Part shown: one piece after another, positions 1-34,162 of the stretch
Position numbering within the stretch: the stretch's first letter is position 1
Layout: the number at the start of each line of letters is the position of its first letter
NCBI GenBank assembly: GCA_903842985.1
Contig: CAIMOB010000058.1
Location: forward strand, 1 to 34,162
Length of the DNA stretch: 34,162 nucleotides
Origin: an uncultured archaeon
GTDB taxonomy: Archaea; Nanobdellota; Nanobdellia; Woesearchaeales; CAIVOO01
Reading direction: 5' to 3'
Made by a program: the position numbers and the translations under genes
The notes under the pieces: model-generated
Told to the model about the DNA's origin: nothing
What the model saw: only the letters and a program-made list of their open reading frames with translations
Databases searched by the model: none

Positions 1-47
1 CTCAGAAAGAAGACAGCAAAAGCGTTGTGTGCCAGTAAGGCAGGTGA

Positions 48-521
48 TCATTTATATTTCTTCATATCAATTCCTAAATCTTTTGGACCGAATCCCAATG
101 GCAGAAGTTCTTCAATTGTGGCAATAACTATTTTATCCATTTTAGTCGTCGCCATTATTATTTCTAAATTTCTTCCTGAAACTTGAGCAAATTCATAAAG
201 CACTTGCCTGCAGTTCCCGCATGGAGCAGTCACTTTATCTGTGTCAAAATTTTTTCCTTTTGCGATGATTGCTACTTTGCTAAAATTCCTTATCCCCATT
301 GCATTCGCCCTGAATATCGCTGCCCTTTCTGCACAAACTGTGGAGCCGTATGCTGCATTTTCCACATTTGAGCCTGTGATTATCATGCCGTTCTGCGCCA
401 AAAGCGCTGCCCCGACATAGAAATTAGAATAAGGATTGTATGCTGTGTTCATCACTTTCTCAGCTTCATTCAATAATCTCTGCTGCACATCTTCTAATTT
501 TTCATATTTTACTTTTTTCAT
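48..521 (-). CDS. cdd: Cytidine deaminase
   Basis: This 157-aa protein should deaminate cytidine and deoxycytidine to uridine and deoxyuridine in pyrimidine salvage. The zinc-site signature is complete: the C-A-E motif at residues 63-65 (Cys63 as ligand, Glu65 as proton shuttle) and P-C-G-N-C at 100-104 supplying two further cysteines. The substrate-binding stretch SNVENAAYG lies just before the first motif. The length is slightly above that of the usual tetrameric enzymes (about 130-140 aa). The ATG lies 3 nt after the stop of the upstream 103-aa gene, so the two are probably cotranscribed. The family call is very secure; substrate range is inferred. Confidence 0.96.
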   Translation of the reverse strand: MKKVKYEKLEDVQQRLLNEAEKVMNTAYNPYSNFYVGAALLAQNGMIITGSNVENAAYGSTVCAERAAIFRANAMGIRNFSKVAIIAKGKNFDTDKVTAPCGNCRQVLYEFAQVSGRNLEIIMATTKMDKIVIATIEELLPLGFGPKDLGIDMKKYK

Positions 522-524
522 GCT

Positions 525-836
525 CTATTGTTTGCCTTTTAACGCATCCAAAACTGCTTTTTCAAATCTGTCTTTTTCAAGAACAGAAAACATATGATAC
601 ATTCTCGGACATAAACCTCTTTCTGTCCCTCTTGTATCCACTCCTTGGGGTGGTTCATATGTTATTTTTTTCCTAAAGTTTTTTCCAAATTCATAAGCTA
701 TATGATCTCCAAGACTTTCGACACTCTTAAACCCGCACATTCCACCTGTTTGAGGGTTATGATCACAGTAATCATAAGAGCGTGTTCCTTTGATAAACCC
801 TACAATTCCGACAAATGTTTGCTGTGATTTTTTCAT
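525..836 (-). CDS. Hypothetical protein, 103 aa
   Basis: I do not recognise this family. The protein is soluble, with no signal peptide or membrane segment. Three cysteines (C-D-H-N and M-C-G-F near residues 24-35, and L-C-P near 76) could form a metal site, but the pattern matches no finger I know. A TATA-like box at 862-869 is centred about 29 nt before the ATG, so the mRNA would be leaderless or nearly so, which supports the start. It is the first gene of a likely two-gene unit with cytidine deaminase. It is probably real because its start, promoter and spacing agree. Confidence 0.7.
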   Translation of the reverse strand: MKKSQQTFVGIVGFIKGTRSYDYCDHNPQTGGMCGFKSVESLGDHIAYEFGKNFRKKITYEPPQGVDTRGTERGLCPRMYHMFSVLEKDRFEKAVLDALKGKQ

Positions 837-861
837 TTTAACATTCTAAAACCACAGCTCA

Positions 862-869
862 TATTTAAA
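862..869 (-). promoter_or_regulatory. TATA box for the 103-aa gene/cdd unit
   Basis: On the minus strand this reads TTTAAATA, about 29 nt before the ATG at 836. That is the spacing expected when transcription begins at or beside the start codon. Confidence 0.5.
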
Positions 870-898
870 ACTTTTTAGGACTCAAGAGTAATAATACA

Positions 899-925
899 AT
901 ATATAAACCGCAACTATTATAAACC
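899..925 (+). promoter_or_regulatory. Tandem TATA boxes for the exosome superoperon
   Basis: ATATATAAA at 899-907 and ATTATAAA starting at 916 are both good archaeal TATA elements. They predict transcription starts near 929 and 945, leaving a 70-90 nt leader before the RNase P gene at 1018. Most other promoters in this window leave little or no leader. Confidence 0.55.
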
Positions 926-926
926 C

Positions 927-961
927 CTCCTTCTTACTACGTACTGTACGGGAAAAGGGAG
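927..961 (+). promoter_or_regulatory. Imperfect hairpin in the superoperon leader
   Basis: A perfect core CGTAC-T-GTACG lies at 940-950 and is flanked by partly complementary CTCC (927-930) and GGGAG (957-961). If transcription starts at the upstream TATA box, this folds at the very 5' end of the mRNA. It could equally be a protein-binding palindrome in DNA. Confidence 0.35.
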
Positions 962-1017
962 AAAAAAAGACAAAATCTTATTTTCTCGGTTAATGAAAAC
1001 CGTTTTACAGCAAAAAG

Positions 1018-1356
1018 ATGAAAAGTAATAAAATAAAGCCGATTTTACCGAGTTTGCGGGAAAAAAAGCGATATTTGGGCTTTGAACTAATGCAAAAAGG
1101 CGCAAAAAGCGATTTTAAGGCAGTTTCAGCTGAAATAATGCGAAATGCCTCAAAACTTATAGGAGATTTAAGCCTTGCAAATGCCCAGATTCATATATTC
1201 CCTGAAAAATTCAATGGCAAAACAGGCATAATAAAGGTAAATAATAAATATCTTGACCATTTAAAGGCATCAATGGCATTGTCCAGTATTCAGATAAGAA
1301 GCGTAGCTGTTTCAGGCATGCTAAACAAAATCGAGAAAAAAATAGGTGAGGTGTAA
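1018..1356 (+). CDS. rnp2: Ribonuclease P protein component 2 (Pop5/Rpp14 family)
   Basis: This 112-aa protein is the archaeal Pop5 homologue, a protein cofactor of RNase P, which removes 5' leaders from pre-tRNAs. The N-terminal signature KPILPSLREKKRYLGFEL is characteristic, and the length suits the family (about 100-140 aa). The ATG has no clear Shine-Dalgarno sequence. A short out-of-frame reading frame (ATG at 993, stop at 1026-1028) overlaps the start and could modulate initiation. It leads a + strand superoperon: psmA begins 2 nt after its stop. Proximity to proteasome and exosome genes is a known archaeal arrangement. Confidence 0.9.
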   Translation: MKSNKIKPILPSLREKKRYLGFELMQKGAKSDFKAVSAEIMRNASKLIGDLSLANAQIHIFPEKFNGKTGIIKVNNKYLDHLKASMALSSIQIRSVAVSGMLNKIEKKIGEV

Positions 1357-1357
1357 A

Positions 1358-2089
1358 ATGCAACCAGTACAGCATCAAATGATGGGGTATGACAGGGCAA
1401 TAACAATGTTCTCGCCGGACGGAAGATTGCTCCAGGTCGAATATGCAAAGAAAACAGTGAAGTTAGGAAATACTGCTTTAGGAATTGTCTGCAAAGACGG
1501 AGTTGTTTTGATTGCAGACAAAAGAATTGCTGACAAATTAATAGTCACAGAAGCTGTTGAGAAAATATGGCAGATTGATGAGCATGTCGGCGCAACTGCT
1601 TCAGGAATATTATCAGACGCGCGCGTCCTTGTTGAAAGGGCACAGCTGGAAGCGCAGCAGCACCGCGTTACATATGACAATGCAATTGATGTTTCAGAGA
1701 TTGTGAAGAACATCTGCGATTTGAAGCAGATATGCACGCAGTCCGGCGGGCTTAGGCCTTTCGGAGTTTCGCTGTTGGTTGCAGGCATTGACGAAACAGG
1801 GCCTATTCTGTATGAGACAGATCCAATCGGAATCTATTTCAGGTACAGGGCAGCTGCAATCGGCGAGGGAGAAACAGAGGTTGAGGAGATACTTACAAAG
1901 GAATACAAGGACAGCATAACTGTCGACGAGGCTTTGAAGCTTGGAGTCAGGGCGCTTGTAAAGATACTTGACAATAACTTTGACATTGACAGGATTGACG
2001 CTGCGTACATAAAGTTGGACAAGCCGAAGTTCACAAGGCTGACAAGAAAAGAAATAGAAAATATCTTTACGCAGATAAAGAAGAAGTGA
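1358..2089 (+). CDS. psmA: Proteasome subunit alpha
   Basis: This is the 243-aa outer-ring subunit of the 20S proteasome, which gates substrate entry and docks ATPases. The alpha-type N-terminus is clear: YDRAITMFSPDGRLLQVEYA at residues 11-30, with no catalytic threonine propeptide. I chose ATG 1358 over GTG 1346 because the shorter form gives the normal N-terminus and GGTGAGG at 1345-1351 is well placed as a ribosome-binding site. It starts 2 nt after rnp2 and ends 4 nt before the SBDS gene. No beta subunit is in the window, so it must be encoded elsewhere. Confidence 0.97.
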   Translation: MQPVQHQMMGYDRAITMFSPDGRLLQVEYAKKTVKLGNTALGIVCKDGVVLIADKRIADKLIVTEAVEKIWQIDEHVGATASGILSDARVLVERAQLEAQQHRVTYDNAIDVSEIVKNICDLKQICTQSGGLRPFGVSLLVAGIDETGPILYETDPIGIYFRYRAAAIGEGETEVEEILTKEYKDSITVDEALKLGVRALVKILDNNFDIDRIDAAYIKLDKPKFTRLTRKEIENIFTQIKKK

Positions 2090-2093
2090 TAAT

Positions 2094-2825
2094 ATGACAA
2101 AGGGATTTGCAAAAAACCTGTACGGAGACCAGCCGCACATAAATGTGGCAAGGTACATCAAGGGCAAGTCAAATCATTTTGAAGTTGTCATAGACCCTGA
2201 CCTTGCAATGAAATTCAGGAACAACCAGATTTCTGATGTGAGGGATGTCCTGAAGAACGAGGGCGTTTTCATAGACGCTAAAAAGGGGTTGAGGCCTGCA
2301 GAAAACGAGCTAAAGGAAACATTCGGCACAACAGACCACCTGAAAATTGCAGAAAAAATAATCAGGGAAGGGCTTATACAGGTCTCTGAAAAATTCAGAG
2401 AGGAACAGAAAGAAGTCAAAAGAAGAAGAATAATCGATTTAATACATCAAAATTGCGTGGATTCAAAGACAGAGCTTCCTCATCCGGCAACGAGGATTGA
2501 AAACGCGATGAGGGAAGCAAAGGTAAGGATAGACGACAACAAGTCAGCTGAGGACCAGCTGCAGGACATAATAAAACAGTTGCGGGCTATCCTTCCGATA
2601 AAATTCGAAATAAAAGAATTGGAAATAAACGTGCCACTTAAACATGCATCAAGGGCGCACGGCGTGATAAAACAGCTTGCGAAAGTGACAGGCGAAAAAT
2701 GGAACGCCGACGGCTCTTTAAGCTGTACAGCAGATTTGCCCGCTGGTATGCAGGACGAGTTTTTTGAAAAAATTAACTCGCTCACGCACGGAGAGGCAGA
2801 GATTAAAGTTATAAGAAGCAAATAG
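2094..2825 (+). CDS. Ribosome maturation protein SBDS/Sdo1
   Basis: This 243-aa protein is the archaeal homologue of Shwachman-Bodian-Diamond protein, which in eukaryotes helps release the anti-association factor eIF6 from 60S particles. The FYSH domain is recognisable from residue 10 to 90 (VARYIKGKSNHFEVVIDP, then KKGLRPAENELKETFGT). The two C-terminal domains follow, and total length matches archaeal members. Stops and starts are within 4-9 nt of psmA and rrp4. Its place between proteasome and exosome genes is a conserved archaeal linkage, pointing to coordinated RNA and ribosome quality control. Confidence 0.95.
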   Translation: MTKGFAKNLYGDQPHINVARYIKGKSNHFEVVIDPDLAMKFRNNQISDVRDVLKNEGVFIDAKKGLRPAENELKETFGTTDHLKIAEKIIREGLIQVSEKFREEQKEVKRRRIIDLIHQNCVDSKTELPHPATRIENAMREAKVRIDDNKSAEDQLQDIIKQLRAILPIKFEIKELEINVPLKHASRAHGVIKQLAKVTGEKWNADGSLSCTADLPAGMQDEFFEKINSLTHGEAEIKVIRSK

Positions 2826-2833
2826 GAGGAAAA

Positions 2834-3598
2834 ATGAGTGAGCTTTTAGTAAAAAACAAAAGCATAGTTGTTCCTGGCGAGGAGCTGGCAAGCGGAATGG
2901 ACTTCCTGCCTTCGTTCGGGACATACAGGGACAAGGATATTATAGTTGCCTCGAGGCTCGGAATGGTGAACGTCGAAGGCAAAGTTATCAAGATAACACC
3001 CTTGTCAGGAAAATACAACCCAAGGAGAGGGGACATGATAATCGGAAAGATTGTTGATGTCTCATATTCAGGATGGAGAGTTGACACAAACTCAGCCTAT
3101 CCGGCAATGCTTTCAATAAAGGATGCAACATCAGAATTTATCAACAGAGGCGCCGATTTGACGCAGTTCTTCGATGTCGATGATTACATTGTTGCAAGCA
3201 TCTTCAATATCACATCGCAGAAGCTTATCGACGTCACAATGAAGGGCCCAGGGCTGAGGAAACTTGTCGGCGGAAGAATAATCCAGATAAACACCAACAA
3301 GGTTCCGAGAATCATAGGCAAACAGGGCTCAATGATAAGCATGGTCAAGGACGCGACCGGCTGCAAGATAATCGTCGGGCAGAACGGACTGCTGTGGCTG
3401 ACTGGTGAGCCGAAGATGGAATTGCTTGTAGTTGAGACAATAAAAAAAATAGAAGACGAAGCTCATATGAGCGGACTGACAGAAAAGATAAAGAACTTCC
3501 TTGAGAAAAAAACAGGAAAAAAAATAGAGCCAAGAGAAGAAGTCAGGAATGATGACATGCGCATGAACAGAAATGACGAAGTGCGCAGGGAGAGGTAA
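2834..3598 (+). CDS. rrp4: Exosome complex RNA-binding protein Rrp4
   Basis: This 254-aa protein is a cap subunit of the archaeal exosome; it binds RNA and feeds it into the Rrp41/Rrp42 ring. Visible order: N-terminal domain (1-60), S1 domain (about 64-136, beginning RRGDMIIGKIVDVSYSGW), then a KH domain (about 150-215) with the GxxG loop GKQG at 162-165. The last 30 residues are charged and probably disordered. GGAGG lies 5-10 nt before the ATG. The gene is followed 2 nt later by rrp41. Confidence 0.96.
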   Translation: MSELLVKNKSIVVPGEELASGMDFLPSFGTYRDKDIIVASRLGMVNVEGKVIKITPLSGKYNPRRGDMIIGKIVDVSYSGWRVDTNSAYPAMLSIKDATSEFINRGADLTQFFDVDDYIVASIFNITSQKLIDVTMKGPGLRKLVGGRIIQINTNKVPRIIGKQGSMISMVKDATGCKIIVGQNGLLWLTGEPKMELLVVETIKKIEDEAHMSGLTEKIKNFLEKKTGKKIEPREEVRNDDMRMNRNDEVRRER

Positions 3599-3600
3599 AA

Positions 3601-4317
3601 ATGACATACTCCAAAAGAACTGATGGCAGAAAATTTGAAGAGTTGAGGCCGATTGAGGCAAAAGCTGGGGTCATCCCAAGGGCTGACGGCTCAGCTTGGT
3701 TCAAGATGGGGAACACTGCAGCATATGCTGCTGTTTATGGGCCAAGAAGCCTGTATCCAAAATTCATGCAGAACCCAAAAGTTGGAATCATAAGGGTAAA
3801 TTACTCAATGATGCCGTTTTCGAGCGCTGGTGAGAGGGTAAGGCCGGGTCCAAACAGAAGGTCAAAGGAAATTTCAATGGTAATCGAAAAGGCGCTTGCC
3901 TCTGTCGTGAATCTGGAAGAGTTCCCGAACTCGGTTGTTGATGTTTTCATAGCGCTTCCGCAGACAGACGCGGGCACAAGATGCGCCGGAATCTGCGCAG
4001 CTTCAATCGCGCTTGCGGACGCAGGAATACCAATGAAGGACATGATTGCAGCATTGTCCGTAGGAAGGGTTGCAGACAAGCTTCTCGTAGACCTGAACTA
4101 CGACGAGGATTCGCATGAGGATGGCGTTGACATACCTGTTGCAATCGTGCAGAGAAGCGGGCATGTGGCGCTGCTTCAGATGGACGGACTGCTTACAAGG
4201 GAACAGCTCAAGACGCTGCTCGGAATGGCGCAGGAAGGCGTCAAGAAGATATTTGAGGAGCAGAAGAAGGCCTTGAAGAATAAATATAAGGCAATTGAAG
4301 AAGAGAATGGTGAATAA
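3601..4317 (+). CDS. rrp41: Exosome catalytic subunit Rrp41
   Basis: This 238-aa RNase PH-fold protein carries the phosphorolytic active site of the exosome, degrading RNA 3' to 5'. The phosphate/RNA-binding arginine pair is present in GPNRRSKE (Arg86-Arg87), and the acidic catalytic region follows at VDLNYDEDSHED (from about residue 163). N-terminal R-T-D-G-R is typical of the subfamily. About 25 C-terminal residues are Lys/Glu rich. The stop is 1 nt before the chosen ATG of rrp42, so the two ring subunits are made in tandem. Confidence 0.96.
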   Translation: MTYSKRTDGRKFEELRPIEAKAGVIPRADGSAWFKMGNTAAYAAVYGPRSLYPKFMQNPKVGIIRVNYSMMPFSSAGERVRPGPNRRSKEISMVIEKALASVVNLEEFPNSVVDVFIALPQTDAGTRCAGICAASIALADAGIPMKDMIAALSVGRVADKLLVDLNYDEDSHEDGVDIPVAIVQRSGHVALLQMDGLLTREQLKTLLGMAQEGVKKIFEEQKKALKNKYKAIEEENGE

Positions 4318-4318
4318 A

Positions 4319-5080
4319 ATGGACAGAGCAGATATTTTAAAATCGTTGAATGAAAACTTGAGGATTGACGGAAGAAAACTTCTTGATACAAGGAAGATAG
4401 AAGTTGAGTACAGCATTTCAAAGAATGCAGAGGGCTCTGCAAGGGTTAAGTTCGGCGGGACAGAAGTTCTTGCCGGAGTGAAGCTTTCAGTTGGCACTCC
4501 TTATTCTGACAGACCTGACGAGGGCTCAATGATGGTTGAGGCTGAGCTTTCGCCGATGTCGAACCCGGAATTCGAGGCAGGACCGCCTGACATACAGGCA
4601 GTTGAGCTTGCAAGGGTTGTCGACAGGGGAATAAGGGAGTCAAAGGCAATCGACGTGAAAAAGCTCTGCATAAAGGAAGGAGAGAAATGCTGGCTTGTGT
4701 GCATTGACATTGTCACAATAAATGACGAAGGCAACCTGATAGACGCCTCTTCGCTTGCGGCGCTTGCTGCGCTGAAGAACGCAGTCTTCCCAAAACTGGA
4801 CGGCGAAAATGTGGACTACAAGTCAAAGACAACCAAGAAAATCCCGTTGTCAAAGGAGCCGATTTCAGTCACTGTATGCAAGATAGGCAACCATTTCATA
4901 ATAGATCCGCTGACAGCAGAAGAGAAGATAATTGATGCGAGACTTACTATTGCATCCACTGAAGGCAAACTTTGCTCGCTCCAAAAGGGCGGAGACACGC
5001 CAATCTCTATTGAAGACATCGACAAGATGGTTGAGATAGGGATGAAAACAGCAGATGAGATAAGAAAGGTGCTAGAATGA
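4319..5080 (+). CDS. rrp42: Exosome non-catalytic subunit Rrp42
   Basis: This 253-aa RNase PH-fold protein pairs with Rrp41 in the hexameric exosome ring. It lacks the active-site arginine pair and contributes RNA binding, as is normal for Rrp42. Subfamily features are the N-terminal [25 protein letters not shown] in the first third and [10 protein letters not shown] place the start at ATG 4319, just after the rrp41 stop; upstream in-frame TTG 4295 and ATG 4307 would add residues encoded inside rrp41 and absent from homologues. The final ATGA (5077-5080) overlaps rpoK. Confidence 0.95.
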
Positions 5081-5286
5081 ACGAGCAGCAGCTTACAAAA
5101 TATGAAAGAGCCAGGATAATTGGCACAAGAGCGCTGCAAATATCTATGGGAGCCCCTTTCTTGTTGAAGTTCTCTGAAAAAGAGATTGAGGATATGAAAT
5201 ATAATCCGATAGAGATGGCAAAAAAGGAGCTTGAAAAGGGTGTAATTCCGATAACTATAAAAAGGCCCCAAGTGAACGAGAAATAA
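5077..5286 (+). CDS. rpoK: DNA-directed RNA polymerase subunit K (Rpo6)
   Basis: This 69-aa protein is the archaeal homologue of eukaryotic Rpb6 and bacterial omega, and helps assemble the polymerase clamp region. The family core [20 protein letters not shown] is almost canonical, and the C-terminal part with PIEMAKKEL and PITIKRP also fits. It overlaps rrp42 by the 4-nt ATGA and ends 1 nt before the eS1 ATG. In many archaea this region of the exosome operon holds L37Ae and RpoP; here RpoK follows instead. Confidence 0.95.
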
Positions 5287-5287
5287 A

Positions 5288-6031
5288 ATGGCAGTAGCAG
5301 CGACAAAAACAATAGATGTCTGGAGAATGAAGAAATGGTGGCAGATAATAGCGCCGCCAGCATTGAAAGGCGCAATGATAGGCGAAACGCCTGCGCTTAC
5401 AATTGACGAAGCAGTTGGCAGAACAGTTAACATAAGCCTGTCTGCCGTAACCAGCGATGTCAAGAGGCAGAACGCAAATGCAACATTCCAGATAACTGGC
5501 GTTAAGGAAAACAGGCTGCAGACAAGGCTGATAAAATACGAAGTATCGCCTTCGTTCATAAGAAGGTGTGTTAGGAAAGACAGGACAAGAGTTGATGATT
5601 CATTTATCTGCAAGACATCTGACAATATTTCTGTGAGGATAAAGCCGTTCTTAGTTACTGCTCATACAGTAAATGGCTCCAGGGAGACTCTGCTTGCAAA
5701 ACTTGCAAGAACAACACTGAGAGACGTGATAAGCAAGCTGGATTACAGCAATCTCATAGAAGAGATTGTTTCAAACAGGCTGCAGAAGAACATAGCTACT
5801 GCATTGAGAAAGGTTGTGCCGCTCAAGACATTTGAAATAAGAGTGATGGAAATAATCGAGGAAAAGAAAGAGACGCCCAAGGCTGAAGCTGCTGTGAAGA
5901 TTGAGCAGAAAATTGAGGAGCCAAAAGCTGTGGAAGAAATAAAGGCGGAAGAGACGCCAAAGGAAGAAGTAAAGAAGAAAAGAGAATCAAAAAATAAAGC
6001 TATTTCTAAAAATGCCGAAACCAATAATTGA
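5288..6031 (+). CDS. rps3ae: Small-subunit ribosomal protein eS1 (S3Ae)
   Basis: This 247-aa protein belongs to the archaeal/eukaryotic eS1 family, located on the 30S platform near the mRNA exit. The opening VWRMKKWWQIIAPP and the central YEVSPSFIRRCVRK match the family. Residues 1-192 form the conserved body. From about 193 a 55-residue Lys/Glu/Ala-rich tail follows, with low complexity and probable disorder; most archaeal eS1 proteins end sooner. The last 20 nt overlap the ferredoxin gene in another frame, an unusually long overlap for this operon. Confidence 0.93.
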   Translation: MAVAATKTIDVWRMKKWWQIIAPPALKGAMIGETPALTIDEAVGRTVNISLSAVTSDVKRQNANATFQITGVKENRLQTRLIKYEVSPSFIRRCVRKDRTRVDDSFICKTSDNISVRIKPFLVTAHTVNGSRETLLAKLARTTLRDVISKLDYSNLIEEIVSNRLQKNIATALRKVVPLKTFEIRVMEIIEEKKETPKAEAAVKIEQKIEEPKAVEEIKAEETPKEEVKKKRESKNKAISKNAETNN

Positions 6032-6194
6032 TCCCAAGAAATGCAACGGCTGCGGGGAATGCGTAAAGATTTGCCCAAAGGAAGTTTTCGGAAAAGTAAA
6101 GGGCAAGGTTGTGACTGTTGATGAGAACGAATGCATCGGCTGCAGGGCTTGCGAAGTGCAGTGTCCAAAGGATGCCATAAAGGTTCAGGATTAG
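6012..6194 (+). CDS. 2[4Fe-4S] ferredoxin
   Basis: This 60-aa protein holds two canonical cluster motifs: C11-x2-C14-x2-C17-x3-C21-P and C41-x2-C44-x2-C47-x3-C51-P. It should be a small soluble electron carrier with two [4Fe-4S] clusters, of the clostridial/archaeal type. No extra domain is present, so the redox partner cannot be named from sequence; radical-SAM enzymes such as the Elp3 in this window need such a donor, which is only a possibility. The ATG lies inside the end of eS1, so it is translated from the superoperon transcript. Confidence 0.95.
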   Translation: MPKPIIDPKKCNGCGECVKICPKEVFGKVKGKVVTVDENECIGCRACEVQCPKDAIKVQD

Positions 6195-6195
6195 A

Positions 6196-6203
6196 TTTAT
6201 AAA
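6196..6203 (+). promoter_or_regulatory. TATA box for the 141-aa membrane protein
   Basis: TTTATAAA is centred 27 nt before the ATG at 6227, which predicts a leaderless mRNA. Confidence 0.55.
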
Positions 6204-6226
6204 TTCTAAAATATAACCTTATATTA

Positions 6227-6652
6227 ATGATAGAGTTCGTGAAGTATTTTGCAAAAAAGAGAGCTGCGCTGACTGCTGTGTTTCTGATTCACATATTTAC
6301 ATTCATCCCCGCATCAATTCTTCTATGGCTTGAAGGAGAAAGGCATTATATGTTTTACATCTTTGCGGGCGGAATTGCAATAATCACTGGCTGGGTCATT
6401 CTTGAGGCGGGAAAGGATTTAATAAATGCAGTTCCAAGCTTCAGAAAGGACTTCTTATTTCCGGCAAATATCCTATTTTTTGCGTTTTACCTAATTTTCG
6501 GATATGGCATACCTGAATTCTATTACCGAGTTGCAGTTTTTTTCGCGCCGTTTGAGCTTGACTATGTTGGCCCAAGCAGGATTCTGGTATTTTTCATTAT
6601 GATTATAGGATACAATTTATTTCTTGTTCCAAGAATGCTTAAGAAAAAATAA
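6227..6652 (+). CDS. Small integral membrane protein, 141 aa, unknown function
   Basis: I do not recognise the family. Four hydrophobic segments are visible at about residues 14-34, 41-60, 79-98 and 115-136, giving a four-helix membrane protein with short loops and a basic C-terminus (PRMLKKK). No catalytic motif or cofactor site stands out. It has its own TATA box and appears to be monocistronic, since a hairpin at 6686-6713 follows and the next gene is convergent. Confidence 0.8.
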   Translation: MIEFVKYFAKKRAALTAVFLIHIFTFIPASILLWLEGERHYMFYIFAGGIAIITGWVILEAGKDLINAVPSFRKDFLFPANILFFAFYLIFGYGIPEFYYRVAVFFAPFELDYVGPSRILVFFIMIIGYNLFLVPRMLKKK

Positions 6653-6685
6653 AAAATCCTCCTAAACGCAGAGTATTTTTTAAGC

Positions 6686-6713
6686 CTCAAACTTAGATTA
6701 AGCCAAGTTTGAG
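6686..6713. terminator. Hairpin between convergent genes
   Basis: A perfect 9-bp inverted repeat, CTCAAACTT at 6686-6694 and AAGTTTGAG at 6705-6713, encloses a 10-nt loop. It lies between the 3' end of the membrane protein gene and the 3' end of the ZPR1 gene, so it could end transcripts from both directions. Confidence 0.5.
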
Positions 6714-6716
6714 CAA

Positions 6717-7292
6717 TTATAATTTGCTCTTCACTGCCTTGTCAGAAACAATCACGCTGTTTCCAGTAGGGTCTTCTATGATTAATCTCGCCTTTTCCTG
6801 CCCCCACATTATTTTCTGTATTTTTTTCAGCATATTCTTTGCCTTTGTCCTGTCTGCATCGTCCTCTGCGCTGTCCCTTGCGATTTCTACCGCTCTCTTG
6901 ACCCTGTTCAGGACACCCTCAACATTTGTCACATAGCCGTTTGAGGCGGGGCCTGATTCGATTGTTGTTATGTGAGGAATCTTCACTGTTGCTTCTGCTG
7001 ACTTAACAATCCTTATCCTCATGTCCTCTTCAGAATCAATGTCCAGTGTGTATTTCACAGGCTCGTTTTCCTCTGCAAACTCAACATCTGCCTTGTGGTA
7101 TCCGCATTCATCGCAGCTCATTGAGAAAATGTAGATTAATGTGTCCTTTTCGCCGAAAGGGATGTATTTTTCAAGCTCTGTGAGAGTGCATGTCTTCTTG
7201 CGGCAGACAGGGCATTCCTGTCCGGCGAGAACTGTAAGGTTCTTAGACTCAAACTCCTCTGCTTTTTTTTCTTCTTCGTATTTTTCTTTCAC
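6717..7292 (-). CDS. ZPR1-family zinc-finger protein
   Basis: This 191-aa protein contains one archaeal ZPR1-type zinc finger: C27-x2-C30 in QECPVCRKK and C60-x2-C63 in SCDECGYHKADV. The beta-rich ZPR1 body follows (YTLDIDSEEDMRIRIVKS, then IPHITTIESGPASNGYVT). Eukaryotic ZPR1 acts as a folding chaperone for elongation factor eEF1A; the archaeal single-domain versions have no settled function. The C-terminal third is a charged helix region. A TATA box lies 30 nt upstream. Family assignment is strong, the role is inferred. Confidence 0.9.
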   Translation of the reverse strand: MKEKYEEEKKAEEFESKNLTVLAGQECPVCRKKTCTLTELEKYIPFGEKDTLIYIFSMSCDECGYHKADVEFAEENEPVKYTLDIDSEEDMRIRIVKSAEATVKIPHITTIESGPASNGYVTNVEGVLNRVKRAVEIARDSAEDDADRTKAKNMLKKIQKIMWGQEKARLIIEDPTGNSVIVSDKAVKSKL

Positions 7293-7318
7293 GTCGCTAA
7301 GGATATAGTAAAATGAAA

Positions 7319-7326
7319 TTTATAAA
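7319..7326 (-). promoter_or_regulatory. TATA box for the ZPR1 gene
   Basis: TTTATAAA is centred about 30 nt before the ATG at 7292. The octamer is palindromic, so it could in principle also serve plus-strand transcription into the hairpin cluster at 7365-7492. Confidence 0.45.
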
Positions 7327-7364
7327 TCTTGTTGTTTTTAGAAAATTTTAAAAACCAACAAACC

Positions 7365-7492
7365 CCTTTTTTAGAAAAAAAGGCGTTAGGGCGGGAAAAA
7401 ACTAGTTTACAAGTGCAACAAAATATCCGATTTTGTGCACAAAAACGCCTAAAAGCGTTTTTTGTGTCATAATAATAAGCGCGTAGCCGCGC
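7365..7492 (-). ncRNA. Candidate structured RNA: four consecutive hairpins
   Basis: Within a gap of about 300 bases without a credible gene there are four stem-loops: 7365-7383 (8 bp), 7413-7440 (11 bp, one bulge, loop ATCCG), 7438-7466 (11 bp, one bulge) and 7479-7492 (GCGCG-TAGC-CGCGC). The segment is visibly richer in GC than the flanking A/T tracts, as expected for a structured RNA in an AT-rich genome. On the minus strand a TATA-like TTTAAATAT (about 7517-7525) precedes it and would start transcription near 7495. It matches no RNA family I recognise, and strand is uncertain. A 72-codon TTG-initiated frame crosses it but looks accidental. Confidence 0.4.
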
Positions 7493-7590
7493 GTGTTCTA
7501 GCAACAAAATTTAAATCATATTTAAAAATCCAGAAAAACAAAGACAATGTCATCCAGATAAAGTTAAAAATAAAAATATATTAAAAGCAA

Positions 7591-7986
7591 TCAGATACTG
7601 TCATTGCTTATCTTCGCTTCCCTATAGATTGATGCAAATGAAGGGACGACAGCAACCCAATCCTCTCCGAATCCTGCAATGTCGCCTTCGACAGCATCGC
7701 ATGTCTTCTTCAGTTTGTTGATTGCCCTCTTCAATTCTATCAGATCCCTGTCTCTAAGGGGCCTTATATTGATTAAAGCGATTGTGTAGCCTTCTCTAAG
7801 CGAGTCTATGACTGGCTTTATGTCCTCAAAATCCTCAAGCAGGAACGGCCTCACAACAATCTTTGCCTTGCCATCCTCACTTTCAGGCGTTACGTGGACA
7901 TAATCCTCGCTTTCTATAGGTACATCATAATCATCAGAACCAAATCCTCGCCTTAGCGAACTTCTTATTTTTTTAAACACTCCCAT
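7591..7986 (-). CDS. sepF: Cell division protein SepF
   Basis: This 131-aa protein is the archaeal SepF, which anchors FtsZ filaments to the membrane at the division site. The N-terminal MGVFKKIRSSLRRGF forms the amphipathic, basic membrane-binding helix. A variable acidic linker follows, then the SepF core (about 42-125) with KIVVRPFLLEDFEDIKPVI, INIRPLRDRDL and GDIAGFGEDWVAVVPS. FtsZ is encoded at 22889-24013, so both members of the archaeal FtsZ-SepF pair are present. AGGGAGG lies upstream of the ATG, and a TATA element near 8031-8041 implies a short leader. Confidence 0.93.
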   Translation of the reverse strand: MGVFKKIRSSLRRGFGSDDYDVPIESEDYVHVTPESEDGKAKIVVRPFLLEDFEDIKPVIDSLREGYTIALINIRPLRDRDLIELKRAINKLKKTCDAVEGDIAGFGEDWVAVVPSFASIYREAKISNDSI

Positions 7987-8030
7987 TTTCAGCCCTCCCT
8001 AGAAGCTTTACTAAAAAATAATCCTCTACA

Positions 8031-8041
8031 AATATATAAAT
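8031..8041 (-). promoter_or_regulatory. TATA box for sepF
   Basis: On the minus strand this reads approximately ATTTATATATT, about 50 nt before the sepF ATG. The predicted short leader carries the AGGGAGG ribosome-binding site. Confidence 0.4.
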
Positions 8042-8120
8042 ATTTCGCTTTTTCGCTGTTGTTCTATTTCTGCTGAGTGGTGTCAATAGCAGGCAGTTAT
8101 ATACATTTCATATAGAAAGC

Positions 8121-8157
8121 TTTTTAAATAACACTTATTATTTATTTACACAGGTGG
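8121..8157 (+). promoter_or_regulatory. eL21 operon promoter and ribosome-binding site
   Basis: TTTTTAAATA at 8121-8130 is a TATA element preceded by AAAGC. AGGTGG at 8152-8157 is a strong Shine-Dalgarno sequence 6 nt before the ATG at 8164. The promoter core is nearly the same as that of the FKBP gene (AAGCTTTTTAAATAAC). Confidence 0.55.
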
Positions 8158-8163
8158 TTCAAA

Positions 8164-8454
8164 ATGGTAACAAGATTAGCAGGCGGTAGAAAAAAGTCCA
8201 GAAATAAGATGAAGAAGAGTTTCAGGACTCGGGGCAAGCTAAGCCTTACAAAATACTTTCAGGAGTTCAAAAAAGGCGATAAAGTCATTCTGAGGGCTGA
8301 GCCTGCGTATCAAAAGGCGCTGTACAATCTAAGGTTTCACAATAAAGTGGGAGTAATCATAGGAAAAAAAGGAAAGTGCTATGAGCTCACAATAAAGGAT
8401 GGCGGGAAGCTGAAGAAGCTTATTGTGCATCCTATCCACTTAACAAGGTGCTAG
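8164..8454 (+). CDS. rpl21e: Large-subunit ribosomal protein eL21
   Basis: This 96-aa basic protein is the archaeal/eukaryotic L21e family of the 50S subunit. Characteristic are the N-terminal GGRKKSRNKMKKSFRTRGKL, the SH3-like core (FKKGDKVILRAEPAYQKAL, KVGVIIGKKGKCYEL) and the C-terminal HPIHLTRC. It has its own promoter and a strong AGGTGG site. The Rpo4 gene starts 2 nt after its stop and DUF655 follows; this trio is conserved in many archaea. Confidence 0.95.
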   Translation: MVTRLAGGRKKSRNKMKKSFRTRGKLSLTKYFQEFKKGDKVILRAEPAYQKALYNLRFHNKVGVIIGKKGKCYELTIKDGGKLKKLIVHPIHLTRC

Positions 8455-8456
8455 AA

Positions 8457-8789
8457 ATGACAAAACCGGAAATAATCTCAGAAACCCCAATCTCAATGTC
8501 TGAGATGAGGGAGAAGCTTGATGAAGTAAAGGAAAAAAGCAAAGAGCTTACTTTCAGGAGCGGGCGGACGCATGAGTTCCTGCAGTCGCTTCCATTGAAC
8601 AAAAAAAGCAAGGAGATTATGAAGAAGATTGAGGAGCTTAATGTTCCTAGATTGAAACCAGAGCACATCATAAAGATTGTTGATTTGATGCCGAAGACAG
8701 TTGATGAATTGAAAATCATACTCCAAGGATACACATTGACAGTGAGCAACGAAAATTTAAGCAAAATAGTGAGTTTGTTAGGAGAATGA
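8457..8789 (+). CDS. rpoF: DNA-directed RNA polymerase subunit Rpo4 (RpoF)
   Basis: This 110-aa protein is the Rpb4 homologue, which with Rpo7 forms the polymerase stalk. The C-terminal HRDC-like part is recognisable: VPRLKPEHIIKIVDLMPKT, then VDELKIIL. I prefer ATG 8457 to an in-frame GTG at 8448 because the GTG lies inside eL21 and adds only three residues. It sits in the eL21-Rpo4-DUF655 cluster found in many archaea. No Rpo7 gene is nearby. Confidence 0.9.
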   Translation: MTKPEIISETPISMSEMREKLDEVKEKSKELTFRSGRTHEFLQSLPLNKKSKEIMKKIEELNVPRLKPEHIIKIVDLMPKTVDELKIILQGYTLTVSNENLSKIVSLLGE

Positions 8790-8802
8790 GATTTGGGCTA
8801 AT

Positions 8803-9354
8803 ATGGAAGATAAAGAAGAGTATGCAGTCGTATTGGATTTCCTTCAGCACGGCTATGCCTTTGACACAAGGCCGATGTTTAGGAAGACACCAATAGCCCA
8901 GGCTATAGGAAAAAAATATTTCTCGCTGCTTGAACTCGTACCTAAGAAAGATATTTTTCTTCAGCCTCGTGAAGAGGTTTACATAGGAGAGGGCAAGCGG
9001 GATAAGATACACCATATTGTCGGAAAGATTTCTTCTGCAAAGCTGACGCAGACAGCGAAGGCGGAGCTTGAGAACTTTGTGAAGGAAGCTATTGAGAGGG
9101 ATGAGAAGAGGTTTGTGGAGTTTTTCAACACTGCCCAGCCTCTGACAACAAGGATGCACCAGCTGGAGCTCCTGCCTGGACTTGGCAAGAAGCACATGTG
9201 GGAGATAATTGAAACAAGAAAAGAGAAGCCATTCGAATCATTCGAAGACATAAAGAAGAGAGTAAAATTAATGCCTGACCCGAAGAAGATTGTCATAAAA
9301 AGGATTCTTGAAGAACTGACAGGCGACGAGAAGCACAGGATTTTTGTCAGATAA
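8803..9354 (+). CDS. DUF655 family putative RNA-binding protein
   Basis: This 183-aa protein belongs to the archaeal DUF655 family. An N-terminal OB-like beta region (EYAVVLDFLQHGYAF to EEVYIGEGKRDKI) is followed by helices and a helix-hairpin-helix element (LELLPGLGKKHMWEIIETR, about residues 125-144). The combination suggests binding of structured RNA or DNA. Linkage to eL21 and Rpo4 is conserved and hints at a translation-linked role, but no activity is established. Its 3' end overlaps the convergent elp3 gene by 8 nt. Confidence 0.88.
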   Translation: MEDKEEYAVVLDFLQHGYAFDTRPMFRKTPIAQAIGKKYFSLLELVPKKDIFLQPREEVYIGEGKRDKIHHIVGKISSAKLTQTAKAELENFVKEAIERDEKRFVEFFNTAQPLTTRMHQLELLPGLGKKHMWEIIETRKEKPFESFEDIKKRVKLMPDPKKIVIKRILEELTGDEKHRIFVR

Positions 9355-11002
9355 ATTTGGACATGTAAGCCCCTTCTTTTTTATAGCCGAGCTTTTTGTA
9401 ATATTCCCTGACGCCGATGCCTGAGATAACTACAATTTTCTTTTTATCATTCAGGTAAGCCATTCTCTCTGCCATATCCAGCAGTTTTTTTCCTATTCCC
9501 TTGTGCTGCACAGCCCCCTCTTCCCCGATGCCTGCTGCAGAGCCATAGACATGCATCTCACGGATGAGTGCGGAATCTTTGGTTATTTCCTTTCTTAATG
9601 TTTGAGACGGGAATCTTAGCCTGCAGAAGCCGAGCAAAACATTATTTTCGGCTGAAATAAATAATTCTTCCCCGCCAGATGCCTTGTACCTGCAAACCTT
9701 GATTGCATAACTGTCAACTTTCTCGTTTCTTATCTCCCTGCATCTTATGCACCTGCATTTAACACCTGTGCTTTTGATTAGTTGCCTAAAATTATTCATT
9801 CCGACGCCTGCAGACGATATTTTTGTCGGGATGTCCCTCTGCACCCTCATGATTCTGCAGTACTCAGGCACTGTTTTCTTGAACTCAGTTATTATTTTTG
9901 CAGCCCTTTCTGTTGTAAGCGCCTTGTATTTCTTGTTTTTCCACAGGTCATAGAGTCTTGTACCCTTCATCACCATGCACGGATAGATTTTGAGCATATC
10001 TGGCTTGAAATTCTCGTCTGAGAAAAGCTTCTTCAATCCATCTAAATCCATTTTTTCGCTTGAGCCTGGAAGCCCAGGCATGTAGTGATAATTTATCTTG
10101 AAACCAAGGTCTTTTAGGGTTTTTGTTGCCTCGATTGTGGTTTTAACATCATGTCCTCTTTCAACTTTCTTAAGGACTTCATCAAAAACAGACTGGACTC
10201 CCAATTCGACTCTTGTGCAGCCGAAAGAAAGCATCTCATTTGCCAATTTTAGGTCTGCATAATCAGGCCTTGTCTCTATCGTCAGCCCAACGCATCTTAT
10301 TTTTGCCTTCTCGTTCTTTTTTTGCTCAGTTGCCAAGATGCACTTTCCTTTTAATTTCTTTAACCTGTCTTGTATCTTCTTTGTCCTTTCGCTGTCTCCC
10401 ACCTTGCCTGGAAGCTCGAAGAATTTCTTGAATTTCATGAAATCAAATTTTTCTTTTTTGTAGAAAAGCTTTGAGAAGTCATTCATTGCCTTAAATGAAT
10501 ATTTTATGAACTCGTTCTTGTAACTCTTCGGGAAGCTCGGGAATGTCCCGCCCATTACTATCAGTTCAACCTTTTCAGGGTTGTGACCCATCACAATATA
10601 CTGCTCTAATCTGTTGAAGACCTGTATGTAAGGGTCATAATTTGCACGGATTGCCCTCATTGTAGCAGGCTCATTCCCTGTGTAGCTCTGCGGAACAGTG
10701 CCAAACTCTGAATCGATTCCGCCGGGGCAGTATATGCATTTTCCGTGCGGGCATTTGAACGGCTTTGTCATTATCGCAACAACTGCAACGCCTGAGATTG
10801 TCCTGGTTGGCTTTGTCAATAATTTATTTTGAAGAAGCGGAAGGTCCTTGTTTTCAGCGTGCGTCAGTATCTCTATGTCTGTCGGAGTCTCCTTTATCTT
10901 GTACTTCTTGCAGAGCTCTGTCTTCAGATGATGGAGATTCTGCTTGTCCAGATTGCCTGATTTTATCTTTTCTATCAATTCGCTGAAAAATTCATCTTTC
11001 AT
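9347..11002 (-). CDS. elp3: tRNA uridine(34) acetyltransferase Elp3
   Basis: This 551-aa enzyme starts the carboxymethyl modification of wobble uridine in tRNA using acetyl-CoA and radical SAM chemistry. The radical-SAM cysteines are C84-x4-C89-x2-C92 (in CPHGKCIYCPGG), followed by GTVPQSYTGNEPATMRA, the typical Elp3 stretch. The C-terminal GNAT domain includes QHKGIGKKLL for acetyl-CoA binding. Length is full for archaeal Elp3. A TATA element at about 11018-11026 lies close to the ATG, implying almost no leader. The gene is convergent with DUF655 and overlaps it by 8 nt. Confidence 0.96.
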   Translation of the reverse strand: MKDEFFSELIEKIKSGNLDKQNLHHLKTELCKKYKIKETPTDIEILTHAENKDLPLLQNKLLTKPTRTISGVAVVAIMTKPFKCPHGKCIYCPGGIDSEFGTVPQSYTGNEPATMRAIRANYDPYIQVFNRLEQYIVMGHNPEKVELIVMGGTFPSFPKSYKNEFIKYSFKAMNDFSKLFYKKEKFDFMKFKKFFELPGKVGDSERTKKIQDRLKKLKGKCILATEQKKNEKAKIRCVGLTIETRPDYADLKLANEMLSFGCTRVELGVQSVFDEVLKKVERGHDVKTTIEATKTLKDLGFKINYHYMPGLPGSSEKMDLDGLKKLFSDENFKPDMLKIYPCMVMKGTRLYDLWKNKKYKALTTERAAKIITEFKKTVPEYCRIMRVQRDIPTKISSAGVGMNNFRQLIKSTGVKCRCIRCREIRNEKVDSYAIKVCRYKASGGEELFISAENNVLLGFCRLRFPSQTLRKEITKDSALIREMHVYGSAAGIGEEGAVQHKGIGKKLLDMAERMAYLNDKKKIVVISGIGVREYYKKLGYKKEGAYMSKFI

Positions 11003-11033
11003 GGATGTTAATTATGCAGAAAAATTTATAAAA

Positions 11034-11417
11034 CTAGCACTTTTCAATTGTTTTCTTCAAAGAATTTTTACATGCAAACTGCCTGTTGTTCTTCTCTATT
11101 ACTGGCCTTATCTCAAGGTTTCCACCAAAATTGGTGTAATTTATCCTTTCAATCAGGATTCCGCCTTCCTTGACTGGCTTCAGCATTGTTATATTGTTCA
11201 CTATCAATCCGGCAATATCAATTCCGTTGTTTTCAACAGCAATTTTTATTGAAGTTGAATCATAGCAGGAATTTATGTTTTGAATCAGGTTAATCTTTAC
11301 ATCATTTATGCAGATAAGTTTCGCCTCTGCATTTGGAACATCGATGACTGTTCCAGCTGTTATGAATGAGCTGCATCCAGTCAGCAGCAATAAAATCAAC
11401 AAGCTAATCCTTTTCAT
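11034..11417 (-). CDS. Putative lipoprotein, 127 aa
   Basis: The N-terminus is a classic lipoprotein signal: basic MKR, a hydrophobic stretch, then lipobox LLTGC with the lipidated cysteine at 15. The mature part is small, beta-rich and has four further cysteines that could form disulfides. I recognise no family. The ATG is inside a perfect 9-bp inverted repeat (11415-11443) with GAGG in the loop, so initiation may be regulated by folding. It lies downstream of the fibre-protein operon on the same strand and may be part of the same cell-surface set. Confidence 0.75.
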   Translation of the reverse strand: MKRISLLILLLLTGCSSFITAGTVIDVPNAEAKLICINDVKINLIQNINSCYDSTSIKIAVENNGIDIAGLIVNNITMLKPVKEGGILIERINYTNFGGNLEIRPVIEKNNRQFACKNSLKKTIEKC

Positions 11418-11443
11418 TTTAACGAACCTCGTGAGTTAAAATG
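11415..11443 (-). promoter_or_regulatory. Inverted repeat enclosing the lipoprotein start site
   Basis: CATTTTAAC at 11415-11423 and GTTAAAATG at 11435-11443 are exact reverse complements around an 11-nt loop. On the minus strand the loop carries ACGAGG, a possible Shine-Dalgarno, and the right arm ends with the ATG. The structure would expose the ribosome-binding site and bury the start codon, if the mRNA extends this far upstream. Confidence 0.45.
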
Positions 11444-11445
11444 TC

Positions 11446-11464
11446 CGCAAATCAGCGATTTGCG
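11446..11464 (-). terminator. Hairpin at the end of the fibre-protein operon
   Basis: CGCAAATC (11446-11453), loop AGC, GATTTGCG (11457-11464): a perfect 8-bp stem overlapping the stop codon of the 109-aa gene. It is the likely 3' boundary of the five-gene cluster, although no long T tract follows on the minus strand. Confidence 0.4.
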
Positions 11465-11781
11465 TCATTTTTTGACCTTGTCTTTCTCTTGACCTTCTCC
11501 ATGTCCCTGATGTGGCTCAGGAAGTATTGAAGGCAGTCCACAGCGCAGAAAGACGCCTTCTTTTTAAAACCTTCCGGTCCAAATATGAGTGTATATGAGG
11601 CGTCATACGGCTCGAGCTCTGCAAAGCAGGTTGTGCAGAACTTCGTGCTGTTGTCAAGCTCCTGCATCTTCTCCCAGATTATTTTCTTCACTTCCCTGCC
11701 TCCCATCCCTATCTCTTTCTCGAACTTTCTCAGTTCGTCGTAATTCCAGTTCTTGATTGCGTCTCTTAGTTTGTCTTTCAT
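11452..11781 (-). CDS. Small putative zinc-binding protein, 109 aa
   Basis: I do not recognise the family. Residues 1-45 look helical (WNYDELRKFEKEIGMGGREV). Two cysteine pairs follow, FCTTCFAEL and SFCAVDCLQYF, spaced like a zinc ribbon or treble clef (C-x2-C and C-x3-C). The C-terminus is basic. There is no signal peptide, so it should be cytoplasmic. Its ATG overlaps the stop of the 948-aa fibre protein (ATGA), so translation is coupled to that secreted protein, which makes a regulatory or assembly role worth considering, without direct evidence. Confidence 0.75.
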   Translation of the reverse strand: MKDKLRDAIKNWNYDELRKFEKEIGMGGREVKKIIWEKMQELDNSTKFCTTCFAELEPYDASYTLIFGPEGFKKKASFCAVDCLQYFLSHIRDMEKVKRKTRSKNDANR

Positions 11782-14624
11782 TGTGCTTCCAGCGCCTCCA
11801 CCCTCTGCTTCAGGGCGTTGTTTTCTGATTTTAATTCTTCAATCTGCTGCTGCTGTTCCTGAATTGCGCTGATTACCAGCGGGTCAAACGAGCCGTACTC
11901 CATCATGTAATAGCCGTCATCACCTTTTTTAACGAGAGTTGGGACTATGTCTTTGTTTTGCTGTGCAACAAAGCCCATCTGTGTTCCGTTAGGGAAGCTT
12001 CCCTTCTGTATAGATTCCTTCTTGTCAGCAGGCATGCTGTCGTCTATGTCTTTTGCTTGTTTCCATTCAAAAGTTACTGGCTTTAAAGCAAGGACTTTGT
12101 CAAGTGCGCTGTTCAATGGCTTGATGTTCTTTTTCAGTCTTTCATCTGAGTTACCTAACCAGCTACCTGCTGCGGATTTTGAAGCTTGCCCATTAACTTC
12201 AAGTGTATTAGTTGCTGGAATCATTCCGATGCCGACTTTGCCTGTGCTCGTCACTCGCATGCGCTCAGTTGGGCTGAGGCCGTATGGGGTTGTCATGAAA
12301 ACAAGCGCGCCAGCATAGTCGCCATTTGTGCTGCTCTCCTTTATTCCCTTAATGCTGGCAAAATTTGCCCGCGCCCCTGCGCTGTTGTATTTGCCAAGGA
12401 ATGATAAACCCGCACCAACACCAGCAGCGAATGGTGAGTCATCTGTCAGGTATAGAATGTGCCGCGCATCGCCATTGATGATTGGCATACCTTCTACATC
12501 TAATTTCACTCCGGGAGTCGTGCCAATACCTACTGAACCGTCAACAAGCACATCATGCTGTGTTTTTCCGCCGCTGCCGCCGCAGCAGCCTGACTTGAAA
12601 TACGTTGCCTGTTTTGCAGTGCCTGAGCCGGGTATCGCTTTTGGATATATTTCGAAAACGCCATCATATTGAGGAGATAAAGGGGAGCCTGATTGAAGAA
12701 CAACATCATAATAAGGATTGCCATTTCCTATTCTTACATCTCCTACAACACGAAGTTTTTTGTCTACGTTTTTGTCTGCGTCTTCTGTGCCGATGCCGAC
12801 GTTGCCGGCGCTTGTTAGCGTCATTACATTCACTCCATTACCTGTAACTCCATTACCTGTTTGACTTCCAAGCCTCAAATCAGTATTAGCCCAGGTATTA
12901 ACTCTTGCCGCAGATACAGAAGCGTAACCTGCACCGCCGCCTATCAAAACTGTTTCCGGATTGCTGGCTGTTGTACCCACCCAGAAATCAGCATTTCCAT
13001 TCACACTTAATTTTCTATCCGGGCTTGTTGTGCCGATGCCGACGCTGCCATCATTTCCAAGAAACAGAGGAACTTTTCCGCTGGTCATGTCGTTAAATAT
13101 CAATCCTGCTGCTGGAGAACTGTCGGTCTGGAAAAGCCAATTATCAGTTCCAGCATTAGTTGATTCTAAAAATATTCTTGCATAGCCTGCTTTTATGTGT
13201 AATGGCACAATTGGGTTCATTGTTCCAATGCCGACTCTGCCTGAGAGGTCTATGTTAAAAGCATATGGAATAGTTGGGTTAGCTGGCGAAATTGTGAAAG
13301 TATTGTATGGTGTCATTCCACTCCACCACTGCCTCGCTCCTGAGCCATACCATTCAATGTAATTCCAAGGATGAACGCCGTCAGTTTGGCGTAACACCAA
13401 TATATTGTCATTAGTAGAACTTATTTCCAAAGGACCTCCGGGACTAGTCGTGCCGATGCCGACGTTGCCATTTGTAGCTATCATTAGTGGAGTTGTTAAT
13501 GTATTTCCAATCCACCTTTCAAAGCTCAATGAGCCTGCAACCGTGTTCCAAGGAGCTACATCACTATTTGCTCTCATCATCCACATATTGTTCCCTGGAG
13601 ATGCCAAAGGCTTACCCGTAGTTGCAATCTTGATCCCGCTATTGAGTCCCGGTCCGGTAATTCCAAAATCACCATTCACTTCAAGCGTATTGCTGGGATT
13701 CGTTGTGCCGATGCCGACGTAGCCGTTATTGCTAAAGCTTGCAATAACATTCGATGATGGCGCACCTTTTAACAGCAGTTGGTTGTTTGTTGTATCCAGC
13801 GACCAGTAAAAGCGTTGTGTTCCGCCATTATCAAAATGTCTAATTTGCGTAAGGCTTGAGCCAGAATTGTATATGTCAATGCCTCCCCTTACATCCAGTG
13901 GCGCTCCAGGAGTTGTAGTTCCGATGCCTACATTACCTGTGTTTGTGTTGTGAATATCATTCGCATTATTGCCTGGCGCCCAGAAGCCTCCTCCGCCTGC
14001 TGTGCTCAGGCATTTATTTCCAACAGCTGTGCAAATGTCTCCTGTTGCGTTTATTCTGCCGGCGACTTCCAGCTTTGCTGTAGGATTCGTAACACCGATG
14101 CCGATGTTGCCTGAATCACCCCAAGTAAGAATTTCAGTTTTCACACCTAGATTGTCCATCCAGCCAAGCGATCCGCGGCGGTATGCGTTTCCCCCCATAT
14201 TGTGGTACTGCTGAAGCAGGATTGCAGGCCCGTTGGCTGTGCCAGTAATCCACCATGGATTGCCGTCGCCAGCTGCGTATCTAAATCCGCCACTTGTCTG
14301 GGCAATTCCGTTGACCAAAACCTTTGTTGGGGAATCGCCAAAACCAGTTAAATGAATGTTATTGCCTGAATTCGACTGTATCCACATGTCGCCAGGCATA
14401 TTTGTATCGCAGCCATCAGTTCCGCACTGCACAATCCTTGACTTAAAATTATCAATATTGAACCACAAATTGCTCTCTCCTGAATTTGTCCCTGGCTTTA
14501 TGCCTATGTCGCCTGTCATTGTTCCAGGCCCGACGCTGTCGGCAGAATGCCCTGGATTCGGGACGTCTGCAAATGCTGTAGCTAATGTCAGCAGCATCAG
14601 CAGTGCATAAATTATTTTTTTCAT
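11778..14624 (-). CDS. Secreted tail-fibre-like protein with C-terminal S74 chaperone domain
   Basis: This 948-aa protein starts with a Sec-type signal peptide (1-19, cleavage likely after AFA). The body is Gly/Asn-rich with nine copies of a short unit of type NVGIGTTSPxxxLEV at about residues 173, 231, 302, 387, 463, 527, 608, 697 and 796, typical of trimeric beta-fibres. The C-terminus (826-930) is an intramolecular chaperone of the S74 family, beginning with the conserved cleavage-site sequence SDERLKKNI, and ends in a coiled coil (918-948). In phage tail spikes this domain drives trimerisation and then cuts itself off at the serine. A cell-surface adhesin or stalk is the best inference. 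It overlaps its neighbours by ATGA on both sides. Confidence 0.88.
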   Translation of the reverse strand: MKKIIYALLMLLTLATAFADVPNPGHSADSVGPGTMTGDIGIKPGTNSGESNLWFNIDNFKSRIVQCGTDGCDTNMPGDMWIQSNSGNNIHLTGFGDSPTKVLVNGIAQTSGGFRYAAGDGNPWWITGTANGPAILLQQYHNMGGNAYRRGSLGWMDNLGVKTEILTWGDSGNIGIGVTNPTAKLEVAGRINATGDICTAVGNKCLSTAGGGGFWAPGNNANDIHNTNTGNVGIGTTTPGAPLDVRGGIDIYNSGSSLTQIRHFDNGGTQRFYWSLDTTNNQLLLKGAPSSNVIASFSNNGYVGIGTTNPSNTLEVNGDFGITGPGLNSGIKIATTGKPLASPGNNMWMMRANSDVAPWNTVAGSLSFERWIGNTLTTPLMIATNGNVGIGTTSPGGPLEISSTNDNILVLRQTDGVHPWNYIEWYGSGARQWWSGMTPYNTFTISPANPTIPYAFNIDLSGRVGIGTMNPIVPLHIKAGYARIFLESTNAGTDNWLFQTDSSPAAGLIFNDMTSGKVPLFLGNDGSVGIGTTSPDRKLSVNGNADFWVGTTASNPETVLIGGGAGYASVSAARVNTWANTDLRLGSQTGNGVTGNGVNVMTLTSAGNVGIGTEDADKNVDKKLRVVGDVRIGNGNPYYDVVLQSGSPLSPQYDGVFEIYPKAIPGSGTAKQATYFKSGCCGGSGGKTQHDVLVDGSVGIGTTPGVKLDVEGMPIINGDARHILYLTDDSPFAAGVGAGLSFLGKYNSAGARANFASIKGIKESSTNGDYAGALVFMTTPYGLSPTERMRVTSTGKVGIGMIPATNTLEVNGQASKSAAGSWLGNSDERLKKNIKPLNSALDKVLALKPVTFEWKQAKDIDDSMPADKKESIQKGSFPNGTQMGFVAQQNKDIVPTLVKKGDDGYYMMEYGSFDPLVISAIQEQQQQIEELKSENNALKQRVEALEAQ
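14000..14111. repeat. Duplicated 112-bp segment, copy A
   Basis: This stretch of the 948-aa fibre gene matches 18023-18134 of the 937-aa gene at 107 of 112 positions, with an uninterrupted identical core of about 63 bp. It encodes the unit IGVxNPTAKLEVAGRIN and the two-cysteine motif DICTAVGNKC. The identity is far above the rest of the two genes, indicating recent duplication or gene conversion. Confidence 0.85.
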
Positions 14625-15889
14625 CTTACGTCTATTTTATCATTAAGCTTCGGAGCATACGCCTTTATCCCGATGCTTTCTGCGTATTCTTTCAGCGCAG
14701 CTATTGCTGGCGGGTCGCCATGGTTCATAATAAGCGCCTTTGGATTTGCCTTCTTGATTAGATTCCTCAATCCCGTCATTCCTGCATGGGCTGAAAAGTC
14801 AAACTGCTTCACAAAGCTCTTCACCGTGACTCTCTGGTTGTCTAATTTGACATGCCTGTTGTTAATCAGGTTTCTTCCGTTTGAGCCCTCTGCCTGGTAG
14901 CCAGTCAATAATATTGCTGTGTCGGGGTCGAAATAGAAATGCTTCATGTATTCTATTACTGGTCCGCCGTCGAGCATCCCTGATGTTGTCATGAAGATTG
15001 CTCTTTCCTTCACTATGTTGGCTCTTTCCCTCATTCCGTGAACCTCTTTAATGCTGTGGAATGAATTTTTCAGCGCGCCTATGTCCCTGACTTCATCCGG
15101 ATAGTTGAACAAGTCCTTTGTAACCCTTCTTGCCATGCCGTCTATGTAAATAGGAAGCCCAAGCTTCTTTTTGTTCAATAAAAGCATCAGCTCCTGCGCC
15201 CTTCCGACTGCGAAAGCAGGCACGAGCACAGAGCCTTTCTCGAATTTCTCCCTGACTGTTGCGATAAAATCATCTTCTGTGCTCTTTCTGTCAGGATGGT
15301 CCCTGTCGCCGTAGGTTGAATCAATTATCAGGACGTCAACATCTTCCTCATAATCTGTGTCTGCCTTGTTTAACAGCAAAGTCGGATCTGTGTTTATGTC
15401 GCCTGTGTAGAGAATGTTCTTATTGTCTGCGTTAACCATCACAGATGCTGAGCCGGGAATATGCCCTGCATCATATAATTTGAATCTGATGTTATTGAAC
15501 TTGTACCATTCATTTAGTCCGTGGATTCTTATGCTCTGCGCAATCCTTCTTACGTCTGCCTTCTGGTAGACAACACGACTTTTCTTCAGCCTGTCTATTT
15601 CATACGAATCTATTAACAGCTCCTGCGTTATTGCCCTTGTCGCAGCTGTGCCTATTATTGGGCAGTTCAGCCCCAGATGGTCGAACATCGGAAGCATCCC
15701 TGAATGGTCCAGGTGTGCGTGAGAAATGAATGCGATGTCTATTCCCTTAAGATTCTCTATTGGCGTTGGATATTCAATGTCAGGAGAGATTTTTACGCCT
15801 GCATCAAAAAGGAAGCGAGTTCCTTTTGTGTTGACTTCAATACAAGACCTTCCTACTTCCTGCGCAGCTCCATGCATTATAAATTTCAT
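14621..15889 (-). CDS. Beta-CASP metallo-beta-lactamase ribonuclease (aCPSF2-like)
   Basis: This 422-aa protein has the complete metal-dependent beta-CASP nuclease architecture. The zinc motif HAHLDHSG is at residues 57-64; later motifs include IIDSTYGDRDHP, SVLVPAFAVGRAQELM, TSGMLDGGPVIEY, FDFSAHAG and the C-terminal NHGDPP. It lacks the N-terminal KH domains of aCPSF1 and so resembles aCPSF2 or archaeal RNase J-type enzymes, which cut or trim RNA. The preceding GAGGTGATG is a good ribosome-binding site within the upstream 55-aa gene. It is sandwiched between two surface fibre genes with ATGA overlaps at both ends, an unexpected setting. Confidence 0.92.
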   Translation of the reverse strand: MKFIMHGAAQEVGRSCIEVNTKGTRFLFDAGVKISPDIEYPTPIENLKGIDIAFISHAHLDHSGMLPMFDHLGLNCPIIGTAATRAITQELLIDSYEIDRLKKSRVVYQKADVRRIAQSIRIHGLNEWYKFNNIRFKLYDAGHIPGSASVMVNADNKNILYTGDINTDPTLLLNKADTDYEEDVDVLIIDSTYGDRDHPDRKSTEDDFIATVREKFEKGSVLVPAFAVGRAQELMLLLNKKKLGLPIYIDGMARRVTKDLFNYPDEVRDIGALKNSFHSIKEVHGMRERANIVKERAIFMTTSGMLDGGPVIEYMKHFYFDPDTAILLTGYQAEGSNGRNLINNRHVKLDNQRVTVKSFVKQFDFSAHAGMTGLRNLIKKANPKALIMNHGDPPAIAALKEYAESIGIKAYAPKLNDKIDVR

Positions 15890-16053
15890 TTCTTCATCAC
15901 CTCAAACTCTATGTACCATCTATTTTCTTTGCTGTCATACTTGAAGAGAACATTGTGCTTCTTGGATTTATCTAAAGCGAAGAGGAGAGGCATAGGTATC
16001 GTCGTCTCGAAGCTCGAGCCTCTTTTGTATAATTTTCGTTTGATTGTTGTCAT
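15886..16053 (-). CDS. AbrB-like small DNA-binding protein, 55 aa
   Basis: This short gene fills the gap between the 937-aa fibre gene and the beta-CASP gene. The sequence includes KRKLYKRGSSFETTIPMPLL and then HNVLFKYD and WYIEFEV, which resemble the swapped-hairpin AbrB fold (looped-hinge DNA-binding family, usually dimeric): a leading strand, a T-I-P-type helix start, and a closing pair of strands. It begins 5 nt after the upstream stop and ends with an ATGA overlap with the nuclease gene, strong evidence that it is real despite its size. It may autoregulate this operon; that is inference. Confidence 0.78.
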   Translation of the reverse strand: MTTIKRKLYKRGSSFETTIPMPLLFALDKSKKHNVLFKYDSKENRWYIEFEVMKK

Positions 16054-16058
16054 TTTAG

Positions 16059-18872
16059 TTAAGTCGCCGCCACAATTTGAAGTTTGCAGCAGAGCGCTAT
16101 AAGATCGCCGCCTGATCCTGATCTGTAACCTACCGCAACATACTCATTTGTATCTAATGTATCAGCTGCATTCCTAAAACAATCTGCATTATAAGTACTG
16201 CCGTCAGTAAAGTAATCATTTGTACCTGGATAAAGCCAACCTTCTTGTGGGCTCTTAAAGCAAGAAGATTTGTCTACTGTGATTTTTACGCCTGTTAGAG
16301 TCCCTCCCCCACTTATCTTTACATTGCCAGAAACTTCAAGCTTTTCTGCTGGAGCTGTTGTGCCGATGCCGACTCTTTGTGTTGAGCCTTGGAAGTAAGC
16401 AATAGCTGAAGCCTTACCATTGCCAACAACCAAGTTTCTAAATTGATAAATGTCATTATTATAACCACGATAGTTTATCCAAAAATCAACTATACCGCTA
16501 TTCTGCGGTTGGCTCCACATTTCATTGGTAGCTCCGGTGCAAAGAGCTTTGTTGCCGATGCAAGTATTGCCAGCCACTTCTAGCATATATCCTGGAATTG
16601 TTGTGCCAATGCCGACGTTGCCGCTATTCTGAACATACAGCGCACCATTGCCAATATATGTTGGGCCGTTTCCTGATGTGCCAGGATGCTGTATGTGCAA
16701 ACCATTCGACCCTTTTGCATTTATCTCATTATCATAAATGCTTACGCCAGTTGAGCCAGCACTTTGCAGTCCACCTTCAATAGCAGGGAAAATAATTTGG
16801 TTACTTCCAGTCGGAGTAATTGCACTGGTGCCGCTTGCAGTCCAATAGCTTGTGCCAGCAGTGGCTGCTGTTGTTTGAGTTGTTCCGTCAGGAAACTTAT
16901 AACCGCCAGACGAAGATTCTATCATACCTGCTACATTCAATTTAGAAGTTCCCGGCGACGACGTGCCGATGCCGACGTTTCCGTCTCCTTTAAGAAACAA
17001 GACATTGCTGACTTGGCTTCCAATTCCGTTTGCAATGTTAAAGGATAAATAACTATTTGATCCGCTCATGTAACTTTTTAGCGAGTGATAATACCCATTA
17101 CCTTGATCTATCCTCATAAATTCGGCGTCAGGCACGTTACCAAGATGCAATCTTACTTGCGGGCTTGTTGTGCCGATGCCGACGTTGCCGCTGGACGCTA
17201 TCGTCATTGCAGTTATGCCGTCTGGTGAATTGGCGCCATATTTGTAACCATTGACATTATTAACAACAAAAGATAACGCACCTCCTGTCAAGGTTCTTCC
17301 TGCAATAATGAAATTGCCGCCGTTATTCCCCAACTGCAAAGAATTCCAACCTAAATCTGCGCGGTATGTTTCGTCTGAAGTGTATCTAGCAATTACATGT
17401 TGATTTGCACCTACCCCTAAATCGCCACCTTCAACATCTAGTTTGTAGGCTGGACCTAACGTGCCAATGCCGACGTTGCCTGTCTGGGTTATGCGCATCC
17501 TTTCATTCGCAATAGTCCCTGCTAAGTTTCCGGTACCGACATCAAATGCCATATCTCCATAAGAGAATATATCCATCTTGTTGCTTCCTAAGTATTGAAA
17601 TCCGCCATCGCCAGAAGAAACAGAGCTGATATACATCTTTGAATTATAAGAGTTAGACAATCCTTCAAATCTTGTGACTAAGCTGCCGGAAGGACTCTTT
17701 ACATGTAAAAGTGCTCCGGGGCTTGTTGTGCCGATGCCGACGTTGCCTGACTGCAAAATTGTAAATAAATCGCTATTATTAGATGTGAATACGAAACTTT
17801 TCCAACTGTTTGAATTCCTTTTAGTTTCAAATTTCATTAAAGCATCAGGGCTGTTAGTCTGAATTTTTGAAATAGGCGCTGAATCTGGTCTGAGTGTTAA
17901 GGTACCGTTTACATCCAACGCTGTTGCGGGGCTCTTCGTGCCAATACCGATTTTGTCGGCAAGGTTTGCTGGATAAAGATTGTTGCCTGTGCGATTCCAG
18001 AAGCCAGTGGCTGCTGCAGCAACTGTGCTAAGGCATTTATTGCCAACGGCTGTGCAAATGTCTCCTGTTGCGTTTATTCTGCCGGCGACTTCCAGCTTTG
18101 CTGTAGGATTCATAACACCGATGCCGACGTTGCCATTTGTAGCAACAATAGTCAGATATGGTGATGCGGCATTGTTGCGGGCGATGCCCAAATTCTCGCT
18201 GGCTCCATTATGATAGAAATTCCAGGTATTTGTTGAGCCTGCCGCAGAAAGTCTCAGCCCCCCAGCATAGTCATTCGTAGATTGCTTGATGTCTAACTGA
18301 GCTCCAGGGTTCGTAATGCCGATGCCGACGTAACCGTTTGGCTTGATATAAAAACTATTCATTCCATTTACCTGTAACCCATATCCATCATCTGTACCAA
18401 GAAACTGGGAAATTTTAGCAACATTGCTTCTCCAGAACTGAATCATGCCGACGCTTGAACCTGCTGCTGTGTTTGTATTCAATGCAGCCAATGTTCCGCT
18501 GTTAGAACTTACGCTAAGTTTTGCAGTTCCAATGCCTGTTGTGCTAATGCTAACATTTCCAAGCACAAGAACATTTGTATTACCTCCGTTCCTGGCAGAC
18601 AAATGGATGCTCTTGCCTGTAGAAGCCTGAATCCACAAATCACCAACATTATCACAGGTCCCGCTTGCTGCACATTGCACTATTCTTGAAGAAAGAGAAC
18701 CGCTATTGAACCACAGATTGCTCTCTCCTGAATTTGTTCCTGGCTTTATGCCAATGTCGCCAGTCATGTTGCCGGGACCTATTTGGTTTGCAGAGTGTCC
18801 TGGATTCGGTACGTCTGCAAAAGCGATTGCTACAGAAATCAGAAATACGACGAAAAAAAGCAGTTTTTTCAT
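16059..18872 (-). CDS. Secreted tail-fibre-like protein without S74 domain
   Basis: This 937-aa protein has a signal peptide (1-19) and, right after it, a module nearly identical to that of the 948-aa neighbour: DVPNPGHSA then GDIGIKPGTNSGESNLWF. The body carries nine or ten V-G-I-G-T units with 50-90 residue spacing. It does not end with the S74 chaperone; instead residues 860-937 form a distinct tip with four or five cysteines, including CC near the end (LIALCCKLQ). It is first in the operon. It could assemble with its chaperone-bearing partner or be folded by it; both ideas are inference. Confidence 0.85.
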   Translation of the reverse strand: MKKLLFFVVFLISVAIAFADVPNPGHSANQIGPGNMTGDIGIKPGTNSGESNLWFNSGSLSSRIVQCAASGTCDNVGDLWIQASTGKSIHLSARNGGNTNVLVLGNVSISTTGIGTAKLSVSSNSGTLAALNTNTAAGSSVGMIQFWRSNVAKISQFLGTDDGYGLQVNGMNSFYIKPNGYVGIGITNPGAQLDIKQSTNDYAGGLRLSAAGSTNTWNFYHNGASENLGIARNNAASPYLTIVATNGNVGIGVMNPTAKLEVAGRINATGDICTAVGNKCLSTVAAAATGFWNRTGNNLYPANLADKIGIGTKSPATALDVNGTLTLRPDSAPISKIQTNSPDALMKFETKRNSNSWKSFVFTSNNSDLFTILQSGNVGIGTTSPGALLHVKSPSGSLVTRFEGLSNSYNSKMYISSVSSGDGGFQYLGSNKMDIFSYGDMAFDVGTGNLAGTIANERMRITQTGNVGIGTLGPAYKLDVEGGDLGVGANQHVIARYTSDETYRADLGWNSLQLGNNGGNFIIAGRTLTGGALSFVVNNVNGYKYGANSPDGITAMTIASSGNVGIGTTSPQVRLHLGNVPDAEFMRIDQGNGYYHSLKSYMSGSNSYLSFNIANGIGSQVSNVLFLKGDGNVGIGTSSPGTSKLNVAGMIESSSGGYKFPDGTTQTTAATAGTSYWTASGTSAITPTGSNQIIFPAIEGGLQSAGSTGVSIYDNEINAKGSNGLHIQHPGTSGNGPTYIGNGALYVQNSGNVGIGTTIPGYMLEVAGNTCIGNKALCTGATNEMWSQPQNSGIVDFWINYRGYNNDIYQFRNLVVGNGKASAIAYFQGSTQRVGIGTTAPAEKLEVSGNVKISGGGTLTGVKITVDKSSCFKSPQEGWLYPGTNDYFTDGSTYNADCFRNAADTLDTNEYVAVGYRSGSGGDLIALCCKLQIVAAT
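18023..18134. repeat. Duplicated 112-bp segment, copy B
   Basis: Partner of 14000-14111, with five mismatches in 112 positions. It lies in the 937-aa fibre gene at the equivalent repeat unit, in the same orientation, about 4.0 kb away. Confidence 0.85.
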
Positions 18873-18995
18873 ATTTTATACTTATTTTTTTACTTTTTTA
18901 TTTAATCAATTAATTACGAATTTTAATGTATATAAATATACTTATATTTAAAGGTTTCGGAAAAGTTTAATAACAAAGGCAAAAATAACAAAGAT
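18873..18995. promoter_or_regulatory. Divergent promoter region, fibre operon and dtdA
   Basis: This 123-bp AT-rich gap separates the fibre operon (-) from dtdA (+). A TATA-like TATTTATATAC near 18925-18935 faces the fibre operon and leaves a leader of about 30 nt. TTATATTTAAAGG near 18941-18954 faces dtdA. The two elements are close enough for one bound factor to affect both. Confidence 0.5.
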
Positions 18996-19796
18996 ATGAA
19001 AATCGCAATAATCGCTTCAAAGAAGGATCCGGCGGGGATGAACATCGCAGAATCCCTGAAGCGTCTCTATCCATTCAAGGCGACAAATTCCAAGTTCGAG
19101 AAAGAGCCAATCTGCGAGCTAGGGTCAGCAAGCATTTACATCACAGAAACAGATTCAGTCTACTGCGAAAATATTGACAAGAAAATAGAAGCAGACCTGT
19201 TCATATTCGCGACAAAGCACCAGTCGCAGACAAAAATTCCTTCATTGAGCGCGCATGCGCCAGGCAACTGGGGAAAGGCAGAGTTCGGCGGAAAAGACAG
19301 GAAATTGTGCATTGCGCCTGCAAATTATTTGAAGGAAGCAATAATCCAATTAGAAAAATTAAACACTCTCGGCTTCGAGGTTGTTCAGGAATGCACGCAT
19401 CACGGCCCCTATCTGGAAAAGCCAGCGATGTTTATTGAAATTGGCTCATCAGAAGAGCAGTGGGGCAACAAGGAAGCTGGAAAAATAATCGCAGAAGTCA
19501 TATACTATCTGGTCACAAATGAAATCCCAGACTACAAAACAGCTTTAGGAATCGGCGGTCTGCATACAACAACAAATTTCAAGAAGATTGTCATGAAAAC
19601 AGACATTGCACTGGGGCATGCCTGCCCGAAATACAATCTGGAAAACTTAGACGAAGAAATGCTTGAGCAGGCATTAATAAAAAGCATAAGGCCTGCAGAC
19701 ATAGTAATTCTTGATTGGAAAGGCTTGAAGGAGCACAAGCAGAAGATTGTCGACCTGCTGAAAAACAGGGATTATACAAGAACAGATAAGTTCTAA
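18996..19796 (+). CDS. dtdA: D-aminoacyl-tRNA deacylase, archaeal/plant type
   Basis: This 266-aa enzyme removes D-amino acids wrongly attached to tRNA, a proofreading step. Family motifs are present: SAHAPGNWGKAEFGG and VQECTHHGPYLEKP, both holding conserved histidines of the active site, then AGKIIAEVIYYL and ALGIGGLHTTTNF. Length matches archaeal DtdA/GEK1. The gene has its own promoter and is followed by a separately promoted lipoprotein gene. It appears functionally unrelated to the surface genes that surround it. Confidence 0.95.
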   Translation: MKIAIIASKKDPAGMNIAESLKRLYPFKATNSKFEKEPICELGSASIYITETDSVYCENIDKKIEADLFIFATKHQSQTKIPSLSAHAPGNWGKAEFGGKDRKLCIAPANYLKEAIIQLEKLNTLGFEVVQECTHHGPYLEKPAMFIEIGSSEEQWGNKEAGKIIAEVIYYLVTNEIPDYKTALGIGGLHTTTNFKKIVMKTDIALGHACPKYNLENLDEEMLEQALIKSIRPADIVILDWKGLKEHKQKIVDLLKNRDYTRTDKF

Positions 19797-19808
19797 GTGT
19801 TCACAAAC

Positions 19809-19816
19809 TTTATATA
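19809..19816 (+). promoter_or_regulatory. TATA box for the 208-aa lipoprotein gene
   Basis: A TTTATATA-type element is centred about 28 nt before the ATG at 19840, consistent with a leaderless mRNA. Confidence 0.5.
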
Positions 19817-19839
19817 CTGGTTCTTTTCAAACCAAGGAT

Positions 19840-20466
19840 ATGAAAAGGCTTGCAATACTCGCGCTGTTGCTGTTCACATCCTGCTCGATGGCTGGATTTT
19901 TCACAGGCAACAATTTCAAGGATGCTGTTAATAAGATAAATGCAATAGACAAGGAAAATGGTATCTCATTATCTGACTATGAAAACGGATTGGAGTATCT
20001 AAGGCTCCACCCAAGATATCCTGACCCGTTGAATATCGAAGAAATTGACCCAATAATAGAAAAATACAGCAAAGTAACTGGCGATGAAGCAGCAAATCTT
20101 TACGTCTCATTCAGGAAAAACCTTCTTTTATCAGAAAAGCATTACATGCTTGCATTCAAGACTTACAAGGGAAATATTGAAAAATACGGCATAAGATGCT
20201 CATACAATGAAAGCATTTTGGAATCATTCTCAAACCAGAACAAGTCAATAAGTTTTGGGACGGACGCTTTAAAAAACATCAAAGAGTTGAAGGAAAAGTA
20301 TCCAAATGAATTCAGCCAGCTGAATATTTCAGACAAATGGCTGACAAACACAAAGAATACATACATAGATACTGAAGGCAATCTTGGGCATCAGAAAGAA
20401 CTTTACAATTATTTCTGCGTTGAAAAGCATCAGAATAACACTCTAAAACAACAGAATAGCACTTAA
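19840..20466 (+). CDS. Putative lipoprotein, 208 aa
   Basis: The N-terminus MKRLAILALLLFTSC is a short signal ending in a plausible lipobox cysteine at residue 15. The mature protein is mostly helical, rich in Lys/Asn/Glu, with two distant cysteines near residues 117 and 193. I recognise no family. A TATA box 28 nt upstream supports the start. Its stop codon overlaps that of the convergent uL11 gene by 4 nt (20463-20466). With the lipoprotein at 11034-11417 it brackets the fibre operon, so it may belong to the same envelope system. Confidence 0.78.
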   Translation: MKRLAILALLLFTSCSMAGFFTGNNFKDAVNKINAIDKENGISLSDYENGLEYLRLHPRYPDPLNIEEIDPIIEKYSKVTGDEAANLYVSFRKNLLLSEKHYMLAFKTYKGNIEKYGIRCSYNESILESFSNQNKSISFGTDALKNIKELKEKYPNEFSQLNISDKWLTNTKNTYIDTEGNLGHQKELYNYFCVEKHQNNTLKQQNST

Positions 20467-21236
20467 GCAGCCGGCTTTTTCTCTGACTTTTTCTCTTCTG
20501 TCTTCGCAGCGCCAGGCGCACCAGCAGCTCCGCCGGTTCCGACGATTGTTGCTAATAATTTTGTAATCAATGACTCTGAGATTCCATTTTCTTTTAATCT
20601 TGACTTTATGACGCTCTTCTCCTTGCCTACCAGCGCAGACATTATGTCGTTTGCCTTCTTCTCTTCTTCTGCGTGCCTTCTTGCAACATCTTCTGCCAGT
20701 TTCTTCTTCTCCAATTCAAGTCCCTTAAGGTCGTCTGCAGTCAACTCTGTCTTCTCTGCCTTTATCTCACTGTCATATTTGCCGGAATTAACATCCTGAA
20801 TGGCGTCAACAGCTGCTTTTCCGCCCACAAGAACTCCCATTGAGTTGCATGTGCCGATTATGCACTTGACTTTCTCCTTCAGCGTCCTGCCGCTCAAAGA
20901 ACCGGATTTCATCTTTGCAACCTTGATTATCTGCTCTATCCTCAAGTCAGCAACCTTGTCTGCGTGAGGCATTCCAGAGCCTTTCTCAATTCCTGCCTCT
21001 TTCTTGATTAAGCTTGATGTAGGAGGAGTACCGATTTCAATCTCAAATGTTTTTGTGTCTGTGTCAACTATGACTTTGATAGGAACCTGCATGCCCTTGA
21101 AGCTCTCTGTTTTCTTGTTTATCTCAATTATGACCTGCGCAACATTCAAACCAGTCGGACCTAGTGCTGGTCCTAGCGGAGGAGCGGCAGATGCCTTGCC
21201 CCCTTCAATCATCGCTTCAACAATTGTTTTAGGCAT
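20463..21236 (-). CDS. rpl11: Large-subunit ribosomal protein uL11 with extended C-terminus
   Basis: Residues 1-158 form the normal uL11 fold, the base of the L7/L12 stalk at the GTPase centre: EGGKASAAPPLGPALGPTGL at 12-31 and CIIGTCNSMGV in the RNA-binding domain. Archaeal uL11 usually ends near residue 160. Here about 100 residues follow: a charged helical segment (KKLAEDVARRHAEEEKKA), then a small folded-looking part and a Gly/Ala/Pro-Lys/Glu tail ending EKKPAA. That tail resembles the hinge of stalk proteins uL10 and P1 in composition. The gene has its own TATA box and is separated from Spt5 by two small genes. Confidence 0.93.
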   Translation of the reverse strand: MPKTIVEAMIEGGKASAAPPLGPALGPTGLNVAQVIIEINKKTESFKGMQVPIKVIVDTDTKTFEIEIGTPPTSSLIKKEAGIEKGSGMPHADKVADLRIEQIIKVAKMKSGSLSGRTLKEKVKCIIGTCNSMGVLVGGKAAVDAIQDVNSGKYDSEIKAEKTELTADDLKGLELEKKKLAEDVARRHAEEEKKANDIMSALVGKEKSVIKSRLKENGISESLITKLLATIVGTGGAAGAPGAAKTEEKKSEKKPAA

Positions 21237-21257
21237 AATTCATCTGTTTTTGGAGTA

Positions 21258-21268
21258 TATTTAAAAAG
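21258..21268 (-). promoter_or_regulatory. TATA/BRE element of uL11
   Basis: On the minus strand this reads about CTTTTTAAATA, 25-32 nt before the uL11 ATG, so the leader is very short. An 18-bp element shared with the FKBP gene lies 10 nt further upstream. Confidence 0.55.
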
Positions 21269-21278
21269 GTTTCTGTTA

Positions 21279-21296
21279 TTATTTAGAATATTGAAA
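21279..21296 (-). repeat. Shared 18-bp element, uL11 copy
   Basis: On the minus strand the element reads TTTCAATATTCTAAATAA. An exact copy is at 24888-24905. Both lie 3 nt or less downstream of a stop codon and 10-11 nt upstream of a CTTTTTAAATA promoter core, so the element could be a terminator for one gene, an activator site for the next, or both. Confidence 0.6.
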
Positions 21297-21299
21297 ATA

Positions 21300-21818
21300 T
21301 CACTTATAATGCAAAAAAGTAATATTGCAGTTCTGCATGCGCTTGTAAAAAGCATAATCTGTCTTCCTCATCTTTGAATCGAAAATTGCCAGATACATCC
21401 CCTCCCAAAAAAGGAACCAGCCGGCTGGCTGGAAAATGACTGTGAAAAATGCAGCAAGGAATGTTTTCTGAGATTCGTTCAGCAGGATGAATGTTGCGAT
21501 GAGCATCAGCAAAATGCCCAGGAATGCAAATCCAAGCCCCTGCTTTATCAGCTGCTTTCTTTCTGTTGCAAGCGCTTCATAGTGCCTGGTGAAATGCCCA
21601 TTCAGTCTTTTTTTGATTGTGTTTTCATCGCGCAAATTCTTCCTGCCATCCTCAACAAAAAATTTTATTTCAATCGGCCCTGTGGAATTCAGGTTTGCCC
21701 GCTTTGCCTCATCAAGAAAATCAGAAGATAATGCCCTCACATTATACTGCCTCGGGTCAAAATCAGAAAAAATGTCATCATAGCTGTCAAGGCGTATGTT
21801 TATCTCGTTGTCTTGCAT
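21300..21818 (-). CDS. Membrane protein of unknown function, 172 aa
   Basis: I do not recognise the family. The first 90 residues are soluble and charged (IEIKFFVEDGRKNLRDENT). Two hydrophobic helices follow at about 93-113 and 118-140, and a basic tail ends the protein. This gives a cytoplasmic N-terminal domain anchored by a membrane hairpin. A TATA-like TATTTAAA at 21841-21848 is centred 27 nt before the ATG and inside the 3' end of the upstream gene, so it is probably transcribed separately and leaderless. Confidence 0.78.
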   Translation of the reverse strand: MQDNEINIRLDSYDDIFSDFDPRQYNVRALSSDFLDEAKRANLNSTGPIEIKFFVEDGRKNLRDENTIKKRLNGHFTRHYEALATERKQLIKQGLGFAFLGILLMLIATFILLNESQKTFLAAFFTVIFQPAGWFLFWEGMYLAIFDSKMRKTDYAFYKRMQNCNITFLHYK

Positions 21819-21843
21819 AACCTGAAGAATTAAATCAGTGTAT

Positions 21844-22158
21844 TTAAACTTTTCTTTGCGCTTCTTGATAGTCTTTGCAATGGACCCTTATTGTTGGAAC
21901 GTTTTCCGGCGAGTTATGAACAAAGTCATGGTCGTTTTCGAGTTTTACAAAAACATTCGCCCAAAAAGGATAATTCTCTCCCATTGCACATCTTAACCCA
22001 TAATTGATTTTGCATTTTTTACCTTTTCCTTTCTGGCAATAGCTGCAATACTCTGAAAGAAATTTCTGTGCTTCTGGAAAATTGCTGAATTCCTGTGATT
22101 CTGCCCTCTTAAAACCTTTTAGAAGATCTTTTACCCTGTCTGAAAGCTCGTTGCGCAA
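21844..22158 (-). CDS. Cysteine-rich hypothetical protein, 104 aa
   Basis: I do not recognise the family. A cluster of five cysteines in the middle (YCSYCQKGKGKKCKINYGLRC) suggests a metal centre, possibly zinc or an iron-sulfur cluster. The N-terminal 25 residues form a basic helix. The start is a TTG, 1 nt after the Spt5 stop; GGGAG in the end of spt5 is a plausible ribosome-binding site and no better start exists. Being third in the ftsZ-secE-spt5 unit, it is likely cotranscribed with these core genes. Confidence 0.65.
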   Translation of the reverse strand: MRNELSDRVKDLLKGFKRAESQEFSNFPEAQKFLSEYCSYCQKGKGKKCKINYGLRCAMGENYPFWANVFVKLENDHDFVHNSPENVPTIRVHCKDYQEAQRKV

Positions 22159-22159
22159 C

Positions 22160-22693
22160 TTATTCTTCTCCCGCCTCTTGCTCTCCTTCGTCAGAATCCC
22201 TTCTTATAACCTTAACAGCATCCATTTTCAAAGTGATTGGAATCGGAACAGCTGACTCAAGCAGCTCCACAACAACCTCTTCTTTTGTCTTGTCTATTCT
22301 TGTGACTTTCGCATTCTCCCTCTTAAACGGCCCTGCGATTATCTCAACAATATCGCTCTTCTTTATGTTCATCTCCTTCTTGACCTGCTCAAGCATGTGC
22401 TCGATTTCCCTGAACTCTATCGGCTGCGGAAGTATGCCTCTCGCATAGGGAATCCCGAATGCAGCCTGCTCAGCGTCTATCTTTGTGGCTGACTCAATGA
22501 AGATGTAGCCTCTCATGCCGTGCGGCCTTATGACAGAATAAACAGCAAGTTTCTTTTTCTCGGCATTGCTTGTCAGGAATCCCATGACCTGGTCTTCCCT
22601 GTTTGCCGTAACCCTGACTGCAAAGATAAGTGTATCTGACTTTTCTTCCTTATTCTCTTTCACTTCCCCGCCTATATTTTCCACTTCATCCAT
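22160..22693 (-). CDS. spt5: Transcription elongation factor Spt5 (NusG homologue)
   Basis: This 177-aa protein binds the RNA polymerase clamp and increases processivity. An acidic N-terminal extension (1-20) precedes the NGN domain (about 22-105; IFAVRVTANREDQVMGFL, then RPHGMRGYIFIES). A KOW domain follows (about 115-165) with the typical VEIIAGPFKRENAKVTRID. The acidic C-terminus is short. It lies 1 nt downstream of secE; the secE-spt5 pair is conserved across archaea. Confidence 0.95.
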   Translation of the reverse strand: MDEVENIGGEVKENKEEKSDTLIFAVRVTANREDQVMGFLTSNAEKKKLAVYSVIRPHGMRGYIFIESATKIDAEQAAFGIPYARGILPQPIEFREIEHMLEQVKKEMNIKKSDIVEIIAGPFKRENAKVTRIDKTKEEVVVELLESAVPIPITLKMDAVKVIRRDSDEGEQEAGEE

Positions 22694-22694
22694 T

Positions 22695-22886
22695 TTACAA
22701 AAAAATCTGCTTTATCATCTGCAAAACAAAGCCTATGAATCCAATTATCATAATTCCAATGCCTGATACCTTGACAATTGTCTTGAACTCGTCCTTTGTG
22801 GGCTTTTTAGTAACCCTCAGGACAATCCTGCATTGGTAGATAAACCTTTTCAGCTTCTCTATCAGTGTAACTTTTTCCTCTTCCAT
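22695..22886 (-). CDS. secE: Protein translocase subunit SecE (Sec61 gamma)
   Basis: This 63-aa protein is a subunit of the SecYEG translocon in the membrane. It has the family pattern: an amphipathic helix (LIEKLKRFIYQCRIVLRVTKKPTKDEF) lying on the membrane surface, then a single transmembrane helix at about 38-60. Length is normal for archaea. It starts 2 nt after ftsZ and ends 1 nt before spt5. Confidence 0.93.
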   Translation of the reverse strand: MEEEKVTLIEKLKRFIYQCRIVLRVTKKPTKDEFKTIVKVSGIGIMIIGFIGFVLQMIKQIFL

Positions 22887-22888
22887 AC

Positions 22889-24013
22889 CTAATCAACAAA
22901 GTCAATTCCCAGTTCGTTCTCAATCTCCTTCTTCTTCGCAGCGGTCTTCTTCCTCGGCCTTCCGCCGAATATCTGCGAAGACTGGACTCCGGTTATTATC
23001 AGCATAGCCCTGATAACGCCCTGAAGGTCCTCTGAGATTAATGCTCCCCAGATTATCTTTGCGTCCTCTGAAATCCTGTCGCCGACTGTCTCGACAACCT
23101 TTCTTGCCTCGTTTAATGTCATGTCAGGTCCGCCGACAACATTAATCAATGCGCCGGTTGCGCCTGAAATATCAACATCAAGTAAAGGATTTCCAATTGC
23201 CTTTTCAACAGCATCTATTGCCCTGTTCTCTGAATCAGACTCGCCGACTCCTATCAATGCAACTCCGCCGTTTGCCATCACAGTCCTTATGTCTGCAAAA
23301 TCAACATTGACCAATCCTGCTTTTGTGACAAGCTCTGCAATTCCCTTTACCGCGTTTGTCAGTATCTCGTCAGCAACCTTGAATGCTGTGTGAAGCGGAA
23401 GATCTGGCGCGAGTTCAAGCAGCTTGTCGTTTGGTATAACAATAAGGGTGTCCACAATCTGCTCCATTTTTTCAAGACCGACAACTGCATTCTCGTATCT
23501 TCGCTGGCCTTCCATTGCAAATGGCATTGTAACGACGCCTACAGTCAGGCATCCCATCTTCTTGCTGATCTCTGCAACAACGGGGGCAGCGCCTGTTCCT
23601 GTTCCGCCGCCGAGCCCGCAGGTTATGAAAACCATGTCAGCGCCCTGAATCGCATGCTTTATTTCTGACTCATTCTCCCTTGCAGCCTCTTCGCCGATTT
23701 TTGGGATTGAGCCTGCGCCAAGCCCTTTTGTGATCTCTTTTCCAATTAGGATTTTCTTGTCAGCAGAAGTGTAAAGAAGGTCCTGCGCGTCTGTGTTTAC
23801 AGCTATTGTTTCAGCTCCTTTAACGCCGACCTCAGTGATTCTGTTTATTGTGTTGTTTCCTCCGCCGCCGATTCCGAGGACTTTTATCTGTGCCCTCTGC
23901 TTTGTGAGAAATCCCTCCAGTTCATCATCTTCCGGCACGTGCTTTTCAGGCATTGTCTGTTTCAAGCTTAATTCGTGTTTTTCAATAGGCCTTACATTAA
24001 AATGTTGTTCCAT
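22889..24013 (-). CDS. ftsZ: Cell division protein FtsZ
   Basis: This 374-aa tubulin-like GTPase forms the division ring. The nucleotide-binding glycine motif is GGGTGTG at 135-141, with [13 protein letters not shown] near 47-59 and the T7 loop NVDFADIR near 236-243, needed for GTP hydrolysis between monomers. A 45-residue N-terminal extension precedes the core. The short basic linker ends in LGIDFVD, the likely peptide bound by SepF. GAGG precedes the ATG, and a TATA box at 24071-24083 implies a leader of about 35 nt. It heads an ftsZ-secE-spt5 unit that is conserved in archaea. Confidence 0.96.
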
Positions 24014-24070
24014 TTTGATACCTCATCCCCTCATGTTTAAAATCGGCCTCTTTTTGTTTTCTTTGTCAAA

Positions 24071-24083
24071 ACTTATATATAAA
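24071..24083 (-). promoter_or_regulatory. TATA box of the ftsZ-secE-spt5 unit
   Basis: On the minus strand: TTTATATATAAGT, about 60 nt before the ATG. Two perfect hairpins lie directly upstream. Confidence 0.6.
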
Positions 24084-24086
24084 CTT

Positions 24087-24113
24087 ATTGAAAATTGCAA
24101 TGCAATTTTCAAT
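24087..24113 (-). promoter_or_regulatory. Perfect 13-bp palindrome upstream of ftsZ
   Basis: ATTGAAAATTGCA and TGCAATTTTCAAT flank a single central base. It ends 4 nt before the ftsZ TATA box. It may be an operator bound by a dimer, or part of the FKBP terminator. Confidence 0.55.
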
Positions 24114-24115
24114 TT

Positions 24116-24138
24116 CAAAAACTCGCAAAGAGTTTTTG
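24116..24138 (-). terminator. Hairpin directly after the FKBP stop codon
   Basis: CAAAAACTC and GAGTTTTTG form a perfect 9-bp stem with a 5-nt loop, starting 1 nt after the FKBP stop. On the minus strand the stem is followed by GAGTTTTTGAAATT, with a short T run, so a terminator is plausible. Confidence 0.5.
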
Positions 24139-24139
24139 T

Positions 24140-24805
24140 TTATTTATTTTCTTCTGCAGCTATCTCAAGCTTCTTAATCGTCGGTATTAGCTCAAGCGCT
24201 TTTTTGGTTATGATATCTTGAACCTCTTTTGGAAGCTTTGCTTTTATGCTTAGCTTTACTGCATTTTCGCCATTTTCTATCTTGAACGCGTCTTTCTTTA
24301 TGCCAAGCTGTGTTGTCATGAACGCCTCAAGCTTTTCACTGTCATCTGTTACAATTCTTATGATTTTATACTTGTAGATTATGTCCTTTCCTGACAATGG
24401 ATGGTTGAAATTAACTGTTGTCCTTCCGCCTGCGACTGTCTTGATTACACCATACATTCCATCAATGTTTATGGGCAATCCGGGAACTGGCCTGATGTTC
24501 TGCTTCGTGAACACCCTTGCCGGGACAAACTGGATTAATTTTGCTAAATTCTTTCCAAATGCCTTTTCCGGCGGAAGTGCCAGCTCGTATTCAACGCCAA
24601 CATCTTTTCCTTCAATATCATCATCAAGTCCCTTGACAAGATTGCTCTGCCCGATGCAGATTATGACCGGACCGTACTTTTGCTTCTCGCTGTGAATCTC
24701 ATTCTCTTTTGCAATCTGCTCTGAAGTTGTGTCAAAAACAACATTTGATTCTTTCAGTATGCCTGTGTACTCGATTTCAATAAAATCTCCTTTCTTTGCT
24801 TTCAT
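24140..24805 (-). CDS. FKBP-type peptidyl-prolyl isomerase, long archaeal form
   Basis: This 221-aa protein should catalyse proline isomerisation and act as a folding chaperone in the cytoplasm. The FKBP core is split by an insert-in-flap domain: GDFIEIEYTGILKESNVVFDTT opens it (with a long acidic loop), then VKGLDDDIEGKDVGVEYEL, the IF domain, and FNHPLSGKDIIYKYKI closes it. About 70 C-terminal residues add a second domain, as in the FKBP26-type proteins. Its promoter (about 24867-24876) lies 60-70 nt upstream of the ATG and shares core and 18-bp upstream element with uL11. Confidence 0.92.
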   Translation of the reverse strand: MKAKKGDFIEIEYTGILKESNVVFDTTSEQIAKENEIHSEKQKYGPVIICIGQSNLVKGLDDDIEGKDVGVEYELALPPEKAFGKNLAKLIQFVPARVFTKQNIRPVPGLPINIDGMYGVIKTVAGGRTTVNFNHPLSGKDIIYKYKIIRIVTDDSEKLEAFMTTQLGIKKDAFKIENGENAVKLSIKAKLPKEVQDIITKKALELIPTIKKLEIAAEENK

Positions 24806-24865
24806 TTGAGTGCCCTCTAATTCGCGTTTGCTGTATTAGAAGAATACTATAAAGGATAAAGGGGT

Positions 24866-24880
24866 TATTTAAAAAGCTTG
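24866..24880 (-). promoter_or_regulatory. TATA/BRE element of the FKBP gene
   Basis: On the minus strand: AAGCTTTTTAAATAA, predicting transcription near 24845 and a leader of about 40 nt. Confidence 0.5.
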
Positions 24881-24887
24881 CGGTGAT

Positions 24888-24905
24888 TTATTTAGAATAT
24901 TGAAA
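24888..24905 (-). repeat. Shared 18-bp element, FKBP copy
   Basis: Exact copy of 21279-21296, starting 1 nt after the cmk stop codon and 11 nt upstream of the FKBP promoter core. Confidence 0.6.
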
Positions 24906-24906
24906 T

Positions 24907-25440
24907 TTATCTCTTTTGTATGAATCTCAGTATCTTTTCAACAACCTCTTCGGCAGTTGTCTTTGTCGTGTCAAAAACAAGGTCATAATTTTTCTTGTCA
25001 AGATATGTTACGCTGTAAGCTTTCTTGTACCTGCCAAGATTTACAGTTTCCCTCTCCTTCATTTTCTTCATTGCTTCTTCAATTGTTTCAAACTTTTCCT
25101 CTTCCCTTCTCTGTCTGAAAACCCTCTCTGTCCTTGTTTTCAAGTCAGCGTCAAGAAAAATCTTAACTGATTTCGGGATAAAATGCCATGCCAGCCTGCT
25201 GTCGATGACAAAATTATCCTCTTTCTCGCCCAGCTCCTTTGAAAACCTGTCAATGTCTCTGTCAATTGATTTGTCTGTTTCTGCTGCAACCATCAGGTCA
25301 TTTATTGTAATCCTCATTTTTATCGCAAGCTGTCGAAGAATGTCGCCGGTTGAATAATGCCTGTAGCCGAGTTTTTCAGCCAGAAGTTTTGCAACGGTTG
25401 TCTTGCCTGCGCCTTCGGTGCCTGAGATTGTTATTATCAT
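24907..25440 (-). CDS. cmk: Cytidylate kinase, archaeal type
   Basis: This 177-aa P-loop kinase phosphorylates CMP/dCMP using ATP. The Walker A motif is GTEGAGKTT at 7-15, followed by [14 protein letters not shown], the NMP-binding helix, and [11 protein letters not shown] in the CORE. The lid region [11 protein letters not shown] is rich in arginine. Length is standard for archaeal Cmk. A TATA box at 25461-25470 is centred 26 nt before the ATG, indicating a leaderless mRNA. Confidence 0.93.
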
Positions 25441-25460
25441 TTTTTGAATGAAAGTTTAAG

Positions 25461-25470
25461 TGTATATAAA
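25461..25470 (-). promoter_or_regulatory. TATA box for cmk
   Basis: On the minus strand TTTATATACA, centred about 26 nt before the ATG at 25440. Confidence 0.5.
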
Positions 25471-25508
25471 AATTGTTATTTTCCATACTGAAAACATATA
25501 ACAAAATA

Positions 25509-25516
25509 TTTATAAA
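25509..25516 (+). promoter_or_regulatory. TATA box for the thermosome gene
   Basis: TTTATAAA, about 40 nt before the ATG at 25554. The short leader carries GGGGTG close to the start codon. The distance leaves room for a heat-shock regulator, but no operator is evident. Confidence 0.5.
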
Positions 25517-25553
25517 CAACCCCTTTCCTAATAACTGACTTCAGGGGTGAAAC

Positions 25554-27173
25554 ATGTCAAAAGGAAATATGCAACCAATATTTATTTTACCAGAAGGAAG
25601 CCAGAGGACGTTTGGAAGGGAAGCGCAGAGAAACAACATAATGGCTGCAAAGCTAGTTGCTGAAACAGTCAGAACAACTCTTGGGCCAAAGGGAATGGAC
25701 AAGATGATTGTTGACGCGCTCGGCGACATAACAATAACAAATGATGGAGTCACAATTCTTCAGGAAATGCAGATTGAGCATCCTGCCGCGAAGATGATTG
25801 TTGAGGTTGCAAAGACACAGGAGGACGAGGTCGGCGACGGAACAACAACGGCAGTTGTAATCGCAGGCGAATTATTGAAAAACGCAGAACGCCTGCTTGA
25901 GCAGGACATCCATCCGACAGTAATCGCAAGGGGCTACAGGATGGCCGAGGCAAAAGCCCAGGAAATTCTTTTAAAAATGGCTGAAAATATCGGCGAAAAA
26001 GATGATGATGCGCTGAGAAAAATTGCAATGACTGCAATGACAGGCAAGGGCGCAGAGGCGTCAAAGGAAAAGCTTGCAGACATAACAGTCAGGGCAGTGA
26101 AGCATGTTCTTATCAAGATAAATGACAAGATTGAAATCGACTCAAACGACATAAAAATAGAAAAAAAGGTCGGCGCAAGCGTCGAGCAGTCAGAATTGAT
26201 TGAGGGCATTGCTGTTGACAAGGAAAGAGTGCATTCGGCAATGCCGAAGATGGTGAGAAACGCGAAAATCGCATTGGTTGACTCTGCATTGGAAATAAAA
26301 AACACAGAGATTGACGCAAAAATCCAGATAACAGACCCGAACCAGATGCAGGCCTTCCTTGACATGGAAGAAAAAATGCTGAAGGGCATGGTTGACAAGG
26401 TCGAGAAGTCAGGCGCAAGCGTTATCTTCTGCCAGAAAGGAATCGACGACATGGCGCAGTATTATCTTTCAAAGAAAGGGATTTATGCATGCAGGCGCGT
26501 GAAAAAGTCTGATATGGAGGGGCTTGCAAAGGCTACTGGCGCGAAAATAGTCACAAACCTTGATGACTTGTCAGCTTCTGAACTGGGAACAGCAGGGCTG
26601 ATAGAGGAAAGAAAGGTCGGGGACGAGGATATGACATTTGTCTCTGAATGCAAAAAAGCAAAGACAGTTACAATTTTGATAAGAGGCGGGACAGAGCACG
26701 TTGCAGATGAAGTGAAAAGAGCCATAACAGACGCTGTTGGCGACGTAATTGCCTCGCTGAAGGTCGGAAAGATTGTCGCCGGGGCAGGCGCTCCGGAAAT
26801 CGAGCTGGCAAGGGAATTAAGAAAATTCTCAAACACACTAAGCGGAAGAGAACAGCTGGCTGTAATGGCTTTTGCTGATTCAATGGAGATAATCCCAAGG
26901 ACTTTGGCTGAAAACGCAGGCCTTGACCCGATTGACATGCTCACTGCATTGAAAAATGCGCATGACAAGGGAGAGAAATGGGCAGGCATTGACGTGTTCA
27001 AGGGAAAGCCGATGGACGCCTGGAAGGCTGGAGTCATAGAGCCGCTGAAAATAAAGACGCAGGCAATATCATCTGCATCAGAAGCAGCTGTGATGATTCT
27101 GAGGATTGATGATGTCATTGCAGGAAGCGGAAAGTCAGGCGGAATGCCTCCTGGCCAGATGCCTGAGATGTAA
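25554..27173 (+). CDS. thsA: Thermosome subunit (group II chaperonin)
   Basis: This 539-aa protein is an archaeal group II chaperonin subunit, forming double-ring ATP-dependent folding chambers. Family motifs run in order: [20 protein letters not shown] (phosphate loop region), [11 protein letters not shown], and the C-terminal [14 protein letters not shown] and [12 protein letters not shown]. The apical and intermediate domains are intact. The tail is short and Met/Gly/Pro-rich rather than the GGM repeat seen in some relatives. Only one subunit gene is present in the window, so the complex may be homo-oligomeric. Confidence 0.97.
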
Positions 27174-27280
27174 TTCTTTTACTTTTTATTAATAGTAAAA
27201 CAATTTTATATAGTTAAAAGCATAAGATTTTTAAAAACCAGATATTTATCAGTAATAAATCATTAAAAAGAGGTGGCCAA

Positions 27281-27742
27281 ATGGCAGATGAATACGCACT
27301 TGTTCCTGAAAAAGAGGTTAGGAGACTAAGAGAGGATATAGATTCTATCAAGAAGAATCCATTAGGTTCTTTGGGTGGAAACGATCTTGTTGAGAGCATC
27401 AAGAATTTGAATGCTGCAATTAATTCTTTAACAGAGCTATTCAAGACAGCTGCTGAAGAGCTAAAGATAGAGGAAAGGGAGACGCAGACAATCGCGACAA
27501 AAGTCGAGCCTTTGCTTGAAAAGATTGACTTAATAATGGACCAGAACAAAAAAATAGCAAGAGGCATTGTTGCAGTTGCTGACATGCTTGGAGGAGTTGA
27601 GGAGGAGAAACCAGCGTTTTCGCCGAGACCTCCTGTTTTTACGTCGAGGCAAGGACCTATGATGCCGCCTTCACTGCCTCCTCCGCCGGCGATGCCGCCC
27701 GCGCCTCCTGCACCGCCTGCCCCTAGAAAAGGGCTTTTCTAA
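27281..27742 (+). CDS. Coiled-coil protein with proline-rich tail, 153 aa
   Basis: I do not recognise the family. Residues 1-105 are helical with heptad-like leucine/isoleucine spacing (VRRLREDIDSI, IKNLNAAINSLTELFKTA). After residue 108 comes a flexible tail with repeated P-P and P-A-P-P-A units, ending KGLF. Neither signal nor membrane segment is present. AGGTGG precedes the ATG. The downstream coiled-coil gene overlaps its stop by 1 nt (TAATG), so the two proteins probably act together; a scaffold-like role is inference. Confidence 0.8.
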   Translation: MADEYALVPEKEVRRLREDIDSIKKNPLGSLGGNDLVESIKNLNAAINSLTELFKTAAEELKIEERETQTIATKVEPLLEKIDLIMDQNKKIARGIVAVADMLGGVEEEKPAFSPRPPVFTSRQGPMMPPSLPPPPAMPPAPPAPPAPRKGLF

Positions 27743-28353
27743 TGGATGAGATAACCAAGCTAAGCGGAGTAAGCCTAAAAAATCTTTTCATAAGAGTGTG
27801 CAAGACAGCCAAGGCTGTTGAAGCCAAGAAAAGGCAGAAGGCTGATGTCGCGAGGCACATCGAAAGAATAAAATCGCTTTACACTGAAAAAGGCGTGAGC
27901 AGACAAAGAATTGATGATGAGACAGGCGCGCTTTCTTTAAAAATAAATGAGATAATCGACAAGGAAAAGCAGATAACCCACAGGCAGGATGATGAAGATG
28001 AACTGCTGAGAAAGCTTCAGGCAAGAGTTGAGCAGATAGGTGTCACGCCGCTGCCGCAGACGAAGAAGGTTGAGGATTTCATGAAGATGTCGCAGTCACT
28101 GCAGGAAAACATTTCCAGAATAAAAGATGTGACAAGTGAGATGGAGGAAGAAGAGAGGGAAAGGCTGGGCAGGATTGAAGAGAAATTCGGCCTGACAGAA
28201 GGCGAGCTAAAAGAAATAGAGGAAAAATTGAATCTGCTTGAAAAAGAGTACCAGAGGCTCAGGGGATCTGGGAAGGAGAAGAAAAAAGTGGAAATGCTGG
28301 GCTCAAAGATAAAGAAGCAGAAGGAAGTTCTTAAGAAACTTAAACACAGTTAG
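27742..28353 (+). CDS. Coiled-coil protein, 203 aa
   Basis: I do not recognise the family. Apart from a short N-terminal segment and the linker GVTPLPQTKKVEDF (about residues 99-112), the sequence is charged helix with clear heptads (ERLGRIEEKFGLTEGELKEI, then KLNLLEKEYQRL). It is lysine/glutamate rich and cytoplasmic by composition. Its ATG shares a base with the stop of the upstream gene, so translation is coupled. The 3' end overlaps the convergent gene at 28340-28927 by 14 nt. Confidence 0.78.
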   Translation: MDEITKLSGVSLKNLFIRVCKTAKAVEAKKRQKADVARHIERIKSLYTEKGVSRQRIDDETGALSLKINEIIDKEKQITHRQDDEDELLRKLQARVEQIGVTPLPQTKKVEDFMKMSQSLQENISRIKDVTSEMEEEERERLGRIEEKFGLTEGELKEIEEKLNLLEKEYQRLRGSGKEKKKVEMLGSKIKKQKEVLKKLKHS

Positions 28354-28927
28354 AAAGGCATTTGCCTGTAAATGTCAATATTGCTGTTCTTATTCCGGGT
28401 GTTGCGTCAGACGGCACAACAATCCTTACCGAATTGTTGAATGTGTCCTCGCTGCTTCCATATTGCATCAGGCCGCACAATGACTTTGATGTTTTTTCAA
28501 TGCTGATGTAGGTTGTTTCGAATCCTGTAGTACACGCGTTTGGCTCTGTTGCTATGCCTTTTATCATGAATCCTGGGCTTGTTCCGCCGACAAACGTAGC
28601 TGCGTCTTCAGTCGAGGTTATGTTCACCGAAATGTTCACAGTGCCGTCGTTTTCTGCGCGGATGTACTGCGGCGCGCCCCAGCTCCATGTTCCGTTTATT
28701 GCGCTTGACAAGGAACTGTCAAGTATTGCGTTTGTTGACGTGCTGTTAACCCTTCCTGGGCCGAAATTTATGTCATAGTTGATTAAAATAGAAGTTTCTG
28801 AGCTGAGATTTATCGAGACATTCGCAAGTGTTCCGAACCCAAAAATCCCTTCCCTTAAAACAACAAATCCGAGCATCAAGACTACTATAGAAATTCCAAC
28901 AAGGATTGCTAGTGATGTGTTTTTCAT
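28340..28927 (-). CDS. Membrane-anchored, sequon-rich surface protein, 195 aa
   Basis: A single hydrophobic helix at residues 7-27 starts the protein (signal anchor or uncleaved signal). The rest is beta-rich and probably extracellular, with at least seven N-x-S/T sequons (for example NVS, NLS, NST, NGT, NIS, NIT, NNS), which are N-glycosylation sites in archaea. Cysteines near 131, 151, 189 and 194 could form disulfides. The beta-sandwich-like pattern ending in AILTFTGKC is common in surface proteins. No known family can be named. Confidence 0.75.
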   Translation of the reverse strand: MKNTSLAILVGISIVVLMLGFVVLREGIFGFGTLANVSINLSSETSILINYDINFGPGRVNSTSTNAILDSSLSSAINGTWSWGAPQYIRAENDGTVNISVNITSTEDAATFVGGTSPGFMIKGIATEPNACTTGFETTYISIEKTSKSLCGLMQYGSSEDTFNNSVRIVVPSDATPGIRTAILTFTGKCLSNCV

Positions 28928-28945
28928 AAAAATAAAAATAAAAAA

Positions 28946-29116
28946 TTAAAGGTCCTTTGCCATTACGGTTTTTCTTCCGTTTGCTTCAGCCCTTTTGCAA
29001 GCTTCTTTGATAAGCTGCTCAACTTTTTGTGACAAAGCATCAGCGAGGTCGCCTGCTACATTGTAGCCCTTTGCAACATCCTTAATCTTTGCCTTAACAA
29101 CCAAACTGTCTGTCAT
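28946..29116 (-). CDS. Short histone-fold protein, 56 aa
   Basis: The sequence runs from VVKAKIKDVAKGYNVAGDLA through LSQKVEQLIKEACKRAEANG to RKTVMAKDL. It has the first helix, the long central helix and the R-K-T loop followed by KDL found in histone-fold proteins of the archaeal/NF-Y type (DUF1931-like). It ends where a classic archaeal histone would begin its third helix. I chose ATG 29116 over 29143 because GAGGTGGT lies 5-12 nt before it. DNA binding as a dimer is likely but unproven. Confidence 0.8.
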   Translation of the reverse strand: MTDSLVVKAKIKDVAKGYNVAGDLADALSQKVEQLIKEACKRAEANGRKTVMAKDL

Positions 29117-29183
29117 TAAAACCACCTCAATTTTTTTTAGCATTATCTGGGTTTTTGCACCCGACTATCCAAAATTATATATG

Positions 29184-29196
29184 ATTATATATAAAG
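29184..29196 (-). promoter_or_regulatory. TATA box for the histone-fold gene
   Basis: On the minus strand about TTTATATATAATC, roughly 70 nt before the ATG, leaving a leader of about 45 nt with the strong ribosome-binding site. Confidence 0.4.
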
Positions 29197-29201
29197 CTTT
29201 T

Positions 29202-29223
29202 GGTTTTAATAATGGCTAAAACC
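29202..29223. terminator. Hairpin between gltX and the histone-fold gene
   Basis: GGTTTTA at 29202-29208 pairs with TAAAACC at 29217-29223 around an 8-nt loop. It lies about 20 nt beyond the gltX stop, where a transcript end is expected. Confidence 0.4.
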
Positions 29224-29243
29224 CTCAAATTCCGGCGTTTAAG

Positions 29244-30932
29244 CTACTTATGAGTAAACCAAAAGTGATATTTTCCTTCCTTTACTTCATCAAGCCTTAC
29301 AAAGCCGAATCTCTCAAACTGGCATATGTCACCCGGCTTAAGCTTCTTTATGCCTGCCTCTCCAAATCCCCTCTCTGTCTTTGCGTCAGGCATCAGGACA
29401 ACAACTTCAACAAGCTCTTTTTCAACAGGAAGCCAGTGTATTATTTTCTCACCGCCTTTCTTATATCTGTCATACTCAATAGAATCAAACACAAGCTCTT
29501 TTCCTATTTTTGTCAGGTTGAGACAATCCATAAGCCTGTAAAGATAATTGTCTTTCATTGAATTGAAATCATTTTTTGTGATGAAGAATTTCTTGTGCGC
29601 CTTGAAAACCCTTTTTCCCATTTCAATGCGGTCAGGATGCACGTCAATCTCAACCTTATGCTCAGGCGCGTCCTTTACTTCAACTTCAACAGGGTCATTG
29701 ATGAAGAAATACCTGTTTGACTTCGGGTCAATTATGTCCCTGTTGTATGCGTCCAAAAGTTTGAAATATTCCTCTGCCTTGATTGTCTTGTCAACAGGCG
29801 ATACGCCTGTGTCTGTTGCAAACTTGATGAATGCCTCCGGCTGGTAGCCCCTTCTTCTCAGCGCTGCCAAAAATGGAAGCCTTATGTCATCCCAGCCTGT
29901 GAATTCGCCTGACTCAATTCTCAGCCTTGTCTGCGAGCAGCTGACTTCCATGCCTTCAAAATTAATCCTGCCGAAAAACAATGACTCAGGAATCGGCTTG
30001 TCAAGATAATTGTAAACATACTCCTGCTTTTTCGCATTGTCCATGTGGTCCTTTCCTCTTATCAAGTGAGTCATCTTCGTGTCCATGTCGTCGATAACTA
30101 CTGAGAAGCTCATCAGCGGCCAAACCCTGTATGCCTCTCCCTTTCTCGGATGCTTGAACTCATTTATTCTCATTGCAGGCCAGTCTCTCATTGCAGGATT
30201 CTTGTGCTTAATGTCTGTTTTTATCCTCAGGACAGCTTCGCCTGGCTTGTATTCCTTAAACATCATTTTCCATCTTTTGATATTTTCTTCCTTTGAAATG
30301 TTCCTGCAGGGGCATGGCTCCATTTTATCTGCCAGCTCCTTGAACGCCTCTGAAGAGCAAGTGCAGACATACGCCTTTTCCATCTCAACTAATTTTTCAG
30401 CATACCTGTAATAGATATCCATTCGGTCTGACTGTATCATGAATTCAGAAACGCCGTTATTTGTCAGCCATTTCGCATCCTCTTCAATCAAATTGTATGA
30501 TTGCGGGTCAATGTTCTCGGGATTTGTATCAGATATCCTAATAATAAATTTTCCATCATATATCCTGCTGTATGCATAGTTTAATGCTAGAACAAAAGCG
30601 TGGCCGATATGCAGCGGACCTGAAGGGCTTGGCTCAAACCTCATCACAACCTTGCCTTGCTTTGCATTCTTTAATTCTGCAAGCTTCTTTTCTTCCGGCT
30701 TTTTTTCCTCAAGAAGCTCTGGAGCGATTTTTTTAAGTGTTTCAAGCTGCTCTTCTGCTGATTTTTTTGAGACTTCCTTGATTGTTTTCTTTATCTCCTC
30801 CCTTAACTCCTTTATTTTTGGCTTGAGATTAGGATTCTGCGAGAAGATATGCCCCAGGACAGCTCCTTCGCTGGGCTTTCCATTGTATTTGATGGAGTTA
30901 TGCAGCACATATTTCAATACAATGTCTTTCAT
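29244..30932 (-). CDS. gltX: Glutamyl-tRNA synthetase, archaeal type
   Basis: This 562-aa class I synthetase attaches glutamate to tRNA. It has the archaeal N-terminal helical extension (1-95), then PSPSGPLHIGHA (HIGH signature at about 108-111), the Rossmann core, and the beta-barrel anticodon-binding part (EVEVKDAPEHKVEIDVHPDR). I chose ATG 30932 over an upstream in-frame start at 30980 because a TATA box at 30955-30962 lies between them, 27 nt before 30932. In the KMSKS-equivalent loop the sequence is VSCSQTRLRI, where a lysine is more usual than Gln. Confidence 0.92.
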   Translation of the reverse strand: MKDIVLKYVLHNSIKYNGKPSEGAVLGHIFSQNPNLKPKIKELREEIKKTIKEVSKKSAEEQLETLKKIAPELLEEKKPEEKKLAELKNAKQGKVVMRFEPSPSGPLHIGHAFVLALNYAYSRIYDGKFIIRISDTNPENIDPQSYNLIEEDAKWLTNNGVSEFMIQSDRMDIYYRYAEKLVEMEKAYVCTCSSEAFKELADKMEPCPCRNISKEENIKRWKMMFKEYKPGEAVLRIKTDIKHKNPAMRDWPAMRINEFKHPRKGEAYRVWPLMSFSVVIDDMDTKMTHLIRGKDHMDNAKKQEYVYNYLDKPIPESLFFGRINFEGMEVSCSQTRLRIESGEFTGWDDIRLPFLAALRRRGYQPEAFIKFATDTGVSPVDKTIKAEEYFKLLDAYNRDIIDPKSNRYFFINDPVEVEVKDAPEHKVEIDVHPDRIEMGKRVFKAHKKFFITKNDFNSMKDNYLYRLMDCLNLTKIGKELVFDSIEYDRYKKGGEKIIHWLPVEKELVEVVVLMPDAKTERGFGEAGIKKLKPGDICQFERFGFVRLDEVKEGKYHFWFTHK

Positions 30933-30954
30933 AGTATACAAAAAAGAAAGTGGG

Positions 30955-30962
30955 TATTTAAA
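30955..30962 (-). promoter_or_regulatory. TATA box for gltX
   Basis: On the minus strand TTTAAATA, centred 27 nt before ATG 30932. It decides the start of gltX and predicts a leaderless mRNA. Confidence 0.55.
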
Positions 30963-31515
30963 GATTTTGATACGTGGCAACTACTATGCCTTTTTTGACT
31001 ATTTTGATTGTTTCGGCTGATTCCATCGAATTTAGCGCCCTTCTGTAATAATGATTTACTTGTTTTTGTGATTTATCCTCATTATAATATGTCTTAAGAA
31101 TCGATGCCAAAATGCTGTCGCCTCTATTAAACGAACAGAAGCTGTTGAATATAATTGTTTTAACAGGCGAGTTGCTGTCAACTGTTATTTCAATCCCATG
31201 ATTGCCCCTAAGTGTCTTGACATCCAAGACCTTTCCTTCTATCACTTGATAGATATCTGAATTGCATGGTTGAGGTTTTCCAGAAACGCCGTTGAATTGG
31301 TCCATCAGCATCCACAACGTATCCATATGAGACATTGTTATTCTTTTATCTGCTTCGTGTATCGAAGCTGCCAGTGATTCCAAAGCTTTATGACTAATTT
31401 TTTTGTTTTTATAACCGCTTCCACTTGCTTCAATATGATGATCTTTAACAGATTCAATTAACATGTTTTCTTTTTCATTTGGCATCGCTATTCTTTCCAT
31501 TGAGCATTTTGACAT
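30958..31515 (-). CDS. Hypothetical protein, 185 aa
   Basis: I do not recognise the family. The first half is helical and histidine/serine-containing (HKALESLAASIHEADKRIT). Residues 88-140 look like a small beta-barrel: VIEGKVLDVKTLRGNHGIEI, then KTIIFNSFCSFNRGDSI, similar in pattern to OB or SH3-like folds that bind nucleic acid. No signal or membrane segment. A TATA element near 31540-31549 supports the start. Its 3' end covers the gltX promoter, so read-through could affect gltX. Confidence 0.7.
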   Translation of the reverse strand: MSKCSMERIAMPNEKENMLIESVKDHHIEASGSGYKNKKISHKALESLAASIHEADKRITMSHMDTLWMLMDQFNGVSGKPQPCNSDIYQVIEGKVLDVKTLRGNHGIEITVDSNSPVKTIIFNSFCSFNRGDSILASILKTYYNEDKSQKQVNHYYRRALNSMESAETIKIVKKGIVVATYQNL

Positions 31516-31616
31516 GTTAAATCCAGAAACAGCACATAAATTTATAGTTTTTGGTTATTGGTTTTTAAAGTTTATAAACAAAGATTTAAATAGTGTCATT
31601 TCAGACTTTTTTGCAG

Positions 31617-31690
31617 GGGCCCTTAGCCCAGCCTGGTAGAGCGCCGCATTGGCTATGCGGAGGCCGCGGGTTCGAATCCCGCAGGGTCCA
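31617..31690 (+). tRNA. tRNA-Ala (anticodon GGC)
   Basis: A complete cloverleaf: acceptor GGGCCCT with AGGGTCC including the alanine identity pair G3-U70, T-stem GCGGG/CCCGC with loop TTCGAAT, anticodon stem CCGCA/TGCGG, and discriminator A. The loop TTGGCTA places GGC at 34-36 (reads GCC and GCU). Two oddities: position 37 is U, where a purine is nearly universal, and the D-stem has a C-A mismatch. CCA is not encoded beyond the discriminator. A TATA-like TTTAAATA near 31585 precedes it. Confidence 0.88.
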
Positions 31691-31708
31691 CTTCATATTT
31701 TGCTTCGC

Positions 31709-31781
31709 GGGCTCATAGATCAGTCCGGCAGATCGTCGCCTTCGCAAGGCGGAAACCCGGGTTCAAATCCCGGTGGGTCCA
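31709..31781 (+). tRNA. tRNA-Ala (anticodon CGC)
   Basis: A complete cloverleaf: acceptor GGGCTCA with TGGGTCC including G3-U70, D-stem GATC/GATC, T-stem CCGGG/CCCGG with loop TTCAAAT, anticodon stem TCGCC/GGCGG and loop TTCGCAA. CGC at 34-36 reads GCG; position 37 is A. The discriminator is A and no 3' CCA is encoded. It starts 18 nt after the first tRNA, so both are probably cut from one precursor. Confidence 0.93.
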
Positions 31782-31816
31782 TAAGTTTTTTAAACAAAAA
31801 GAGATTAACAATAAAA

Positions 31817-32206
31817 ATGGTAAGAACAGACTTGGGCGAACTTTTAGATGAGATATCTGGTTTTTTTATTTTTCCAAGTGCAACAGTCCTCACAGGAACG
31901 CTGACGCGCGCAGGCGAAGCAAAATTTCCAACGCATAAATTTGTATTTGTTGATGTTAGACTGATTGGGATTATTGAAAACAGGGAAAGGCTTAATCATA
32001 CAAAAAGAATAAGCGTGAGAATTGAAAACGACGACAGTGATTACCACGTTGACTATCATCCAAAACTAATGATTAACATATTAAAAGCAATTAGTGATAT
32101 AATAAAAGAGAAAAATCTAAAAGAAAATAGAGCAAGGTCTGGAATAATTTATTCATTTTCAACAACGGGAAATTCATTCACAATCGAGAAAAGAACAGAA
32201 AAATGA
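31817..32206 (+). CDS. Hypothetical protein, 129 aa
   Basis: I do not recognise the family. ATG 31817 is the first sensible start; a longer open frame runs back through both tRNA genes and is accidental. The protein is probably soluble, starting with TDLGELLDEISGFF, with mixed alpha/beta character, DDSDYHVDYHPKL in the middle and a basic C-terminal third. The stop overlaps the ATG of the HIT gene (ATGA), so the two are translated together. Confidence 0.72.
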   Translation: MVRTDLGELLDEISGFFIFPSATVLTGTLTRAGEAKFPTHKFVFVDVRLIGIIENRERLNHTKRISVRIENDDSDYHVDYHPKLMINILKAISDIIKEKNLKENRARSGIIYSFSTTGNSFTIEKRTEK

Positions 32207-32610
32207 CAGACTGCATCTTCTGCAAGATAATCAAGGGGGAGATTCCGTGCGCAAAGGTCTTTGAAGACAGCGATGTGATTGCTTTCCTTGACATTTCTCC
32301 TGTCAATCCAGGGCATACACTTGTTGTGCCGAAGAAGCATTATGAAACTTTGATGGATTTGCCGGATGATTTGGCATGCAAAGTCATGAAAGCGCTGAAG
32401 AAAATTGTTTCTGCTGTGAAAGAAGCTGTGGACGCAGACGGAATAAATATCAATCAGAGCAACCTTAAGCCAGCTGGCCAGCTTATTCCGCATGTGCACT
32501 TCCATATCATCCCAAGAAATATTGGAGATGGGCTTCGCCATTGGCCGCAGAAGAAATATGAAGAGGGGCAGATGGAAGAAGTGAGGAAGAATATAGATAA
32601 AAGGTTATAA
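32203..32610 (+). CDS. HIT-family nucleotide hydrolase
   Basis: This 135-aa protein belongs to the histidine-triad superfamily, which hydrolyses nucleoside phosphoramidates or dinucleotides. The triad is H97-V-H99-F-H101 in PHVHFHIIP. The N-terminal C-I-F-C pair with a later histidine (KKHYETL) could bind zinc, as in the Hint/Fhit-like archaeal proteins. The loop NQSNLKPAGQLIPH differs from the common NNGxxAGQxVxH in part. It is cotranscribed with the preceding unknown gene. Confidence 0.93.
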   Translation: MTDCIFCKIIKGEIPCAKVFEDSDVIAFLDISPVNPGHTLVVPKKHYETLMDLPDDLACKVMKALKKIVSAVKEAVDADGININQSNLKPAGQLIPHVHFHIIPRNIGDGLRHWPQKKYEEGQMEEVRKNIDKRL

Positions 32611-32630
32611 TTCTTGTTAAACATCCACAA

Positions 32631-32660
32631 CCTTTATATATTAGTTATATTTTTTAACTA
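32631..32660 (+). promoter_or_regulatory. MarR-gene promoter with candidate operator
   Basis: CTTTATATATTA (from 32631) is a TATA element. It touches the palindrome TAGTTA-7-TAACTA at 32642-32660. A dimeric regulator at this site would block polymerase recruitment, as in MarR autorepression. Predicted transcription starts near 32662. Confidence 0.5.
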
Positions 32661-32697
32661 TTATTAAATTTAACAATAAATCTAAATAACCAATAAA

Positions 32698-33204
32698 ATG
32701 CAAAATAAAGACTATGACCAGATAACAGAGAATATTATGTCGCTTTTCCCCTTATTTAGAAGGCTGCTGAAGTTCAGCGAAGAAGACAGATGCACAAACA
32801 TGCTTAATCCGCAGTATCCTGTCTTGGGAATATTGTCAGTCAGGGGCGCTTTGCCAATGTCTGAAATCGGGACGCATCTAGGCATCTCAAAGCCAAATAT
32901 GACTGCCATCATCGACCATCTGATTGCAGAGAAAAAGGTTAGGAGAATAGATGATGAGAAGGACAGGAGAATAGTGAAAATAGGCGTCACTGAAAAAGGC
33001 AGGGAGACATTGAAAGGCTCAAGAGAAATCCTGAAAAAAAATCTCAAGGAGAAACTTCTTGTCCTGGATGAGAAAGAGCTGACGAAGATGTCAGGCTCGC
33101 TAAAGAGCTTAAAAGAGATACTGTCAAAGATTGATTCCTCCAACAACAAAGATAATAAGGGAGTCAAGACTAAAAAAGACATAACCAAGGAGGCTAAAAA
33201 ATGA
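32698..33204 (+). CDS. MarR-family transcriptional regulator
   Basis: This 168-aa winged-helix protein has the family layout: N-terminal dimerisation helix, helix-turn-helix (MSEIGTHLGISKPNMTAIID), wing (DEKDRRIVKIGVTEKG) and C-terminal dimer helix with a lysine-rich tail. Archaeal members respond to small ligands or stress and often repress their own operon. A palindrome at 32642-32660 overlaps its promoter. The last four bases overlap the ATG of the next gene, so the secreted protein downstream is the probable target. Confidence 0.9.
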   Translation: MQNKDYDQITENIMSLFPLFRRLLKFSEEDRCTNMLNPQYPVLGILSVRGALPMSEIGTHLGISKPNMTAIIDHLIAEKKVRRIDDEKDRRIVKIGVTEKGRETLKGSREILKKNLKEKLLVLDEKELTKMSGSLKSLKEILSKIDSSNNKDNKGVKTKKDITKEAKK

Positions 33205-34162
33205 AAACAAGAGGAAATTTGCAGAGTTTAATACTCCTCGCAGCATTTATGATATTTGCTGTTGCAGGGTCAACACCAGCTCATGGCGAGAACGTGAATG
33301 AGATTAATTATTCTTCTTCCACAAACATACCCACTACTTCCAATCCATATTTCATGGTAAGTGTGATTAAATACGAACCTTACCCGGTGAATGCAGGAGA
33401 TTGGTTTGACCTATGGATAAAAGTACAAAACATGGGACTCACTGATGCGCCGGCAGCAAGGTTCGAGCTCAAGCTTGATTACCCTTTCTCTTCGAACGAC
33501 ACGCTTGTGAGGGATTACGGATTAATCAACGGCATAAACAATGCTTACAAGCTGGATGCCACAAAAGACTCCACCCAGGTTGTCCTTAAATACCGGGTTA
33601 AAGTGGCGGACAATGCCCCAGCGGGGGAATCGAAACTAAAGATTATAACAAATGCAAATTCAGAATCAACAACGGCAGCAGCAGGCTATGACATACCAAT
33701 TGAGATAGCCAAGACAAAGACTGAATTCAATGTCAAGCTCAGGGACATAACTCCCCAGGAAACTTCGTTTGTTCTCACAAACACAGGGGGCGAGCCTGCA
33801 AAGGCAATTGTCTTTGAAGTGGAGCAAGGCAATGTGAATTTTCTCAAGGAGACAGAGCCTTCATCTCTCGGCGACCTCAACCAGGGCGATCTTGCAGTCG
33901 CGCATGTGAAAGCTATTCCCACACAAGGCGCTAATGCAATCAATGTCAAAATATCTTACACAGACATCGCAGGAGTCAGGAACACAGTTGAGAGGACAGT
34001 GCCCATTGACAGCTCTATGCTGCAGAATGTATGCACGCAAGCAGCAAACAAGGATTATCTCAGATGGGTCTTCGGCGCAGTGGGACTTCTCACTGGAGTT
34101 TTCATAATGCTTCTCACGATGCTTATTCTGCAGAAGAGGCGCGCTGCAAAGCATCATCAGTA
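33201..34162 (+). CDS. Secreted beta-domain protein with C-terminal anchor (3' end at window edge)
   Basis: The frame runs 320 codons and stops 1 nt short of completing its next codon; the last two bases are TA, so a stop may come right at the edge. The protein has a signal peptide (about 1-30), two Ig-like beta domains of the kind found in COG1361/CARDB surface proteins (VSVIKYEPYPVNAGDWFDLW, then TEFNVKLRDITPQETSFVL), and a transmembrane helix at about 290-312 followed by KRRAAKHHQ. AGGAGG precedes the ATG. In related archaea such genes often lead to an ABC exporter; that region is outside the window. Confidence 0.8.
   Translation, partial: MKTRGNLQSLILLAAFMIFAVAGSTPAHGENVNEINYSSSTNIPTTSNPYFMVSVIKYEPYPVNAGDWFDLWIKVQNMGLTDAPAARFELKLDYPFSSNDTLVRDYGLINGINNAYKLDATKDSTQVVLKYRVKVADNAPAGESKLKIITNANSESTTAAAGYDIPIEIAKTKTEFNVKLRDITPQETSFVLTNTGGEPAKAIVFEVEQGNVNFLKETEPSSLGDLNQGDLAVAHVKAIPTQGANAINVKISYTDIAGVRNTVERTVPIDSSMLQNVCTQAANKDYLRWVFGAVGLLTGVFIMLLTMLILQKRRAAKHHQ

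Follow-up and report, generated by a model that had tools for sequence, protein, structure and literature searches.

The window, a stretch of 34,162 nucleotides, is the whole of contig C58 of a draft genome (879 kb in 60 contigs, estimated to be about 93% complete). Five genes on its minus strand make up the locus described here. In reading order, they encode a fibre protein of 937 aa (fibre1, 16059-18872), an AbrB-like protein of 55 aa (15886-16053 including the stop codon; coding 15889-16053), a beta-CASP ribonuclease of 422 aa (14621-15889), a second fibre of 948 aa (fibre2, 11778-14624), and a putative zinc protein of 109 aa (11452-11781). The ORF coordinates confirm the compact layout proposed in an earlier note on this DNA, with three ATGA overlaps (15886-15889, 14621-14624, and 11778-11781) and a single 5-nt gap, which separates the stop codon of fibre1 (16059) from the ATG of the AbrB-like gene (16053). 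Upstream of fibre1, on the same strand, lies a promoter and operator candidate (18879-18952) that consists of a TATA box and ATAAGTA-type copies. Beyond it, a divergent gene for a D-aminoacyl-tRNA deacylase (PF04414; plus strand, 18996-19796) is a conserved neighbour that anchors the ancestral locus, and an Elp3-like gene (minus strand, 9347-11002) marks a downstream boundary that is kept in several relatives. Between the genes for the zinc protein and the Elp3-like protein, the window holds a small lipoprotein-like gene (11034-11417) with an LLLTGCSS signal and no family match; genome G001 has a Ca-ATPase and an exchanger at this position. Elsewhere in the window, tandem tRNA-Ala genes with GGC and CGC anticodons lie 17 nt apart (31617-31781).

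The two large proteins had been described as secreted fibres of roughly 940 aa with V-G-I-G-T repeats, and this description holds: fibre1 and fibre2 each contain nine VGIG(T)-type repeats, and both are predicted to be secreted on the basis of a signal-peptide-like hydrophobic N-terminus. A third paralogue of 867 aa (fibre3), on contig C33 of the same genome, has such an N-terminus as well, and an N-terminal block is common to all three proteins. The accompanying mention of S74 chaperones applies to fibre2, the C-terminus of which combines a coiled coil with a Peptidase_S74 domain (PF13884, 7.2e-14, residues 826-899) starting at the autoprotease motif SDERLK (SDxxxK; residues 826-831, minus-strand positions 12132-12149). 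It does not apply to fibre1, in which a Pfam profile search and a motif check detected neither the S74 domain nor SDxxxK; fibre1 has a non-S74 (NS74-like) C-terminus, and its tip contains Cys (..ALCCKL..). The S74 profile gave no match in fibre3.

Residues 452-685 of fibre1 match the tip construct of the Bdellovibrio protein Bd2133 (8OND) with an E value of 6e-18 over about 230 residues, and fibre2 matches the same construct weakly (E 0.0018). Judged by this match, fibre1 is homologous to a segment of a Bdellovibrio mosaic adhesive trimer (MAT) fibre. The MAT family, of which Bd2133 is a member, comprises long secreted prey-recognition fibres, some with S74 and some without, that have a VG..P..L capping-loop motif, and a beta-rich N-terminal domain about 130 aa in length is conserved in all members; archaea are not mentioned in the main text of the paper that describes it (Caulton et al. 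2024, PMC10769870). The likeness of the window's fibres to this family extends to their length of about 950 aa, their predicted secretion, the presence of S74 and non-S74 members side by side, their mosaic shared blocks, and repeated VG...P...L capping-loop-like motifs (a loose pattern has seven matches in fibre1 and seven in fibre2). In contrast to the Bdellovibrio fibres, they are archaeal, lie in an operon with an AbrB-like gene, have different tips, and were found in three copies in this genome, compared to 21 in Bdellovibrio.

The mosaic character is visible in the DNA. A blastn comparison of the fibre genes identified a 112-bp block at 95.5% identity between fibre1 and fibre2 and a 144-bp block at 88% identity between fibre1 and fibre3, and the high-identity blocks sit at differing positions among the three genes. 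The VGIG motifs favour the codons GTC-GGC-ATC-GGC, with GTC in 19 of 22 cases compared to 25 of 144 in the remainder of the genes (Fisher 3e-10). Because the blocks are shared at differing positions and the motif codons are biased, the sequences fit an exchange of fibre modules by recombination.

Fibre1 and fibre2 also strongly match tail-fibre families in PHROGs, and fibre2 resembles S74 phage tail fibres of the endosialidase-chaperone type in its C-terminal S74 domain, SDxxxK motif, and coiled coil. These matches could be taken to mean that the fibres are the remnant of a provirus or tailocin. We consider this very improbable, as the fibres bear signal peptides, fibre2 is cellular with no virion genes nearby, no other phage gene was found among the window proteins examined, and, of 60 genomes from the order, 22 contain fibre relatives (10 contain S74). 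Scans of viral contigs found no relative of fibre2 or of the AbrB-like family, the fibre scan being sensitive to close relatives only; a virus origin of the fibres was rejected despite the PHROG matches. The proteins are fibres of the phage-tail or S74 type in a DPANN archaeon, which they would plausibly serve in host contact. The suggestion that they could be host-attachment or cell-contact appendages gains support from the similarity of fibre1 to a prey-recognition fibre.

The identification of the nuclease as a beta-CASP RNase is solid, with matches to the beta-CASP (PF10996, 1.4e-18) and RMMBL (PF07521, 7e-14) domains and with HxHxDH and the other metallo-beta-lactamase active-site motifs in place. 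Because it has 422 aa and lacks KH domains, the nuclease is by sequence of the aCPSF2 type; a separate protein of aCPSF1 length is encoded on contig C56 of the same genome. In Sulfolobus, aCPSF2 is a 5'-3' exoribonuclease that degrades mRNA (PMC3792030). The window's enzyme, whose activity is putative, shares the beta-CASP fold and the length of about 420 aa with archaeal aCPSF2 (PMC3792030) and differs in sitting with AbrB-like and zinc genes. The proposed zinc protein is supported by a CxxC...CxxDC pattern that is invariant across 19 homologues; its structure model is moderate (pLDDT 77).

The 55-aa protein had been put forward as an AbrB-like DNA-binding candidate. Curated family models do not match it, and neither Pfam (including PF04014 by hmmscan), NCBIfam, nor PHROGs contains a hit; a PF04014 search of the genome does not list it, a PDB profile search with the family alignment returned only noise, and a Foldseek search of the PDB with the monomer model found no AbrB match. 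Comparison of profiles, in contrast, speaks for the assignment. An hhalign alignment to PF04014 proteins of the same order scores 20.2 (P 7e-4, probability 27%), a value reached by none of 300 column permutations (mean 8.8, maximum 17.7), and it places KLYKRG-SSFETTIP in register with the G-SS-x-TIP motif of MazE/AbrB proteins. The AlphaFold monomer model (pLDDT 88) has the order beta, short helix, beta, beta, which is compatible with an AbrB fold. We tentatively conclude that the protein probably belongs to the AbrB superfamily. Its family consists of one-domain proteins of 55-60 aa and is nearly confined to contigs titled Woesearchaeota or Nanoarchaeota, in agreement with the DPANN-like archaeal source that had been suspected; the window's genome very probably belongs to this group. 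Two contigs of bacterial MAGs, titled Aminicenantes bacterium and Tenebribacter davisii (L159, L195) carry a Woesearchaeota AbrB-like gene with 72-75% identity and are probably misbinned archaeal contigs.

Comparison with relatives separates the fibres from the rest of the operon. The AbrB-like, beta-CASP, and zinc genes are adjacent in G001, G002, and G036, where the first two overlap by ATGA. Across 97 AbrB-like loci, which come from draft assemblies and were defined by simple ORF rules, the next gene encodes the RNase in 14 and the zinc protein in 31, and at such loci the zinc gene is often followed by a P-type Ca-ATPase gene; a crude hydrophobicity rule predicts a surface or secreted protein directly behind the AbrB-like gene in 17. 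In G001 and G002, which represent sister genera of the same family, the neighbour of the AbrB-like operon is again the divergent tRNA-deacylase gene seen in the window, and neither genome has a fibre match. Since the operon is present without fibres at the same deacylase site in these sister genera, we read fibre1 and fibre2 as inserted. Among the genomes inspected, the window's genome is the only one in which a fibre gene separates the AbrB-like gene from the operon promoter, and the only one with a fibre gene between the RNase and zinc genes. The better reading of these sequences is that the AbrB-like gene, which is usually the first gene of its operon, forms an old Woesearchaeota operon with the aCPSF2-type RNase and its ancestral partner, the zinc protein, and that the fibres are newcomers.

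This reading bears on the presence of a nuclease between two fibre genes, for which the earlier note offered either built-in control of the fibres at the mRNA level or an unrelated gene caught in the same transcript. The first proposal would make the five genes one functional module in which the RNase and zinc protein control fibre mRNA, as the tight ATGA coupling and the mRNA-degrading 5'-3' activity of archaeal aCPSF2 (PMC3792030) might suggest. We regard such a module as quite improbable, given that many relatives keep the AbrB-like, RNase, and zinc genes together with no fibre among them and that none of the relatives' beta-CASP loci inspected has a fibre. On the grounds of synteny we reject the RNase as a dedicated control of fibre mRNA, and by gene order the RNase is not a fibre partner. 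We prefer the second proposal, with the fibres and not the RNase as the newcomers.

Linkage of fibres to the AbrB-like gene, rather than to the RNase, does recur. On contig C33, fibre3 is followed by another copy of the AbrB-like gene (87%), which overlaps a TGT gene by ATGA. The fibre3 unit is flanked by an M24 peptidase gene and TGT, which in G002 flank an unrelated gene on the opposite strand. The deacylase site of G052 has several fibres behind its AbrB-like gene. The linkage is thus found in two genomes only, twice in the window's own and once in G052, and the expectation of a conserved gene order stands for the fibre and AbrB-like genes and fails for the fibre and RNase genes. It could be objected that repeat-rich fibre contigs were misjoined in a draft of 60 contigs whose fibre genes have near-identical stretches in common. 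The chance of such an artefact appears very small to us, since both insertion flanks are syntenic with sister genomes, the reading frames and all overlaps are intact, and the junction of fibre and AbrB-like genes recurs on C33. As a separate observation, the TGT gene behind fibre3 (L022:3751-4839, C33) belongs to TIGR00430, the queuine-type tRNA guanosine(34) transglycosylase, in an archaeal genome; its TIGR00430 score is far above that of the archaeosine model.

The genes that follow these promoters vary, and the promoters themselves have a common design, which the earlier note did not mention. At fibre1, the TATA box TTTAAATA (18945-18952) shares one base with a copy of ATAAGTA (18939-18945), and further copies are located at 18891-18897 (AAAAGTA) and 18879-18885 (ATAAGTA). 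At fibre3, too, the array is fused to the TATA box. The copy offsets are 0, 48, and 60 at fibre1 and 0, 24, and 36 at fibre3, all multiples of 12 bp, and the phase survives a 24-nt indel between the two promoters. With one mismatch allowed, the phased pattern occurs in this genome only upstream of fibre1 and fibre3. The array cassette is found also upstream of AbrB-like genes in relatives. ATAAGTA is present in the 120 nt upstream of 81 of 93 AbrB-like genes compared to 6 of 349 intergenic controls (Fisher 1.3e-67); the control genes are less AT-rich than the test set (66% vs 78%), a bias addressed by dinucleotide shuffles of the 93 upstream regions, which yield the motif in 14. Phased pairs (12 to 60 bp, in multiples of 12) precede 59 of the 93 AbrB-like genes and 1 of the 349 controls, the sole control being fibre3 of the window's own genome. 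The 93 genes share descent, so that these counts are not independent; many genera are represented, however, with a spacing that varies and a phase that does not. Adjacent copies are spaced by 0 mod 12 in 110 of 144 cases. Exact 12-bp pairs number 16 in genomes G000-G059, and 11 of them are no more than about 320 nt away from the start of an AbrB-like gene, 10 of these upstream of the gene and on its strand. Pattern searches of whole genomes gave a count of the phased pattern not above that of a reversed control pattern, and its location alone is special. We infer from these distributions that the ATAAGTA array is a candidate operator of the AbrB-like protein, although it might serve another factor.

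Alternatively, the repeats may work in the mRNA leader and not as a DNA operator, signalling translation or decay, with the AbrB-like protein or the co-encoded RNase as possible readers. Such a role would suit the strand bias of the copies (225 forward, 1 reverse), their reach to within a few nt of the start codon, and the frequent presence of the RNase gene in the operon. We nevertheless think it unlikely. In 27 to 42 of the 93 cases, depending on which of two definitions is used, the TATA box is fused to the upstream copy, ahead of wherever transcription would be expected to start; promoter indels leave the phase intact, as expected of DNA; and the direct-repeat DNA operators of MraZ are one-stranded too.

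The DNA operator that we favour invites comparison with MraZ, the nearest working analogue, in other respects. MraZ proper has two AbrB domains per chain. It is an AbrB-type protein at the head of an operon that it represses through upstream boxes, and in Mycoplasma genitalium the direct-repeat MraZ box is confined to the mraZ promoter (PMC8475190). The AbrB-like protein is likewise small and usually heads a varied operon, with a one-strand direct-repeat array at its own promoter and nearly unique to that site. It differs in being archaeal and single-domain (55-60 aa) and in the 12-bp period of its array, and its operons carry surface proteins, a Ca-ATPase, and an RNase instead of the cell-division genes of the dcw operon. 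Homology is not part of the likeness: the AbrB-like protein is not MraZ and, by analogy, may work like MraZ. Our literature searches, which took in few subscription journals, found nothing on AbrB in Woesearchaeota or on MraZ with AbrB and direct repeats.

Taken together, we favour, with moderate confidence, a model in which MAT-like fibres were inserted into an old operon whose AbrB-like protein is predicted to be an operon-head autoregulator acting through the phased array. As an oligomer, the AbrB-like protein would bind the direct ATAAGTA repeats with their 12-bp phase, which overlap with the TATA box at one end and extend to the start codon at the other, and would limit transcription of its own operon. 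Because fibre1 lies first behind the array promoter and fibre2 would be co-transcribed with it, the AbrB-like feedback loop would keep the output of both fibres in check. The fibres may be secreted as homotrimers, with the S74 domain of fibre2 acting as a chaperone of trimer folding that then cuts itself off, and their tips may touch the partner cell.

Little is known about the ways in which DPANN archaea recognise a partner cell or regulate the proteins on their surface. The locus supplies named candidate adhesins related to a proven family of predator adhesins, a family of candidate regulators that is widespread in Woesearchaeota, and a precisely defined candidate operator sequence amenable to in vitro tests that need no culture of the organism. 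More speculatively, a new archaeal family of one-domain AbrB-type autoregulators might read 12-bp-phased direct-repeat operators, and an expression cassette of promoter, cargo, and AbrB-like gene might gather and copy surface-protein genes (putative cargo: beta-helix proteins, lectin-like proteins, and MAT-like fibres). A DPANN archaeon would in this way obtain host-contact fibres that are shuffled by recombination and controlled by feedback; we hold this wider scheme to be possible but on balance doubtful.

Other AbrB-like loci also have predicted surface proteins. For example, L120 (G014:C11) has a pair of AbrB-like copies at a distance of 5.5 kb, each joined by an ATGA overlap to the gene of a predicted secreted protein, one of 1598 aa with a beta-helix and one of 547 aa. 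A recurrent gene pair follows the AbrB-like gene at L113, L124, L127, L128, L194, and L213; its products are a protein with one TM segment (223-249 aa) and a predicted surface protein in the size range of about 516-682 aa, and at L113 a Pfam search returned nothing convincing.
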